Part shown: in pieces, positions 1 through 64,000 of the stretch
Numbering within the stretch: the first letter of the stretch is position 1
Layout: each line of letters begins with the position of its first letter
DNA from: Candidatus Cloacimonetes bacterium HGW-Cloacimonetes-3
GTDB lineage: Bacteria > Cloacimonadota > Cloacimonadia > Cloacimonadales > Cloacimonadaceae
NCBI GenBank assembly: GCA_002840645.1
Contig: PHBO01000001.1
Span: 1-64,000 of the forward strand
Direction of reading: 5' to 3'
Length of the DNA stretch: 64,000 nucleotides
Notes under the pieces: generated by a model
Told to the model about the DNA's origin: nothing
Databases searched by the model: none
What the model saw: the letters and a program-made list of their open reading frames with translations, nothing else
Position numbers and translations under genes: made by a program

Positions 1-21
1 TCAAGATAAAGAAGATTGGTC

Positions 22-48
22 TTGACAATTGAGAAATGCTTATATAAT
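22..48 (+). promoter_or_regulatory. possible sigma-70-type promoter
   Basis: A TTGACA hexamer (22-27) is followed 15 bases later by TATAAT (43-48). Both hexamers match the consensus but the spacer is short. The next gene starts only at 380 and has its own sigma-54-type site, so this promoter would give a leader of about 325 bases or serve another transcript. The rest of 49-325 shows no convincing gene. Confidence 0.3.
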
Positions 49-325
49 GTAAACTGACAACTCATTTCAGGAAAATCCAGAGAGAGAAAATGTGAGTGGA
101 AGAGGTGAGGTATCCGATTACAGACGTTTGGGGATGAAGGCGACACATCGAGAATAAGCAATGTGTCCTAAATAGAATACAAAATATCGGGTGCTGCGGT
201 AGAAAAGGGACAGCTTCAATAAGGGCAAATTTTTATCTCATGGAACGGGGCATTTGTAATGGCAAATAAAACAATGTGTTAGCGGAGTGGTTGTTTCATT
301 TCCGGGCAAAAATTGTATAGGACAA

Positions 326-341
326 TTGGCACAGAAATTGC
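326..341 (+). promoter_or_regulatory. sigma-54 (RpoN) -24/-12 promoter
   Basis: TTGGCAC-N5-TTGC: the -24 GG lies at 328-329 and the -12 GC at 340-341, exactly ten bases apart, as RpoN promoters require. Transcription would start near 352, about 28 bases before the pilin-like start codon at 380, leaving room for its GAGG ribosome site. This implies control by an activator ATPase (enhancer-binding protein) that is not in this window. Confidence 0.7.
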
Positions 342-379
342 GTTCTTCATATTTAATAAGATTATTGAGGAGTTGAGAG

Positions 380-817
380 ATGGGAACACAACAGATTATG
401 GTGCTTGTCATCGGCGTGATCGTTGTTGGGCTTGCTATATCCGTTGGCTTTGTCATATTCAACTCTGGAGCATATAATTCCAATAAAACCGCTATCGCTA
501 CTGATATGCAGGAGATGAGCACCAAGATGATGCAGTACTGGTTGTTGCCAACCTCTATGGGTGGAGCCAATAAAACCACTTCAAACGTTAGTATCGCAAG
601 CATCGGTTCGTCTCTTGGTTTTACCGAAGAAGGCGGGATATTTAGGTTTGTTAATGACAATGGAGAATTCAGAGTGCTGAGCGCGGACAATGGGATAGTG
701 GTGATCGGAGCAATTGGGACAGCAACCAAGGGTAATAAATATCCTTATGCCGAGATGTCGGCGGATCTAATGACGCAGAGCATAGAAACAGAATTATCGG
801 AATCAACAGGCTTTTAG
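380..817 (+). CDS. small pilin-like membrane-anchored protein
   Basis: 145 residues. Residues 7-27 form one strongly hydrophobic helix right at the N terminus, followed by a polar, Ser/Thr/Asn-rich domain. This is the layout of a type IV pilin or pseudopilin subunit. The leader is atypical: it begins MGTQQIM, there is no long basic leader, no G|F cleavage site and no Glu at +5. If a prepilin peptidase acts it would have to cut after Gly2. The start is set by a GAGGAG-like site 5-10 bases upstream. The gene stands alone behind a sigma-54 promoter, a regulation mode well known for pilA in several proteobacteria, which favours an appendage role. A simple membrane-anchored hypothetical protein remains possible. 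I do not recognise a named family. Confidence 0.85.
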   Translation: MGTQQIMVLVIGVIVVGLAISVGFVIFNSGAYNSNKTAIATDMQEMSTKMMQYWLLPTSMGGANKTTSNVSIASIGSSLGFTEEGGIFRFVNDNGEFRVLSADNGIVVIGAIGTATKGNKYPYAEMSADLMTQSIETELSESTGF

Positions 818-839
818 TCTGGTTCATTAATTATTGAAC

Positions 840-875
840 AAAAGCTGTTGTCGAATTGGCAACAGCTTTTCTATT
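840..875 (+). terminator. rho-independent terminator
   Basis: An 11-bp perfect stem (840-850 with 860-870, arm AAAAGCTGTTG) has a 9-base loop, and the 3' arm ends in TTTT followed by CTATTT. It lies 23 bases after the stop codon of the pilin-like gene and closes that single-gene transcript. Confidence 0.6.
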
Positions 876-1007
876 TATGGGGTTGCTCCGGAGTCGCAGG
901 GATCTTGCCTGGGCGTGGGTGTTGGCGGTGTTACAACATCCCTTTAACCAACAATAGCAATGATCCACAGTTTAGCCCCAAGAGAGCCATTGGGATGGGC
1001 AACTTCA

Positions 1008-2105
1008 CTATCTAAACTTCCTTTTCGTGCTAGCCATTAACACGATATCTTCCTGCTGGCTGGCGTTTAAGTTTGTTATATTTATCTGCTTTTCCACAGT
1101 TTGGTAACCGGGCTTGGTAACCACAAGGTTGAACTGTTGTGGGATTACATAATCACCAAAGTTTTCTCCATTAGCACCTGTATGATGAATAATGGTGCCA
1201 AACTGAAAGTACTTCAGGTAGGATATTTTGTAACCTGTGGCTGATGAACGAACCACCGGTTCATTCGCAAGAGCACTATCGTTCAATAATATATTTATTG
1301 TTTTGTCGAAAAGTATATTACCTTCAGGTGTCTTGGCAGTTAACTGTGCCTGATACACGCCACTGCACACTCTTGTGCCAAGACTGTCGCGTCCATCCCA
1401 GTAAATTGAATATAAACCTGGGTTTGGCCCAACCAATAGTGTTTTTATCACACCTGAGACAAGGCTTTTGATTTTTAGCGTTACATCGCTTGCCTGAGCA
1501 GGAATTGCGATGGGTATTGAGCAATAGGTGTTAGTTGGATTAGGATAAGCATTACCCAATGCCCATTGTAGCGGAGGAACTGGTATCTCAATTTCATTTA
1601 CATAAATACTTACAGGACCATGGAAAGATGTTGTCCCAGCCATTTCGATAACCTCAAGCCAGTAATAGTAGGTAGTTACAGGAGAGACTTCATTATCAAT
1701 AAAGGAGTATGTTTGGGTTTGACTGGTGTTAGTAGCATCAATCAGCCAGGATATCTGGATTGCATTATGCAGATCATTTGTCTCGCTACGAAGTATTTGA
1801 AATCCTGATAAGTAAGTTTCAGATTCTGTAACCCAAGTAAGTTTAACAAAGTTCTGTGCGGTAAGAGTTGCTGAAAATGAGCTTAGCTCAACCGGGAGAG
1901 TATCACCGACAGCAACTCTGATAAAACCAATATCCACATAAATGTTAGCATCGGTGATAATATTACCATCCTCATCGCGAACAAAGCCAAAAAGAGAGTA
2001 ATCCGTGTCTTCCGGAGTGGGATCATCCCCCTCGGTAGTTTGATTGCACGACATTAGTGAAACCAAAATAAAGCAACAAACGAGTATCAATGCTGCATAC
2101 TTCAT
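1008..2105 (-). CDS. secreted lipoprotein with fibronectin-like and FlgD-like domains
   Basis: 365 residues from the ATG at 2105, chosen because a GGAGGT site sits just upstream (2110-2115) and a lipoprotein signal starts there (hydrophobic stretch ending in the lipobox LMSC at about residue 20). After an acidic linker comes a short CarboxypepD_reg-like strand segment (FGFVRDEDGNIITDANIYVD), a fibronectin-III-like domain starting LPVELSSFSA (about 70-175) and a FlgD-type Ig-like domain (YPNP, WDGRD, GVY motifs, about 185-270). About 85 residues of unknown fold follow. The FlgD-like unit is internal here, so it is probably structural and not a terminal sorting tag. It would be anchored in an outer or inner membrane leaflet by lipid. 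It is divergent from the caspase-like gene at 2271, and the two may share a control region. Confidence 0.85.
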   Translation of the reverse strand: MKYAALILVCCFILVSLMSCNQTTEGDDPTPEDTDYSLFGFVRDEDGNIITDANIYVDIGFIRVAVGDTLPVELSSFSATLTAQNFVKLTWVTESETYLSGFQILRSETNDLHNAIQISWLIDATNTSQTQTYSFIDNEVSPVTTYYYWLEVIEMAGTTSFHGPVSIYVNEIEIPVPPLQWALGNAYPNPTNTYCSIPIAIPAQASDVTLKIKSLVSGVIKTLLVGPNPGLYSIYWDGRDSLGTRVCSGVYQAQLTAKTPEGNILFDKTINILLNDSALANEPVVRSSATGYKISYLKYFQFGTIIHHTGANGENFGDYVIPQQFNLVVTKPGYQTVEKQINITNLNASQQEDIVLMASTKRKFR

Positions 2106-2270
2106 GTTTACCTCCTTGATCGCAGATAGCCTTTTATTTACAAAAAATAAGGCAAGTGCAGAATTGCTAAAGTGATAATAGATGTCAAGATAAAACGTGT
2201 GACAAGAATTCGTTTGACAAATAAGCTGCGCATAAGCAACCTGCACAACATGTATAACAATGGAGGAAGA

Positions 2271-3062
2271 ATGAAAAGACTGATTATTATATGCATGTTA
2301 GTAGCCGCTATTGGCAGTGTCTTTGCCGAGCGTAAAGCTTTGGTGATAGCTAATTCGATGTATGGGAAGGTATTAGTTAATAGTGCTATTGCCGATGCAG
2401 ACTCGATGGAGGCAGCACTCAGGACTCTGGAATTCAGCGTGTTAAGACACAATAATCTAAGGCTTAGCTCCATAACTGCGGCAGTGGATAGCTTTGCCCA
2501 AGGTATCAGCTCTTCCGATGAAGTGGTGGTTTATTACAGCGGACATGGCACTAACGCAAGCGGGGTAAATTATATTGTTCCTTCCGGAGTTGATCTTGGT
2601 AACACGCAAGTGTATAGCAAGACTGCATATAGTCTAAGCACTCTGGCGCAGAAGCTTAAGCTGGCGAAACGCTCTCTTATTATTCTGGAAGCATCCCGTT
2701 CCTGGGGGCTTAGCGGCAGCAAAGCGGTATCCAAACCTTTTGTAGCTATGATACCGGTTTCTGCCAAACAGGTTATTGTTTCCGCTGCTCAGCCCTCAAG
2801 TGTAGTGCAGCTAAGCCTTGGAACGCACAGCACCTTTACCCAGTCTCTAATAGAACGCATCAGTACATCAGAAGAAGGGTTCAACAGCATCTTTCCTCTG
2901 GTGGTTAGTGATGTTATGGCTCGCACCGGAAAACTGCAACAGCCCTGGGCAACAGGTGCATTTGACGGGGATTTTTACTTCATTACTACAGAGATGAAGC
3001 TGCGGTGGCGAAACAACTATTTCGAGCAAGGGGTTGACGGAGGCGGCAGCTTATCCTGGTAA
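2271..3062 (+). CDS. exported caspase-fold (C14-like) protein with Cys-to-Ser active site
   Basis: 263 residues; the start at 2271 has GGAGGA immediately upstream and opens with a signal peptide (residues 1-19, cleavage after VFA). The rest is a p20-like caspase/metacaspase fold: KALVIANSMY (strand 1), DADSMEAALRTL, VVVYYSGHG with catalytic His92, and YIVPSGVD. Where family members have DACR with the catalytic Cys, this protein reads EASR, placing Ser142 (codon TCC at 2694-2696) at the nucleophile position. It is therefore either a catalytically dead pseudo-caspase or a serine variant. Length and fold are otherwise intact and there is no frameshift. It probably acts in the periplasm or outside the cell. 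It ends 7 bases from the oppositely oriented cyclase gene. Confidence 0.88.
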   Translation: MKRLIIICMLVAAIGSVFAERKALVIANSMYGKVLVNSAIADADSMEAALRTLEFSVLRHNNLRLSSITAAVDSFAQGISSSDEVVVYYSGHGTNASGVNYIVPSGVDLGNTQVYSKTAYSLSTLAQKLKLAKRSLIILEASRSWGLSGSKAVSKPFVAMIPVSAKQVIVSAAQPSSVVQLSLGTHSTFTQSLIERISTSEEGFNSIFPLVVSDVMARTGKLQQPWATGAFDGDFYFITTEMKLRWRNNYFEQGVDGGGSLSW

Positions 3063-3069
3063 GCCTTGT

Positions 3070-5901
3070 TTAGGGCTTATGTAATTCCTTAATCTCGTTT
3101 GCTGTTTGTACAGCACCGGCATCGTCACCGCTTTGCAGTTTAAGGGCGTGAATGCGTTCCAGGCAATGTAGGGCTGCATGTACGTCGCCCTGTTCCTGGT
3201 GGGTAGCACTTATATTCCCCAGCACTTTAAGCAATTCCTGATAGTCATTCATTTGCTCTGCCAGATGCAGCTTTGCCAGCAGTAAAGGCATAGCAGCAGC
3301 GTAGTCTTTAAGCTGCATTTTAGTGAATCCCAGGTTTCCCAGAGCGATGGATTCTTCCTTTAACAGACGGTTTGCAACGGCAATATTAAGGCTGGAGTTA
3401 AAGTACTGCTCTGCCAGCGGGTAATCCTTGCGGGCAAGGGCTATCATCCCCAGATTACTGAGGCTCTTTGCCTGGCGTTGGGTGTCATTTATCTTCCCGG
3501 CAAGCTCCAGGCTTTCTTCCTGCATGGCATTGGCTTGGGCTAAATCCTGCTTTTGAAAATACCAGTTGCTTAAGTTACCAGTGGCAATGCAGGAAAGCAA
3601 GGTATCGGCAAGCTCCTCTGCAATATCTTTTGCATTGGTAAGATGAGTGTATGCAGCATCCATATCCTGCTGATAGAAGGCAGCGATACCAAGAAACCGG
3701 TGCGCACTGAAACAAATGTCCGCCGCTTCAAGCTGCTGTGCTGTAGCTAATATGCTTTGTACCTCAGGGATGATTTGTTTCCGCTCCCCGGTTAGCCACT
3801 TAATATCGGCTATTTTTATCCTGATATCAAGTCTCTTAGCCTTAGATATATTGGTCATTGCCAGCATCTCGGAATATAGCTCCAAAGCCTGTGCATTATT
3901 ATAAATCCTGGCTGCACTCGAAGCCGCTTTATCCAGATATACCAGTGCTTTATCATCAATATCTGCCTTGCTGAAGTGGTTTGCCAGGATGAAATAGAAT
4001 TCGTCCAAGCGCTCTGGATAAAGCTGTTCAATTGCCTCTCCACAAAGCTGATGAAGTACTTTTCGGTTTTCAAGCAGCAGAGTCTGATACGCCACTTCAC
4101 GGGTGGTGATGTGTTTAAAGAAGTAAGCGGAGTAATCAAAACCCAGGGAACGAAAGATAAAGCTTTGCTCTTCAAGGCTGGTTAAAGTAGCCTCGATATT
4201 CTTCGGCTCATGCAGCTTGGATTCTATATAGCGTAGTATTTCCACAAAGAAATCCTGCCCAATCACCGAAGCCTTGTACAGCAGCATTCTAAGGGCAAGG
4301 GGAAGCCTGTCCAGACGCGACTGAATTAGCGCGTGCAAGTTTGCCGGAACAGGGAAATCGCGCAGTTCCTTGGAAGGAATGCTCTCTATGTAATTGCACC
4401 ATTCCTCCAGATAGAAGGGATTACCTTCAGATAACAATACAACCTTATCCAGGGCGTCTTCAGGGATGTCTTTGCCGGAGGTATGGCTTTGCAGCAGAGA
4501 TTTTATCTCAGATTGTTTAAGTGGCTTGAGCTGGATATCAGATGCTTTGCTTTGTTTTGCAAGATAAGGGGGGAGCGTATATTCCATGCGGGACATCAGC
4601 ACCCATAAAATTGTGGGGCAATCCTCTTTATGGGAGTAATTATTTACAATGTTTTCCAACACTCTGCCGGAAGCCTCATCCATCCAATGCAGATCGTCCA
4701 GGATAATAATGAGCGGCTTAGCTGCTTGTGCTGCTTGTTTGGCGATGTGGCGGATAAAGGTTTCCACCGCGATGAAGAGGTGATTTAGCAGGTCTGTTCC
4801 GCTTTGCTTTAAGCGGGGGTCATCCAGCTTTATCTCCAGAAGAAAGGCAATTAAGTTCTTGATGTCGATCAATTCCTGTGTGTCTTGCTCATTCAGGTTG
4901 GCAGTAAGCTTTACAAAAGCGGTGTTCAGCTTGCTAAGCTTAATCTCGGGAGCTTCATTCAACTGAATTTGCAGATACACTTCCAGCATTGAACTGAAGA
5001 GGTTTAAGGGGGCAGGGCTTATCGCACTGCAAGCGCCATGCAGGAATATTGCAAGCTCTGCATTTGCCCGCTCAAATTCGTAAACCAAGCGCGTTTTGCC
5101 CAGTCCTGCTTCTCCTTTTATGTGCACTACCGGGGTTTGGAGAGGGATTGATTGGGTGATAAATGCCTGAAGCTTGGCAAGCTCTGCTTCTCTGCCAATA
5201 AAATGGGTACTGTGATTGCGGTGGTGCAGGGAACCTTCGAACTTGGGGGATAGCACAATGAAGCACTCTATCGGCTCATCAAAGCCCTTTACGCTCTTGG
5301 CACCCACCGGCTCAAAATTAAAGCTGCGGGTAACTTGTTTCATGGTGGATTGGGGGAGCATAATCCCGTTCACCGGGGCATTGGATTCCATGCGGGAAGC
5401 AAGGTTTACCTCCGGTCCATACACGGTAAAATCGCCTTCTCTGTCTGCGCCAACCTTGCCTACTGAAACCATGCCGGTGTTTAGTCCGATTCGCAAACCC
5501 AGTTCCACAGCCTCAAAGCCTGCTTGCTTACAAAGCATCTTGTTATACAGCTTCAATTGTTGCTGCATCTTGAGGGCTGCCATAATAGCACGCTCTGTAT
5601 CCTGCTCACTTGCCTGCTTTGCACCGAAAAGTGCCATGATGCCATCGCCCATGTATTTATCTACAAAGCCGCCATAGTAACTGATGCAGCGGGAGAATAT
5701 CTTCATCAGCTCATCCATTTTCTTGTGGATGGTCTCGGAATCGAAGAGGTTGGATATGCTGCTAAAGCCCTTTATATCTGCAAAAAGAATGGCTACTTCC
5801 CGCAGTTCACCTTCCCGAAGCTGTAGCTTATCGGTGTCGGGACTTAGCTCGGTTTCCAGATCAAAGAAATCCCCGCCAAAAATCAATTCATCATCTATCA
5901 T
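3070..5901 (-). CDS. class III adenylate/guanylate cyclase fused to AAA ATPase and TPR repeats
   Basis: 943 residues, no signal peptide, cytoplasmic. Residues about 30-220 are a class III nucleotide cyclase: metal Asp42 (FADIKGF) and Asp86 (KYMGDG), Lys82 at the purine-specifying position with Thr159 as its partner, and transition-state Asn166/Arg170 (VNLASR). The Lys/Thr pair points to cAMP more than cGMP. Residues about 232-560 are a STAND-type ATPase with Walker A GEAGLGKT (263-270) and Walker B IIILDDLHW (near 400). The remaining C-terminal part is rich in TPR-like helical repeats. This is the known cyclase-ATPase-TPR architecture thought to couple ligand or partner binding to second-messenger synthesis. 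GGGAG precedes the ATG. No cAMP-binding partner is visible in the window. Confidence 0.93.
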   Translation of the reverse strand: MIDDELIFGGDFFDLETELSPDTDKLQLREGELREVAILFADIKGFSSISNLFDSETIHKKMDELMKIFSRCISYYGGFVDKYMGDGIMALFGAKQASEQDTERAIMAALKMQQQLKLYNKMLCKQAGFEAVELGLRIGLNTGMVSVGKVGADREGDFTVYGPEVNLASRMESNAPVNGIMLPQSTMKQVTRSFNFEPVGAKSVKGFDEPIECFIVLSPKFEGSLHHRNHSTHFIGREAELAKLQAFITQSIPLQTPVVHIKGEAGLGKTRLVYEFERANAELAIFLHGACSAISPAPLNLFSSMLEVYLQIQLNEAPEIKLSKLNTAFVKLTANLNEQDTQELIDIKNLIAFLLEIKLDDPRLKQSGTDLLNHLFIAVETFIRHIAKQAAQAAKPLIIILDDLHWMDEASGRVLENIVNNYSHKEDCPTILWVLMSRMEYTLPPYLAKQSKASDIQLKPLKQSEIKSLLQSHTSGKDIPEDALDKVVLLSEGNPFYLEEWCNYIESIPSKELRDFPVPANLHALIQSRLDRLPLALRMLLYKASVIGQDFFVEILRYIESKLHEPKNIEATLTSLEEQSFIFRSLGFDYSAYFFKHITTREVAYQTLLLENRKVLHQLCGEAIEQLYPERLDEFYFILANHFSKADIDDKALVYLDKAASSAARIYNNAQALELYSEMLAMTNISKAKRLDIRIKIADIKWLTGERKQIIPEVQSILATAQQLEAADICFSAHRFLGIAAFYQQDMDAAYTHLTNAKDIAEELADTLLSCIATGNLSNWYFQKQDLAQANAMQEESLELAGKINDTQRQAKSLSNLGMIALARKDYPLAEQYFNSSLNIAVANRLLKEESIALGNLGFTKMQLKDYAAAMPLLLAKLHLAEQMNDYQELLKVLGNISATHQEQGDVHAALHCLERIHALKLQSGDDAGAVQTANEIKELHKP

Positions 5902-5936
5902 AACATTTGCTCCCGCCTATTTGCCCGAATTGTGAA

Positions 5937-6311
5937 TCATCCCTCCAGCACGGCAAAAGCAATGGCGTAATCTTTTTCGTGAGAGAGGCTTATATGCACT
6001 TCTTTAATATTATTGTTTACCATCATCTGCTTAGCTGCGCCATGCAGGATTAGCTTGGGGCAGCCTTTGTCGTCAGGCATAACTTCGATATCCACCCAGT
6101 TTATGATGCCATCCCATCCGGTTCCCAATGCCTTCATCACGGCTTCCTTGGCAGCGAAACGGGCGGCAAAACTCTGGGATGGGTTTGCTCTGCCCGTGCA
6201 ATAAGATATCTCCTGAGGCGTGAATATCTTATCCACAAAACGCTCGTTAGCTTCAATTGCCTTCTTGATGCGGCTTATGGCTATAATATCGGTTCCGATA
6301 CCAATAATCAC
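5937..6311 (-). CDS. acpS: holo-[acyl-carrier-protein] synthase
   Basis: 124 residues, the normal AcpS length. It transfers 4'-phosphopantetheine from CoA to Ser of acyl carrier protein, activating fatty acid synthesis. The N-terminal IGIGTDI motif carries the Mg-binding Asp, and FAARFAAKEAVMKALGTG is the second signature with the Mg/CoA-binding Glu. The start overlaps the end of the alkyltransferase gene by four bases (ATGA), so the two are translationally coupled. It lies 35 bases upstream of the cyclase gene on the same strand. Confidence 0.96.
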   Translation of the reverse strand: MIIGIGTDIIAISRIKKAIEANERFVDKIFTPQEISYCTGRANPSQSFAARFAAKEAVMKALGTGWDGIINWVDIEVMPDDKGCPKLILHGAAKQMMVNNNIKEVHISLSHEKDYAIAFAVLEG

Positions 6312-6775
6312 GGCTTAAAGTTCCTTTCCAGATCCAAGAGGTGTTGCTTCGTGTCCGTTCCTCCCGCAAAGCCGGTAAGTGCGCCCTTTGAGCCCAGAAC
6401 TCTGTGGCAGGGCAGCAGAATGGCAACGGGATTTCTGTGCAAAGCTCCCCCAACCGCGCGGGCAGCTTTGGGCTTGCCGATGCGGGCAGCTAATTCTCCA
6501 TAAGTGATTGTTTCTCCATAAGGTATTTTAAGCAGCTCTTCCCACACCATTAGCTGGAACACGGTTCCGGTGGCAAAGTAGGGGAGATCAAACTCGGTCA
6601 GTTCACCCTCGAAGTATGCATCCAACTGATGGAAGAGTTCCTTTTCCATTTCAGTAATCGGCTTACTGGGGCTTTGCTTGGCGCAGAAATTTACTCCAAT
6701 GATGGTATCCTCTTCCAGCTCGATGAGCAGATATACTGCTTCTGATGGTGCACGGTAGAATAAGCGTTTATCCAT
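6308..6775 (-). CDS. ogt: methylated-DNA--protein-cysteine methyltransferase (O6-alkylguanine repair)
   Basis: 155 residues from the ATG at 6775, preceded by AGAGG at five bases; a GTG at 6781 lies inside the ribosome site and is less likely. This is a suicide repair enzyme that moves alkyl groups from O6-guanine to its own Cys. The active-site motif is LLPCHRV, preceded by the helix-turn-helix part IPYGETITYGELAARIGKPKAARAVG, cited here as its core residues GETITYGELA and RAVG. The short N-terminal ribonuclease-like domain is typical of Ogt-type proteins without an Ada regulatory half. It is first in a two-gene unit with acpS. Confidence 0.95.
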   Translation of the reverse strand: MDKRLFYRAPSEAVYLLIELEEDTIIGVNFCAKQSPSKPITEMEKELFHQLDAYFEGELTEFDLPYFATGTVFQLMVWEELLKIPYGETITYGELAARIGKPKAARAVGGALHRNPVAILLPCHRVLGSKGALTGFAGGTDTKQHLLDLERNFKP

Positions 6776-6885
6776 TATCACCTCTTCAATTTGTACGGTT
6801 AAGCGTTAAGCGTTAAAGCCACTAACCTAACTTCTAACCTTTAACGTCTAACTTAGATAATATAAGTGTAATCTCGATATAACGA

Positions 6886-6918
6886 AGCCCCTTCCTATCA
6901 TTATGATAAGAAGGGGCT
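6886..6918 (-). terminator. hairpin downstream of rplS
   Basis: An inverted repeat AGCCCCTTC...GAAGGGGCT with further pairing toward the centre (CTATCATTATGATAAG) makes a strong stem 19 bases past the rplS stop, reading on the minus strand. The T-run after it is weak (TTCGTT), so termination may be imperfect. The stretch 6785-6885 also carries degenerate TTAAGCGTTAA-like short repeats. Confidence 0.5.
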
Positions 6919-6936
6919 AAGATGAGTGATAGGTAA

Positions 6937-7290
6937 CTATGCAGTGAATCTTCTGCGTTCTTTAATTCTTCCCGCCTTACCCTGGGCACTGCGCAGATAG
7001 AATAACTTCGCTCTGCGGACCTGACCATGGCGGACAATCTCAAGCTTGTCGATATTTGGTGAGCTTTGAGGGAATATCCTCTCCACTCCGATTCCGCTTG
7101 AAACCTTACGTACTGTGAAGGATTTGGAAACGCCAGCGCCGCGCTTTTGAATCACGATGCCCTGGAACACCTGAATACGTTCCTTGCTACCTTCTTTAAT
7201 TTTATAATGGACCTTCACTGTATCGCCAACGCGATAGTCCGGAAAGTCGGTTCTGATTTGGTCTCTGCCAACTTGTTGCAGAATATCCAT
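6937..7290 (-). CDS. rplS: 50S ribosomal protein L19
   Basis: 117 residues from the ATG at 7290, chosen because GGGAGGA lies 7 bases upstream and homologues begin at this point; an in-frame upstream extension to 7335 lacks a ribosome site. The protein has the conserved L19 core [37 protein letters not shown] and the basic C-terminal RRAKLFYLR. It sits at the 30S-50S interface near the A-site. It is last in the rpsP-khpA-rimM-trmD-rplS cluster but separated from trmD by 198 bases, so it may also have its own promoter. Confidence 0.96.
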
Positions 7291-7488
7291 TTGGGTTTCC
7301 TCCCATATATATACTCGGTAGAAATCAGCCGGCAATTGAAAAGGTGAGTGGACAAATCAAAGGGTATATAGTTCGTCCATTGCTGAACTCCGTTACAGGG
7401 CTGTTGCCATTGTAACAAAGCTACATGCGTATCCTTCCAACCGCTTAAGGTCTTGGCATCTCTCTTCCTGCGTTGTAAACTGTATTAT

Positions 7489-8163
7489 TTAGTCTGTTAA
7501 AAGATCGGGTCTGCGGGCTTTGGTTAAGGCTTCTGCCTCTTCTTCCGCCCATCTGGCAATTGCTTTGTGATTTCCGCTTAATAGTACTTCCGGGGCACTT
7601 AGCCCCATAAAACTTTCGGGACGGCTGTAACAGGGAAACCCAAGCTTGGGAGTACTGAAAGAATCGCTTGTAGCGCTTTCTATATCGCCCAAAACTCCGG
7701 GTATCAATCTGCTGACACCATCCATAAACGCCATTGCAGCAAGCTCACCACCGCTTAACACATAATCGCCAAGCGACAGTTCATCGCTAACACAGAGGTC
7801 GCGAATGCGCTGGTCTATTTCCTTATAATGCCCGCAAAGCAGGATCACACGGTCATAGCCTGCATAGCTTTGCAGTACTTTCTGGTTCAGCTTGCGTCCC
7901 TGAGGGGTAAAATAGATCACTGGGGCGGGGCTATCCTCAAGCAGGGTTATCAAAGCATCGTATACAGGTTGTGCCTGAATCACCATGCCCGGAAAGCCAC
8001 CATAAGGGTAGTCGTCCACGCAGTGATGCTTGTTCGTGCTAAAGCTGCGAAAGTCGGTAAGCCTTACCTGCACCATCTCTTTGGAAATGGCACGGGCAAT
8101 AATGCTACTGCCAAGAAACCCTGAAAAAGCATCAGGGAAAAGGCTTAGCACATCGAAAGTCAT
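7489..8163 (-). CDS. trmD: tRNA (guanine-N1)-methyltransferase
   Basis: 224 residues. It methylates G37 of tRNAs with a G at position 36, using S-adenosylmethionine, to prevent frameshifting. SPOUT knot-fold signatures are present: YFTPQGRKL, LLCGHYKEIDQRI, ELSLGDYVLSGGELAA and VLGDIESATSDSF. The start overlaps the rimM stop by four bases (ATGA), indicating coupling. Its placement between rimM and rplS is the usual bacterial order. Confidence 0.97.
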   Translation of the reverse strand: MTFDVLSLFPDAFSGFLGSSIIARAISKEMVQVRLTDFRSFSTNKHHCVDDYPYGGFPGMVIQAQPVYDALITLLEDSPAPVIYFTPQGRKLNQKVLQSYAGYDRVILLCGHYKEIDQRIRDLCVSDELSLGDYVLSGGELAAMAFMDGVSRLIPGVLGDIESATSDSFSTPKLGFPCYSRPESFMGLSAPEVLLSGNHKAIARWAEEEAEALTKARRPDLLTD

Positions 8164-8690
8164 GGCTTATCCGGTTCACTACGGTAGAAGGCGATTAAGC
8201 CTTCCGCGTTCTGAAGCACTATCCTCTGCAATTCCGGTAGCACTGCCTGCACATAGTATTCCACATAGGGCACAAGCAATTCGGGCTTTTGGGCATCGCT
8301 AATCTGCAGAACCTGCTGGGCACCGTTATAGAAGTAATCCTGAATCTCTCCAAGCACTTCATCTGCAAAGATCACCTTATAGCCAATCAGCTCATCCAGT
8401 TCCTCAGCCTCATATTCTTCGGCTTCGCTTGCAATTGCGAGTAGCACATCCTTGTGTTTAGGCTGCTCTTCGGCAATTCCATCTTCACGGAATTTTACCC
8501 ATGTCTTTTTGTCAGACTGTTTTCTCTCACTGATAGTTACGTAAAACACTCTATCGCTGTTAAAGATCAAATACACATCGCTTAGCCCGGAGAACACACT
8601 TCTGTATTCCGGCTTCACCATAATGTGGTGAAAGCCTTCCGCATCCCTACCTCCAAGCTTACCTATTCGGGTAAGACCCGGGATCTTCAT
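8160..8690 (-). CDS. rimM: 16S rRNA processing / 30S maturation factor RimM
   Basis: 176 residues from the ATG at 8690, which lies a few residues before the LTRIGKLGGRDAEGF segment corresponding to the family's N terminus. An in-frame TTG at 8744 would add 18 residues and sits directly against an AAAGGA sequence, too close to be a normal ribosome site, so the start is uncertain. An N-terminal barrel is followed by a PRC-barrel domain (ELIGYKVIFADEVLGEIQDY and LLVPYVEYYV; core motifs IGYKV and GEIQDY). RimM assists assembly of the 30S head with ribosomal protein S19. The sequence is somewhat divergent, but gene order fixes the identity. Confidence 0.9.
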   Translation of the reverse strand: MKIPGLTRIGKLGGRDAEGFHHIMVKPEYRSVFSGLSDVYLIFNSDRVFYVTISERKQSDKKTWVKFREDGIAEEQPKHKDVLLAIASEAEEYEAEELDELIGYKVIFADEVLGEIQDYFYNGAQQVLQISDAQKPELLVPYVEYYVQAVLPELQRIVLQNAEGLIAFYRSEPDKP

Positions 8691-8750
8691 CTGTTGGGGT
8701 GCAGAACCTTGTTTGCCTATGTGTACAGAATTGGAATAATCCAATCCTTT

Positions 8751-8981
8751 TTACTCGATTATTTCGAGCTCGGCGCGCTTTCCTTGTTTGGTGCTAACCG
8801 CGTTGATAATGGTGCGAATGGCACCTGCGGTTCTCCCGCGTTTACCAATCACTTTGCCTATGTCAGACTTTGCTACACGCAGCTCAAAGAGGGTGATTTT
8901 GTCGCCATTGATCTCAGTAATGTTCACTTCACCGGGATCGTCCACAAGAGCTTTAACCATGAATTCAATAAGATCTTTCAT
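8751..8981 (-). CDS. khpA: KH-domain RNA-binding protein KhpA
   Basis: 76 residues, the typical KhpA size. It is a single type II KH domain with the RNA-binding loop GKRG inside VIGKRGRTAGAIRTI. KhpA binds RNA, often with KhpB, and influences translation and cell envelope synthesis in Gram-positive models; the role here is inferred from family and position. It sits between rpsP and rimM as in many bacteria. Confidence 0.94.
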   Translation of the reverse strand: MKDLIEFMVKALVDDPGEVNITEINGDKITLFELRVAKSDIGKVIGKRGRTAGAIRTIINAVSTKQGKRAELEIIE

Positions 8982-9006
8982 GTGTCACCTCAGAGTTTGT
9001 ATTTGC

Positions 9007-9297
9007 TTAAGCTTCCTTAGCGGTTGCTACGGCTTTCACTTTGTTTTCGTGCCAGATCTGTAATACGCCGGCTTTGCGCAGTAAGGAACGGACTGTATCC
9101 GAAGGTTGTGCACCAACGCTTAGCCAGTATATGGCGCGTTCTGTTTCTATATTGATTTTGGATGGATTCGGTTTGGGATCGTACCAACCCACACATTCGA
9201 TGTATTTACCATCGCGTTTCTGGCGGGAATCTACAGCTACAATGCGGTAGAAAGGCAGATCGTTGGCTCCCATCCGTCTCAGTCTTAGCTTGACCAT
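9007..9297 (-). CDS. rpsP: 30S ribosomal protein S16
   Basis: 96 residues beginning [11 protein letters not shown], with the S16 motifs [17 protein letters not shown] and [15 protein letters not shown] precedes the ATG. It is the first gene of the ribosome-biogenesis cluster. The start overlaps (TAATG) the end of a short open stretch to 9365 that has no start codon and may be a decayed upstream gene. Confidence 0.97.
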
Positions 9298-9819
9298 TAT
9301 TTCTCCTTGACTTTATCAATCAGTTTTTCTATTTCATCGCATGCTTTTTTAACGGTCTCATTTCGTCAAGCTCTTTTTTGCGTATTAATTCCATTATTAG
9401 GGCTGTTTATTGTAAATGCGGTTTATACCCCAACCCGTCAGTATTGGGTAAGGGATAGATTCGCGGTTTTGGGGCAGATTTCGGGTCTTTCTGCTGAAAC
9501 CTGGAATACCTGAAGATTTCTTTTAACACAGAGAAAAACAGAGAAGGGCTTAAGAAGAGCTGAAGGGGTACCTGGCAGAAAAGGGATTAAATATTAGTGT
9601 TGCCCATAAAGGGTTTAAAATGATGGTATTGTGCATCGAAGGGCTTCGCTACCGCTGCTCCCCCTTGCTATGTTTTAATGCGCTAACACTGATGAACAAA
9701 AGCATTGTTAGCACCCAATACCACACAGTATAAGTATTGTCTATGCAAAACTGTGGTAGCTGTGTGCAAATTGTCTTGACAATATACGGTGTGTGCTAAA
9801 GATGCACTTGGAGGTGGAG
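9298..9819. other. intergenic spacer, possible decayed small gene
   Basis: No complete gene was found. On the minus strand, 9297-9365 is open with a lysine/glutamate-rich, coiled-coil-like reading ([15 protein letters not shown]) ending at the rpsP start, and 9330-9395 in another frame reads MELIRKKELDEM. Joined by a frameshift they would make a 33-residue peptide, so this may be the tail of a decayed gene. The rest up to about 9770 shows nothing recognisable. Confidence 0.3.
9776..9802 (+). promoter_or_regulatory. possible promoter of DUF4143 ATPase gene
   Basis: TTGACA (9776-9781) lies 15 bases before TAAAGA (9797-9802). Transcription would start near 9809, just upstream of the GGAGG ribosome site and the ATG at 9820, giving a very short leader. 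The -10 match and spacing are imperfect. Confidence 0.3.
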
Positions 9820-11058
9820 ATGGATTATCCACGTAATCTCTGCAAGGAAATTGAGCCTAAGCTTGATCTGCCGGAAGCACTGTTTATCTTGGGTCCCCGG
9901 CAAAGTGGTAAAACTACATTGCTGAAGCAACTTATGCGCAAAGTTGGTGAAGAGCGTTCCATATACATCGATCTTGAATTTCCCGAGCTTCTACGCATTT
10001 TTAGCATGGGTGTCACAGAAATCCTGAAATACCTTAACTACCATCGTCCCAACCAAAATAGCCGTGTTTTCGTGTTTCTTGATGAAGTTCAATATCTTAG
10101 CGATTTTTCCCATATTGTTAAGCTGATGGTGGATCACTATTCTGACCAGTTCAAACTGGTTATGTCCGGATCATCCTCTGCGCTGATCAAATACCAATTC
10201 AAGGAGTCACTGGTTGGCAGGAAGCTCGTTTATGAACTTTTTCCCCTTTCATTTGATGAGTATTTGCGTTTCAAAGCGGAAGACAAGCTCTCGGATATGC
10301 TTATTTACGAACCTGATTCAATCCCATTAGATAAGATATCGGCGTTGGAGAACTACTTGCAGGACTATATAATCTATGGCGGATATCCCAAAGTTGTTAA
10401 GCAGGTATCCCGAGATGATAAACGACAGATATTATTGGATATCGTCAATTCATACATCCTTAAGGATATCAAAGACTTGTTCAAAATCGAGAAAACGCAG
10501 CAACTTAATCACTTAGTTAGGTATCTTGCTGCAAACATCGGAAAGCATGTGAACCATCAAAGCCTTGCAACGGAAATAATGTTACATCGTGAGACGATTC
10601 AAGCATACCTTGAAATTCTGGAGGAATGCTACATTATTAGAAGGCTGAAACCATATTACCAAAACCTTTCTACAGAGCTAAAACAGATGAATAAACTGTA
10701 TTTTGTAGATTCAGGTATTCGTAATGTGCTTATCGATAATCTTAACGAGCTTGAGCTGCGAAGTGATAAGGGAGAGCTCTTTGAGAATTTCATGTATTCA
10801 CATCTATTTCATAATGTGAAAGCTGATCAGAAAATCCGCTATTGGCAAACCAGAAATCATCAGGAGATAGATTTCATTATTACAAGCTCTGCTATGTTGC
10901 TTGCCCTGGAAACCAAGTACTCGGGAGACAAATCTGTATCGTTTGCTGCCTTCCAGAGAGCTTATCCTGATTCCGTGTGCAGAGTCCTATGCTTTCGTAA
11001 CCCCAATCCAGCCAGACAAGAACTCTACGGTTGGCAGGCACTCGGTTTATTGAAATAA
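9820..11058 (+). CDS. AAA-family ATPase with DUF4143 domain
   Basis: 412 residues from the ATG at 9820 with GGAGG just upstream; an in-frame GTG at 9793 is less likely. The N-terminal AAA_14 domain has Walker A GPRQSGKTTLL (about residues 25-35) and Walker B VFVFLDEVQYL. The C-terminal DUF4143 domain contains YFVDSGIRN, LFENF and YWQTRNHQEIDFII, where the last part resembles a PD-(D/E)XK-like core (E..D..) followed by LALETKYS. The family is abundant and patchy in anaerobes. Its biochemical role is not established, and mobile-element or toxin-antitoxin-like functions have been proposed. It is a solitary gene between the ribosome cluster and an acetyltransferase fragment. Confidence 0.93.
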   Translation: MDYPRNLCKEIEPKLDLPEALFILGPRQSGKTTLLKQLMRKVGEERSIYIDLEFPELLRIFSMGVTEILKYLNYHRPNQNSRVFVFLDEVQYLSDFSHIVKLMVDHYSDQFKLVMSGSSSALIKYQFKESLVGRKLVYELFPLSFDEYLRFKAEDKLSDMLIYEPDSIPLDKISALENYLQDYIIYGGYPKVVKQVSRDDKRQILLDIVNSYILKDIKDLFKIEKTQQLNHLVRYLAANIGKHVNHQSLATEIMLHRETIQAYLEILEECYIIRRLKPYYQNLSTELKQMNKLYFVDSGIRNVLIDNLNELELRSDKGELFENFMYSHLFHNVKADQKIRYWQTRNHQEIDFIITSSAMLLALETKYSGDKSVSFAAFQRAYPDSVCRVLCFRNPNPARQELYGWQALGLLK

Positions 11059-11095
11059 GTAATAAGATGCAGCAGTTTGGTGGAGAACGATTGAT

Positions 11096-11182
11096 ATGAA
11101 CATAACAGGCGAACACAATGTAACTCTGCGAGACCTTGTGCCGGAAGACCTGGATGATTATCGCAGGTGGTTCTTCACGTAA
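11096..11182 (+). pseudogene. 5' fragment of GNAT acetyltransferase
   Basis: An ATG with a GGTGGAG site upstream opens a 28-codon frame whose product matches the first residues of the acetyltransferase at 14812 (VTLRDLVPEDLDDYRRWFFT), then meets TAA at 11180. Homology runs on for about 15 bases with a second stop (TAG) where the other copy has TGG, and is then lost. It is a truncated duplicate and not a working gene. Confidence 0.75.
11117..11179 (+). repeat. 63-bp direct repeat, copy 1
   Basis: Identical over 63 bases to 14830-14892, in the same orientation. It encodes the acetyltransferase N-terminal segment VTLRDLVPEDLDDYRRWFF. The flanks are similar but diverged. The two copies bracket 3.65 kb holding one secreted-protein gene. 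Confidence 0.9.
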
Positions 11183-11190
11183 GCAGAATA

Positions 11191-11217
11191 GAAAAAGCCG
11201 GGAAATAATCCCGGCTT
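11191..11217 (-). terminator. terminator of the secreted-protein gene
   Basis: A perfect 9-bp stem AAGCCGGGA / TCCCGGCTT (11195-11203 with 11209-11217) has a 5-base loop. Read on the minus strand it is followed by TTTTTC, as expected of an intrinsic terminator for the gene that ends at 11295. Confidence 0.6.
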
Positions 11218-11294
11218 GATATCAGTTTACTATTCTTTGCTCAGTTTGCACAGACTTTGTTCATTTTTCTATACAACCTTTCAAAATACATCAT

Positions 11295-14204
11295 CTACAG
11301 TTTTACTATCTTCCGGATTTGAGTATCTTTACTGTTCTGCACTCGAATGAAATAGATACCTGATCCAACCCGTTTACCTTGAGTGTTTTCTCCGTTCCAG
11401 ATAACGCTGTGCTCCCCCTTTCCCTGCTGCACGGACAGGAATTTTTTCACAAGCTGCCCCTTAATATTGTAAACGCATATATTCACAGGTTCGTTACTCT
11501 TCTGTTGCCATGCAATCGTAACAGAAGCTGAGAAGGGATTGGGATATGCAGCATGAATAGCTAGGGGGCTTTCAACCAACTCATGCTCTTGGATACTGGA
11601 TGCATTAATTCCACTTAGTTTTTGGGCAAACAGACCGCGAAACGGGTTGCTATATTCCATCACGTAATACGGGCTATGAAGTTCCCATACTACCATTGCT
11701 TCGTTATTCTTCGATGCAGTAACAGGATATCTCTGGGAACCATAATTGGTGCATAAACTCTGTGGTTCACTTTCAACCAGTCCACCCAAAGTACTTATGG
11801 TTTGGTAGAACAGTTTATCAGGAAGAGAGTTACTTTCCCTGCACCAGATGGCAACCATACCTCCATTAGCAAACGATTCCAGAGAAACACTGCTAATATT
11901 ATTCATGTCAGAAGCCGTGTACAGTATTAGTCCCGGAGCTTCATAAAACAGATTACCGTTATAGTCAACACTCTGATACAGTAAAATGGAATTGTTGTTC
12001 AGATAGCCTTTCATCAGAATCCCAAATCCATCTACTCTGGGTTCGCATTTAACCAAGGTAACGGTATTATCTCCCAATAGCAACCCAGTGCTTCCCCAGG
12101 GAAGAAGATGCTGTGGAGTTACCTTAATGGCTAAGGTACTGGATGGTTCAAAACCTCCCAAGACAAGGATTAAATCATCTCCACTTAACTGAGCATAAAA
12201 TGGCCTGCTGGCATGATCGTCAGGATTGATGTAGATGGTTTCTCCTGTTGTAGCCCAGCCCGGCTGTGGATCACCGTTATCATCTACCAGAATGCATTGA
12301 ATAGATTCAGAAGAAGTTCCAGATAATTGACGAGTCCATGTGAAGTATGGGCCTTCAGAGGCCGTCATGTAGCAGGAGTTATACGCTTCAAATCCCACAA
12401 GCTCTTTACCATAGTATCCCCACTGTTTCGCAGAGTTTCTTATGAGTTGCCCCATCACTCTATAACTGTTAGCAGTGTTTTCCATCCAGCCGAGGTAATA
12501 TCCTCCATTATAATAGCTTAGCTTTGCTTTCGTCGTTGTTGCATTGCTTATTAGTATTCCAGGGTCACTATAGCAAAAGTCGCCCCAATAGCTTATTTCT
12601 TGAAAGTATAGTCCCCCGTCATTGAAAATCAGAGCTACATTGCCGGAACTATTACTGGAAGTAACATAGTCTTGTTGGTAAGTATAGCTTCCCAATTGCA
12701 CAGGCTGGGGTAAAACCTGATAACCTGCTGAACTGATAATCTGATAAAACAGCGCATGCTTGCCTTCAGAATTAATATCATGATAAAATACCAGCACTCT
12801 GTCGCCCATTATGTGTGTTGCCAGACTGTGTGCATGTCCTGCAAGGGAAGAGGATAAGGTTTGCCCGCCTGAAGCATAAACAAGGGTGCCATTGGGGGAA
12901 ACCACTTGTTTATACAGCTTAGTATGGGTAGCTTCATCAACTTTGTACATTGCGTTCAGCTGTGTGCCAGATGCTATTATGCTGTAATTGCCAATGGTTC
13001 CGGGACCATTGAAAAGGCTTATACCATTCTCTCCCCAAGCAGCTTCCGTTTGGTTATCTACCTTGTTGACCCTCAGAACTTCAGAGTTTAAGTCCTCTTC
13101 AATCCAGGAACAATACTTGTTGGGAAAATCCATACAGATTTTCAGGTCTCTTACTGAACCATTATGCGTCCCTAAAAGAACTCCTCCGGGGGGGTAAATC
13201 TGAAGATTAGTACCCCAAGCCGTAAAATAGCGAATCTCATTTATGCTACCGATAGTTTTCTGGAAAACCACTTCACAATCGGAGCCAGACAGAATAACAT
13301 CGTAATCTATATTTGTATCGGTAGTTTCAGAAAGAACCAGCTCTGCCGGTGGATTTATCAACGAAGATCCGCTGTATAAAATCCTTACTTTTAAACTCTG
13401 GTTTGTTCCAATACTCTTCACCAAATCATAAACCCTATGATCAGCAGTAACAAATAAGTGATGAGGGAAATTGCTTTCACCGGGCTCATAGGGATAGCTA
13501 TGCTGCCATTGGCGAAAGCCAAAATAAGTATAACCCTCAACGTAGTTTGTGGCGGTGGAAGCGCACTTGTAATGTAGCGCTACGCCATAATTGGCGCAAG
13601 TAGCTATCCCGCTGAAGATCATACCATCTTCTGTTATTATGTAAGGAGCGTTTGCACCCCAGATTTCGGAACCTGCAGCATTGTAGCAGCGTCCCAACAG
13701 CAGGTTTTCACCTTCTTCTTGATAAAACACATATGCTCCACCAATGTCATTTGCCACTATTTTGTAGATGTAAGTAGTAACTATCCTATCTGCAACCACG
13801 CTTATCCCTGTTCCCCATAAGGGCACTCCTGAGGAGCTAAACTTTTGCATTAGTACCTGATATCCCAGGTTATCATTTGCTTCCAACCAACTGATAATGA
13901 AACAATTGTCGGTTGTGGCAAGCAAGTTGATATCTGTAACAGGTGCTTCGCACTCCTTGATGATCAGGGGGTTATCCCAAATAAGTGCACCTTCAGGTTG
14001 GGACAAAGCTGCAATGATTGCATATTTGTTACCAGAGGTTTTTACCCAGGCACTCAGAACATTTCCATATGAATCGCAAACCGGGTTTCCGAAGTAATGT
14101 AGGTCTTGCCCATCTCTCACCACTACATCTTCATTCCACGCGGGTTGACACCAAGCAATAACTGCTGATAGTAGCAACGCTATGCATAATAACGCTCGTT
14201 TCAT
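11295..14204 (-). CDS. large secreted protein with C-terminal FlgD/T9SS-type-A-like sorting domain
   Basis: 969 residues from the ATG at 14204, where AGGAGAG precedes a signal peptide (MKRALLCIALLLSAVIAWC). The long middle is made of repeating beta-rich segments of about 40-50 residues (WGTGISV, WGANAPYI, WGSTGLLL, recurring VFYQEE/VFYHDI blocks). It suggests a beta-propeller or solenoid exoprotein but matches no catalytic motif I can name. The last about 90 residues (YPNPFSASVTI ... WNGENTQGKRVGSGIYFIRVQ) form the FlgD-like domain used as an outer-surface sorting tag in this type of organism. It is bracketed by the two copies of an acetyltransferase fragment and has its own terminator, so it reads as an inserted single-gene unit. 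Confidence 0.88.
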   Translation of the reverse strand: MKRALLCIALLLSAVIAWCQPAWNEDVVVRDGQDLHYFGNPVCDSYGNVLSAWVKTSGNKYAIIAALSQPEGALIWDNPLIIKECEAPVTDINLLATTDNCFIISWLEANDNLGYQVLMQKFSSSGVPLWGTGISVVADRIVTTYIYKIVANDIGGAYVFYQEEGENLLLGRCYNAAGSEIWGANAPYIITEDGMIFSGIATCANYGVALHYKCASTATNYVEGYTYFGFRQWQHSYPYEPGESNFPHHLFVTADHRVYDLVKSIGTNQSLKVRILYSGSSLINPPAELVLSETTDTNIDYDVILSGSDCEVVFQKTIGSINEIRYFTAWGTNLQIYPPGGVLLGTHNGSVRDLKICMDFPNKYCSWIEEDLNSEVLRVNKVDNQTEAAWGENGISLFNGPGTIGNYSIIASGTQLNAMYKVDEATHTKLYKQVVSPNGTLVYASGGQTLSSSLAGHAHSLATHIMGDRVLVFYHDINSEGKHALFYQIISSAGYQVLPQPVQLGSYTYQQDYVTSSNSSGNVALIFNDGGLYFQEISYWGDFCYSDPGILISNATTTKAKLSYYNGGYYLGWMENTANSYRVMGQLIRNSAKQWGYYGKELVGFEAYNSCYMTASEGPYFTWTRQLSGTSSESIQCILVDDNGDPQPGWATTGETIYINPDDHASRPFYAQLSGDDLILVLGGFEPSSTLAIKVTPQHLLPWGSTGLLLGDNTVTLVKCEPRVDGFGILMKGYLNNNSILLYQSVDYNGNLFYEAPGLILYTASDMNNISSVSLESFANGGMVAIWCRESNSLPDKLFYQTISTLGGLVESEPQSLCTNYGSQRYPVTASKNNEAMVVWELHSPYYVMEYSNPFRGLFAQKLSGINASSIQEHELVESPLAIHAAYPNPFSASVTIAWQQKSNEPVNICVYNIKGQLVKKFLSVQQGKGEHSVIWNGENTQGKRVGSGIYFIRVQNSKDTQIRKIVKL

Positions 14205-14811
14205 GATCTCTCCTACGCTGTTTTTGGTGTGTATAAAGAACGGTACGCTTAGGGTGTGTGTCAAAGATAAAAAGCCAAACACCGAGTTCTTTGCTTAACA
14301 TGCAATACATTTATAAGCAGATGTGGAGAAGGAGCTGTAGACTTTGAACTTGAAAAGATAAATCACTAAAATCAGCAGATACAACAGAGCCAATAACTAC
14401 AAAGAGACATTACAAAAAAACAGTCTAAAGGACATACCTCAACAATTTATGAGTTCATTATTCTGTCAAGGAAATTAATATACTCACATCCCCACGTTTT
14501 GTATACAGGATATCTTTGCGAGCAGATAATCTCTCAAAGCTCCCCCGCATTTATCTACTTTGTACCTTGTGGCATGGGTTAGCAACCCGAGGACGTAGGC
14601 AGTTGGAAAGCCCCTTGGGGACGTAGTACCATAGGAAGGATCATCACTATATTTCTGATTTGATCAGCAATGCAAATTATGCAACAATTGGCTAGAGAGA
14701 TACAATACAATAGTTTTTTAATTGATACCTTGAGGTCTCTCTCTTCCCTTGTCAAGCGACTAAGCGGACGACTACATGGTAAACGTAATAGCTTTACCCG
14801 GAGAATTGATA
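14205..14811. other. intergenic spacer
   Basis: About 600 bases, AT-rich up to roughly 14480. No gene, tRNA or strong hairpin was found. The last about 15 bases carry the GGAGAA ribosome site of the broken acetyltransferase and align with the flank of its duplicate at 11080-11096. Confidence 0.4.
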
Positions 14812-15348
14812 ATGAGCATTACCGGACAAAATGTAACTCTGCGAGACCTTGTGCCGGAAGACCTGGATGATTATCGCAGGTGGTTCTTCACGGAAGCGGA
14901 ATGGCAGAAGTGAGACGCTCCCTGGGAGAAAAGCAACGAGACTTCCCAAGGCTATACAGACAGACTCAAGAAAAGGTTGCATACCGAACCGGCAGCAATT
15001 AGAGGCAGACTCGAGATATGCGTTGATAATGCACATATCGGCAGGGTATCATCTTACTTAATAGATAACAATGCCGATTTCCTGGCAGTGGGCATAAACA
15101 TAGCGGAAGCAGGCTATTGGGGCAGAGGGATTGAGAGAGATGCTTTTGCATTGTGGATCAAGTACTTATTCCAAACCAGAAAACCGGAATACATCTACTG
15201 CGAAACCTGGGGCGGCAACCAAAGAATGATAAAACTTGCCCTGAACCTTGGTTTTGAAATAATTGAGAGATACACCAAGATAGAAACGGACGGCAAAGAG
15301 TACCACAAACTCAAGTTCAGGATAAGCGATATCTTTGTCAATTATTGA
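14812..15348 (+). pseudogene. GNAT-family N-acetyltransferase with in-frame TGA
   Basis: One continuous frame of 178 codons is interrupted only by TGA at 14911-14913. The reading EWQK-stop-DAPWE fits a GNAT protein in which the stop replaces a Trp (TGG to TGA). Downstream, the acetyl-CoA-binding core follows: VGINIAEAGYWGRGIERDAF (V..G.I...GRG), CETWGGNQRMIKLALNLGF and EIIERY. Such enzymes transfer acetyl groups to a small amine or a protein N terminus; the substrate is unknown. Because TGA ends other genes in this window normally (for example rimM), recoding is unlikely and the gene is probably inactivated, unless the downstream part is re-initiated. The upstream 63 bases are duplicated at 11117. 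Confidence 0.8.
14830..14892 (+). repeat. 63-bp direct repeat, copy 2
   Basis: Identical to 11117-11179. It lies inside the acetyltransferase frame, codons 7-27. Confidence 0.9.
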
Positions 15349-15861
15349 AGGATAAGCCCCCAGCTGACACAGGATATTGACAAATACCATGTGCAGGGAC
15401 AATAAGTAGGGCAGGTAATCGATTAGCTTAATGTGCCTCTTGTAAATGGCTTATTAAATAGCCCTCTTGCGCCCAAAAGGTTCCGCAATCGCTAAACGCC
15501 CTCCCTATGATGTTTCGCACTTTCAGCGCAGTAAGGATAGCTTAGTCAAAACGCTGGACTCGCGCAGGGGATGATGTTGAGGATGAGATGATAACTCGAG
15601 TCTGTTCATACATGGTATTGAAGCACTAAGAAGCAAGCTAACAACTTGTGCTGAACCAATTTTTAGTTAGATAATTTATGAGTTGCTTTTTCTGATTTTC
15701 TTGACAAAAATAACGAGATGAAATTACTGCATACATCAGTATTCACTTAACCGGTGAGTGTTCAACGGCTTACTAAAAGAGGTCCGATTATGATTTATCC
15801 ATGCGCCCGCCAACACGCTAAATTCCATCGTGTTCTGCAGATTACTAATAGAGGCACAATT
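15349..15861. other. intergenic spacer with duplicated translation-start motif
   Basis: No gene was recognised in 15349-15750. A TTGACA at 15701-15706 has only a poor -10 partner. Two similar stretches, AGAGGTCCGATTATG (ending 15792) and AGAGGCACAATTATG (ending 15864), are both in frame with the nuclease gene and 72 bases apart, so either could be its start. Confidence 0.35.
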
Positions 15862-16743
15862 ATGGCCCCAGTTGTTTACAGAAAACCATCTAAAGATGAT
15901 TACAAGAGAAATATTGGTATGGGATTAATTGTTGCGTTCTTTGCTACATTTTTATCACTTATTCCAGCAATGATTATTGCAGATGAGGTGTTTGATGACT
16001 ATTGCGGAACAATAATGTACCTGATTCTTGCTGCTGTAACCTGCATCAGTTTTTTATTTACAGTGTTCCTTGCAACCCACATTCAAGCAAAGTCCGCTTA
16101 TAAAGCTGCATTAAAAGCGGAAGCAAAGACCAAACATGACGCTGTCATATCAAGAGTGTGGAGTCTAATCCAAAGAAATAGCGAGGTTATTGCAAAAGCA
16201 AGTTACTGGAGACAGAATAATGGCAATATACATGAAGATGAATGGGTTTACAGTTTTATTGAAGAGTACATTGATAAATACTTAGATGAAAGCAGTAAAC
16301 TTCTTGTATCTTATTCGGAGGTTTGTTTATTAGTAAAACGTGCAGTACCTTTTGCGAGAGAACAGTTTTATGATGTTCTCGGTTACAAAGACAATCTGAC
16401 GGGAGTTGAGTTTGAGAATTTTTGCCGGATGAGGTTAGAAAGAAATGGGTGGCATGTAACTAGCACAAAAGCATCTGGAGATCAAGGAGTTGACTTGATT
16501 GCAAAAAAAGACATGATAACGGTAGCAATACAGTGCAAAAAATATACGGGTACTGTTGGAAACAAAGCAGTTCAGGAAGTATATTCTGGGGCAAAGCACT
16601 ACTGCATAAAAATCCCCATTGTAGTCACAAATTCTACTTATACAAAATCAGCTACGGAACTAGCCAAAACAACAGGTGTTATGCTACTCCAATTTTGTCA
16701 GTTAGAGCATCTCTATGATTATTTGAGACCTAAGGTAAAGTGA
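15862..16743 (+). CDS. membrane-anchored Mrr-like restriction endonuclease
   Basis: 293 residues from the ATG at 15862 (AGAGG eight bases upstream); an in-frame ATG at 15790 with a similar site would add 24 residues. Two transmembrane helices (about 17-39 and 49-72) are followed by a long helical, charged linker and a C-terminal Mrr_cat domain of the PD-(D/E)XK fold. That domain has FENFCRMRLERNGW with the helix Glu, GDQGVDL with the metal Asp (about 211), and the catalytic IQCKKY (Gln224-x-Lys226). Such enzymes cut (often modified) DNA. A membrane anchor suggests attack on DNA entering the cell or action as an effector at the envelope. It converges on the SIR2-like gene 86 bases away, in a small defence-like cluster. 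Confidence 0.9.
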   Translation: MAPVVYRKPSKDDYKRNIGMGLIVAFFATFLSLIPAMIIADEVFDDYCGTIMYLILAAVTCISFLFTVFLATHIQAKSAYKAALKAEAKTKHDAVISRVWSLIQRNSEVIAKASYWRQNNGNIHEDEWVYSFIEEYIDKYLDESSKLLVSYSEVCLLVKRAVPFAREQFYDVLGYKDNLTGVEFENFCRMRLERNGWHVTSTKASGDQGVDLIAKKDMITVAIQCKKYTGTVGNKAVQEVYSGAKHYCIKIPIVVTNSTYTKSATELAKTTGVMLLQFCQLEHLYDYLRPKVK

Positions 16744-16829
16744 TAATCCTGTTGTCTGATGAGGGAATGCACTGGATTTACCCGTGCTCTGTGATTTCCT
16801 AGTCCTAAAGGGAGTACCTCCATACACTC

Positions 16830-18446
16830 CTAAGAAAACCTCAGTAAGTCTTCTATTGAGATTTTTTCGAATATGTCGGGAATACCATGGGTGTTAAATC
16901 TCAATTCATCATGTCCAAAGACGTCAATAAACCTTTTAAACTCTTTAGTGAAGCGTTCGGGATTACCGGACATGATTTCTGCTTCGCTTTTTCCTGTTTG
17001 CCAATGGTCGGGTCCACCATAGCCAAGTACCACACTGCATTTGACACCATTCTTCCTTGCTAAGAGAACACTGCGCCACACCAGATCATCGTCCGGCAGG
17101 CTAAATCCCATAAAAATTATATGTTTGGCTTTCTCAAGACAGGCATTTATCTCATATTGTATCATCCTAAGAACTGGAGGCATATTGCTTTTTACTGCTG
17201 TTTGCATAATCAATGGAGTATCTTTTATCTCTGTTTTGGAACCACAATATGAACATTCAATAGCATCAACCCACCCTTGTTCAACCCAGTTACTTTCTTT
17301 GTCAGAGCGGTTTTCAAGCTTTCTGGATGTTGGGAAAAGAGACGGAGGAAATAAAGACTCCGAACTTATATCCCAATTGTCTCCAAAAGTCCCTGTCATT
17401 GATCCACAATTGGGACAGCATCTCCATGCCAAACAACCATGAGGATAATAGTATTTACCAATTCTTACAATTTTGTCGTTGGGGTGTTCAGTGTCGTTAA
17501 TTCTTTGTACGACAGACTCATTGTATGGGTACCAAATCTTTGTCGTTAGCTCTTTTTCCTCATTCTGCTTTCGTAATTCTCGTAGTCCCATCAGAACAGA
17601 AAAGTCATTAAAGAACTTCAATTTTACTTGCTTACCATTGAAACAATCATTGCTTTCATCATCGTTAAATTCCTTGTGCGCATGAAATATCATCCAGTTA
17701 AAGAAGTGATCCCAATTTAGTGAGATTATTGCGTATGAAAACAGGTAAAACTTTCTATCTTCCTGCGGATAAATGCTTACCTCATTCGCTTCTTGTTTCA
17801 TGTATATAGTAAGGTCATCAGCAAACCTTTTGTACTTTGCAATCACATCCTTCTTATCTGCTAAAGCATTCAAGTATGCTCCGGTCATACTGGATGCAAT
17901 GATCATGATTAATGCATTTCTTGCTCCAAGCAACCTGTGCTTTTCTATGAATCTTTTACCTCCTTCTTTTGAATAGAATCCTTCGTTATTAGCCATATGA
18001 TAATCTATCAGATTAAACACACTCATCACCATGCTACTACTGTCACTAGTACAAAGCTTCATTATTTGTTTCAGTGCAGAGAAGTCGTAGTTATAGCGCA
18101 GATTCACGATTATATTAGTTAGTTGCTCATCGTCCAAATTTATAAACAGTTCTTTAGCCTTACCTAGTTGATTTTCTGAAATTTTAGTTACCATACGTAG
18201 TTCTAAGTCAACATTGGCGGTTAGATCATCATCCAATATAAAGAGCAAGTCCGCCATTTCATTGAGGAAATCCCCTTTAAAGAATTCATACTTTGCTAAT
18301 TGAGTAAGATAATCTTCTTCGGTATTTATCGAGGACAGACTAATCAGCAACTCGCCTTGTTTTCCTGTGGTTGGGAATCCAAGTTCATAGGTTGCTCCTG
18401 CTCCCCAGAATATAACTGTATCAGGCCATTTTGTTTCTTTCATCAT
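16830..18446 (-). CDS. SIR2-like (sirtuin-fold) protein with zinc ribbon
   Basis: 538 residues. Sirtuin-type NAD-binding elements occur in the right order: FWGAGATYELGFPT (13-26, glycine loop), SLNWDHFF (Asn244, Asp246), YPHG (catalytic-position His336), a zinc ribbon CPNC (344-347) ... CSYC (398-401), and FMGFSLPDDD (445-454). An inserted helical domain lies at about 45-235. The large insert and the GFSLPD form are usual in SIR2 domains of anti-phage systems, which degrade NAD+, and unlike housekeeping deacetylases. Function as a defence NADase is inferred. The start (ATGATG at 18441-18446) overlaps the end of the small upstream gene by 26 bases, so the two form an operon and probably act together. 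Confidence 0.88.
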   Translation of the reverse strand: MMKETKWPDTVIFWGAGATYELGFPTTGKQGELLISLSSINTEEDYLTQLAKYEFFKGDFLNEMADLLFILDDDLTANVDLELRMVTKISENQLGKAKELFINLDDEQLTNIIVNLRYNYDFSALKQIMKLCTSDSSSMVMSVFNLIDYHMANNEGFYSKEGGKRFIEKHRLLGARNALIMIIASSMTGAYLNALADKKDVIAKYKRFADDLTIYMKQEANEVSIYPQEDRKFYLFSYAIISLNWDHFFNWMIFHAHKEFNDDESNDCFNGKQVKLKFFNDFSVLMGLRELRKQNEEKELTTKIWYPYNESVVQRINDTEHPNDKIVRIGKYYYPHGCLAWRCCPNCGSMTGTFGDNWDISSESLFPPSLFPTSRKLENRSDKESNWVEQGWVDAIECSYCGSKTEIKDTPLIMQTAVKSNMPPVLRMIQYEINACLEKAKHIIFMGFSLPDDDLVWRSVLLARKNGVKCSVVLGYGGPDHWQTGKSEAEIMSGNPERFTKEFKRFIDVFGHDELRFNTHGIPDIFEKISIEDLLRFS

Positions 18447-18753
18447 AATTCTCGATCGCAGTGATCATATTTTTACTCGCATCTCCCTCGTCATACTCAA
18501 GAGTATACTTGAAATACACTTTATTCTTGAGTGCTTCAGATATAAAAACAAGTAACATACTTTGTATGTCATTACTGACTTCGAAGAACGTCTCTTGATC
18601 AATCTGTTTTTGAGGAGTTTTTTTTTCGACTAAGGTTAGATAATCTTTGGATTCAATTTTTGTGGAATAGTCTGCTATTCCTTTGATTGTTATAGACAGT
18701 TTTGTACCTTCAATCTTGAAGCTCCTGATCGATCCTATTGTGGTATAAGACAT
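18421..18753 (-). CDS. small unknown protein encoded with SIR2-like gene
   Basis: 110 residues, AAAGGAG eight bases before the ATG. No recognised domain. The first 45 residues look like short beta strands (SIRSFKIEGTKLSITIKGIADY), and the rest is amphipathic helix then strand (YFKYTLEYDEGD). There is no signal peptide, membrane helix or Cys pair. It is co-transcribed and overlaps by 26 bases with the SIR2-like gene. That arrangement suits a partner such as a sensor, scaffold or inhibitor of the NADase, but this is inference from position only. Confidence 0.8.
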   Translation of the reverse strand: MSYTTIGSIRSFKIEGTKLSITIKGIADYSTKIESKDYLTLVEKKTPQKQIDQETFFEVSNDIQSMLLVFISEALKNKVYFKYTLEYDEGDASKNMITAIENYDERNKMA

Positions 18754-18811
18754 GTTATTCTCCTTTGTGCGATTATTATTATTATTACATTTATAGACAG
18801 ACCAGTTATGA

Positions 18812-18862
18812 TCATCCCGTTGTCTTACATAGTATGGATCTATCTGTTTTAGTTAAGCACAT
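18812..18862 (-). CDS. possible 16-residue leader peptide
   Basis: ATG at 18862 has a strong GGAGGTG site seven bases upstream, and the frame (MCLTKTDRSILCKTTG) ends at TGA, 58 bases before the start of the small SIR2-partner gene. The ribosome site is the best in the neighbourhood, hence the listing. It could be a regulatory leader ORF, a small peptide, or chance. Confidence 0.3.
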   Translation of the reverse strand: MCLTKTDRSILCKTTG

Positions 18863-18914
18863 TCTAGCACCTCCAAAGTAATATCATTCGAAGCTATATT
18901 TGATTACTTTTACT

Positions 18915-18941
18915 AAAATATATCCTTGATATTTTTGTCAA
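18915..18941 (-). promoter_or_regulatory. possible promoter of the SIR2 operon
   Basis: On the minus strand TTGACA (18941-18936) is followed after 15 bases by TATTTT (18920-18915). It would drive the leader peptide and the two-gene SIR2 operon. The spacer is short, as at other TTGACA sites here. Confidence 0.3.
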
Positions 18942-19103
18942 GAGACATTTCTCAGATGCCTGCTTTCTACTTAAATGCATGCTGATTAGATGTGACGTTT
19001 GTTATAGGCTTAGTAAATGTGTGGTGACGGTTGGCAGTTGCCCAGTGCGTTCATTACTCTTCCTCACATGCATATGATCCATTTGTCTGCCATAAGCCAC
19101 CGG

Positions 19104-19135
19104 TAACCCTCCCGTATCGCGATATGGGAGGGTTA
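19104..19135. repeat. palindromic repeat, copy A
   Basis: A 32-bp palindrome with one mismatch, built on AACCCTCCCGTATCG and its complement, is preceded by CCGGTAA. It is the same element as at 44594-44633 and 54475-54513, but lacks 11 bases between the GGTAA and CCCTCCC parts. It lies in the 532-base gap between the SIR2 operon and a secreted-protein gene; the rest of that gap (18942-19285) holds no gene that I can see. Confidence 0.85.
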
Positions 19136-19285
19136 TGGGTTGGATACCGGTTGAAATTATGGTAATCCCAAGGGGAAAGGAGGTTAGAAGCAGTTGCCGC
19201 CCTTATCTTTTATATCGTATTTTCGTCGAAGTGGCTAAATGAGGAAGATTGAGCCGAGTTCTGGTCGGGGAGCCAAATAAAGCTG

Positions 19286-20608
19286 TTAGTATTTCAATAT
19301 CCGCCGGCTAATCTCTTTATCCTTGTGCTTAAGATTGATTATATAAACTCCTGTAGCGGTCGGCTTTCCCTTATCGTCTCTACCGTCCCAATCTATATCT
19401 GAACAAATCGCATTTGCTTGCCAAACCTTTTGCCCACGTAGGTTATAGATACTTACTGTGGCAGGTGAAGCAGATTTGGTGCTTATCCTTATCCTGTCTC
19501 TAAATGGATTGGGATATGCAGTGATACTCAATGGCATTTCAGGACTGTTCACCGTATCTACGGCATCAGAGCCCGTTTCCCAGTTGTAAACAATGCTCTG
19601 GTAGTAAGGGGGAGATAAACCGTCATCCGTACTGAAGCTTTGAGCAGTATAATCGCCTGCACTGTTAAAACTAAAAATGAGCTGCCCCGGATTGTAATCC
19701 GGGATTCCGATATAAGCTATTTCTAAAGAAAGGACATTATAACTAACCGTGCCATCGGGATGGCTGATAATAGTATAATAATCACGAAACTTATCCACCC
19801 ACACTCCATTCTCGAAGCTTTGGATGACAAGCGAATCCACAATACCCGCATTGGTGACGCCCGGCAAGGTTTGATACATATAAGACCTAGCATATCCCGG
19901 AGGGGGTGTTCTATCCAGGGGGTTATGAAGCCGCAAACTGTAGCCCAGAGGATAATCCTGACCACTCTGGTAAATAATAACCCTTCGGCTTTCCGCCCAT
20001 TGAAGCGAATCAGATGAAGTATATATCATTTCCCCGGATTTCCTGTTGTATTGGTCATATTGCATATTGCGCTTCTCGTAGCCGCTGATATTTACATAGT
20101 TGATACGTTTGATTATGCTATCAATCCGCCCGTCTCCAAGATAGCTGTAATGATAGCGATCCCCAGTTTCGGTGCCATTGTAGAGATACATGAACGATAA
20201 GGTCCGCAACCTGTTACTTGCGTCGTAAACCTCTACTCTGTTCGATGTTGCAGGATTATCTCCTTCTGTGATGCGATAAACGATGGTTCTGCCTTCCGGG
20301 GAATCAGTGACCTGAGGATTGAAGTACTTTGTAGGCATCTGATGCCATAAGCCATCGTGTCCGTAGCCATTACGGCGATGATTAACAACCAGGTGATTCA
20401 CTACGTCAGGATACTGGCTAAGGTAATGGGCAGTCTCGGAATAGTATTCAGAGTAATAACTCCATCCTCCGGGCAGGGATTCGATATATTCATAACCAAA
20501 GCTGTTAGACTGCCGGTTTGAAACCCTTAAACAATTAGGATCCGCATGCAGCCCATGCACCATCACGAACAGGCAACAAGAAATAAACAAACGTTTCAAG
20601 AAACTCAT
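19286..20608 (-). CDS. secreted protein with C-terminal FlgD/T9SS-type-A-like sorting domain
   Basis: 440 residues; AAGGAGGAG before the ATG. Signal peptide at residues 1-22 (ending in HGLHA). The body is rich in Tyr and short beta strands with YD-like repeats (YDASNRLRTLSFMY, YDQYNRKSGEMIY, YHYSYLGDGRID), reminiscent of RHS/YD-repeat or beta-solenoid surface proteins. The last about 80 residues carry the sorting domain: AYPNPFRDRI, YNLRGQKVW, WDGRDDKGK, TGVYIIN. It is probably carried to the outer surface; the body has no known enzymatic motif. It stands alone, divergent from the gene at 20757. Confidence 0.87.
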   Translation of the reverse strand: MSFLKRLFISCCLFVMVHGLHADPNCLRVSNRQSNSFGYEYIESLPGGWSYYSEYYSETAHYLSQYPDVVNHLVVNHRRNGYGHDGLWHQMPTKYFNPQVTDSPEGRTIVYRITEGDNPATSNRVEVYDASNRLRTLSFMYLYNGTETGDRYHYSYLGDGRIDSIIKRINYVNISGYEKRNMQYDQYNRKSGEMIYTSSDSLQWAESRRVIIYQSGQDYPLGYSLRLHNPLDRTPPPGYARSYMYQTLPGVTNAGIVDSLVIQSFENGVWVDKFRDYYTIISHPDGTVSYNVLSLEIAYIGIPDYNPGQLIFSFNSAGDYTAQSFSTDDGLSPPYYQSIVYNWETGSDAVDTVNSPEMPLSITAYPNPFRDRIRISTKSASPATVSIYNLRGQKVWQANAICSDIDWDGRDDKGKPTATGVYIINLKHKDKEISRRILKY

Positions 20609-20756
20609 GGTCTCCTCCTTGGCTTGCTAAGCTGTTTTATGTATTGGTAGCAAATTTTATTCCCTTTGTTCGATAGATTTCGCAATAGATTTACATTATA
20701 AATTGACATCTAATCTGGTAAATGGAAACATGGCTATATACAAAGAGGTGATTGAT

Positions 20757-21401
20757 ATGAAAGCAATTATCAGCTTACTAATCTGCGTTCTGCTTCTAAC
20801 TGTGTTATGGGCAGATGATACCCCAATGGGGTTAATCCGGGGCAAAGTAATAGACGAAGATGGAATTGGTTTGCAATATGTTAATGTTGTCTTTTTTCAA
20901 GGTGATACCCGTGTAACTGGTGCTCAATCAGATAATAACGGCCGGTTTTCAATAAAGATCCCCGCCGGAAGCTATCTGGCAAGCTTAAGGTGCATCGGAT
21001 TGGAGCAAATAGATTCACTGGTAGTAACAGTTGTTTCTGGAGATACTACCACTTTACCCTCTACAACTATGCACAGAATCGGGTTAAATGACGACTTTTG
21101 GGGTTATCCAAGTGGGAAGTTGATCGTGCATGTAAAGGATAAAATGGGCAGATCCTTGGAGAATGTTCTGGTGGTGTGTAGTCCGGGAAAACAAGAAGAA
21201 ACCTATGAAAATAAAACTAATGCAGATGGTTTACTTAAATTCAAGTTAAGAACTCCGCTACAGCAAAGAACTCCACTCAGCATGAGTATCAGATTCCACT
21301 TGGACGGATACGAGACTGTTAAACTAAAAAAAGTGATAGTAAAAGGTCAGGAAACAACACGCCTGGAAGTAACCCTGAAGAAAACACGTAAGACTAATTG
21401 A
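20757..21401 (+). CDS. exported protein with carboxypeptidase-regulatory-like (CarboxypepD_reg) domain
   Basis: 214 residues from the ATG at 20757, which has AGAGGTG at eight bases and opens a signal peptide (MKAIISLLICVLLLTVLWA). The first mature domain (LIRGKVIDEDGIGLQYVNVVF ... NGRFSIKIPAGSY; core RGKVIDEDG) is a typical CarboxypepD_reg beta-sandwich. A second similar sandwich follows (LIVHVKDKMGRSLENVLVVC; core GRSLENV). There is no sorting domain, lipobox or catalytic site. It is probably a periplasmic or surface accessory protein. TTGACA at 20702 has no good -10 partner. Confidence 0.85.
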   Translation: MKAIISLLICVLLLTVLWADDTPMGLIRGKVIDEDGIGLQYVNVVFFQGDTRVTGAQSDNNGRFSIKIPAGSYLASLRCIGLEQIDSLVVTVVSGDTTTLPSTTMHRIGLNDDFWGYPSGKLIVHVKDKMGRSLENVLVVCSPGKQEETYENKTNADGLLKFKLRTPLQQRTPLSMSIRFHLDGYETVKLKKVIVKGQETTRLEVTLKKTRKTN

Positions 21402-21461
21402 AGTGATTTAAAAGCCCGGGGCGGTTGATGTGTCGGGGCAGTGGATGGCAAAAACCCCATT

Positions 21462-21552
21462 GTCATTCCCGCGGAGGCGGGAATCCAGCCCTTTATATTG
21501 CAAGGAGTTGTGCGCATCAAATCAACTGGATCCCCACCTTCGCGGGGAAGAC
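21462..21552. repeat. MITE-like inverted repeat pair
   Basis: Left arm 21462-21488 (GTCATTCCCGCGGAGGCGGG and on) and right arm 21526-21552 (CTGGATCCCCACCTTCGCGG and on) are imperfect inverted copies separated by 37 bases. Each arm holds a smaller GC-rich palindrome. The GTCATTCCCGC...GCGGGAATCCAG form is a widespread non-coding repeat in many bacteria. It sits between convergent genes. Confidence 0.7.
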
Positions 21553-21586
21553 AAAGAGAAAAAGCGGGAAAGACACAGTGGTTAGC

Positions 21587-22207
21587 TTAGCGGATAAAGC
21601 TGGTGCTCTGCCGAGGCTCTTTAACCGGATAGGGAACCGTTGCTTTGGCAACTTCGAGGCACTTAAGCAACCATGCCATGTTTCTGGCTAAGGTTCTCAT
21701 GGTCTGCAAACCTTCCAGGTCTTGCTTCACTTCGCCGGGCTCGGTGCCATGCGTATCATTCCAGTATTGCGAGCCCACCACAAGCATATTGGAGATAGTG
21801 AAATACTTATTCAGCACATCAAAAGCAGTTGATGCTCCGCCTCTTCTGCAGTTCACGACTGCCGCCGCGGGTTTATAGGCATATTTGCTGGATTTCAGAT
21901 AAAACATTCTATCCAGAAACGCACACAGCGCTCCATTGGGAGAAGCGTAGTAAACCGGGCTGCCGACTATTATCCCATCGGCTTTATTTGCAAGATCAAC
22001 ACATTCATTCACGGGATCATTCTTATACACGCAGTAGCCTGTTTCAGCACAGGCTCTACAGGCAGTGCAGCCCATTATAGGCTGGGTTCCTATATGGAAC
22101 ACTTCAGTTTCAATACCTTGTTTGTTCAGCTCTCCGGCAACTTCGGAAAGAGCGGTAAAGACGCTTCCTTCCTTGTGAGGACTTCCGTTAATCAGCAGTA
22201 CTTTCAT
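21587..22207 (-). CDS. NAD(P)H-dependent FMN reductase / flavodoxin-fold protein
   Basis: 206 residues; AAAAGGAG before the ATG. The flavodoxin-fold motif VLLINGSPHKEGS binds FMN phosphate, and GSPVYYASPNGALCAFLDR is the second FMN-contact loop. Cysteines in MGCTACRACAETGYC (core CTACRAC) match the iron-sulfur flavoprotein type, in which a Cys cluster may bind [4Fe-4S]. The gene pairs with the VOC protein just upstream (25-base gap) and probably shares its promoter. The substrate is unknown; reduction of quinones, metals or flavin are options. Confidence 0.9.
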   Translation of the reverse strand: MKVLLINGSPHKEGSVFTALSEVAGELNKQGIETEVFHIGTQPIMGCTACRACAETGYCVYKNDPVNECVDLANKADGIIVGSPVYYASPNGALCAFLDRMFYLKSSKYAYKPAAAVVNCRRGGASTAFDVLNKYFTISNMLVVGSQYWNDTHGTEPGEVKQDLEGLQTMRTLARNMAWLLKCLEVAKATVPYPVKEPRQSTSFIR

Positions 22208-22232
22208 CTGTTATCTCCTTTTGTTTCGGATA

Positions 22233-22604
22233 TCAAACGTGTTGGTCAAACATGATGGGATTGCCATCGGGATCGTTGATAATGAAATAAGCAGGACCAC
22301 TACCCTCTACATCTGCTTCCGGTTCGGGTTTTATTCCGGCTGCTTTAATTTGCTTTTGCAGTTCTCTTACATCCGTAAAAGTTTGTAGTTGCTTAGCGTT
22401 GCTATCCCAACCGGGGTTGAAGGTTATGATATTACGCTCGAACATATCCTGGAACAGCCCGATTCTGCAATCGCCGTTCTTCAGAACCAGCCAGTTTTGC
22501 TTGATATCTCCCCCTACTTCTTCGAATCCCAACTTCTGATAGAAGGCTAATGAAGCCTCTATATCCTTTACTGTAAGGCTAAGTGAATAGTTTCCAAGTT
22601 GCAT
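22233..22604 (-). CDS. VOC-superfamily (glyoxalase/bleomycin-resistance fold) protein
   Basis: 123 residues, one VOC domain of two beta-alpha-beta-beta-beta units: LSLTVKDIEASLAFYQKLGF at the start and YFIINDPDGNPIMFDQHV at the end. Such proteins use a metal site to isomerise, cleave or sequester small molecules. The usual His/Glu ligands are only partly evident, so activity is uncertain. AGGAGG seven bases before ATG. It is first of a two-gene unit with the flavoprotein. Confidence 0.9.
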   Translation of the reverse strand: MQLGNYSLSLTVKDIEASLAFYQKLGFEEVGGDIKQNWLVLKNGDCRIGLFQDMFERNIITFNPGWDSNAKQLQTFTDVRELQKQIKAAGIKPEPEADVEGSGPAYFIINDPDGNPIMFDQHV

Positions 22605-22824
22605 TTGTACCTCCTGTTTTTAGATATACTAATTTGGAGTAGCATGGTTGGCAAGCACTGAACTGCATACAGGCAAGATGTCCACAGCTACTATTGAAGC
22701 TACTTGCCCCTGATAGTAGAAATAATGCTATCAAACATGGCTTGAAAAGCAGTGTTTTGGCTTGACAAAACTATCCTGCAAAGATACCTGTATTACAATT
22801 ACATAAAGCCTATAAGGAGTAAGC

Positions 22825-24204
22825 ATGAAAAAGATGTCCTTAACCTCGCTCCTGCCCGCCGGGGTGGAGTACGTAGAGCTAAAACAACAGGAAAACCGCA
22901 GCCAAAACCTTGCTTATCTGAACGGTACCCTGGTGGCTAACAGCAATTCTTCCAGCGGAGGCATTATGTCCCGCACCTTCAGCGGTGGCGTGTGGGGACT
23001 TGCCAGCAGCGCAGATATGAGCGACGCCAGTATGCAACAGGTGATGAAAAAAGCGCTTAGCAATGCCGCACTGCTCTCCAAAAGCGTGAATAAGGGCAGG
23101 CTGATCCTTCCCAAAGCACCTGCGAAAGGCGAATACCTGTTCTTTACAAAAAAGAAGCAGGTTGCTACCGCAGAGAAAATTGACTTCCTTAGTGCTTTAG
23201 ACAACTACACTATTACGAAATACCCGGAGCTTAGCACACGACAGATTGCCTTTGTGCAGGACGAAATGGAGAAATACATCATCACCACCGATGGTGGAGA
23301 GATGCATACCATGACACCCAGATCGATCCTGGTTATCGTACTGATGGTGATTCACAATGGGGAACCGCTTACTCACTACGATGTGTTTGGCGGTTTAGGG
23401 CAGTTTGAAGATCATTTCGGTGATCCCGCAGCTTATTACCCCATTATCGACAAGGTTTACAATGAACTGATGGACAAGAAGGATGCCGTATTTGCCCGCG
23501 GCGGCACCTTTGAATGCGTGCTGGATGCCAAACTGGCAGGAATCCTTTCCCACGAAGCGATTGGGCACACCACCGAGGCAGACTTCGTGATCAATGGTTC
23601 CATTGCCGGTGAATACCTTAACCAGCCTGTTGCCAATGACATCGTTACCCTCATCGACATAGCCCATACCTGGGATGGCAAGACTTGCCCTGTGCCGGTG
23701 TATATAGACGATGAAGGCACCAAAGCAGAGGATTGCGTGATTATCGAAAACGGCATCCTGAAACGCTATATGCACAACAAAGAAAGTGCTTTAAGACTGG
23801 GGCATAGCCTAACCGGGAACGCCCGTGCCTATGCTTACAGCGATGAACCGCTTATCCGTATGCGCAATACGATGATCGTACCGGGCAAGGATAAGCTGAA
23901 AGACATGATCGCCTCCATTGAAAATGGCTATTATCTGGTTACTTCCAGTAACGGGCAGGCAGATGCTACCAGCGAGTTCATGTTCGGAGTAGGGCTCGGT
24001 TACGAAGTTAAAAACGGTAAGATAGGAAAAGCTATCAAAGAAACAAGCATCTCCGGAGTAGCTTTTGACTTGCTGAAAACCGTTACCATGATCTCCGATG
24101 ACATGAATTGGACTGCTGCCGGCATGTGCGGTAAGAAACAGATGATCCCCGTTGGGATGGGCGGTCCCGCCATCAAATGCAAAGTAAACATGGGAGGTAA
24201 ATAA
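22825..24204 (+). CDS. tldD: TldD/PmbA-family metalloprotease, TldD subunit
   Basis: 459 residues with the catalytic zinc motif SHEAIGHTTEAD (HExxxH, about residues 239-245), which identifies the active TldD subunit. The TldD-TldE heterodimer degrades unfolded or modified peptides in the cytoplasm, and in other bacteria matures modified peptides or acts on CcdA and gyrase-linked substrates. AAGGAG precedes the ATG, and a TTGACA at 22762 may be part of its promoter. Its stop overlaps the start of the partner gene by one base (TAATG). Confidence 0.95.
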   Translation: MKKMSLTSLLPAGVEYVELKQQENRSQNLAYLNGTLVANSNSSSGGIMSRTFSGGVWGLASSADMSDASMQQVMKKALSNAALLSKSVNKGRLILPKAPAKGEYLFFTKKKQVATAEKIDFLSALDNYTITKYPELSTRQIAFVQDEMEKYIITTDGGEMHTMTPRSILVIVLMVIHNGEPLTHYDVFGGLGQFEDHFGDPAAYYPIIDKVYNELMDKKDAVFARGGTFECVLDAKLAGILSHEAIGHTTEADFVINGSIAGEYLNQPVANDIVTLIDIAHTWDGKTCPVPVYIDDEGTKAEDCVIIENGILKRYMHNKESALRLGHSLTGNARAYAYSDEPLIRMRNTMIVPGKDKLKDMIASIENGYYLVTSSNGQADATSEFMFGVGLGYEVKNGKIGKAIKETSISGVAFDLLKTVTMISDDMNWTAAGMCGKKQMIPVGMGGPAIKCKVNMGGK

Positions 24205-25496
24205 TGGATAAGCGCATTGTAATGAAAAACACCCTGGCAGCCCTGCTGGAAAAGGGTGCGGATAAGGTGTCACTGTGGCTTATAAACAGAACTACGGAAG
24301 AGTTTAATATCGTTTACAAGGAATTGAACCTCCTGCGCACCGTGGAAAGCCAGAGCTTTTCCCTCTCCGTGATAAAAGACCAGAAGCAAGCCAGTACCCG
24401 TCTGAACCAATTTGACGAAGCTTCGGTGGCGGATGCCATAAACGAAGTGATGACCGCGGTGGAATCCAGTAATGCCGATCCTGCTTTTGATATATCTCCC
24501 AAGCAGGTGCCGCAGGTGTTTACTGATGGTCCGGCGCAGATGGAAGCTGATAAAATAGTGTTTCGCCTGAACGAGTTTACCAAAACTATGAAGCAGAATT
24601 TTCCGAATGTGTTCTACGATGCCTCGCTGTCCTTCAACAAGTCCACCAATTATTATCTGAACAGCAACGGTGTGGATTTTGAGGAGACAGGTGCGTCTTA
24701 CAGCTTCATGACCATGTTTACGGCAAAGATCGGCAAAAAGATGTCCTCCTTCAACTATACCGGTTTTGACATCGCCAATCTGGATTTGCCCATGATGGAG
24801 ATAAACTCCACGCGGGAAATGATGCGGCAAATTACGGAACAAACTGAAACAAAAGCAATCCCGCAGAACTTTACCGGTGACGTGATACTTGCTCCCTTTG
24901 TCAGCGGAGAATTACTCGGTAGCCTGATCAGCCAGCAGTTTGGCAGCAGCGGATTGCTAACCAATAGCAGCCGTTTCCCGGATCACGTGGGGCAGCAGAT
25001 TCTGGATGCCAAGCTTAGTGTTTACAATAAGCCTTTTGACCCAAGGTTGGCTAATAGAAGTAATGTTACTTTCGATGGCTATATTGCCAAAGAAGCCGCC
25101 ATAATCGAACATGGTGTCCTGAACCACTATCCCATCGGGCTTTTTGCTGCTAATAAGGTGGGGAAAACCCGCACTATCGGGGATGTGGAAAATATCGTGG
25201 TGGAATCCGGAGCTACACCTCTTGCCGATCTGATAAAAAAAGTAGATGAAGGCGTGCTGTGCATGCGGGCATCTTTTGGACAGCCCAATGCCAATGGGGA
25301 TATGTCCGCCGTGCTGAAAAACAGCTATTTTATTAAGGACGGCAAAATCCAATACCCCATCAGCGAATCCATGATGAGCCTGAACCTGATTGAGATATTT
25401 AATACCATTAAGGACATCTCATACGAGACCTTTAATACCGGCTCGTCTATATTCCCATATATGATGGTTGGAGGGGTGGCCATCTCCAGGAAATAA
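24204..25496 (+). CDS. pmbA: TldD/PmbA-family protein, TldE (PmbA) subunit
   Basis: 430 residues, homologous to TldD in overall layout (LLRTVESQSFSLSV early; LSVYNKPFDPRLANRSN; C-terminal MMSLNLIEIFNTIKDIS), but without the HExxxH zinc motif, as expected for the non-catalytic TldE partner. GGAGG lies within the end of tldD. Tight coupling with tldD indicates 1:1 expression of the heterodimer. Nothing downstream is co-oriented. Confidence 0.94.
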   Translation: MDKRIVMKNTLAALLEKGADKVSLWLINRTTEEFNIVYKELNLLRTVESQSFSLSVIKDQKQASTRLNQFDEASVADAINEVMTAVESSNADPAFDISPKQVPQVFTDGPAQMEADKIVFRLNEFTKTMKQNFPNVFYDASLSFNKSTNYYLNSNGVDFEETGASYSFMTMFTAKIGKKMSSFNYTGFDIANLDLPMMEINSTREMMRQITEQTETKAIPQNFTGDVILAPFVSGELLGSLISQQFGSSGLLTNSSRFPDHVGQQILDAKLSVYNKPFDPRLANRSNVTFDGYIAKEAAIIEHGVLNHYPIGLFAANKVGKTRTIGDVENIVVESGATPLADLIKKVDEGVLCMRASFGQPNANGDMSAVLKNSYFIKDGKIQYPISESMMSLNLIEIFNTIKDISYETFNTGSSIFPYMMVGGVAISRK

Positions 25497-25572
25497 GATA
25501 GGGACAGCCCCCTTAGCGAACAATCCAGTGAACTATCTCCAAGCAGCCTTGCTTATTTCCCTAATGCTCGTA

Positions 25573-25627
25573 TAACAATTCCCTAACAATTCCCTAATGG
25601 CGTTAGAGAATTGTTAGGGAATTGTTA
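25573..25627. repeat. long AT-rich hairpin made of tandem repeats
   Basis: A 25-bp stem with one mismatch (25573-25597 with 25603-25627) and a 5-base loop. Each arm is two copies of the unit AACAATTCCCT. It lies between convergent genes, so it could act as a two-way terminator, though the spacing to tldE (77 bases) is long. Confidence 0.75.
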
Positions 25628-25748
25628 AGGAAATACTAAGGATATATGTGGGTTAACTCCCTATCCCTTTTGATCAAAGCACTTTTCAAGTAAGGAATCT
25701 TTGCTGCATTGTTTGTTTGTACAATAGCGATGATTCCAGAAATAACGC

Positions 25749-26579
25749 TCAGTCACAATGGAAGCCTTCTTGGATAGCTCGTTTCTCGGCTGCTATTAGT
25801 ATCTTAGCTTGCTTATCAGAAGGTATTTGTTTTGGTATAGAGCAAGCAACATTCAGAATGCTAAGTTCCATTGGGCTGAGAACACTATTGGTTCTATTCC
25901 ACTCTCTTAGCATCTGCCAGTGACGTGCTCCTTTTTCAACAACATATGTTTGGTCATGAATGCCATTATGTAAACTCTGGGTCTTACGAGCATTATGTTC
26001 ATTCTCTCTATCTTCCTCTGAACTAATTAATAAACCCCGCACTGATTCAAAGAAATCTATTCTTAGTTCTTTCACTGTCTCCCAACATCTAAGTTTTTTT
26101 GCCCACTCACTGGAATTTGATGTTATTCCATCAGCAGGATCGAGGATAACCTCATTAATCTTTTCAGCGATACTCTCAAACTGCCTCATCAATTCGTGGG
26201 GAACAGTCTGCTTATCCCAAACATCCAGATAGTTAATCGAAAGCCCAATTTTTCTTACATTGTTAGAAAACTTCGCAAGAGTGTATGTTACAATATTTGC
26301 CTTGTACCCCTGATACCAAGAGCTTCTGAATACCATAGCATCAACTTCGCGAAAGAGAATAGCCTTTGCTATCGCTTGTTTGAACCAGAGCTCGTTAAAC
26401 TCTTTATTATCCTTATCCCATTTCTCTGCAATGCGCTTCACAAGGCCTTTTGTTGCTGGTGTGCCAGAGAATGCTTTCTGAGCCCCTAAACTTACTTCAT
26501 GTGGTGCTTCATCAAAAGAGAGTATATACTTAGCCAGATCAGTCTTCGTGAACATCTGCCACCGGGGATTCTGGATCAA
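25749..26579 (-). pseudogene. C-terminal remnant of AIPR abortive-infection protein
   Basis: 276 codons open from a TTG. The first part matches the distinctive AIPR core: WQMFTKTDLAKYILSFDE, PHEVSLGAQKAF, FNELWFKQAIAKAILFRE and YQGYKANIVTYTLA. AIPR proteins (abortive infection, phage resistance) are normally twice this length or more. Here the N-terminal half is missing, a TGA lies two codons upstream of the open frame, and nothing in 26580-26752 resembles it in any frame. It is therefore a 5'-truncated gene, probably cut by a rearrangement. A shorter functional protein starting at ATG 26555 cannot be excluded. It lies downstream of the DUF2075 helicase on the same strand. Confidence 0.75.
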
Positions 26580-26752
26580 GAATCACGTTTTTCTTAAGCT
26601 GCAAGATACTAACCTGGTGCGGTGGCAAGCCAATATCGGCGAAACAAGAAAGAGACAGAAAAAAGAAAAAGATATGATTGACCACGGAGGGGGTATGTTT
26701 CCCCCAGTACAGAATCGGGATTATGCTTAGCATGATGAAGCAGGTAACCTAT

Positions 26753-28723
26753 TTATATCTCCTGTACCCCTACAGCTTTGAAGTAATGATAGATTGGGTC
26801 ATAAAACGCTGGGTCTCTGGTTGGGTCAGCTTCATCGCCTTCGGGCACAACAATAACTAACCCCTGCCTGGCTCTGGTTAGCAATACCCGATACGCATTT
26901 TTCTGATACTCTTGTCGTTCTGGTTTGTTGATGCGTTGCCATTTGCTACCCCTAAACGACCAATGACCCCATCCCTGGTTTGTGAACCTGAAATCACCAT
27001 CACAAACAACACAAGCCCAGTCCAATTCCAGACCTTGAATCATAAACTCAGTTGCCACATCCTCCATATAGTACGAAGAGCGAACATCGTCTTTTCCCTT
27101 AAGAAACCAATGTATAGGGTTTACAGGGGTCTTAACATCTATGGCATGAGGTTTCAAGCGTTCAGCTTGCGAAGAAACTACTATTCCGTATCGTTCAGAC
27201 CCTCGCGCTTGTGTTTTAATCCATGACTTTGCTTGATTTAGATTTCTAGTTAATACGATTGGGTATTTATTGCTAATTGTGGAGAGAACATCTTTAGCAT
27301 TTTCTAATTCAAGATCAAGCAGGTGTTTTACAAATTGTGAAACTGCCTCTGCTCGGAAAGACCGCATTGATACCGCTAAATGTAAACAAGGCTCATACGA
27401 AATCTGATGGTTGCCTACCCATTTGGATAGTTTCTCCTCTGCCCGATACTCACTATCAGTCAATTGGGGAGAAATGTACACTTTCCAATGAGGACAGCTT
27501 CGCATTATGGAATCAAGCCACTCTCCAATCCCTGCTTCACCAGTGTTGATTTCCTGACCACCACCAACTAAACATATTATTACAGCCCAGTCTTGATGGC
27601 GCTCCATACATGAAATTAAGAACTCTGGCTCAGATTGGGAAAAACCTGGGCGGTTCTTTTTCCGCTTCATGAAATCACATGTTTGGTTTAAGTCCCAAGC
27701 TCTTTGGGCTTCATCAAATATCGCTACATGCTCAATTGGTGGTCTTTCATCAATTAGAGAAGCATCCCTAAAATGATGTACTATCTGAATGAACATCTTA
27801 ACATCTGATCTTGTAACTGCAAGGTCTCTGGGTCTTAAGCCCTCTTTTACTTGTTGTTTGCAATCTTGGTAAAGCGCTTCCTGTAAAACTCCGACCAATG
27901 GACCATTACCAGATAGGAATACACTATACAACTCGTCTTTCCTGTCTATGAATTTTGTAGCGATATCAAGACCTACAAGTGTCTTTCCTGAGCCTGGCAC
28001 ACCTGTTACAAAGCAGATTGCCTTTTGCGATGCGGCTCTTGTTTGGCGGATAATCTCTGCTAACTTGGCTGATGTTTGTGAGATGTTGATGGCACCAGCT
28101 TCGCTACGCGTAATATTCTCTACCGAGTGGTTTCGATACAAAGCTGTTGCCGCTTCTACTATCGTGGGTGTGGGATGGTATCTGCCTTCTTCCCAAGCTT
28201 CAATTGATATTGGCGGACAATCAGAATACTGGTTAACAACGCTTACAAGAACTTCATGCAGGCAGTTTGCAGGGCACTTGATGGGTTTTAACAGACATTG
28301 TGCTTTGCTTTTCGAAACGATAGGAACGGTGCCTTGTTGGGTGTTAATGAGAAGTGGAACTATCAGTTTATCATGACTGGTCTCGTGGAAGTTCTGTAAA
28401 TCAAGTGCATAATCCCAAACTTGATCCACTGCGTAAGCGCTAAACAGCTCTGCACCTATTTTGAACTCGATTACAAATATGACCGGGCCGATTATAACAA
28501 TTGCATCAACTCGCTTGCCCATACGTGGTATAGAGTATTCAAGGTAGATTTTGCCTTCAAGCCCATCGAGGTTAGACTTCAGTATCTTAATCTCTTCATT
28601 CCAAGCATCACGCTGAGTTTGAAGTAATGTAAACTCGTTGTTTTCTGCCAGTTCAGCAATTATCAGTGCAGACTCTTTTGTTAAAAAGTCCTTGATCTGA
28701 TCATTGTAATATGCTCTATTCAT
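26753..28723 (-). CDS. DUF2075 nuclease-helicase
   Basis: 656 residues. The N-terminal domain has PD-(D/E)XK nuclease marks: VDAIVII (Asp73), FVIEFKIG (Glu86-x-Lys88) and the following QVWDYA (Gln101, Tyr105). The central and C-terminal DUF2075 region is a superfamily 1-type helicase: Walker A GVPGSGKT (241-248), Walker B AIFDEAQRAWD (334-344), CLVGGGQEINTGEAG (motif III area), a late motif YRVLLTRARQG (motif VI area). DUF2075 proteins are frequent in phage-defence islands. Target nucleic acid and mechanism are not known. The ribosome site is weak. It has an AIPR remnant directly downstream, so the two may be parts of one decayed locus. Confidence 0.9.
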   Translation of the reverse strand: MNRAYYNDQIKDFLTKESALIIAELAENNEFTLLQTQRDAWNEEIKILKSNLDGLEGKIYLEYSIPRMGKRVDAIVIIGPVIFVIEFKIGAELFSAYAVDQVWDYALDLQNFHETSHDKLIVPLLINTQQGTVPIVSKSKAQCLLKPIKCPANCLHEVLVSVVNQYSDCPPISIEAWEEGRYHPTPTIVEAATALYRNHSVENITRSEAGAINISQTSAKLAEIIRQTRAASQKAICFVTGVPGSGKTLVGLDIATKFIDRKDELYSVFLSGNGPLVGVLQEALYQDCKQQVKEGLRPRDLAVTRSDVKMFIQIVHHFRDASLIDERPPIEHVAIFDEAQRAWDLNQTCDFMKRKKNRPGFSQSEPEFLISCMERHQDWAVIICLVGGGQEINTGEAGIGEWLDSIMRSCPHWKVYISPQLTDSEYRAEEKLSKWVGNHQISYEPCLHLAVSMRSFRAEAVSQFVKHLLDLELENAKDVLSTISNKYPIVLTRNLNQAKSWIKTQARGSERYGIVVSSQAERLKPHAIDVKTPVNPIHWFLKGKDDVRSSYYMEDVATEFMIQGLELDWACVVCDGDFRFTNQGWGHWSFRGSKWQRINKPERQEYQKNAYRVLLTRARQGLVIVVPEGDEADPTRDPAFYDPIYHYFKAVGVQEI

Positions 28724-29178
28724 AGTATTTCACCCTACTTGCATGAAGTTGAGTCCCAAATGCTGGTGTAAATTCCAATTCATTGTTTCTCAGATTATTT
28801 GAGAACGTCTTACTGTCCTCGCTTCTCACATACTATGTAAGTCCTAACGACCATTTGCATTATTTCCAATCTTGTACTAAGGGTCAAGTTCTTTTTCATA
28901 CAAGCTACCCTGCTTCGACGGACTGGAGCCATGCGAAGCTTGCGTAGCAGGGGGTTAGCTCGTAATCCGCAAACGAAAACCCCTGCATCGGTATAGTTCC
29001 ATGCTCTGGTATTTTTTCTATTGGCACTGCTAAGTTTATCTACCAATTGTCCAGTTTTCTGAGTATCCTTGCAGGATAGCCTCCGTCATTCCAATGCGGT
29101 GTCAGGGTTGGGGTAAAACTTTACTATTTACTAAAGCGTGATGGTAATCATGCGCTACGGTTTGTTACAATTTTATTC
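28724..29178. other. intergenic spacer before heat-shock operon
   Basis: About 450 bases without a recognisable gene. A minus-strand frame at 28810-29046 (78 codons) has low-complexity, Arg/Cys-rich content and no ribosome site; I regard it as chance. No tRNA cloverleaf is seen. Confidence 0.4.
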
Positions 29179-29205
29179 TTAGCACTCTCACTTTTAGATT
29201 GACAA
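29179..29205 (+). promoter_or_regulatory. CIRCE-like HrcA operator, site 1
   Basis: The left half-site TTAGCACTC is a perfect match; nine bases later GATTGACAA matches the right half GAGTGCTAA at 6 of 9 positions. The right arm contains the promoter -35 TTGACA, so HrcA bound here would block RNA polymerase. Confidence 0.7.
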
Positions 29206-29226
29206 TTATGCCAAGTTGATTAGATT
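29199..29226 (+). promoter_or_regulatory. promoter of hrcA-grpE-dnaK-dnaJ operon
   Basis: TTGACA (29199-29204), a 16-base spacer and TAGATT (29221-29226). It lies between the two CIRCE-like sites and overlaps the first. The start of transcription would be near 29233, just before site 2, giving a 50-base leader with an AGGTGG ribosome site. Confidence 0.5.
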
Positions 29227-29235
29227 GTCTCCAGA

Positions 29236-29262
29236 TTAGCAGATGATGTGTTCGACTGCTAA
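29236..29262 (+). promoter_or_regulatory. CIRCE-like HrcA operator, site 2
   Basis: TTAGCAGAT-N9-GACTGCTAA: the left half matches the consensus at 6 of 9 positions and the right half at 8 of 9, with the exact nine-base spacer. It begins 57 bases after the start of site 1, and lies in the transcribed leader. Confidence 0.6.
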
Positions 29263-29282
29263 GAAAACCCAGGTGGTAAGAA

Positions 29283-30338
29283 ATGAAGAAGAATGAGTTA
29301 AGACTAAATGAAACCCTGACAGCGCTGGTGGACGAGTATATCAGCAGTTGCGAGCCGGTATCTTCCCGTGTGTTAAACGAGAAGTACTTAAGCGAAGTTT
29401 CCTCTGCCACACTGCGTCTTGATTTATTGAAGCTGGAGCAGCTGAATCTTATTTCTCAGCCTCACACCTCTGCCGGCAGAATCCCTACCATCAGTGGTTA
29501 CCGGGCTTATTTAAAACACATAGAGCCGGAGCATGTTCAGGTTAGTCATCCTCGCATGGATTTGCTGCGTGATCTGCTGATCCATAATTACAAGGACACT
29601 CCCCGCGCACTGCATTACATAATGCAGAATCTGGCGAAAGAGACCGACCAGCTTTCCTTCGTGGCAGAGCCGGAAGTTTCCAGCGGGTATTTAGCCAAGC
29701 TGGATGTGTTCTCTATAGGGGAGCGCAAGTTTATCTTTGTGATCAGCATGGATTCCGGGCTGGATAAAACCGTGATACTGAAATGCGATAATGACCTCAG
29801 CGAGCAGCAGCTTCGTAAGCTGGTGCGCTACCTGAACGACGAACTGGTGGGCTTGCAGGTTTATGATATCGCCAACCGTGTGCTGGTGGAAATGAAGGAA
29901 AACGTGGAAAACAGCCTGGTGCGTCAGTTTCTGTTGGAACTCCATAAGGCATTTATTGAGATCAGCGATTTCTTTATTCACTTCGATGGCAGTATCAAGT
30001 TTCTGGAGCAGCCGGAGTTTGATTCCAAGGAGAACATCCTGAAGTTTATGAACCTGATCCAGAGACAGGATTTCCTGCTGAATACGATGCGAAACCACGA
30101 TACAGACCAGGTGGTGAACGTGGTGATGGGCGAGGATTTCGCCTATAGCGACTGGGTGGATTTTGCGCTAATTTACGGCAAGTACGAAGTGTTTGGCATC
30201 CCCGGATACCTTGGGGTTTTAGCACCTATCAGGATGGATTACCGGAAGCTGATTCCGCTGATTCGCGATGTAACTTTTACGATAACCAACACTACCCGGC
30301 GCGGCATGATCGTGCCACAACAGGAGGCAAAGAAGTGA
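29283..30338 (+). CDS. hrcA: heat-inducible transcription repressor HrcA
   Basis: 351 residues. The N-terminal winged helix begins LNETLTALVDEYISSCEPVSSR (core EYISSCEPVSSR) and continues SEVSSATLRLDL ... GRIPTISGYRAY, the HrcA DNA-binding signature. The rest is the GAF-like and inserted dimerisation domains ending TFTITNTTRRGMIV. HrcA binds CIRCE operators and represses the operon when GroEL folds it. Two CIRCE-like sites lie upstream, so the gene should autoregulate. GTG of grpE overlaps its stop (GTGA). Confidence 0.95.
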   Translation: MKKNELRLNETLTALVDEYISSCEPVSSRVLNEKYLSEVSSATLRLDLLKLEQLNLISQPHTSAGRIPTISGYRAYLKHIEPEHVQVSHPRMDLLRDLLIHNYKDTPRALHYIMQNLAKETDQLSFVAEPEVSSGYLAKLDVFSIGERKFIFVISMDSGLDKTVILKCDNDLSEQQLRKLVRYLNDELVGLQVYDIANRVLVEMKENVENSLVRQFLLELHKAFIEISDFFIHFDGSIKFLEQPEFDSKENILKFMNLIQRQDFLLNTMRNHDTDQVVNVVMGEDFAYSDWVDFALIYGKYEVFGIPGYLGVLAPIRMDYRKLIPLIRDVTFTITNTTRRGMIVPQQEAKK

Positions 30339-30880
30339 CAAAGAAACACAACCACGACAAAATCCCGGAAATGGAAGCGGAAATAGAAACAACTGAACCT
30401 ACAGATAAAGTGGCTGAACTGGAGAAAGAAGTTTTGGACTGGAAAGATAAATACCTGCGAAGCATGGCGGAATTTGAAAACTTCCGCAAGCGATCGCACT
30501 CGGAAAAGGCGGATTGGATTCGCATGGCTACTCAGAAGTTCGCTACCGACATCTGCGATGTGGCGGATAACTTCGAGCGTGCACTGCTTCAGGCAACAGA
30601 GCGGGAAGTGGAAAGCTCTTTTGCCAAAGGCGTGCTGATGATAGAAAAACAGCTGCGTCAGGCTTTGGAAAAAGAAGGCGTAAAAAAAATAGATGCTTTG
30701 GGGCAGAAGTTTGACCCCGAGTATCATGATGCGCTGGCTCATATTCCCAGCGACTACGAGGAAAACACCGTAGCTGCCATCATCCAAAACGGTTATACCA
30801 TGCACGATAAAGTGCTGCGTCCTGCAAGGGTGGCGGTATCCAACGGAAACAACATAAATATGACAACCCTGGAGGAATAA
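30335..30880 (+). CDS. grpE: nucleotide exchange factor GrpE
   Basis: 181 residues from GTG with AGGAGG nine bases upstream inside hrcA. A long N-terminal coiled coil (VAELEKEVLDWKDKYLRSMA; core ELEKEVLDWKDKYLR) leads to FENFRKRS, then the four-helix and beta-wing domain with GQKFDPEYHDAL and VLRPARVAVS. It releases ADP from DnaK and may act as a thermosensor. It lies between hrcA and dnaK, overlapping hrcA by four bases. Confidence 0.96.
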   Translation: MTKKHNHDKIPEMEAEIETTEPTDKVAELEKEVLDWKDKYLRSMAEFENFRKRSHSEKADWIRMATQKFATDICDVADNFERALLQATEREVESSFAKGVLMIEKQLRQALEKEGVKKIDALGQKFDPEYHDALAHIPSDYEENTVAAIIQNGYTMHDKVLRPARVAVSNGNNINMTTLEE

Positions 30881-32842
30881 ATGGGAAAAATAATTGGAAT
30901 CGATCTCGGAACAACTAACTCTTGTGTATCCGTCGTTGAAGGCGGAAAACCGGTAGTTATCGCTAATGCAGAAGGCACCAGAACCACGCCGTCTGTAGTT
31001 GCATTTACCAAAGATGGTCAGCGTCTGGTTGGGCAACTTGCCAAGCGTCAGGCTGTAACTAACCCACAGAACACTGTGTTCAGCATCAAACGTTTCATGG
31101 GGCGCTCCTATGGCGAAGTGAGCGAAGAAATTAAACAAGTGCCGTTTAAGGTTATCTCCGGTATCAAGAATCAGGCTCACGTTCATATAGACACAGAGAA
31201 CAAGGATTTCAGCCCACAGGAAATATCTGCCATGGTGCTTACCAAGATGAAGGAAACTGCCGAAGCCTATTTGGGGCAGACGGTTACCGAAGCTGTTATC
31301 ACTGTGCCGGCGTATTTTAACGACGATCAGAGACAGGCTACCAAAGATGCAGGCCGTATAGCTGGTCTGGATGTTAAACGTATAATTAACGAACCTACTG
31401 CCGCAGCCCTTGCTTACGGTATGGAAAACAAGAAGGAACAGAAAGTCGCCGTGTATGATCTCGGTGGCGGCACCTTCGATATCTCTATTCTGGATATCTC
31501 TCAGGGCGTGGTGGAAGTGCTTGCTACAAACGGCGACACTCACCTCGGCGGAGACGACATCGACAAACGCGTGATAGACTGGATTCTGGAGCAGTTTAAG
31601 AAACAGGAAGGCATGGATTTATCCAAAGACCCAATGGCAATGCAGCGCTTGCGTGAAGCAGCCGAAAAAGCCAAGATTGAGCTTTCCGGAACTCAGACCA
31701 CCAATATCAACCTGCCCTTCATTACCGCAGATGCTACTGGTCCTAAGCATCTTAGCCTGGATCTCAGCCTCTCTGAATTCAACCGCCTTACCGGCGATCT
31801 GATTGAACGTAGCCTTGGTCCCTGCCGCAAAGCCATGCAGGATGCCAAGCTGAAGAATGATGACATTCAGGAAGTCCTGTTAGTTGGTGGCAGCACCCGT
31901 ATTCCCGCTGTGCAGGATGCAGTGGAGAAGTTCTTTGGCAAGAAGCCGAACCGCAGCCTGAACCCGGATGAAGTGGTGGCGATTGGTGCCTCCATTCAAG
32001 GAGCAATCCTCTCCGGTGACGACAATGTAAGCGATGTGCTTTTACTGGATGTAACACCGCTGTCGCTCGGTATCGAGACTTTGGGCGGAGTTATGACTCC
32101 TCTTATCGAACGCAATACCACCATCCCAACCAAGAAGAGCCAGGTGTTCAGCACCGCTGCCGATAACCAGACTGCAGTTACCATCCACGTGCTTCAGGGC
32201 GAACGTCCTATGGCACCGGATAACAAATCACTTGGTCGTTTTGACCTCGTAGGCATACCTTCCGCACCGCGGGGCTTACCGCAGATAGAAGTTACCTTCG
32301 ATATCGATGCTAATGGTATTCTGCATGTTTCTGCAAAAGACAAGGGCACCGGTAAGGAACAGTCCATCAAGATAGACCGCGCCGGTAACATCAGCAAGGA
32401 AGATATCGAGCGGATGATTAAGGATGCAGAGATGCATGCTGATGAGGACAAAAAGCGTCAGGAATTCATTACTGCCAAGAACGAGCTTGATGCCTTGATA
32501 TTCAGCACCGAGAAGAGCCTTGGAGAGTATGGTGACAAGCTATCCGAAAGTGAAAAGAGCGAGCTGGAATCTGAGCTTAAGGCTGCTAAAGAGCAGATGG
32601 AAAAGGCTACTGAAACCGAGCAGATGAACAGTATCAAAGAAACTCTGGCAAAGAAAGCCCAGAAACTGGGTGAGATTATCTATGCCAATATGCAGCAACA
32701 GCAAGGCGAAGGCGGAGCAGGTTTCGACCCCAACGCAGCCGGCTTTAATCCGGAAGACTTTGCTGGTGGCGCACAGCAACAGGAAGCCCCCAAGCAAGAC
32801 GGACCTATTGATGCTGATTTTGAAGTAATGGACGATAAATAG
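30881..32842 (+). CDS. dnaK: molecular chaperone DnaK (Hsp70)
   Basis: 653 residues. The ATPase domain is signed by [47 protein letters not shown] and [13 protein letters not shown]. The substrate domain begins after the linker [18 protein letters not shown] (core DVTPLSLG), followed by the lid and a Gly/Gln-rich tail that ends [10 protein letters not shown], like the EEV-type tails of bacterial DnaK. The start is directly adjacent to the grpE stop, and GGAGG is embedded in grpE. It cooperates with DnaJ and GrpE encoded on either side. Confidence 0.98.
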
Positions 32843-32974
32843 AAATTGACACTTGACGGTTAACGGTTAGCAGGTTAACGGGATATTAAGACGGCTCAGT
32901 TGCTGTTATGCAAAGAGCTAAGTTCCTTAATTTGCTAACCGGTTAACTAATCCGCACATTCCAAGGAGAAATGA

Positions 32975-34123
32975 ATGGCAAAACGAGACTATTACGAAGT
33001 TCTTGGCGTTGATAAAGGCGCAGATGAACCAACGATAAAGAAAGCCTATCGCAAGCTGGCAATGCAGTTCCACCCGGATAAGAACCCCGATAACAAAGAG
33101 GCAGAAGAGAAGTTCAAGGAAGCCAGCGAAGCCTATGAAATCCTTAGCGATAAAGATAAACGGCAGTTATACGACCAATACGGACATGCAGGAATTGAGA
33201 ATCAGTTTGGTTCCGGCGGTTTCTCCTGGGAGAACTTCACCCATCGTGGTGATCTGAACGACATATTTGGCGATGGCTTCGGCGGGATATTCGAGAGTAT
33301 CTTTGGCGGAGGATTCGGGGGTAGAAGCCAGCGCAGTTCCAACCGTGGAGAAGACCTGCAGATAGAGCTGTCATTATCCTTGAAAGAAATAGCCATGGGT
33401 GCCGAAAAGAACATCAAGATCGGCACCAAAGAAGCTTGTGACAAGTGCGGAGGTTCCGGCAGCGCAGATGGTGCCAGCGAAAGCTGCAGCCAATGCCGCG
33501 GTACCGGACAAATACGCCAGATCCGCCAATCCCTCTTCGGCCAGATGCAAACTGTGGCAGAATGCCCTTCATGTCGTGGTGAAGGCAAGATCATCAAGAA
33601 CAAATGCCCCAAATGCTATGGTGAAGGACGCATGGGCAAGGTAAAGGAAATAAGCGTTAAAGTCCCTGCCGGCGTGGAAGAAGGGCAATACATTCGTCTT
33701 AGGGGACAAGGCAACGTCGGTCCCCGCGGTGGCGCACAAGGGGATATATTAGTGCTGATCCACGAGAAACAGGATGACGTGTTTGAGCGTGACGGAAATA
33801 ATATAGTTCTGGAGTTCCCTGTACATGTATCTCAGGCAGTATTGGGCGATGAGATCATCGTTCCCACTTTAACCGGCTCTGTAAAGATGAAGGTGCCAGC
33901 AGGAACGCAGAGTGGCAGGTTATTCCGCTTGAAAGGGCAGGGCATCCAGGGCTTAAACAGCTATTCCCGTGGCGATCAGATCGTACGTGCCATCATTGTA
34001 ACCCCTACCAAGCTAAACAAAGAAGAAACCGATTTATATACCCGGCTGAAAGAGTTTGACCAAAAGCGCGAACTGAAACCCGGAAAAGGCTTCTTTTCCA
34101 AGCTAAGAGAGTATTTCAGCTAA
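32975..34123 (+). CDS. dnaJ: molecular co-chaperone DnaJ (Hsp40)
   Basis: 382 residues. The J domain carries the HPD motif (FHPDKN, about 33-38) that stimulates DnaK ATPase. A Gly/Phe-rich linker is followed by four zinc-binding CxxCxGxG repeats: [24 protein letters not shown] and CPKCYGEG. The C-terminal substrate-binding domains follow. AAGGAG precedes the ATG. The 132-base gap after dnaK holds degenerate TTAACGGTTAGC-type repeats that may fold into a hairpin. Confidence 0.97.
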
Positions 34124-34126
34124 GTT

Positions 34127-34834
34127 ATGCCCTCTTACTACACTCCAGATTTAACCCCCCGCAGTACCTTTGTGATTCTCGAGGGAGAGGAGTATCACCA
34201 TCTTAGCCATGTAAAGCGGATAGGGATTGGTGATTTGCTACGGCTGAACAATGGAACAGGCATAATTGCCGAAGGCAGGATAGCTGAACTTAACAAACGG
34301 AGTGCCAGGATTGAAATTGTAAGCCTTGAAAATAAAGCTATAGCCCGGAGCAAGTTTGCCGTAGCCTTCGCCCTGCTTAAAAACAAGCATGATGAGCTTC
34401 TTGTGGAAAAGTGCACCGAGCTTGGCGCATCAAAGTTTTATCCGCTGGTTACCGAGCATAGCGTAAGGACTCCCTCTACAAACACCAATCAACGCTTCGA
34501 GCGTATTGCCCTGGCAGCAATTAAGCAATGCGACAACCCCTTTCTTCCCGATATAAGCCCTTCCTTGCCATTAGACAAAGCTATAGCTGCTATCATCAGT
34601 GAGGGCTGGATACCGGTGATCTGCTCTGAGCGCAGACCGGATGTGTGGGTAAAAGACTTAAAGCTGGATGCTCCACCATGTTTTCTGATTGGACCGGAGG
34701 GCGGTTGGTCTATAAGTGAATATGCTTTGTTTACTGCAAACAACACTCCCGAAGTATGCATCTCCAATCTAATCGCAAGGGCAGAAACCGCCGCTATAGC
34801 AATTGCAGCACAGTATGTTGGCTTATGCTCTTAA
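34127..34834 (+). CDS. rsmE: 16S rRNA (uracil-1498-N3)-methyltransferase
   Basis: 235 residues of SPOUT-family RsmE type. An N-terminal PUA-like part (YHHLSHVKRIGIGDLLRLNNG; core HHLSHVKRIG) and C-terminal knot motif FLIGPEGGWSISEYALF and LIARAETAAIAIAAQ bind S-adenosylmethionine. It methylates U1498 in the decoding centre. It starts 3 bases after dnaJ, as last gene of the heat-shock operon, a frequent arrangement. Its end overlaps the converging lpxK end by 12 bases. A weak ribosome site precedes the ATG, so coupling with dnaJ is likely. Confidence 0.95.
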   Translation: MPSYYTPDLTPRSTFVILEGEEYHHLSHVKRIGIGDLLRLNNGTGIIAEGRIAELNKRSARIEIVSLENKAIARSKFAVAFALLKNKHDELLVEKCTELGASKFYPLVTEHSVRTPSTNTNQRFERIALAAIKQCDNPFLPDISPSLPLDKAIAAIISEGWIPVICSERRPDVWVKDLKLDAPPCFLIGPEGGWSISEYALFTANNTPEVCISNLIARAETAAIAIAAQYVGLCS

Positions 34835-35878
34835 GCAGTCCAACAGAACTTCGCTAACCGCTTCCTCATTGTTAAAGCTATAATCCAGCACCAATGCCCT
34901 AAGCCGGGATTCTATTTCCGCATGGCGAGCCAGCTTCATAATATCCTTTTGGGTGCAGAGGATTATCTCCGGCATTTCTTGTAATAGCTTTGCTGCAAGA
35001 GTTTTGTTTTCAAAGCTATAGTGATCCGGGAAGGCATAATGTCTGATATAAGAAAGCCCAAGCTCGTTTATTGTGCTTTCGAAGGAAGCCGGATTGGCTA
35101 TCCCGGAAACAAGCACCAATCTCTTCCCCTTCAGGCTTTCCAGATCGTAGCGCAAGCCTTTTATATCCTCGCACTTAGTAGCAGAGCTGTAACTATGAAA
35201 CACATGTTTAACAGCCGCTGTAACTTCATCTTCCCAAGCCAGGGCTACCTTATTTTCTGTCATGCGATATATCACTGCCACGCATTTATCTGTTAAGACG
35301 GATAGGTTTTCCCTCAGGTAGCCTGCAGGAATTACGAAGCCATTCCCCAAGCCCGTATCAGCCGAGAACGAGACAATATCTAAATCCCTGAATATCTTTA
35401 CATGCTGAAATGCATCGTCTAAAAGCACTACTTGAGTCGCAGGATAGCTTTTAAGCAGCAGCCTAATGGCATCCCTGCGCTTTCTGCCAACCACCACAGG
35501 TATGCCCGGTAGAGTGCTTGCAATCAGATAAGCCTCATCACCAGCTACTTCAGCAGAAAACAGCACACCCCGGCTATCGGAGATCAGATGCGGGTCATTT
35601 TCAAACTTACCTTTATAGCCACGATGTGATATTGCCACCTGATACCCTTTAGACAACAGCAATCGTGCAATAGCAATGGTTAAAGGAGTCTTGCCGCTGC
35701 CACCGCTGACAATGTTGCCGATGCTGATAACCTTGCAGGGTGCTTTATAGGCTTTAGTAGTGTAGTAGGTTCTGTGCAGCGATTGCAGCCATTGATACAA
35801 AACACCCACCGGATAAAGACCGTAGCTTAATGCAGAGCGCTTTAGCAGGTGGGTTTCTATTATCTTATGCAGCTTCAT
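34823..35878 (-). CDS. lpxK: tetraacyldisaccharide 4'-kinase
   Basis: 351 residues. LpxK phosphorylates the lipid A disaccharide at the 4' position at the inner membrane. The N-terminal segment includes a hydrophobic anchor region (SYGLYPVGVLYQWLQ), then the P-loop SGGSGKTPLTIAIA (about 57-70), the catalytic-region LLDDAFQH and DPHLI motifs. Its presence says the cell makes lipid A, so it has a true outer membrane. It overlaps the upstream receiver gene by four bases (ATGA), a functionally odd but tight pairing. Confidence 0.95.
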   Translation of the reverse strand: MKLHKIIETHLLKRSALSYGLYPVGVLYQWLQSLHRTYYTTKAYKAPCKVISIGNIVSGGSGKTPLTIAIARLLLSKGYQVAISHRGYKGKFENDPHLISDSRGVLFSAEVAGDEAYLIASTLPGIPVVVGRKRRDAIRLLLKSYPATQVVLLDDAFQHVKIFRDLDIVSFSADTGLGNGFVIPAGYLRENLSVLTDKCVAVIYRMTENKVALAWEDEVTAAVKHVFHSYSSATKCEDIKGLRYDLESLKGKRLVLVSGIANPASFESTINELGLSYIRHYAFPDHYSFENKTLAAKLLQEMPEIILCTQKDIMKLARHAEIESRLRALVLDYSFNNEEAVSEVLLDCLRA

Positions 35879-36249
35879 TGTTTCAGGCGGGTTTCTATAA
35901 GCTCCACCAGTTTATCTGTATCAAAGGGTTTGAATAGAACGTCCTTCAAACCATCTACCTTGGCACGCACCAACACATGATTGGGATCATAACCAAAGCC
36001 TGTCATCATAATCACGGGGATGCTGTCGTCATAATCCTTCACCCGCCAGTACAGCTCATAGCCATCCATATCTGGCATGGCGATATCGGTTAACACCAAA
36101 TCCACATGACCTTTTATTATCTCTTGCATGGCTTTCATCCCGTCTGCAAAGGTAAGGATATCCCATGCAGGACGGAGAGCTGATACTTCGTATTTAAGGT
36201 TTTGAACCAGTTCTTCTTCATCATCCACGATGCATATTACTTTTGGCAT
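35875..36249 (-). CDS. CheY-like single-domain response regulator
   Basis: 124 residues, one receiver domain with the acidic pocket ICIVDDEEEL, phosphoacceptor Asp in LVLTDIAMPDMDGYEL, the Thr of IPVIMMTGF and the Lys of VLFKPFD. No output domain, so signalling must pass to partners by contact. It sits between purC and lpxK; no histidine kinase is in the window. The start is separated by 2 bases from the purC stop. Confidence 0.93.
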   Translation of the reverse strand: MPKVICIVDDEEELVQNLKYEVSALRPAWDILTFADGMKAMQEIIKGHVDLVLTDIAMPDMDGYELYWRVKDYDDSIPVIMMTGFGYDPNHVLVRAKVDGLKDVLFKPFDTDKLVELIETRLKQ

Positions 36250-36251
36250 GA

Positions 36252-37133
36252 TTATATCTCTTTTAATGTGATAATCTTATGTATGGCGAGGTATTTCTCG
36301 CGGGTCTTTTGGATCACTTCATCTGGTAAGGCGGGAGCAGGGGGCTGTTTATCCCACCCAATAGAGGTAAGGTAATCTCTCATATACTGTTTATCGTAGC
36401 TCTTGGGGCTTGTGCCCATCTCGTATTGATCCAAAGCCCAGAATCGGGATGAATCCGGAGTAAGGACTTCATCAATTAGGTACAATTGGTCGCCTATCGA
36501 GCCAAACTCGAACTTGGTGTCTGCCACAATAATTCCCTGTGCCAGCAATAGCTCGTGAGCGTAGGAATACAGCTCTATCGCCTTGTCCTTAACGAAAACT
36601 GCCAGTTTCTCATCCATTCGGGAGAGAAACTCGCGATAGCTGATATTCTCGTCGTGACCATCTTCCACTTTGGTGCTGGGAGTAAACAGGGGATGGGTGA
36701 ACTTCTGGCTTTCCTGCATATCTTCGGCAATCAGCATGCTACCGATCGTATTTGTCTTACTGTATTCGCTCCATGCCGAACCGCTGATATAGCCGCGCAC
36801 AATGCATTCAAAGGGTATCACCCGGGTTTTCTTCACCAGCATACTGCGTCCGCTAAGGTAATCTGAGAAGGGATGCAATTCAGCCGGATAATCTTCCACC
36901 TTATCGGTGATAAAGTGGTTGGGGACAATGTCTTTTGTCGCGTTAAAGAAATGAACCGATATGGAGTTTAGTATCTTCCCCTTATCCGGAATGGGATCTG
37001 GGAAAACAACGTCGAAAGCAGAAATGCGATCGCTGGTTACGATTAACAGCGTATCTCCCAAATCGTAAATATCGCGCACCTTGCCCCGGCGGAATTGGCT
37101 AACAATTCTAAGCTTAGTGATCTCTTCGTGCAT
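36252..37133 (-). CDS. purC: phosphoribosylaminoimidazole-succinocarboxamide synthase (SAICAR synthetase)
   Basis: 293 residues, the longer PurC type. It joins aspartate to CAIR with ATP hydrolysis in purine synthesis. The nucleotide-binding start is RRGKVRDIYDLGDTLLIVTSDRISAFDVV (core GKVRDIYDLGD and TSDRISAFD), followed by PFECIVRGYISGSAW, KVEDGHDENIS and VLTPDSSRFW. It overlaps the upstream UvrC-like gene by 20 bases. Confidence 0.96.
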   Translation of the reverse strand: MHEEITKLRIVSQFRRGKVRDIYDLGDTLLIVTSDRISAFDVVFPDPIPDKGKILNSISVHFFNATKDIVPNHFITDKVEDYPAELHPFSDYLSGRSMLVKKTRVIPFECIVRGYISGSAWSEYSKTNTIGSMLIAEDMQESQKFTHPLFTPSTKVEDGHDENISYREFLSRMDEKLAVFVKDKAIELYSYAHELLLAQGIIVADTKFEFGSIGDQLYLIDEVLTPDSSRFWALDQYEMGTSPKSYDKQYMRDYLTSIGWDKQPPAPALPDEVIQKTREKYLAIHKIITLKEI

Positions 37134-38079
37134 CTATTTCTCCCTTTTTCTTTAGGTAGTCGTAAATAATCCTGCTTTCATCCACCGCATCCATGTTTAA
37201 AGCCAGGGCTTCATTTGCCCTGAATTCTGTTCTGTCGGTGGGGAAGTGGTAGTCTCTGTGTTGGTATTGGCAATGGGTTAATTTTCCTGCTTTAACCGTA
37301 AACTCCTCGCTATCAAACTCCAGTTCCTTGGCAGTATACAGGAACATCAGCCAATCACGGTAGGTGGCAAGCAGTTTAATCTCATCATCCAGCAAAGCAG
37401 CTTTGCTGAATTCTAATTCGTTAAAATATTCGTCTCTGGTCTTCTTCACCATTTCCAGGATGCCGTTTTCAGGGTGTAGGTATGCTTCCTTCAAAAGAGT
37501 TTCCAGCTTTTCAATGCTGTGCTCCGATTGGCTTTCTTCGGCTGGGGCAAGGCTTAAACACCATCCCCGGCATGCATCACGATCAAACTTCTCGCAGGGA
37601 AAAGCACTTGTCTCACAATAAGGCAGCTTAAGGATGCGGGAAAGCGTGTCTATCACATCTGCCAAAAAGAAGCGGCTACGGAAGGGACCTATGTAGAACC
37701 AATGATCGTTAGTATGTTCCACCACCGTTACAAACGGGAAACGCAGAGCATCGAACGCCAGATAAGCGTAATTTGCCCACGGCAGGATGCGGTGCTGGTA
37801 TATGGGCAAGTTCTCTGCAATAGTGGCTTTATACTGGATAAGAGCTGCCATGCCGTCGGAATGCAGATTGTACTCCAGCTCTGTTGCAGTAGTCCATAGC
37901 TCTGCATACAAACCGCCTTCCTCCGATTTAGCCAGCATCACGCTCAGCTTGAGGGGAAGATTGGCTGTATAACCAGAATACAGCACTCCCTGCTTGCCGT
38001 GCAGGGCAAAATAAGCCCAACCCTTTGGCAGGCTATCTAATTGGTTCTTTATATGTTTAGCAAAAACAAGCATACTCAT
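37114..38079 (-). CDS. UvrC N-terminal-half homologue with degenerate GIY-YIG site
   Basis: 321 residues. Residues about 20-97 align with the GIY-YIG domain of UvrC (WAYFALHGKQGVLYSGYTAN), but the catalytic Lys of YxGK is Tyr37, the Arg of NLxxR is missing, and the Glu is not in place. Next come UvrC-like elements FYIGPFRSRFFLADVIDTLS (about 128-147) and a Cys cluster (C155, C162, C170, C174), then a UVR-like pair of helices (YFNELEFSKAALLDDEI, about 218-234). The RNase H-like and HhH domains of full UvrC are absent. It may be a non-catalytic DNA-repair or recognition protein; a real UvrC should be encoded elsewhere. No clear ribosome site, so the start is somewhat uncertain. Confidence 0.75.
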   Translation of the reverse strand: MSMLVFAKHIKNQLDSLPKGWAYFALHGKQGVLYSGYTANLPLKLSVMLAKSEEGGLYAELWTTATELEYNLHSDGMAALIQYKATIAENLPIYQHRILPWANYAYLAFDALRFPFVTVVEHTNDHWFYIGPFRSRFFLADVIDTLSRILKLPYCETSAFPCEKFDRDACRGWCLSLAPAEESQSEHSIEKLETLLKEAYLHPENGILEMVKKTRDEYFNELEFSKAALLDDEIKLLATYRDWLMFLYTAKELEFDSEEFTVKAGKLTHCQYQHRDYHFPTDRTEFRANEALALNMDAVDESRIIYDYLKKKGEIDARRDH

Positions 38080-38154
38080 ATTACCATGCTTTCATATACT
38101 ATAAAAATGTCAAACTAAATCAGGCGGTTTGAGAAGTTGAGGATGCTTCTGTCT

Positions 38155-38233
38155 TGCATGAATTGCTCTATCATTACGCATGAAATACGGATGCGATGCG
38201 TATTTCATGCGTAATGATAGAGCAATTCATGCA
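38155..38233. repeat. 35-bp perfect inverted repeat with 9-base loop
   Basis: Arms 38155-38189 and 38199-38233 are exact reverse complements over 35 bases (arm begins TGCATGAATTGCTCTATC), loop GATGCGATG. It is in the 210-base gap between gpsA and the UvrC-like gene, both on the minus strand. It is far longer than an intrinsic terminator and has no T-run. Confidence 0.9.
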
Positions 38234-38289
38234 GGCACAATCTATACAAAGCAAATTGGGGGGATATATAACGAGAGAGGAAGGGCAAA

Positions 38290-39297
38290 CTACTCCGCTT
38301 TCAGTTCGCGGGTCATAAGCTCGGTAATTGCTATGGCAGGGTCTTTGGCTTCAAAAAGGATTTGATACACTTGATGGACGATGGGCATTTCCACACCAAG
38401 TTTGATGGCGAGGAAATGCACGCTGCGAGTGGTGGCAACTCCCTCGGCGACCATGCTCATTTCGGCGATGATGTCCGGCAGTTTGCGTCCTTTTCCAATT
38501 TCAACCCCCACATAGCGATTGCGGCTGTGCGGGCTGGTGGCAGTTGTGATAAGATCCCCGATACCGGATAAACCTAAAAAGGTATCAGGATGGGCATGCA
38601 TGGCAAGTCCCAGACGGCTTATTTCCACTATCCCGCGGGTTAGCAGTGCTCCGATAGTATTATCTCCAAAGCCCAGTCCGCGCACTATGCCCGCTGCCAC
38701 GGCGATGATGTTTTTCACAGCTCCGCCGATCTCCACGCCAATTAGATCATCGCTGCGGTAAACACGGAAATAAGCATTACTAAACACATCCTGGAGGCTT
38801 TTTAGCAATTCATCGTTGCTGCCTGCAATCACTACTGTGGTGGGAACTCCACGGGCAACTTCCTCTGCATGTGAAGGACCTGATAAAGCGCAGATAAGGG
38901 GGTGGAGGTGTTTGGGAAGAACTTCTTGCAGCACGGCATCCAGGGTTAGGAGACTGCCTTCTTCGATGCCTTTTGCCACATTGACGATTGCTTGCAAACG
39001 GGGGGAGAGCCAGAGGGAAGCAGGTGCACTCTGCACGGTTTTGCGGACGAATTGTGCAGGAGTTGCCAGAATGATAATCTCAGGATCAGCTTCCGCAAGC
39101 TCGGTAAAGCTGGAGGTGTATCCGATAGAATCGGGAAGCTGCACATCCTTTAGCAAATTAGGATTGGAGTGAGTGTTCTTAAGCAGCTCAAGATAGGTTG
39201 GATTGTACTCCCAAACCAAAACATGGTGATTGTTTTCGTTAAGCAGCTTGGCAAGAGCCAAGCCCCAGCCACCACCACCGATAATTGCGATACGCAT
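38290..39297 (-). CDS. gpsA: glycerol-3-phosphate dehydrogenase [NAD(P)+]
   Basis: 335 residues. It reduces dihydroxyacetone phosphate to sn-glycerol-3-phosphate for phospholipids. N-terminal NAD-binding IGGGGWGLALAKLL, GPSHAEEVARG, EIGGAVKNIIAVAAGI (with the catalytic Lys) and GLSGIGDLITTATSPHSRN are family signatures. No good ribosome site; the 16-base gap after the acidic-protein gene suggests coupling to the upstream operon. No lipid-related neighbour except distant lpxK. Confidence 0.96.
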   Translation of the reverse strand: MRIAIIGGGGWGLALAKLLNENNHHVLVWEYNPTYLELLKNTHSNPNLLKDVQLPDSIGYTSSFTELAEADPEIIILATPAQFVRKTVQSAPASLWLSPRLQAIVNVAKGIEEGSLLTLDAVLQEVLPKHLHPLICALSGPSHAEEVARGVPTTVVIAGSNDELLKSLQDVFSNAYFRVYRSDDLIGVEIGGAVKNIIAVAAGIVRGLGFGDNTIGALLTRGIVEISRLGLAMHAHPDTFLGLSGIGDLITTATSPHSRNRYVGVEIGKGRKLPDIIAEMSMVAEGVATTRSVHFLAIKLGVEMPIVHQVYQILFEAKDPAIAITELMTRELKAE

Positions 39298-39313
39298 AGG
39301 GGTTTGGGGTAAG

Positions 39314-39640
39314 TTATGGCTTGCGGTCGAACTTGATGTTACAGATCAAACCCAAATCGTCATCGTCGTCATCGTCCAGATCGTCGTCATCGTCATCATC
39401 AGGGTCGGCAATCCAGTCCGGACAGAATAGCTGATCTTCCTCGTAGTCCCAACCATCAACGTTTTCCACACCAAAGCGCATCAGCAGGTCTTCTTCCCAG
39501 AAGGAATAGTAGACAGTACCTTCCTGAATTGCCCATACCAAAACGGGGCTTTTGTAATGGCGGAGATCTATTTTATGGTTCTCTACAAGGTCGATAAATT
39601 CTTTAATCTGCTTGATTCTGTTTTCTTGACGAAACTTCAT
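39314..39640 (-). CDS. acidic protein with tandem poly-Asp tract
   Basis: 108 residues from the ATG at 39640 (GAGGTGG upstream). The N-terminal 70 residues are soluble and contain many aromatics (WAIQEGTVYYSFWEEDLLMRFG). Near the C terminus is an Asp-rich tract: two consecutive blocks of seven Asp, each ending in Leu. The rest ends LGLICNIKFDRKP. No signal peptide. It belongs by spacing (15 bases) to the gamma-PGA operon; a metal (Ca or Mg) binding role is conceivable, but no family is recognised. Confidence 0.85.
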   Translation of the reverse strand: MKFRQENRIKQIKEFIDLVENHKIDLRHYKSPVLVWAIQEGTVYYSFWEEDLLMRFGVENVDGWDYEEDQLFCPDWIADPDDDDDDDLDDDDDDDLGLICNIKFDRKP

Positions 39641-39655
39641 AACCACCTCATTTCT

Positions 39656-40717
39656 TTAAAACTTATATTTTAGTGCTGCACCAAAGCGGTTTTCACTGTA
39701 TTCTTTTAAACGCAACACTACTTCATTGTCAGATTCTACACTTCTGAATACATGAGAGTAGTCAAGAGATAAATTGATTTTAGGCGAAAAAATCCACATA
39801 AATCCAGCGGTCATGTTATAAAGGTAATCCGCCCTTGCGCCATACCAAGAGCCATCTCCCTGATAGAACCGCTGTTGGTAGTTAATACCCAAAGATGGTT
39901 GCCAATAGATGCTGCCTTTGTCGGATACGGGCATTTTCGGCAAGGTAATTTTAGCATGATAGATATTGGCATCGTAGGAGGCATCGTCATCGTCCACGAG
40001 GTTCTCGTTGTCGAAAGTGCGAAAGTCGTATCCAGCGTCAACAGTGAAGGCAGGGAAGCGATGGTTTGCACCAAAACCGCCCTGGGTAGCCGTGCCATCA
40101 GCCTCGGTGAAGAACTCATTATAGCGAAAATCTTCCCTGCGGTAATTGGCTTTCAGAGTGGTGTGCCGAAGTGGTTTAATGGCGATATCGCTGCGATAAA
40201 TATCCCGGCTGTAGCTGTAGTTTTGCAATTCATCTGTGCCATCGTTATCATTGAAATCGCGGAAATAAATGTGGGGATGATGAGCATATTGGGCTGAAAA
40301 GTTCCAGTAATAGCGATCAACTTGCAGCTTGAATGTGGCATCCCGACGGTATTTATCGGTGTTACTGAGGTTTTGGGAGATGTTACCTATCACGGAAGGT
40401 GTAATCTTCCACCAACGGTAATGCAGCGGGTAACCCAGCTCAATTCTGGTACCAAGCGCTATATCATCAGTGGTCTCCACAAAGCTTAGCAAATGGTGGT
40501 TGTTCTGATAGCGGGAAAGATCATATTCAGATAGCTGAAAGGCATTATCGCTGTAGTCGGCATTTAGTGTTACTGAGCCTGCTATTTGAGCGTGAAGCAT
40601 ACTGCTTGCGCACAGCAGAAAGAGGAACAGAGTTAACAAGATAGGGCGGAAGAGGCGCGCACGTCTCAATCCCCAATAAGTGGGGGAGGGCTTGGTAGGC
40701 TTATTTTTTATTGACAT
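39656..40717 (-). CDS. outer-membrane beta-barrel protein of unknown family
   Basis: 353 residues. A basic N-terminal extension (1-22) precedes a signal-type hydrophobic segment ending LHAQ. The rest is a run of alternating-residue amphipathic strands (GSVTLNADYSDNAFQL, TTLKANYRREDF, INLSLDYSHVF) and ends in Phe (ALKYKF), the usual outer-membrane barrel end. GCGGAG precedes the ATG. It is the fifth gene of the gamma-PGA operon, 15 bases downstream of the unknown exported protein, and so is a candidate outer-membrane channel or anchor for the polymer. This role is inferred only from position. Confidence 0.82.
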   Translation of the reverse strand: MSIKNKPTKPSPTYWGLRRARLFRPILLTLFLFLLCASSMLHAQIAGSVTLNADYSDNAFQLSEYDLSRYQNNHHLLSFVETTDDIALGTRIELGYPLHYRWWKITPSVIGNISQNLSNTDKYRRDATFKLQVDRYYWNFSAQYAHHPHIYFRDFNDNDGTDELQNYSYSRDIYRSDIAIKPLRHTTLKANYRREDFRYNEFFTEADGTATQGGFGANHRFPAFTVDAGYDFRTFDNENLVDDDDASYDANIYHAKITLPKMPVSDKGSIYWQPSLGINYQQRFYQGDGSWYGARADYLYNMTAGFMWIFSPKINLSLDYSHVFRSVESDNEVVLRLKEYSENRFGAALKYKF

Positions 40718-40732
40718 TAGGTCTCCGCTACC

Positions 40733-41557
40733 TTAGTTCTGCTTTACAAGCACTGGCTTGGCAATGAAGAGGTGATCACTAATGGCTCTTAGCTCATAAT
40801 CACTGCTGCCGCTGTTGTTGGGCAACACAATCTTCTTTGAGATTCCCAGGTTAATAATTCCTTGCACATGGTACTTGGTGCTACGCTTTTTGGAGAATAC
40901 TATCGTATCCACAAGCTCGCCATTTGCATACACACCCAGTTTAGGTGTGCTGAGATCAAGCAAGCGGGGGCGTACATACACCACGGCATTACGCTTGTTG
41001 TTCAGGCTGAATTTAAGTGCCTGAGATGGAAGCAGGCTATAATAATCGCTGCTAGAGCCGTTGTGAAGCAGGCTCATGGCACCGCCATGTGCTTTGATAA
41101 CCAAGTTTTTCAGCTTGCTGATTTTAGGTGCTTTGGGGGGAAGCACATGGAAAGCCCGCATATATATAGATCGTGAGTAACACAGCACTTCAATGCTCTT
41201 GGTATCCGGCGGTAGATCTATGTTTATAGTTTCGTACACGGTGTAGGTTTTGATTGTCTGCACTGGTTTTAAGGTATAAGCTTGGCGTTTCTTGGCAATT
41301 ATGGTGATAATTTCCGGTTTACGCAGAGCTTCCTTACTGAAGCTGCGAAGCTCAAGTTTACTGATGCCGGCAGTGTTAAGGATCATGGATTTCTCCGGCA
41401 GGGAGCGGTAGTAGAAATAGTTCCCCGCTTCGGTCTTCAGTACTCGTTTCGTGCCGGGGTTATCGAAGCTAAGTGCTTTGTATCTAACAGTAGCTTTCCC
41501 ACCCAGCAAACAGTATGCCAAGAGAACGGCAATTAGGATTAATATGCGTTTATTCAT
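40733..41557 (-). CDS. exported protein of unknown function in gamma-PGA operon
   Basis: 274 residues; AAGGA eight bases before ATG. The first 20 residues form a hydrophobic signal or anchor (ILILIAVLLAYCLLGG; a Cys follows LLAY, so a lipoprotein is conceivable but the lipobox is poor). The mature part is predicted beta-rich and basic (KKRQAYTLKPVQTIKTYTVY; core KKRQAYTLKP), with many Lys and Arg, a good fit for contact with a polyanion. No named domain recognised. It lies 11 bases after the pgsW stop and 15 bases before the outer-membrane barrel gene, suggesting a periplasmic link of a synthesis-export apparatus. Confidence 0.8.
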   Translation of the reverse strand: MNKRILILIAVLLAYCLLGGKATVRYKALSFDNPGTKRVLKTEAGNYFYYRSLPEKSMILNTAGISKLELRSFSKEALRKPEIITIIAKKRQAYTLKPVQTIKTYTVYETINIDLPPDTKSIEVLCYSRSIYMRAFHVLPPKAPKISKLKNLVIKAHGGAMSLLHNGSSSDYYSLLPSQALKFSLNNKRNAVVYVRPRLLDLSTPKLGVYANGELVDTIVFSKKRSTKYHVQGIINLGISKKIVLPNNSGSSDYELRAISDHLFIAKPVLVKQN

Positions 41558-41568
41558 TTACTGGTTCC

Positions 41569-42690
41569 TTATAATTCTTCATCTGGATCGACTATATTTG
41601 CCATAAAGCGGCGGTCGTGGCGGTCGAAAACAATCACTACCACTATGGCTATAAGCAGGATGATGAGGCATAGTATATTAATGGTTTGGTTGTGGATAAG
41701 AGAGCTGAACACCTTGCCCTTGCCAACTTCCGGCATTGTATCTATCACCACCGGTAGATCATAGTTTTTTGCCCAGCGCAAGATACGGCGAAAGTGTAAC
41801 ACGGTTACATTCTTCTTAGCCATCTTCATCATCACGCCTTCTTTCTCATACTCGCGTTCGGCGAGTTTGCGGTTCACACCCTCGGGAATCAGGTTAGCAT
41901 TAGGTTCGCTTCCTACATTAGCCAAGCCAGCTCCTACATTCACAAACACCTGATAGCGTTGGTCTGATGGCAGTAGCTCTTCATAGGCAGCCATGCGGAT
42001 GTCCACATTTTCAGCCAGGCTGGAGCCGATAAGAAGAGGCACATTGTTACGGTTCATGGCTTCGCGCAGGCTGTTCATGCCATTGTCGGACATCCCCACG
42101 CCAAGGTCTTCCCTGCCACCGATGGAGGCATAGGATACACCAAAATCAAACAAGCCCTTGTCTTTAAGGATGCGTTCCATATCCAGCCAGGTAAGTTCTT
42201 CCCGATTAGCACCATAGGACGCAGATGAAAGTGCCACGATAATCTTGGGGTTCAAGCCCATAACCTGCATAGCAGAATACAGGGCGATATTCGCAGAAGG
42301 ATTGCTTCCTGTGATACCCACTGCCAAGTTGTCGCCGGAAGTCAGCTTCAGTTTCGTAAGCTCTTCCACAAAGATGGCAGCAATATTCGGGTTCACTGAA
42401 GCCTGTTTCTCAGAAAGTAAGCCACGGTCTGTGGTGATAGAGCTTAAGCGCATACCTATTAGCCCGGTTTGCAGGGGGTCATCAATAGGGTTTATCTCAA
42501 ACTTTCGGTTTACCAGCTCCACTTTCAGGGAGTCCATAGCGTTTTTCATCAGCTGTGAGGCAGCGATTTTCAGTTCATAATTATCTGTCTTAATATGTAA
42601 ATAGCTGCTTTGTGCAAAGTAAAACAGCACTACCGAAAGCACAAACAAAGCAACAAGGGAGCGACCGGATTTTAAGGAAGGACGATACAT
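41569..42690 (-). CDS. pgsW: poly-gamma-glutamate system protein PgsW
   Basis: 373 residues from the ATG at 42690, with GGGGAG eight bases upstream and one base after the pgsC stop; longer starts at 42705 or 42714 overlap pgsC and lack a site. An N-terminal membrane helix (SLVALFVLSVVLFYFA), a large extracytoplasmic domain with repeated Gly/Asn-rich loops (VGITGSNPSANIALYSAM, ALSSASYGANREELTW), and a C-terminal helix (ILCLIILLIAIVVVIVF) near the end. It matches the PgsW type seen with PgsB and PgsC in gamma-PGA loci that lack PgsA/CapA. Molecular role is not established. Confidence 0.85.
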   Translation of the reverse strand: MYRPSLKSGRSLVALFVLSVVLFYFAQSSYLHIKTDNYELKIAASQLMKNAMDSLKVELVNRKFEINPIDDPLQTGLIGMRLSSITTDRGLLSEKQASVNPNIAAIFVEELTKLKLTSGDNLAVGITGSNPSANIALYSAMQVMGLNPKIIVALSSASYGANREELTWLDMERILKDKGLFDFGVSYASIGGREDLGVGMSDNGMNSLREAMNRNNVPLLIGSSLAENVDIRMAAYEELLPSDQRYQVFVNVGAGLANVGSEPNANLIPEGVNRKLAEREYEKEGVMMKMAKKNVTVLHFRRILRWAKNYDLPVVIDTMPEVGKGKVFSSLIHNQTINILCLIILLIAIVVVIVFDRHDRRFMANIVDPDEEL

Positions 42691-42691
42691 C

Positions 42692-43147
42692 TTATATCTC
42701 CCCATGGAACACAACCATCAGGGTAAGGCGCACTAATACGGCGGCAATGCCCATGGTGGCGATGGTCTTCATAAAGCCCTGACGTTCGAACCAGTTGGCT
42801 ATAAGCCCCGGAACTATGTATCCAATGGATTGCATTTGCAATTGATGGATTGTGATATCATTAAACACCAGCATCCTGGAAGTCCAGCCCAAGATAAAGC
42901 CAATCAGGATACTAAGCACCATGCGCCGTTTACCAAACAGCAGCGTGAAGTTTCCAATAAGGCGGATTATCCCCCACGTGAGGAGGCTTATCAGCAGTGT
43001 ACCCAGTATCTGCAAAGGTTTATCAAGGTACAGTGCCAAATACCCGGGAACAACAATACCTCCCGCAGAGGCACCTAACAACTCGCTGAAGACTAAACTG
43101 ATGATAACGCCGATTCCGACTGCGGCTTGTACTACTGCATCGATCAC
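42692..43147 (-). CDS. pgsC: poly-gamma-glutamate biosynthesis protein PgsC/CapC
   Basis: 151 residues from GTG (AAGGAG upstream), overlapping the pgsB stop by four bases (GTGA). Five membrane helices; the signature VFSELLGASAGGIVVPGYLALYLDKP (core ELLGASAGGIVVPGYLAL) is characteristic. PgsC is the membrane partner of PgsB and is required for polyglutamate synthesis in Bacillus. Position directly after pgsB and before pgsW confirms the assignment. Confidence 0.94.
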   Translation of the reverse strand: MIDAVVQAAVGIGVIISLVFSELLGASAGGIVVPGYLALYLDKPLQILGTLLISLLTWGIIRLIGNFTLLFGKRRMVLSILIGFILGWTSRMLVFNDITIHQLQMQSIGYIVPGLIANWFERQGFMKTIATMGIAAVLVRLTLMVVFHGEI

Positions 43148-44334
43148 TTCCGGCTCCTTTTATTTATCTCATTCATTTTGTGCTTGAAGTGGGCAACTAT
43201 CTGTGCCCCATATTTAATCCTGCCTGCCATATTGCCAATCCCCAGAACGTGAGCTTCAGTTCGGGTAAGTTCCAGTACTTTCTGGTAAACAACTTCTGTC
43301 AAAGGCTCGCCCAGGGCAAAAACCTTAGCTTTCGGGATACCTGATTGCAAGGCGTAGGATTCTATCTTATCCGGTATTTCTCCGGTTAACAGCAGGTAAG
43401 AGTAATCTGTATTCTTTACCGCATCCACTAACTGATGGCTGCGGAAAAGCCGGTCTGAGCGGCTGTTGAGAATAATAATCTTCTCCACGTCACCCAGATT
43501 GCCGGTAACCATGTTAATAATACCGGCGGTGGACTGAGGATCATTAGCAGCGAAGATATTGTAAAAGTTAATTGTTTTCCCGCCATCTTGCATGCGGTAT
43601 TTCTTCAAAGCACCGGGGTCGGGATGAGCTTTCTGCATGCCTTTCATGGCAATTTCGCGGGGGACGCCGGCTTCGGCGCAAACTGCTAAAGCAAGCTGCA
43701 CATTCTCTGTGTGTTCTATGTATTGAAAGAGATTAAGTTCTTCTTGGGTGACATCTTTAGGGCGGATTTTATGTATCTTACAGTGACGGCTTTTAGCGAC
43801 CTTTTCCAGGATGCCGAAGTGCTCATTCTCTGCGGTGTAACATACTCCGCTGGCGGGAATGGTGTTGCTTAGGCACATGGTTACGCTTTGCACGGTAGAG
43901 CCCATCAGATCCATGTGATCGGGACGGCAATTGGTGATTACTGAGATAGTACTGCGGATAAATTTACGTTCTGTAATCCACTGAAACACCGGATTCACTG
44001 CCATGCACTCGATTACAATCGCATCGGGTTGGTGGCTAACGGCGTGACGGAAGATATACTTCTGTTCAATAATGTTAGCACCCATAAGACGAATGATAGC
44101 AGCTTCGCGTCCATCAGGAAGCACCACTCTGGGCAGAGTTCCGGTAATTTTTGCCACGGTTTTTTTGCCTCCGGCACGTAAGCCGGCTGCAATAAGACGC
44201 GTTACACTGGATTTACCACGAGTACCATTAACGTGAATTCTAATGGGTATGCTAAGCACGTTTTTAGTGTGCCTGTGATACTCAATCATCCAGTTGATGA
44301 CCAGCAGCAGGGTCGCAAGAATCAGAACAGTCAT
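43144..44334 (-). CDS. pgsB: poly-gamma-glutamate synthase PgsB/CapB
   Basis: 396 residues. One N-terminal membrane helix is followed by a Mur-ligase-like ATP-dependent amide ligase: P-loop VNGTRGKSSVTRLIAAG (about 34-50), VIECMAVNP, NCRPDHMDLMG and the NDPQSTAGI region. It joins glutamates through gamma-carboxyl amide bonds using ATP. AGGGGA lies before the ATG. As first gene of the minus-strand unit it probably has the promoter just upstream, in 44335-44600; none is clear to me. Confidence 0.95.
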   Translation of the reverse strand: MTVLILATLLLVINWMIEYHRHTKNVLSIPIRIHVNGTRGKSSVTRLIAAGLRAGGKKTVAKITGTLPRVVLPDGREAAIIRLMGANIIEQKYIFRHAVSHQPDAIVIECMAVNPVFQWITERKFIRSTISVITNCRPDHMDLMGSTVQSVTMCLSNTIPASGVCYTAENEHFGILEKVAKSRHCKIHKIRPKDVTQEELNLFQYIEHTENVQLALAVCAEAGVPREIAMKGMQKAHPDPGALKKYRMQDGGKTINFYNIFAANDPQSTAGIINMVTGNLGDVEKIIILNSRSDRLFRSHQLVDAVKNTDYSYLLLTGEIPDKIESYALQSGIPKAKVFALGEPLTEVVYQKVLELTRTEAHVLGIGNMAGRIKYGAQIVAHFKHKMNEINKRSRK

Positions 44335-44593
44335 TTATTCCCCTGTATTTATACTATCTTGGCTATGTCGCTTTTCGCCTGCACATGCTTATGCGAGGCA
44401 ATCAAGCTTACTGTGTGCAATATCCATTCCATATAATTGGCTTTCACGTGCAAAACACAAGAATAGTCATTTAAGTGATAACTTTCGCTTCACTTTCACA
44501 CCGAGTGAGCAGTATAGTGCCCATTCAAGAACAGCATATCTGCATTAATATACATCATCACTTTCTCCAGCCTTGTTTACCACTGGTAACCTT

Positions 44594-44633
44594 CCCATAA
44601 CCCTCCCGTATCGCGATACGGGAGGGTTATGGG
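44594..44633. repeat. palindromic repeat, copy B
   Basis: A perfect 40-bp palindrome without loop: CCCATAACCCTCCCGTATCG and its reverse complement. It is preceded by GGTAACCTT. Same element as at 19104 and 54475. Confidence 0.92.
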
Positions 44634-44798
44634 AGGGCTAACGGCAGCAAGCAAGCTAAGTGTGTATAAATGCTATGCTTTATCTAAAATGTCCGGTGGG
44701 AGCAAAACCCTACTATAATTTGTTATCACCTGCCCCTAAAAGAGAGCAGCTAAATCTGTTGTTTACTAAGCTAATTGCCAAGCTATGAAGCCAAAGAA

Positions 44799-44824
44799 AA
44801 ACCCCGAACCGAAATTCGGGGTTT
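44799..44824 (-). terminator. terminator of C25 peptidase gene
   Basis: A 10-bp stem AAACCCCGAA/TTCGGGGTTT (44799-44808 with 44815-44824), loop of six. On the minus strand it is followed by TTTTTC. It lies 29 bases past the stop of the gene ending at 44853. Confidence 0.65.
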
Positions 44825-44852
44825 GTGCATTATATATAGCCTGTATGGTAAG

Positions 44853-47800
44853 CTATTTCATCAGGATCATTTTCTTGGTATTGGTATATTTACCGGAGCC
44901 CATTTTGTAGAAGTACACGCCGCTACCAACGACTCTGCCGTTGTTGTCCTTGCCGTTCCACTCAATGTTGTGAGTTCCGGCTGGTAAGCTACCGTTCACT
45001 AAGGATCGCACCTTTTGTCCTGTGATATTGTAAATCTCAAGATACACAGGGCTTGTTTCTTTTAGGCTGAACTGAATGGTTGTGCTGGGGTTGAAGGGAT
45101 TGGGGTAGTTCCCGCGCAAAGAAGTTTGCAGGGGGTTCACCAAGTCCTCATTTGCCACAGTACCACCGGAGCCGCTTAGGGAAACAATTGACACAGGTGT
45201 AGCAGGATCATCGGAACTGATAACCAATTCTGCGGTATAAAGCTGCATGGCAGAAGGAATGAAGCTCACGTTCACTACCATGGTCTCACCGGCGGGGATG
45301 TAGAAATTCAAGTTTAGTACTTGTTCCATCGAGTCTGTATTTATGAAGAATGGCTCTATACTGGTGATAGTACCCATCAAGGAGGCATCACCCGTATTGG
45401 AGATACTGACAGGTAAGCTTAAGGATTCTCCGACTTCAACAGCGTTGAACTGAAGCTGCTGAGTAGCTACTACCATGGCGGGAATACCTGCAATTTCATT
45501 TGTGGAAGGAAACACAATGTCGTCCACCCAAGCACAATCGCTGCCCACTGAGCCGCCACCGTCTTTGGTATATTTCCACATAAACAGATTATTACCGGCA
45601 CTTACAGGGAAGCTTACCTGACTCCAGTCTTCTAAGTTACCGCTCCACTCGCCCATCAGCAGTCCGTTGATGTGGAAAGAAAGCTTGTCGTAGGTTGTTT
45701 CGCTGGATACCTTTTTCCAGAAAGTGATGCTGCCTGATTGCAGTATCAGCTTGGAAACGCTCATACTGGTGCTGGATCCATGTCCTATCGTGGGAGATTT
45801 GGCAGCCTGAGTTCCATTATAGCTGCCGGGTGAAGCTGTCCATGATCCACCGGTAAAGCTCCAAGGTAATATCCCCAAACCTGATTCGAAATTCTCCAGA
45901 TCAATTCCCAACACAAAACTAAAGCTGTTCACACTCATGTAATCACCAAAGAAGGTCATAGCTGTAAGCTGTATCGGAGTTCCGGCAGGGATTTGCGAAC
46001 TGAAGGTAACTCTGTAAGAAAGTGAAGCAGTTTCGTTCACCATGAGATTAATTATATTAGGTGTAATTGGCTCGACTAAGTGGTTCACGCCATTTACCAT
46101 AAGCGTGGAACCGATAGTATTGGTACTGCTGTGTCCGGTGTTGGTAATCGGCAGGCTGAAAGTGATGGATTCGCCGGCGTCAACTCTGCCATTATTGTTT
46201 CCCATGGAATCGTCCACGACCAGGTTGCCCCAACTGATTTGCGGAGCACTAACTATAAAGCTGCGCTCATACTCGAATGTATTGCTGTCATTATCGGTAA
46301 GAGTTATGGTTACAAAAACCTCATGCTGATCCGGGATGGTGTTGCCGATTTGGATAGCAATGCTACTATAGGGGTTAGTAATGCCTGTGGCAATATCACC
46401 AATGGCAAGCACAGGATTGGGGATAGTAATATAACTATCTGTGCTACTTAGGGTAGCACTTACATTCGTGGCAATTTCACTGCCGATATTGGATAGCACT
46501 ACACTCATTTGCACCAGTTCACCTGATTGGGGGATACCGTCGTTATTATCAGTGAAAGCAATAGCATCCAGCATCAGGTATGCACCGGTGCTTGGGAGCA
46601 CCTGAATGGTTTGGATCAGGGTTTGCTTGTTAAAAGCAAAAATGGTTAAAGTGAGATCCATAGGCTCAGCAGGTATGGGATTGAGGGGGAGAACAGCATT
46701 ACCTGCCGCATCCGCTACACCATTGGCATAGATTATGCCGGCATTGCTAAGCGTGATGCGGGCATTCGGCTCGGTTATAATGGTGAAACTGTTCATGCCC
46801 AGCAGCATCACAGGATTGTAAGCTGCCGTAATGGGAGTTGGTGTCTTGGTGCGGACCATAAGCGATGCGTCGCCGAAGATAGTCCAATTCTTGAATTCCG
46901 AGATACCGGAAGTATTATAAGCCTCTATCATCTTGGAGGAACCATTGAAGTAGAGACTGCCAATGCGGTGTTTTGCACCTGCTATCAGGAGATCAGTTAC
47001 CTCATCTTGTCCACGCATGGGAGGATCCCAGCCTTGGTTCACGGTAGAGCCATAAAATGCTATTGCTCCGGTTGGTTCGCCGGTGCTGCTGTTGGTGGCA
47101 CGAAGCCACGCTTCAGCAAAGCATGTTTGGCTAACGAAGTTGCCGTTAACACACGCCACAGAAACAATGAAGGGAAGCTTGTTTATGTTGGTTAAAGAAG
47201 CAACATTACTATTAGTATATGTAACAGAAGCCCAAGAAGTATCAGAACCATGGCCAACATAGTTTATGAAACCACGTCCATTATTAACGGCAGCACTAAT
47301 CCCGGTGGCGTTACCACCTGCGCCTTGATAAATCTGATCAACAGTGGTATATCCATAACCCATCAGGTCTGTGCGGATGAGATTCATGTGGGCAATATCA
47401 CTTTCGCCCATATCTCCCTGGCTGCCGCCACCTTCATTAGAGGCAATGCCAGTGGCGTTTTGCAGGTAGTTTGCGCCAACGGGAGTATCACGCTCGTATT
47501 GTACGCTGCGAAGTATCTGGGTTTGCATATCTGCCACTGTAGAGGCAGAGAACCTGCCAATGTAGATATCAGGGTAGCTGTCTGTGCCGGCTACAAGTGA
47601 GAAAGATGGATCGCTACCTCCGCCGTTACTGGTCAAAGTAGGGATTTGAGGGGCATCGCCCATTAACTGGACGAACATCAGGTCACTGTTGGCGTTATAG
47701 TAGTTCTGGATGTATGTTTTAATCTGGTTGGCAGTTGGTCCTGCTACAGTAACGTCAACTACGTTAACGGTGAAGCCAATCTGACGCTTCCATTCTACCC

Positions 47801-48545
47801 AGGGTTGTATGGTAGCATCAAACATGCTATGCTTAATTACCAGGATGCTTCCTTCTTCACCTAAGCTGGGGTATTTGGCTTGACCGAAGTTCAGGAACAT
47901 GTTACGGTAGGTTTCTTCGAAATAACCTGAATAAGAAGTTTTAGGATCAGTGATAGCATTGGTATAATCCGTTCCGGAGGCTTGCAGGGAAAGAGTAATT
48001 TTGGTATAAACTCTCAATGTACCTGTAGATGGATAGTACACGAAAGGCTGTAACCGAACGGTTATTCCACGGTAGTCTCTCAGGATGAACGGCTCGGAAA
48101 GGCTTGCTGTTTGTTGGGGATAGCTGCCAGTACCATTATAGAAGTCTGCAAATGTATATGGTATGTCAGCGGGGTTTACATTACGTGTTAAGTTCCCTTT
48201 GGAAGGAGCAACAGGCATATGAATATCTGTATATTCACTGCTAAGGATGCTTAATTGCATGGCTGCCGTACCCGGGATAATTACACTGCGCGATAAGGTA
48301 GGTAATTGCGGCAAGCCTGCTTCCAGCGTAATAGCTTCCTTCTTAAGGGAGATGCTATTCCACTGGCTTCCATTTATGCTTACCTGCTCACGCTCGAAGT
48401 TGCCGAGAGTGAGTTCCAGCTCCAGATTGTTCGGGCTGCTGTTTGTGAGGCGGAAATCATTCTGATATCCACTCACTGTAACTTGCTCTGCGAAGACCGC
48501 GGTAACGGCAATCAGCAGCAACATTACTATCATTAAAGGCTTCAT
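44853..48545 (-). CDS. gingipain-like C25 cysteine peptidase with C-terminal sorting domain
   Basis: 1230 residues; CGGAGGAA before the ATG. Signal peptide 1-19. An N-terminal pro-domain-like region (20-200) leads into a C25 catalytic domain (about 230-560): FVQLMGDAPQIP, YPDIYIGRFSA, catalytic-pair His432 in NYVGHGS and Cys465 in SVACVNG, and FAEAWLRATN. Beta-sandwich repeats follow (about 600-890), then a jelly-roll MAM/galactose-binding-like segment (ENFESGLGILPWSF ... WVDDIVFP, about 900-1030), and the FlgD/T9SS-type-A-like tag NYPNPFNPSTTIQFS ... WNGKDNNGRVVGSGVYFY. It is probably an exported or surface-bound protease that degrades proteins for amino acids. Paralogue of the next gene. 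Confidence 0.93.
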   Translation of the reverse strand: MKPLMIVMLLLIAVTAVFAEQVTVSGYQNDFRLTNSSPNNLELELTLGNFEREQVSINGSQWNSISLKKEAITLEAGLPQLPTLSRSVIIPGTAAMQLSILSSEYTDIHMPVAPSKGNLTRNVNPADIPYTFADFYNGTGSYPQQTASLSEPFILRDYRGITVRLQPFVYYPSTGTLRVYTKITLSLQASGTDYTNAITDPKTSYSGYFEETYRNMFLNFGQAKYPSLGEEGSILVIKHSMFDATIQPWVEWKRQIGFTVNVVDVTVAGPTANQIKTYIQNYYNANSDLMFVQLMGDAPQIPTLTSNGGGSDPSFSLVAGTDSYPDIYIGRFSASTVADMQTQILRSVQYERDTPVGANYLQNATGIASNEGGGSQGDMGESDIAHMNLIRTDLMGYGYTTVDQIYQGAGGNATGISAAVNNGRGFINYVGHGSDTSWASVTYTNSNVASLTNINKLPFIVSVACVNGNFVSQTCFAEAWLRATNSSTGEPTGAIAFYGSTVNQGWDPPMRGQDEVTDLLIAGAKHRIGSLYFNGSSKMIEAYNTSGISEFKNWTIFGDASLMVRTKTPTPITAAYNPVMLLGMNSFTIITEPNARITLSNAGIIYANGVADAAGNAVLPLNPIPAEPMDLTLTIFAFNKQTLIQTIQVLPSTGAYLMLDAIAFTDNNDGIPQSGELVQMSVVLSNIGSEIATNVSATLSSTDSYITIPNPVLAIGDIATGITNPYSSIAIQIGNTIPDQHEVFVTITLTDNDSNTFEYERSFIVSAPQISWGNLVVDDSMGNNNGRVDAGESITFSLPITNTGHSSTNTIGSTLMVNGVNHLVEPITPNIINLMVNETASLSYRVTFSSQIPAGTPIQLTAMTFFGDYMSVNSFSFVLGIDLENFESGLGILPWSFTGGSWTASPGSYNGTQAAKSPTIGHGSSTSMSVSKLILQSGSITFWKKVSSETTYDKLSFHINGLLMGEWSGNLEDWSQVSFPVSAGNNLFMWKYTKDGGGSVGSDCAWVDDIVFPSTNEIAGIPAMVVATQQLQFNAVEVGESLSLPVSISNTGDASLMGTITSIEPFFINTDSMEQVLNLNFYIPAGETMVVNVSFIPSAMQLYTAELVISSDDPATPVSIVSLSGSGGTVANEDLVNPLQTSLRGNYPNPFNPSTTIQFSLKETSPVYLEIYNITGQKVRSLVNGSLPAGTHNIEWNGKDNNGRVVGSGVYFYKMGSGKYTNTKKMILMK

Positions 48546-48626
48546 GGGTTCCTCCGTGTAATTAATACACTCTTTTCTACATTATTTTCAAATATTAAAA
48601 TCATCTTTGAGTCTTATATTAGGCTC

Positions 48627-48650
48627 TGGCGTTCCCGTTCAGGAACGCCA
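48627..48650 (-). terminator. hairpin between the two C25 genes
   Basis: Perfect 9-bp stem TGGCGTTCC/GGAACGCCA (48627-48635 with 48642-48650) with a six-base loop, 16 bases past the stop of the upstream peptidase gene. On the minus strand no T-run follows, so termination strength is uncertain; it could also limit exonuclease decay. Confidence 0.4.
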
Positions 48651-48665
48651 AAACCATAATTAGTA

Positions 48666-51600
48666 TTATTTCATCAGCATCATTTTCTGGGTTGCGCTAT
48701 AGTTCGTTGTTTCCATTCTGTATAAATAGATACCGCTGGCAACACTGTTGCCGTTCTCATCCTTACCATTCCAAACTATGTTATGCGCACCGGAAGCAAG
48801 CGAATTGTTCACCAGATTACGGATAAGCTGTCCTTTGAGGTTATACACGCTTAGCTTCACCTGTCCGGCTTCCTTCGTTGTGAAACGGATGGTAGTTTCA
48901 GGATTAAAGGGGTTTGGAAAGTTCTTTTCCAAGCTGGTGACGAAGGGGATTAGCCCGGCATCATCATTGGAAGTAACGCCTTCCAGGTGCAAAGGGATCA
49001 GCAAGGTGGGCATATCGGGGTCGTTCGAGGTGATAATAATATCATCATTTATGTTTGGCACACTGGCACCACTTGTATAGCTGATGCTATATACACGTGT
49101 GATACCGCCGGGAATCTGATAGTTATAATTATTGGGTAAGGCAGTACCGTTGAAGTTTAACACAAACCCGGCTGGAACAGATATCGTTCCCTGCAAGTTG
49201 GCGTTACCCATATTGCGCAAGATGAAATCAGCACTAACTGTGCTGTGAGGTTGAACCTCAAGGAAGTTTATCTGCGCAGTAGTGGTGTAAATCATTGAGG
49301 AAGCAGGGGTTCCTGCTCCAGGGAATACGATATCATCTATCCATACGCAGTCACTGCCATTGGATGTTGATCCATCCTTGGAGTATGTCCATTTGTAGGT
49401 GTGAGTACCAGCAGTAACGGGATATGCCATTTCTGCCCATTCCAGAGCTCCGCTCCATGCGGCAATAACAGTTCCATCAATATAGAATGTCAGATAGTCG
49501 TGGTTCCCTTCAGAGCTTGTTTTACGCCAGAATTTTATGGAACCATCCGTGGCTGCGGTTTGAGAGACTTGAAGAACAGTAGAGCCGTAGTGATTAATTT
49601 GCCCTGATTTTGCCGAATACGATCCGCTGTGAGAAGTTGCGGAACCAAATGCCGCTGTCCAAGGCGAGCTGCTGGTGTTTACCCATGGGTATTCGGTGAA
49701 ACTACCAGATTCAAATCCTTCACCAACAAGCCCAACAGGAATGGCAAGCTGCGAATTAAACATTTGAATACCGGAATCAAATGCAATACCTATGCGTACG
49801 ATTGTACCGTCTGGGAGGCCTTCAGCCAGTGTTACATCAAAGTTCAGTGGCAAAATATAGTCTATGGGGAGAGCTGGGATCATAAAGCTGGTAACGTCCA
49901 CAATGGCGTTCTCATTGCTCACAAACAATCTCAGGTTACCACCACCGGAAACCATATGTCCGGTATTGCTAATATCAAGAGTGATATTCAGGTTTTCACC
50001 ACTCTGGTAAATACCATCACCACTTGTGTCGAATATAATTGGCTGTGCAAAAACCATATTTGGAGCATTAACAGTGATCAAGCGTTCAGTAGCCCATTCC
50101 TGGGTTCCGCTGTTAACTAAGAAGGTTAACAGAAGCTCGGTTTGATCAGGGATATTAGGATCAATTGTTAAGCTAAATGCATCAGTTAAGTTCACATTGC
50201 CACCCGCAGCTATATCCGGTACAGCAATCACGGGGTTGGCTATTTGAACCCAGTCTCCAGATACGGCAAGTGTGCAGGTAATATTAGTGGCATTTGCTAC
50301 ACCAACATTATTAAGGGGCACAGAGACACTAAGGGTTTCGCCTGCTTCAGGGATGTTGTTGTTGCCGTCAGTGATACCGATTATACCCGTAGTAATATAG
50401 GGACCTACATTAGCTATAACCTGAACATTAGCAATCATGGGGCGGCGTCTGGAACGGGTTAATACTATTTGAGCAGTTCCGGGCTGAGTGAAGGGTGTAT
50501 AGTTCAGGGTTAGAGCACCTGAGGCATTTGTAAGACCCACACCATGGAGCTGATTATTCATCGAAATGGATACCTGAGTGTAGGGATCAGCTTGTATATC
50601 GATAGTTCCTAAACCCAAGAATAACTGTGGAGGGGCTTGAAAGGAATTCTGGGCTGGTATCCCAACATAGGGAACAAGGGATGGATCACCCATAATGGAA
50701 TAGATTTCCCAATAGTAGTTTATGTAAGTTGAATTGGAAGCAACTACAGCCAGATTGCCCATCAGCACCATGCTTCCGGCGTTGTTCACCCAATCTGCAA
50801 AAGCTTCGTTATGTTCATGGAATATTCCGTCATAAACTCCGGTGCGGTTTGCCACAAAAGGTGAGCCGGAGCCAACAACGGGGGGTTTGTAACCAACTCC
50901 CCAATAATAGTCCGGATCCCAATATGTGCTATTAGTTCCGCCTATATAAATAACGGCACCCTTATTAGTGGCTCGGAGCCATGCTTCTGCAAAGCAGATA
51001 GCACTGTCGAACTTACTTGTGAGGCAGCAGTTGCCAACCACAAAAGCAGATTTATTTGTATTCTGGAGGCTGTTAATATTAGTGATAGTGAAGTTTGGGT
51101 CTGCCCAGTAAGTCACGTCGCCATGAGCGGTATAATTCACGTAGCCCGCACCGGCAGAAACGTCGGATACTATCGCAGCATCAGAATTGCCTGAAGCCGG
51201 GTACAAGTAAGTATGGCTGTTTATACCGTGGGCAGCGTTGAAATAGTTTGTGGTTCCATAGTTTATTTGCCCATTGGCATGAGAGCTGCCATAATTACTG
51301 TCAACACCGGCGATCATCACAGCTTCGCCAAGGTAGGCGTCGCTGGGCATAGTGTATTGTTCGTGCATAAGGGTTTTATTTACCTGGTTGGTTACTTCCG
51401 CAACAGTCGTAGCGGAGAATCTGCCGAAATAAAGCTCCGGCATATAGTCTGTTCCCTGCAAGCGAACGTAGTTCAGATCAGTGGGATGAGAGCCGGTAGC
51501 ACCGGTGTTGGAAGGGACTTGTGCCACATCACCAACGATTAGCAAATAGGAAGGAGCAGGGTTTTCGGTAGTGGCTGCATTCCACATGTTCTGCATATAT

Positions 51601-52460
51601 GTTTTTATGCTATTTGCGGTAGTTCCGGTAACATCAGTAGTTGCCACGGTAACATTGTAGCCTTCGCGTCTTTTCCAGTCTATAAATGGCTGCATGGGGG
51701 CAACGAAGTTACTCGGTAAAATAATCACATAACCCAGGGGGTATCGGTTAAGAGTTGCCCGGGCAGGCTCGTAGTTAATGATTTTATCAGCGATTGCACC
51801 TTCGAAGGCAGGGGAATATGTTTTAGCTTTCAGTTCTTCCGTAGCTGCATTATCTGCACCCTCAAAAGACACCTGCACTTCGGCGTTGTAAATCACTTCC
51901 ATCTGTTTAAGGCTTGGATTATAGCGGATGGGAACGAAATCAAGAGCAAAAATTCTGGTTCCGCGGATCATACCCAGCTCTGTGACGCTAATAGGGGATT
52001 CTGTTGTCCAATTATTGGCGTTGTAAAACTCACGATCTACCACGAAGGGAAGATTGTTTAAATCAGCAGATTTGGACACTTCTGCCTGACGGGGGATAAG
52101 CGGGTAAACAATACCATTATTCGTCAGGTTCAGGGTTTTAACGCTTGAAGTTTGTATTGTTGCGCTTACATGTGCACCAAGAGGAACACTTATCAATTGT
52201 CTCATCAGTGGGATGGAAGGCACGCCCACACGGTTTGTTGTAGTGTAGTTTAATATAGATAATTCTGTCCAAACACCTTCTTTGGAAGTAATTTGCTTAT
52301 GGCTGATCTCGTCTATGGCATAACGAACTTTCAAGCCGTCAACATTGTTACGCAGAAGTTCTGCCGCCATAGGTGAGTTTTGCAGGGTAATAGTTCCAGG
52401 AGTTGCGAAAAGTGCAACGCCTAAGAGCAATAGTACAAGTACTATAATGTGGTTCTTCAT
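48666..52460 (-). CDS. gingipain-like C25 cysteine peptidase with C-terminal sorting domain
   Basis: 1264 residues from the ATG at 52460 (AAGGAG six bases upstream); a GTG at 52466 overlaps the ribosome site. Signal peptide 1-20. Same architecture as the downstream paralogue: pro-region, C25 catalytic domain with LLIVGDVAQVPS, MPELYFGRFSA, and, numbered from MDMKN, His448 in YTAHGD and Cys480/Cys481 in GNCCLTSKF, then CFAEAWLRAT, beta-sandwich repeats, a galactose-binding-like segment (GFESGSFTEYPW ... WIDDIVFP) and a sorting tag (KNFPNPFNPETTIRFT ... WNGKDENGNSVASGIYLY). The identical order of domains shows a tandem duplication. Either Cys480 or Cys481 could be the nucleophile; by alignment with SVAC of the other copy it is Cys480. 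Confidence 0.93.
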   Translation of the reverse strand: MKNHIIVLVLLLLGVALFATPGTITLQNSPMAAELLRNNVDGLKVRYAIDEISHKQITSKEGVWTELSILNYTTTNRVGVPSIPLMRQLISVPLGAHVSATIQTSSVKTLNLTNNGIVYPLIPRQAEVSKSADLNNLPFVVDREFYNANNWTTESPISVTELGMIRGTRIFALDFVPIRYNPSLKQMEVIYNAEVQVSFEGADNAATEELKAKTYSPAFEGAIADKIINYEPARATLNRYPLGYVIILPSNFVAPMQPFIDWKRREGYNVTVATTDVTGTTANSIKTYMQNMWNAATTENPAPSYLLIVGDVAQVPSNTGATGSHPTDLNYVRLQGTDYMPELYFGRFSATTVAEVTNQVNKTLMHEQYTMPSDAYLGEAVMIAGVDSNYGSSHANGQINYGTTNYFNAAHGINSHTYLYPASGNSDAAIVSDVSAGAGYVNYTAHGDVTYWADPNFTITNINSLQNTNKSAFVVGNCCLTSKFDSAICFAEAWLRATNKGAVIYIGGTNSTYWDPDYYWGVGYKPPVVGSGSPFVANRTGVYDGIFHEHNEAFADWVNNAGSMVLMGNLAVVASNSTYINYYWEIYSIMGDPSLVPYVGIPAQNSFQAPPQLFLGLGTIDIQADPYTQVSISMNNQLHGVGLTNASGALTLNYTPFTQPGTAQIVLTRSRRRPMIANVQVIANVGPYITTGIIGITDGNNNIPEAGETLSVSVPLNNVGVANATNITCTLAVSGDWVQIANPVIAVPDIAAGGNVNLTDAFSLTIDPNIPDQTELLLTFLVNSGTQEWATERLITVNAPNMVFAQPIIFDTSGDGIYQSGENLNITLDISNTGHMVSGGGNLRLFVSNENAIVDVTSFMIPALPIDYILPLNFDVTLAEGLPDGTIVRIGIAFDSGIQMFNSQLAIPVGLVGEGFESGSFTEYPWVNTSSSPWTAAFGSATSHSGSYSAKSGQINHYGSTVLQVSQTAATDGSIKFWRKTSSEGNHDYLTFYIDGTVIAAWSGALEWAEMAYPVTAGTHTYKWTYSKDGSTSNGSDCVWIDDIVFPGAGTPASSMIYTTTAQINFLEVQPHSTVSADFILRNMGNANLQGTISVPAGFVLNFNGTALPNNYNYQIPGGITRVYSISYTSGASVPNINDDIIITSNDPDMPTLLIPLHLEGVTSNDDAGLIPFVTSLEKNFPNPFNPETTIRFTTKEAGQVKLSVYNLKGQLIRNLVNNSLASGAHNIVWNGKDENGNSVASGIYLYRMETTNYSATQKMMLMK

Positions 52461-52648
52461 GTCCACTCCTTATATTTTACAATCATTAGTATCTATCAGC
52501 AAGGATCAACCTCATTTGACATACATTGTATAAGATAAGCAAGTTTGAAGCCGAACCTCTAAAAAAAAGGCTTAAAAATACACCTTGACCGAATAAGCCT
52601 TGTTAAAAAAGTTCAACCATCTTGGTGTAAAAGGATAGAAACGGATAT

Positions 52649-54331
52649 ATGAACTTTTTACAAATCATCAATTTCTTCGGGGGATTGGCACTATTTCTTT
52701 TCGGCATGAACAAGATGAGTGACAATCTTCATGCAGTAGCAGGCAGCGAAATGCGCAGGATTCTAAAAAAGCTAACTAATACTCCCCTTAAGGGTGTGTT
52801 TGTAGGGCTGGGAGTTACTGCACTAATCCAAAGTAGTTCTGCCACAACGGTGATGATGATCGGCTTGGTAAACACAGGTATTATGACCCTGAATCAAGCT
52901 GTAGGTGTGGTGATGGGGGCAAATATCGGTACAACCATAACTGCCCAGCTTATTGCTTTTAACATTGGTCATTACGCTTACGTATTTGTAATTGGTGGGG
53001 TCATCCTGCTCTTCATCCGTAAAAGCCGGAAAATGGAGAAGTGGAGCCAGATTCTCATTGGTTTTGGCTTGCTTTTTGTGGGTCTGAATGTTATGTCCGC
53101 AGCGGTAGGACCTCTTAAGGATTCCCAGTTTGCCCGCGACTTTATCATCAGCATCTCTTCAAACCCTGTTTTAGGTATTCTTACCGGAACTTTGTTTACA
53201 ATGCTGATTCAAAGCTCTTCTGCATCGGTGGGTATAGTTATCGTGCTGGCTGCGAATGGCTTGATCCCGTTTGAAGGCGCACTCTATCTGGTATTTGGTG
53301 ACAATATCGGTACTACAATCACAGCATGGATGGCAGGAATCGGTTCCAACAGCACTGCGCGTAGAGTAGCCATGGTTCACACCCTCTTCAATCTCTTCGG
53401 CACCATTGTTTTCGGCACGCTAACCTATCTGGGCTTCTTTACAATCATTGTAAACCGTCTTACCCCCGGCAATGTGTTTTTGGGCGAGAACGTTGCCAGG
53501 CATGTGGCAAACGGGCATACTCTGTTCAATGTTATGAACACGATTATTTTTCTTCCCTTTGCCGGTCTGCTTGCCAAGGCTGCCATAAAAATAATCCCCG
53601 AAAGCAAGGGAGACACCCTGTCTTTGGGAGAGCCAAAGCATCTTAACTATCTGGTGATAAACAATTCCGAACTTGCCATAGAGCAATCGCTGAAAGAGAT
53701 GCGGGAGATGCTGCGTTTAGTACATTTGGGATTAGTGGTGTCCTACGAAGCGTTTAAGGATAAAAACTACAAAAAGCAAATCAGGGTTTCCCGCATAGAA
53801 ACAGCTATAGACTATCTGCAAAGGGAGATTACCCTGTATCTTGTGGCGGTAAACGAAAAGACCAATGCAGATGATATAGTACAGAAAATTCCGGCTTTAT
53901 TGCACACTGTGAACGACATCGAAAAGCTGGGAGACTTTACAGAGGATATTAACAACATCTTAAATTACCAGATTACCGCACAGAAAGTACCCCTATGCCC
54001 AAGCTTCACAAAAATGATAGACGACCTCCATGCCAAGATGATTTATATGATAGATTTATCTATAGAATATCTGGAAGAACTGAAACCGGATTACACCTAC
54101 AAGATTATCGAAATGGAAGGCCGCATTAACGAACAACACCATAACCTGCGCGAACAAGTACTCTCCCAAATCCAAAACGGCGAGTGCGATGCTGCGGGTG
54201 GGCTAAATACCATAGATTATCTGGACGGAGTGGAGATTATTGCCGACAAGCTTAAGAACCTTGTGAAGGCGGGTAGCCATAACTTTATCTACAAGCAGAA
54301 CCCCCAACCCATGGACCAAGCAGGGGACTGA
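52649..54331 (+). CDS. Na/Pi cotransporter family protein with PhoU-like domain
   Basis: 560 residues. The membrane part (about 1-310) holds the two inverted repeats of the NptA/type II Na/Pi family with QSSSATTVMMIGLV and QSSSASVGIVIVLAA, and two GANIGTTITAQLIA / GDNIGTTITAWMAG elements. The C-terminal third (about 340-550) is a soluble PhoU-like helical bundle (DIEKLGDFTEDINNI). It probably takes up phosphate with sodium, with the PhoU part regulating it. It begins after a 182-base gap, with only a weak ribosome site. Confidence 0.93.
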   Translation: MNFLQIINFFGGLALFLFGMNKMSDNLHAVAGSEMRRILKKLTNTPLKGVFVGLGVTALIQSSSATTVMMIGLVNTGIMTLNQAVGVVMGANIGTTITAQLIAFNIGHYAYVFVIGGVILLFIRKSRKMEKWSQILIGFGLLFVGLNVMSAAVGPLKDSQFARDFIISISSNPVLGILTGTLFTMLIQSSSASVGIVIVLAANGLIPFEGALYLVFGDNIGTTITAWMAGIGSNSTARRVAMVHTLFNLFGTIVFGTLTYLGFFTIIVNRLTPGNVFLGENVARHVANGHTLFNVMNTIIFLPFAGLLAKAAIKIIPESKGDTLSLGEPKHLNYLVINNSELAIEQSLKEMREMLRLVHLGLVVSYEAFKDKNYKKQIRVSRIETAIDYLQREITLYLVAVNEKTNADDIVQKIPALLHTVNDIEKLGDFTEDINNILNYQITAQKVPLCPSFTKMIDDLHAKMIYMIDLSIEYLEELKPDYTYKIIEMEGRINEQHHNLREQVLSQIQNGECDAAGGLNTIDYLDGVEIIADKLKNLVKAGSHNFIYKQNPQPMDQAGD

Positions 54332-54474
54332 TAATCTACTTGCCTGAATCTTGACTTGTTTCGATATTGAGTGGTAGCTGATACAATATTCTTCCTGGAT
54401 TATACATTCCGTCTGGCATTCATGCTAAAGCATAGTAATTATATAAGCTTAGCCTGTTTGCTCCCGGTAACCCA

Positions 54475-54513
54475 CCCATAACCCTCCCGTATCGGATACG
54501 GGAGGGTTATGGG
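54475..54513. repeat. palindromic repeat, copy C
   Basis: Arms CCCATAACCCTCCCGTATC (54475-54493) and its exact reverse complement (54495-54513) around a single G. Preceded by CGGTAACCCAC as in the other copies. The remainder of the 319-base gap 54332-54650 shows no gene. Confidence 0.92.
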
Positions 54514-54650
54514 AATCTTATGAGATATCAGCAGGATTGAAGTAAGAGATTCGCAATTTGGGGGCATGTCTGCTTGGGGAACTGCTTGACAGAAAACAGA
54601 GTACTAATTTATCTTGCATTCAGTATAGAATAGGGGTTAAGTAACTGAAA

Positions 54651-55448
54651 ATGAAGCTTATTGAAACACATGCCCATTTGGATCATCCTGATTTTGATGC
54701 CGATCGGGAAGCGTTGATAAATAAATGTTTTGGCACCGGAATAGAATATATCATCAATGTCGCCTTTAACAAGGAGACCTCGCTTAGTTCACTGGAGCTT
54801 ACAAAAAAACACCTGCACATCTTTTCCACGGTGGGCTTCCATCCTCATGATGCGCAAGATTTTGATGCAGAATTAGTGAAGAAACTGGCACGAGAAAAAA
54901 AGGTATTGGCGATAGGGGAGATAGGATTGGATTTCTTCCGCAACCTATCACCCTTTCCTGTGCAACGTGACGTCTTTGCCAATCAGGCACATCTTGCAGT
55001 GGAGTATGATCTGCCGGTGGTGGTTCACGACAGACAGGCGCATCAGGAATGCTATAATATCTTAAAAAACGAATCTGTGAAGGAAGCTGTTTTTCACTGT
55101 TTCTCTGGCGATATCGTTTTTGCGCAGCAAGTGCTGGATGCAGGCTGGATGATTTCTTTCACTGGTTCTATCACTTATGCCAATTCCCAACTTGATGATG
55201 TGATTCGTTTAGTGCCGATGGATAGGTTCATGATAGAGACGGATTGTCCATATCTTCCGCCGCATCCGCATAGAGGCAAGCGTAACTCACCCTTACTATT
55301 ACATTTAGTAGCAGAAAAAATTGCTGAAATAAAAGGCATCACTCCCACTCAAGTTGCGGAGGCGTCTTTTGATAATTCACATCGCTTTTTCAGAATACCG
55401 GCAGACCCGGTGAAAGCCACACATCATAAAGCAGGACATAAAAAATGA
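54651..55448 (+). CDS. tatD: TatD-family metal-dependent hydrolase
   Basis: 265 residues of TatD type. Metal ligands sit in ETHAHLDHPDFD (HxH), IGEIGLDFF (Glu), VVHDR (His), FHCFSG (His) and METDCPYL (Asp; here IETDCPYLPP). TatD proteins are 3'-5' DNA exonucleases active in DNA repair or apoptosis-like decay in some organisms. It starts a co-directional run of genes; its stop overlaps the next start by four bases (ATGA). Confidence 0.94.
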   Translation: MKLIETHAHLDHPDFDADREALINKCFGTGIEYIINVAFNKETSLSSLELTKKHLHIFSTVGFHPHDAQDFDAELVKKLAREKKVLAIGEIGLDFFRNLSPFPVQRDVFANQAHLAVEYDLPVVVHDRQAHQECYNILKNESVKEAVFHCFSGDIVFAQQVLDAGWMISFTGSITYANSQLDDVIRLVPMDRFMIETDCPYLPPHPHRGKRNSPLLLHLVAEKIAEIKGITPTQVAEASFDNSHRFFRIPADPVKATHHKAGHKK

Positions 55449-56647
55449 AGAAACACCTATTCTTGGTCATAGCCTTAGGCGTAACAGCACTTTGGGCTGG
55501 TAATTCGATCTTCTCATATCAAGGGTTTCCCGTGCAGAACTACGGGAAAGATATTTATAGCATTGGCATGGGCGACACGGGTGCCAGCGATATATTTCGC
55601 ATCAACACCGGTTATGCCAATCCCGCAATGAACGAACGCACAAACCGTACCTTGTTTGGCACAGGTATGATTATGGGCTATACAAATTACCAGTCTGAAA
55701 GCAGTGGAATTAAAGAAAGCTTCCGTGATGATGCGCTTGATTTCCCATACTTTAACGTAAGTGTTCCCATTGGTAAACATAGGTTCAGTGCCCAGTTCAA
55801 TTCGCATTCATCAGGTGTGGTATCCAATCAAAAAAAACTGGCTGATGGTTCCACAGAGTTTCAGAGTACGGATAAATACCTGTATCGTGCAGATTTGATT
55901 TATGGAACTTACTTCAAGAACCTCCAAGCCGGAATCAGCGGCAACTTCTATTTCGGGCATGATAATCAGTCTTTCTCCCAAACAAGCGATTCATATGCGT
56001 TTGATACCAGCGAGCATCTAAGCAGGGATTTTAAAAACGTCGGGCTTACCCTTGGTGTTTTACAAAGACTTAAGAATATGAGCTTCGGTGCCCATGTCAG
56101 CTTACCGGTAACTTTGAAAGGTGAATCAGTTTATGCTAACACTCATATTACGGAGGCAAAAACAGATTACGAGTACGAGCTTCCCGGTCAGTTTAACCTC
56201 AGCAGCACAGTTATGGCTACCAATAATTTCAAAATAGCTGCGGATGTCAGCTATGAAACATGGGCTTCCATATCTCCCCAATACCGCGACACTAAGAAAA
56301 TTGGAGTTGGTTTCGCCTACGAGCCTGATAAAGATAAACAGAAAACCTCTTTTGGTAATTTGCCCTTAAGAGCGGGGGCTTATTATCGTGAGCTGGCGTT
56401 CAAGGATAAATATGGCTCGGCGATAGATGAGATGGCTGTAAGCTGTGGACTAACACTACCGCTGAAATCAAAAGTTAGCCGTATTGATCTGGGTTTACAG
56501 TATTTACAGCGAGGTGATCTTGGTACTAACCGCCTGAGTGATACCTCCCTGATGTTTATGCTGGGCTTCACAGGTTTTGATTTGATCAATAAAGCAAAAG
56601 ACAACACCGCCCCGCGGGATATTCCAATCAAGGAGGAATTCGAATAA
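55445..56647 (+). CDS. outer-membrane PorV/FadL-like beta-barrel protein
   Basis: 400 residues. Signal peptide 1-18 (ending ALWA). The early motif IYSIGMGDTGASDIFRINTG followed by YANPAMN is the pattern seen in PorV/UPF0164-type and FadL-like barrels, then come many amphipathic strands. Such proteins transport hydrophobic compounds or, for PorV, shuttle type IX cargo; the precise role here is unknown. It is tightly coupled, overlapping tatD by four bases and the DHH gene by one. A link to the secreted proteins with sorting domains is tempting but unproven. Confidence 0.82.
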   Translation: MKKHLFLVIALGVTALWAGNSIFSYQGFPVQNYGKDIYSIGMGDTGASDIFRINTGYANPAMNERTNRTLFGTGMIMGYTNYQSESSGIKESFRDDALDFPYFNVSVPIGKHRFSAQFNSHSSGVVSNQKKLADGSTEFQSTDKYLYRADLIYGTYFKNLQAGISGNFYFGHDNQSFSQTSDSYAFDTSEHLSRDFKNVGLTLGVLQRLKNMSFGAHVSLPVTLKGESVYANTHITEAKTDYEYELPGQFNLSSTVMATNNFKIAADVSYETWASISPQYRDTKKIGVGFAYEPDKDKQKTSFGNLPLRAGAYYRELAFKDKYGSAIDEMAVSCGLTLPLKSKVSRIDLGLQYLQRGDLGTNRLSDTSLMFMLGFTGFDLINKAKDNTAPRDIPIKEEFE

Positions 56648-58206
56648 TGCCGGATGAGCAGCGAGATAGTGGTTGTCCTAAACATGATTTGCTTTGTTCT
56701 TTGTTAGCCGCGAGGGGATTTACAGAAGAAGTTTTAGGTGCTACGTTGGATGATCTTCCCGATGAGGCATTATTTGCAAACATAAGCGAGGTTGCAGAGC
56801 GCATTCGCAGTGCTATGTACCGGAATGAACCCTTAGTTATCTTTGGTCATGATGACCCGGATGGAATAACCAGCACCTACATTCTCTACAAGTTTCTGGA
56901 ATCCTGCGGATATCAAAAACACAATTATTACATCCCCAACAGGAATCTTGAGCCTCATGGAATACAGGCAGGCTTTATAGATTTTGTAAAAGAGGGTGGA
57001 TATAAGCTGGTAATAACCGTGGATAACGGAATATCAGCCAAAGAGGGAGTGGCAAAGCTTAATGCTTTGGGATGCGAGGTAATTATCACCGATCATCACC
57101 TTGTGCAAGCAGACATGCTTCCTGATGCATACACCATTATGAATCCCCAGCTTAGCGACTGCCAGTACCCCTTCAAATCACTTGCAGGTGTGGGTGTAGT
57201 GTTGATGCTTATCCGCTATTTGGGTAGGGTTTGGGAACACCCCGTAGATCCGGCAAGTTACTTCTGGGCTGCGGTTGGATCTATAGCTGATAAGGTTCCC
57301 ATGGTAGGGCTGAACAGAATAATCGTGCGCCATGTGCTGGAAAACTTCAAAGCTGTTCAGGACGAAACGGTAGAATTCCTGATGCGTAATTATAGCAGGA
57401 TGAACTCCCTCACTGATATATACAGCTTCATATTATATACTGCCAGGATTATCGCAAACGGCAGGGAAGCGCATGGGCAGCATACCGCTCTGCGTTTCAT
57501 ATTACAGCTTTCCGATGCAAAAGCCAAGCTCTTTCAGGATCTGGAAAAGCAAAAAAATACTTGGGAAGGTGAATTGAGCAGGGTGTTTAGCTTTCTTGAT
57601 ACTCTTAGTACAGATTTCGTAGGCAGCTATTTCGTGTATTACGATGATGAAGATGTGATTCCTTATCCGCTATTGGGAACTGCTGCTACGTATATTGTCA
57701 ATAAGCTTAGGATACCCACGATCATGCTTAAATCTCATAATGGAGATACTGTCTGCGAAGGTAGATGTGGTGATGGGTTCAATATGGTGGATTCATTCAG
57801 CTATTGTAAAGCTCACTTAAAGCAATTTGGCGGTCATCCCAAGGCAGCCGGGTTCACGATGTTACCGGCGAATTATGACTCTTTTCTGGAGTGCTTCAAC
57901 GCTTTCCTTGTGCAGAACTGGAATCCTTTGCCTGCTAATGATTTAAGCTGGGATGTAGAAGCAATTATAGACGATCTAACTGTGGAGAGCTGGAAGAAGC
58001 TGGAAGTTTTACTCCCCTGGGGGCAAAAGAATTCTGAGCCAATTCTGATGCTGCGCAACGTTAATCGGAATCTGTTGATGGATAACATCAGCTTGGATCA
58101 TTCAGGTGTAGATGTTCCTCATTCCGGTTCCGGGGATGCAGTAGTTATATGGAAAGGGGCGGGAATGATTAGAGTTTTGAACTGGCAGGAACATTCGCAA
58201 ACATAA
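56647..58206 (+). CDS. DHH-family phosphoesterase (RecJ/nanoRNase-like)
   Basis: 519 residues. DHH domain motifs: FGHDDPDGITS (residues about 75-85), TVDNGIS and IITDHHL, with Asp and His residues for two Mn ions. A DHHA1-like nucleic-acid binding C-terminal domain includes CEGRCGDGFNMVDSF and FGGHPKAAGFTML (GGH motif). It probably degrades single-stranded DNA or short RNA; the size is nearer RecJ than NrnA, but it may be a RecJ paralogue. It starts one base overlapping the barrel gene (TAATG). Confidence 0.88.
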   Translation: MPDEQRDSGCPKHDLLCSLLAARGFTEEVLGATLDDLPDEALFANISEVAERIRSAMYRNEPLVIFGHDDPDGITSTYILYKFLESCGYQKHNYYIPNRNLEPHGIQAGFIDFVKEGGYKLVITVDNGISAKEGVAKLNALGCEVIITDHHLVQADMLPDAYTIMNPQLSDCQYPFKSLAGVGVVLMLIRYLGRVWEHPVDPASYFWAAVGSIADKVPMVGLNRIIVRHVLENFKAVQDETVEFLMRNYSRMNSLTDIYSFILYTARIIANGREAHGQHTALRFILQLSDAKAKLFQDLEKQKNTWEGELSRVFSFLDTLSTDFVGSYFVYYDDEDVIPYPLLGTAATYIVNKLRIPTIMLKSHNGDTVCEGRCGDGFNMVDSFSYCKAHLKQFGGHPKAAGFTMLPANYDSFLECFNAFLVQNWNPLPANDLSWDVEAIIDDLTVESWKKLEVLLPWGQKNSEPILMLRNVNRNLLMDNISLDHSGVDVPHSGSGDAVVIWKGAGMIRVLNWQEHSQT

Positions 58207-58227
58207 TAGTATGATAGAGAGAGTAGC

Positions 58228-58812
58228 GTGATTCTTAGTGAGACACTAAGGAAGTCCATTCATTTAAGCTCACTGGTGATTCCTTTCAGTTATCGCTATA
58301 TCCTGGGTTTTAATCGCAGGCTGGGGTTTTCTATAATTCTTGTAGCCTTTTCTATCAGCCTTGTGGTAGAGTTTCACCGCTTTTGGCAACGTAGCTTTAG
58401 GAAGACCTTCAATAGATTATTTGGGATGATTCTCAGGAGGCACGAACAGAGAGATTTGACCGGTGCTACCTATTTACTGTTTTCTGCCATGATCTGTGTT
58501 GCTTTCTTCGAACCCGTAATAGCATCCTGTGCCATGGCTTTCTTGTCTATAGGGGATACTTTTGCCGCTATAGTTGGGATGAGCCTGGGGAAACGCAAGT
58601 TTATCGGCATGAGTAAAAGCCTGGAAGGCAGTATCGCATGCTTTGTATCCTGCTTTATATTTGGTTTGTTCTGGCTAAAAAGCCCCGTTCTGGCATTGGG
58701 TGGTGCTCTGGCAGCTACTATTGCAGAACTGGGTAGAATTCCTCTGGATGACAATCTAAAAATCCCCTTTAGTGCCGGATTGGTAATGACAATCTTGTAC
58801 ATTATTTTTTAA
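58228..58812 (+). CDS. diacylglycerol/polyprenol kinase-like integral membrane protein
   Basis: 194 residues from GTG, with GAGAG upstream. About five or six membrane helices. The cytosolic loop FRKTFNRLFG plus DLTGATYLLFSAM, SIGDTFAAIVGMSLGKRKFIG and SKSLEGSIACF fit the SEC59/dolichol kinase and phosphatidate cytidylyltransferase-like family, with an Asp and Gly-rich site for CTP. It probably phosphorylates a polyprenol or diacylglycerol. Its placement 22 bases after the DHH gene and 12 bases before a glycosyltransferase supports a role in lipid-linked sugar supply. Confidence 0.82.
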   Translation: MILSETLRKSIHLSSLVIPFSYRYILGFNRRLGFSIILVAFSISLVVEFHRFWQRSFRKTFNRLFGMILRRHEQRDLTGATYLLFSAMICVAFFEPVIASCAMAFLSIGDTFAAIVGMSLGKRKFIGMSKSLEGSIACFVSCFIFGLFWLKSPVLALGGALAATIAELGRIPLDDNLKIPFSAGLVMTILYIIF

Positions 58813-58824
58813 AAAGAGGCTGGC

Positions 58825-59790
58825 ATGAAGCTTTCATTTGTAATCCCTGTGTTAAATGAGCAGGAATCGCTACCCGAACTGTATAAAGAAATCGTGGCAA
58901 ACTGCGGCGAAAACAGCCGTGAGATTGTGTTTATAGACGATGGATCAACTGATGGCAGCTTCAAAGTAATGAAAGCTATGGCTGAAAATGATGCATGTAT
59001 CAGAATCATCCGTTTTCGGCGTAATTTTGGTAAAGCTGCTGCACTGCAGGCAGGATTCAACATCGTGAGCGGCGAAGTAGTGTTTACCATGGATGCAGAT
59101 TTACAGGATAATCCCTGCGAGATACCGAATTTCTTAGCTAAACTGGATGAAGGCTATGATCTGGTTTCCGGATGGAAGAAGAAAAGGCACGATCCTATCC
59201 ACAAAGTGCTGCCGTCCAGGCTGTTTAACTTTGTAACCGCCCACACTTTCAAGCTCAAACTAAAGGATTATAACTGTGGATTCAAAGCCTACAGGCATCC
59301 TCTGGAAAAGGAACTGAACCTGTATGGGGAAATGCATCGGTATATACCTGCTTTAGCACACTCATTAGGCTTTAAGGTGGGGGAAATAGCGATTGAACAC
59401 CGGGCGCGTCAGTTTGGGCATAGTAAATATGGGTTCGAACGCTATCTGAGGGGTTTTTTTGATCTCTTAACGGTGAAAATGATTACTCAGTACATCAAAA
59501 GCCCACTCTATTTGTTCGGCAGAATTGGGATAATCTCTGCCCTTATGGGTGGTTTGGTAACCATTTACCTGGCAGTTTTAAAATTGTTCTTTGGGCAGCC
59601 TCTGTCTAATCGCCCTTTGCTGTTTCTGGGGATTCTGCTTATTCTGGGAGGCTTGCAATTCGTCTCTTTGGGTCTAATCTCCGAGCTTATTGTAAACAGA
59701 TTCAGGGTAGGCAAGCGGGTGCCAATATCCATTGCTGAAATTGTAAACGTAGCAGAGCCGGCTCTTATCACCAAATCTGAATATGAATAA
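58825..59790 (+). CDS. family 2 glycosyltransferase, polyprenol-phosphate sugar synthase type
   Basis: 321 residues. GT-A catalytic domain: FVIPVLNEQESLPEL, FIDDGSTDGSF, DADLQDNP (DxD metal site), and KDYNCGFKAY. Two C-terminal membrane helices (IGIISALMGGLVTIYLAVL and LLFLGILLILGGLQFVSLGL). This is the DPM1/ArnC-like type that transfers a sugar from a nucleotide donor to a polyprenol phosphate at the inner membrane. Good fit to the kinase-like gene upstream. It overlaps the next gene by 8 bases. Confidence 0.92.
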   Translation: MKLSFVIPVLNEQESLPELYKEIVANCGENSREIVFIDDGSTDGSFKVMKAMAENDACIRIIRFRRNFGKAAALQAGFNIVSGEVVFTMDADLQDNPCEIPNFLAKLDEGYDLVSGWKKKRHDPIHKVLPSRLFNFVTAHTFKLKLKDYNCGFKAYRHPLEKELNLYGEMHRYIPALAHSLGFKVGEIAIEHRARQFGHSKYGFERYLRGFFDLLTVKMITQYIKSPLYLFGRIGIISALMGGLVTIYLAVLKLFFGQPLSNRPLLFLGILLILGGLQFVSLGLISELIVNRFRVGKRVPISIAEIVNVAEPALITKSEYE

Positions 59791-61006
59791 ACTTGAACGC
59801 TTCTTTCTGGAGCGCTATATAAAAGCACCAAAGCGTAACCTGCTGAGGTTCAGTTTCATGTTTATGATTCTGGGGATAGTCCTTTCTGTCAGCATTCTCA
59901 GCGCAGGGCTTAACTTGTTTCAGGGCTACGAAACAAGCCTGAAGGAAGTGCTGCTGGGTTCATTTCCACATATCACTATTCAGGATGCCGATTCAGATTA
60001 CCTTAGCATCGATCGTGTTAAAACTTTAATATCACAGATAAGCAAAAACCCTGCTGTAGAGACGATAACTCCATCAATCAGTTACTCTGTTATGGCTTCC
60101 AACGGCAGCAGAATCCGTGGAGCATCTCTTAATGCTTACGATTTCAGTGGGAAGTTCCCATTTCCCTATGCGAAGTATATCAAGGATGGGAAGAGCACCA
60201 TTAGTACCGGTGAAATTATTGTAGGCAAGTACCTTGCCAAAGAATTGGGAAAGAAAACCGGAGATGAACTAAAAGTTATTTACCCACAGTTGGACAGGAT
60301 TTCTGCCTTGGGTTTATACCCTTCGGAGCGTAGCTATCGCATTGCAGGTATCTACAGCTCAGGCTTTTACGAAAGTGACCGCTCTCAGATTATCTGCACT
60401 CTGTCCGATGCAGAGACACTGCTTAACATCAACCCCAGTTTCGCAAAGCTGGAGATTAGGTTACACAGCAAATCTATAAATGCAGCCACTACCATAGCAA
60501 CGGAGCTTCAACAAGCTCTGGGGATGGATTTGGCTGTTTATCCCTGGACAATGTTCAGTGCCGGGTTACTACGTCTGGTTGCGATGGAGAAGTGGCTTAT
60601 TTTTATTATCTTTTGCTTTTTGGTACTCATCGCCGGTATAAATGTAATTTCTGCGGTTACTACCATTATCCTGGACAAGAAGAACGAGATAGCTGTGCTA
60701 AAAACTCTTGGTGCTACGAATGCTTCTATAAAGAAACTCTTTGCATATCAGGTTGGGCTGGCAGGTATATGCGCAATTCTGGCAGGTCAGGGACTGGGAG
60801 CACTACTCTCCCTATTTGTGGAAAATCAGGGCTGGTATAGATTGAAAGGTGATGTATATTTTATAGATAGCCTGAACGCTGCTATCTACCCAATAAATCA
60901 GGTGATTGTTTTTATAGTTGCTGCATGTCTGGTTTCTGTTTGTATTCATTATCCCTTGCGCCAAATAGACAAGCTGCAAATCATTGAATTGTTACGGAAT
61001 TCGTAA
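59783..61006 (+). CDS. LolC/LolE-type lipoprotein-release ABC permease
   Basis: 407 residues. An N-terminal membrane helix (about 25-50, LLRFSFMFMILGIVLSVSIL), a large periplasmic MacB-like domain with FPHITI, SPSISY-like and GEIIVGKYLAKELG segments, then three C-terminal helices with NVISAVTTIILDKKNEIAVLKTLGATN, the FtsX/LolC coupling motif. It pairs with LolD below and extracts lipoproteins from the inner membrane for LolA delivery to the outer one. Only one permease gene is seen; the complex may be a homodimer (LolF-like), or the second permease may lie elsewhere. Confidence 0.9.
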   Translation: MNKLERFFLERYIKAPKRNLLRFSFMFMILGIVLSVSILSAGLNLFQGYETSLKEVLLGSFPHITIQDADSDYLSIDRVKTLISQISKNPAVETITPSISYSVMASNGSRIRGASLNAYDFSGKFPFPYAKYIKDGKSTISTGEIIVGKYLAKELGKKTGDELKVIYPQLDRISALGLYPSERSYRIAGIYSSGFYESDRSQIICTLSDAETLLNINPSFAKLEIRLHSKSINAATTIATELQQALGMDLAVYPWTMFSAGLLRLVAMEKWLIFIIFCFLVLIAGINVISAVTTIILDKKNEIAVLKTLGATNASIKKLFAYQVGLAGICAILAGQGLGALLSLFVENQGWYRLKGDVYFIDSLNAAIYPINQVIVFIVAACLVSVCIHYPLRQIDKLQIIELLRNS

Positions 61007-61048
61007 AGGATTATATGCTACACTATGTTTCTCAAGGAGCTATAAAAG

Positions 61049-61720
61049 ATGTTTTGCTTAGCTGCTTATAATTTAACAAAGAGCTATATTGACAGCGACC
61101 AGAGTATTCACGTGCTCTCGGATGCCAATTTGGAAGTAAGAGAAGCTGAGATGATATCTATTACCGGGCAATCCGGCTGTGGGAAAAGTACCTTGCTGCA
61201 CATCCTTGGTTTGCTGGATACCCCGGACACCGGGAGAGTGTTAATTGGTGGCAGAGAAGTGCATTCAGGCATGCCGGAAGCACCGATGATTCGCAATAAG
61301 GACTTGGGTTTTGTGTTCCAGTTTCATTATCTGGTGGAGGATCTCACTGCTTGCGAAAACGTTGCCTTGCCTATGATAATAGCGGGAAACAATAGCACTG
61401 ATTCCCTGAAACGAGCTACGGAATTGCTAAGCAGTCTTGGCTTAGAAGATAGATTGAACCGATATGCGAACCAACTTAGCGGAGGAGAGCAGCAACGTGT
61501 ATCCCTTGCAAGAGCACTGATAAACAGTCCCAAGATTGTTTTGGCAGATGAGCCTACCGGTAATCTCGATCCTCAACACAGTGCAGAGGTATGGCAAATG
61601 ATTTTGAACCTGAACAAGGAGCATGGTCAGGCTTTTGTAATAGTTACTCATGATACAGATTCTGCCCGCTTGGCATCCCAAACCTACAATCTTGCGCAAG
61701 GAAAACTCTCTTTATGCTAA
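61049..61720 (+). CDS. lolD: lipoprotein-releasing ABC transporter ATP-binding protein LolD
   Basis: 223 residues. Walker A GQSGCGKST, Q-loop FVFQFHYLVEDLTACENVALP (core FQFHYLVED), ABC signature LSGGEQQRVSLARAL, Walker B IVLADEPTGNLD and the switch His VTHD. The length and the EDLTACENV sequence match the LolD/MacB subclass. It drives the permease encoded 42 bases upstream. Confidence 0.95.
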   Translation: MFCLAAYNLTKSYIDSDQSIHVLSDANLEVREAEMISITGQSGCGKSTLLHILGLLDTPDTGRVLIGGREVHSGMPEAPMIRNKDLGFVFQFHYLVEDLTACENVALPMIIAGNNSTDSLKRATELLSSLGLEDRLNRYANQLSGGEQQRVSLARALINSPKIVLADEPTGNLDPQHSAEVWQMILNLNKEHGQAFVIVTHDTDSARLASQTYNLAQGKLSLC

Positions 61721-61786
61721 GCTTGGTGATAGTTAATTCTCCCCTTGTAACCCTACGGAGTGCAAAGCTCCGCTGAGCCAACAATC

Positions 61787-64000
61787 ATGCCTCGCTCTAA
61801 AGTGTTTCTGACCCTCGTTTTAATTCTGCTGGTGGTGAATGCCGCCTTCTTCCTTGCATGGTATGGTTTAGGATTGCGGGGGAAATTCCGGGAGATGCTG
61901 GTAAATCAGTTAAGTAAGGCAACCAAAGGTGAAGTTCGTATCGAGGAACTGCAATTCAGTGACCGTCAGCTGCTTGCAGAGGGAATCAGTTTTGCGACTT
62001 CTGACAGTAGCATAGTTGTCAGTGCTAAGAGAGTTAGAGCGCAATACAATATCCTGCGGTTTATTGGTTCCGGTTTCAAACCAACCAGGCTTCTAAAGGA
62101 AATAGAAATCACCCAACCGATGGTTCAATACAAATTTATCCCCAAACCTAAGACCAATAAGGCAAAGAAGCCCTTTGTTATCCCAGATATTGCCCCTTAC
62201 TTCTCCAGCTTGAAGATAATAGAAGGTTCTGCAACCGTGGAAGTTAAACTTCCCCTGAAGATAGTATCAGAAGGGAATCTGCAAATCAGGGAAGAATTTA
62301 ACAACATCAGCCTGAACGTGGAAAACAATGATGTAAGTAAGATCAGCTTCTCAGCTATTAGCTCCCGAAATGGAAAGCTATCCTTGAATGGTATTCTGAA
62401 CAAGGGACGTATTCAGGACGCAACAGCAGAGCTGGAAGCCTACCATCCCCTGCTTGTAGCTCATCCGGATATCATTAGCTTAAAAACAGAGATTTCAGTC
62501 GTTACCTCACTTAGCCAGTTAGCCCCCGGAGCTCCATTCTCCTATAATGTGAAAACACAAATCTGGGGAACACAGCTTCTATTTGCAGACAAATACCCAA
62601 TAAGAATACCATTTATTGGTGCAGAAACTGATGGGAAAAAACTGAGTGCTCAAATCAGCAGAAGCACTGCGGGGAATAGTAATCTGGAAGCAGATGTGCG
62701 CATCAGCGAGCTTGGTAAGGCAATGAAGTTTGATTTTGCAGAAGCCGATGGAGCGATTGACTTAGCTATGATTAATCCGGATTTGAGAGGTCTGGTGAGC
62801 TTTACTGCCACCGGGAACGGAACTATTGATGAGCCCTCCCTCACACTTAAAGCAAATTCTTCAATGCTTGCATTTAAACAGCATAGCATCAACAATATAG
62901 CTTTTAGTGCAGAGTATACAGACAGCCAAGTGTCTTTCACGCTACCTAACGCCAGCTATCAAAATCAGGAAATTAGTGTAGAGGGCAGCTTTATCCCGCA
63001 ATCTATGGCTTTAAACGCACACATAGAAACCAATCCCATCAATCCTCATCACGCCAGCTACACTGCCTCTGCCGAGCTTGATGTTTATGCCGAGTTCCAG
63101 GATAAATTTCCCCTAATCGATGCTATGATTCATAGGTTAGATTTCACGGCAGGCGGGGCAGAGGTGAAAGGCTTAAACGGTTATGTTAAGCTTGTTCCTG
63201 TTTCTGCTGATAATAATTACTACATAGACGCCTCTCTTGAGGGTGAAAATGGCTATGCTCTTGCAGTGGTAGGTGATATTCTTGATCGTAACCTCTTGCT
63301 GGATGCCTCGTTCAACGATTTGTATGTTGCTGAGGTATATAGCCAGGCTGCCCTTCAGAAGCTTAATCCCCTTATCAGTGGTTCTATAAATGCCATTATG
63401 AATGGTGATGATATCTTCTTTCGCACCAATCTGGATGTTGCTATCGCAGAGCCGGTAGTTTACCATACTAAGCTGGATGGCGTTGGGAGCATAGACATCA
63501 GAACCATGGAAGCAGCCCTTAATCTTAATGGATCCGAAGGCAGTTTAAATGACCAAAATCTGGATTTCGGACTCTCTGCCACGCTAAAAGATATGGAGCT
63601 CTTCGTGCATGGCTTGAAGGTGAATGACATCCTAAGCTTCAGTGGAAGAGTGAACTTTAAGGATATCCAGGATATGGCTTTTGCTGTTGTCCTTAATGAT
63701 ATTACCTCAAGAGATATTATTAGGTTTTACCCGGAGTTCGATGTAAGCATTCCTGAATTCAGCGGACTTACTCTCTCCGCAGACTATAATCAGGATGGTT
63801 TAGAGAGCGTTAATGCCGATTTAAGCCTTGCCGCAATTGATCTTATTGCAATTACACCCCTGGCAATAGAGCTTGGTTTACATGGTTCTGTGAGCAAGGT
63901 AAACATCGAGGGTGAAATCAGTAGCAAGCATAGCAAGCTAATCAACTTAAGTGGCTTGGCAAGCCTCAAACCAAAGATAGACGTTGCTTTGGAAGCCATG
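61787..64000 (+). CDS. TamB/AsmA-like inner-membrane protein, 3' end beyond the window
   Basis: 738 codons open to the last base, so the gene is incomplete and the window ends inside it. The first 30 residues give one membrane helix (FLTLVLILLVVNAAFFLAWY). The rest is a long series of beta-strand repeats without catalytic residues (LEAYHPLLVAHP, LEGENGYALAVVGDIL, LNLNGSEGSL, LSAT), the pattern of the TamB/AsmA/YhdP repeating-beta-groove (RBG) proteins that move phospholipids or assemble outer-membrane barrels. The ribosome site is unclear; a small CGGAG...CTCCG hairpin precedes the start. Proximity to the Lol genes supports an envelope biogenesis cluster. Confidence 0.75.
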   Translation, partial: MPRSKVFLTLVLILLVVNAAFFLAWYGLGLRGKFREMLVNQLSKATKGEVRIEELQFSDRQLLAEGISFATSDSSIVVSAKRVRAQYNILRFIGSGFKPTRLLKEIEITQPMVQYKFIPKPKTNKAKKPFVIPDIAPYFSSLKIIEGSATVEVKLPLKIVSEGNLQIREEFNNISLNVENNDVSKISFSAISSRNGKLSLNGILNKGRIQDATAELEAYHPLLVAHPDIISLKTEISVVTSLSQLAPGAPFSYNVKTQIWGTQLLFADKYPIRIPFIGAETDGKKLSAQISRSTAGNSNLEADVRISELGKAMKFDFAEADGAIDLAMINPDLRGLVSFTATGNGTIDEPSLTLKANSSMLAFKQHSINNIAFSAEYTDSQVSFTLPNASYQNQEISVEGSFIPQSMALNAHIETNPINPHHASYTASAELDVYAEFQDKFPLIDAMIHRLDFTAGGAEVKGLNGYVKLVPVSADNNYYIDASLEGENGYALAVVGDILDRNLLLDASFNDLYVAEVYSQAALQKLNPLISGSINAIMNGDDIFFRTNLDVAIAEPVVYHTKLDGVGSIDIRTMEAALNLNGSEGSLNDQNLDFGLSATLKDMELFVHGLKVNDILSFSGRVNFKDIQDMAFAVVLNDITSRDIIRFYPEFDVSIPEFSGLTLSADYNQDGLESVNADLSLAAIDLIAITPLAIELGLHGSVSKVNIEGEISSKHSKLINLSGLASLKPKIDVALEAM

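Follow-up and report, generated by a model that had tools for sequence, protein, structure and literature searches.

A 63-bp perfect repeat around a secreted-protein gene of a Cloacimonadaceae bacterium: an apparent case of acetyltransferase gene duplication and decay

How did two identical 63-bp sequences come to lie on either side of a single secreted-protein gene in Candidatus Cloacimonetes bacterium HGW-Cloacimonetes-3? We analysed this locus within a stretch of 64,000 nucleotides (hereafter the window; contig PHBO01000001.1, positions 1 to 64,000 of the forward strand), for which an earlier note had offered two answers: that the repeats bound a single-gene integration unit using an acetyltransferase gene as its target, or that they go back to a tandem duplication whose copies gene conversion has kept identical. 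Our result is mostly a correction. The locus has the appearance of a common gene duplication followed by decay rather than of a mobile one-gene unit, and the striking perfect repeat around one gene comes down to a gene start present in two broken copies that share a short, apparently homogenised tract.

Two broken copies of an acetyltransferase gene start

The two 63-bp sequences (11117-11179 and 14830-14892, forward strand) are exactly equal and span 21 codons in frame. A blastn comparison of the two regions revealed a wider homology around them (11090-11197 versus 14805-14910; 109 columns, 88% identity, E 1e-35), which comprises 6-7 bp of upstream sequence and the opening ~34 codons of a gene for a GNAT acetyltransferase. 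The coordinates of the repeats, their identity between diverged flanks and their assignment to an acetyltransferase N-terminus, all put forward in the earlier note, were confirmed. The left copy lies 3.7 kb from the other one, with the secreted-protein gene in between. The tract region occurs at two places only in the whole 2.68-Mb genome of this bacterium, which is also the only one of the 147 genomes searched that contains it. A structured RNA in the tract was rejected, as Rfam gave no match across positions 9000-17000 and the folding z-scores were -1.4, 0.2 and -0.5.

According to the blastn comparison and a codon listing, the left copy (11090-11197, forward strand) is a 5' stub of about 34 codons. 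It carries stops at codons 29 and 32 (11180-11182 and 11189-11191), and these two nonsense changes in its 3' end suggest later decay. The stub runs up to the putative terminator of the gene for the secreted protein, a hairpin on the reverse strand (11195-11217, recognised by consensus match only) whose T tail falls inside the decayed end of the stub. The final 18 columns of the copy pair match at 13 positions; matches of at least 13/18 were found at just 6 of the 63,946 18-mer positions of the forward strand of the window, the left copy being one of the six, and given this rarity the decayed end of the left copy is probably also homologous to the gene. No C-terminal remnant of the left copy was detected by tblastn or blastn in four nearby intergenic stretches, two of them inside the repeat pair, where only chance-level matches were obtained. 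One of the four, at 14208-14804, was searched with the GNAT gene by both programs and held no detectable remnant of a second acetyltransferase. A split second acetyltransferase was rejected on these results, which cover both intergenic stretches separating the two copies as well as those upstream and downstream of the locus.

The right copy (14812-15348, forward strand) has its own start and is a near full-length GNAT reading frame, interrupted by one premature TGA (14911-14913). When read through this stop it codes for a 178-residue GNAT recognised by Pfam Acetyltransf_3 (8e-18, 65.8 bits, cut-off 25.4). All eight relatives that were read across the TGA site (seven from the GNAT alignment and an eighth, L067, read outside it) are uninterrupted there. 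Because of the two early stops on the left and the premature stop on the right, both acetyltransferase copies are probably pseudogenes. The earlier note mentions neither these stops nor the shortness of the left copy. Of the 49 genomes of the family, 5, that of the present bacterium included, were found to carry a clear acetyltransferase relative (E <= 1e-15), and none of the seven other genomes of the genus did. In the four other genomes with such a relative the gene is uninterrupted and has different neighbours; a search of plasmids gave distant GNAT relatives only, with less than 60% identity.

The 13 differing columns between the two copies all lie outside the 63-bp run, that is, in the remaining 46 columns, which makes the flanks ~28% diverged. 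Under a random spread of differences the probability of a run as long as 63 bp is 6e-5, or ~4e-4 once the gap is counted as a single event. The pair therefore shows what is taken as a sign of gene conversion, an unexpectedly identical tract between diverged homologous flanks. In addition, most of the differences between the 5' codons of the left and right copies are synonymous, apart from a 3-nt indel that keeps the frame, few codons being available to judge selection, and in the gap region the length of the right copy equals that of the relatives. These last two features suggest that the copies diverged while coding.

The secreted-protein gene and its surroundings

Between the repeats there is a single secreted-protein gene (11295-14207, reverse strand) followed by the hairpin described above, as the earlier note had stated. 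Its product, of 970 amino acids from the ATG, ends in a type IX sorting domain (Pfam Por_Secre_tail, 6e-10, 39.8 bits, cut-off 27) and also matches FlgD_ig (1e-8); the Por_Secre_tail match makes it a predicted type IX secretion cargo. Matches to this protein at E <= 0.001 were found in 130 of the 147 genomes, although in many cases the match covers just the C-terminal tail that these proteins share. The gene belongs to a large family of paralogs that is widespread among the relatives. Its best relative outside its own genome shares 44% identity over residues 2-676 and lies on a 4011-base contig with no acetyltransferase match.

The earlier note had proposed to look for the same secreted gene at other positions, flanked by the same repeats. 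No second copy of the unit was found. The flanks of members of the gene family were compared as well: from 30 secreted-family loci (L034-L063), 15 chosen for a near full-length protein match or a match reaching a gene end entered the test, and 13 of these were testable, the other two having fewer than 100 bases on one side. Long flanking direct repeats were present at the locus described here and at none of the other twelve, one of which showed a 26-bp flank match (88%, E 1.5e-4).

Upstream of the stub lies a gene for an AAA_14/DUF4143 ATPase (9793-11058, forward strand; Pfam DUF4143 5e-39, AAA_14 6e-31; PADLOC candidate PDC-S01 1e-99), and just ahead of the locus there is a conserved trmD-rimM-KH-rpsP block, ending at 9298-9792, that is found in five of the seven genus relatives. 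Beyond rpsP, none of these five matches the genes of the window other than through the shared sorting tail, two of the stretches ending within a few kb. The DUF4143 gene has its closest relative (86%) in G006, on a 4.5-kb contig without an acetyltransferase. The other check proposed by the earlier note, for an empty site in related genomes, thus found none, with 147 genomes searched for the tract and the 49 family genomes for the GNAT gene: the acetyltransferase relatives are at other places, the rpsP flanks do not match and the DUF4143 relative has no acetyltransferase beside it. Neither a neighbourhood nor an arrangement like that of the present locus was seen in any of the genomes searched, and none preserves an earlier state. 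The outcome that the earlier note had named as refuting its proposal, one and the same order in all related genomes with no empty site, could therefore not arise.

Some other features of the region are worth recording. The closest DUF4143 relative (L072, G006:C416) sits between two similar reading frames (329-667 and 2057-2440; 112 and 127 residues), which means that this gene also has a direct repeat on either side, although the repeated sequence is another one. Matches to defence models cluster at 9793-11058, 15754-16743, 16830-18446 and 25749-28723, and comprise the DUF4143 ATPase (PDC-S01), a nuclease of the Mrr type, a weak match to SIR2 and an AIPR protein next to a Schlafen-type helicase (PDC-S41, 2e-280). 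Nearly the whole of the intergenic stretch at 14208-14804 (searched as 14215-14808) is present in a single copy in the genome, which rejects a dispersed repeat there. Elsewhere in the window an imperfect repeat containing a strong palindrome (ATAACCCTCCCGTATCGCGATA...) was found at three places and in both orientations (19093-19165, 44582-44659 and 54464-54522); it resembles dispersed repeats of the REP type or terminator-like ones.

Origin of the repeat pair

We consider it fairly probable that the locus goes back to two diverged GNAT copies, one of them truncated, in which the tract was homogenised by recombination, the secreted-protein gene being an unrelated neighbour and not cargo moved by the repeats. 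This origin is supported by the fact that homology within the gene start reaches past the 63-bp tract in both directions. Two related GNAT copies would first have diverged while both were still coding. The right copy would have stayed full-length and acquired its premature stop afterwards, and the left copy would have lost everything past about codon 34, the point at which the secreted-protein gene now has its terminator. As diverged and once-coding copies now have an identical middle, a later homogenising event would be needed, in which a tract of at least 63 bp was made identical by homologous recombination, most simply by gene conversion between the copies or by recombination involving a related allele. 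The second suggestion of the earlier note, duplication with gene conversion, stands insofar as it fits the mosaic of an identical middle and ~28% diverged flanks. The homology, the stops, the truncation and this mosaic are seen in the sequence itself; conversion as the cause and the order of events are what we infer.

As no C-terminal remnant of the left copy was found in the intergenic stretches searched, insertion into one gene or duplication of a 5' end only would leave a similar picture. In the former case, an element carrying a diverged replacement start would have recombined with the 5' end of the acetyltransferase gene within the 63-bp identity, in a site-specific or homologous manner, so that the displaced start became the left stub and the rebuilt gene lies on the right. 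Such an event would account for one acetyltransferase body with two starts, the right copy having its own and a second C-terminal part not being found, and attachment sites inside genes also show an identical core with diverged flanks. However, no recombinase, integrase or transposase was detected by Pfam in or near the interval, among five distinct genes at 9793-18446 and ten other ORFs of the window, up to 34.1 kb. There is no tRNA in the window, so that a tRNA attachment site was rejected. Furthermore, the unit has no second copy in its own genome and no match in phage and viral-contig collections, the other secreted-family loci lack such repeats, and the left 3' flank is still gene-like (13/18). 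With these results, integration into the acetyltransferase gene appears unlikely, and the single-gene integration unit of the earlier note is not upheld, its supposed cargo being one member of a large paralog family.

Recent copying of the ~108-bp gene start alone to a spot beside the DUF4143 gene, with the flanks decaying afterwards, is a still more doubtful origin. The homology does stop close to the start codon on the upstream side and at around codon 34 on the downstream side, with none further around, but a divergence of 28% at both ends with zero over 63 bp differs from uniform decay, and the mostly synonymous differences in the first codons and the in-frame indel also speak against it. 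It is very improbable that the arrangement is an assembly artefact, with the draft threaded through the 63-bp identity and the true state being either a circle beside a shorter chromosome or two strains joined: the genome is a 32-contig draft and 63 coincides with a k-mer size in use by assemblers, but gene homology continues in all four flanks, unlike what would result from a k-mer joined by chance, and the genome is reported as 97.5% complete with 0.59% contamination. Lastly, a minimal mobile unit with one type IX cargo gene that entered the acetyltransferase start via the 63-bp tract and supplied a replacement start, its recombinase being encoded elsewhere, is scarcely credible; a clean empty site in sister strains, if seen, would point to such a very small mobile cargo unit.

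Comparison with known systems

The right copy resembles other GNATs of Pfam Acetyltransf_3 when read through (65.8 bits against the cut-off of 25.4), and differs from its uninterrupted relatives by the interrupting stop. At the level of the whole locus, integrative elements such as the prophages in icd insert at the end of a protein-coding gene and bring a new end to replace the old one. The locus is like them in its identical core, in a diverged gene end on one side and in having part of the gene end displaced as a second copy. However, it differs from them in that one secreted-protein gene lies inside and no integrase was seen among the scanned proteins, in the lack of a second copy and of an empty site among the genomes searched, and in that the rebuilt gene carries a stop. 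Finally, the locus can be compared with partial gene duplications and pseudogenes that have short conversion tracts between paralogs. Although only 63 bp are identical here, the 3' part of the second copy is missing and the conversion step is one that we infer, the locus shares with such cases two copies of a gene start, one of them truncated and both interrupted by stops, with an identical tract in diverged flanks.
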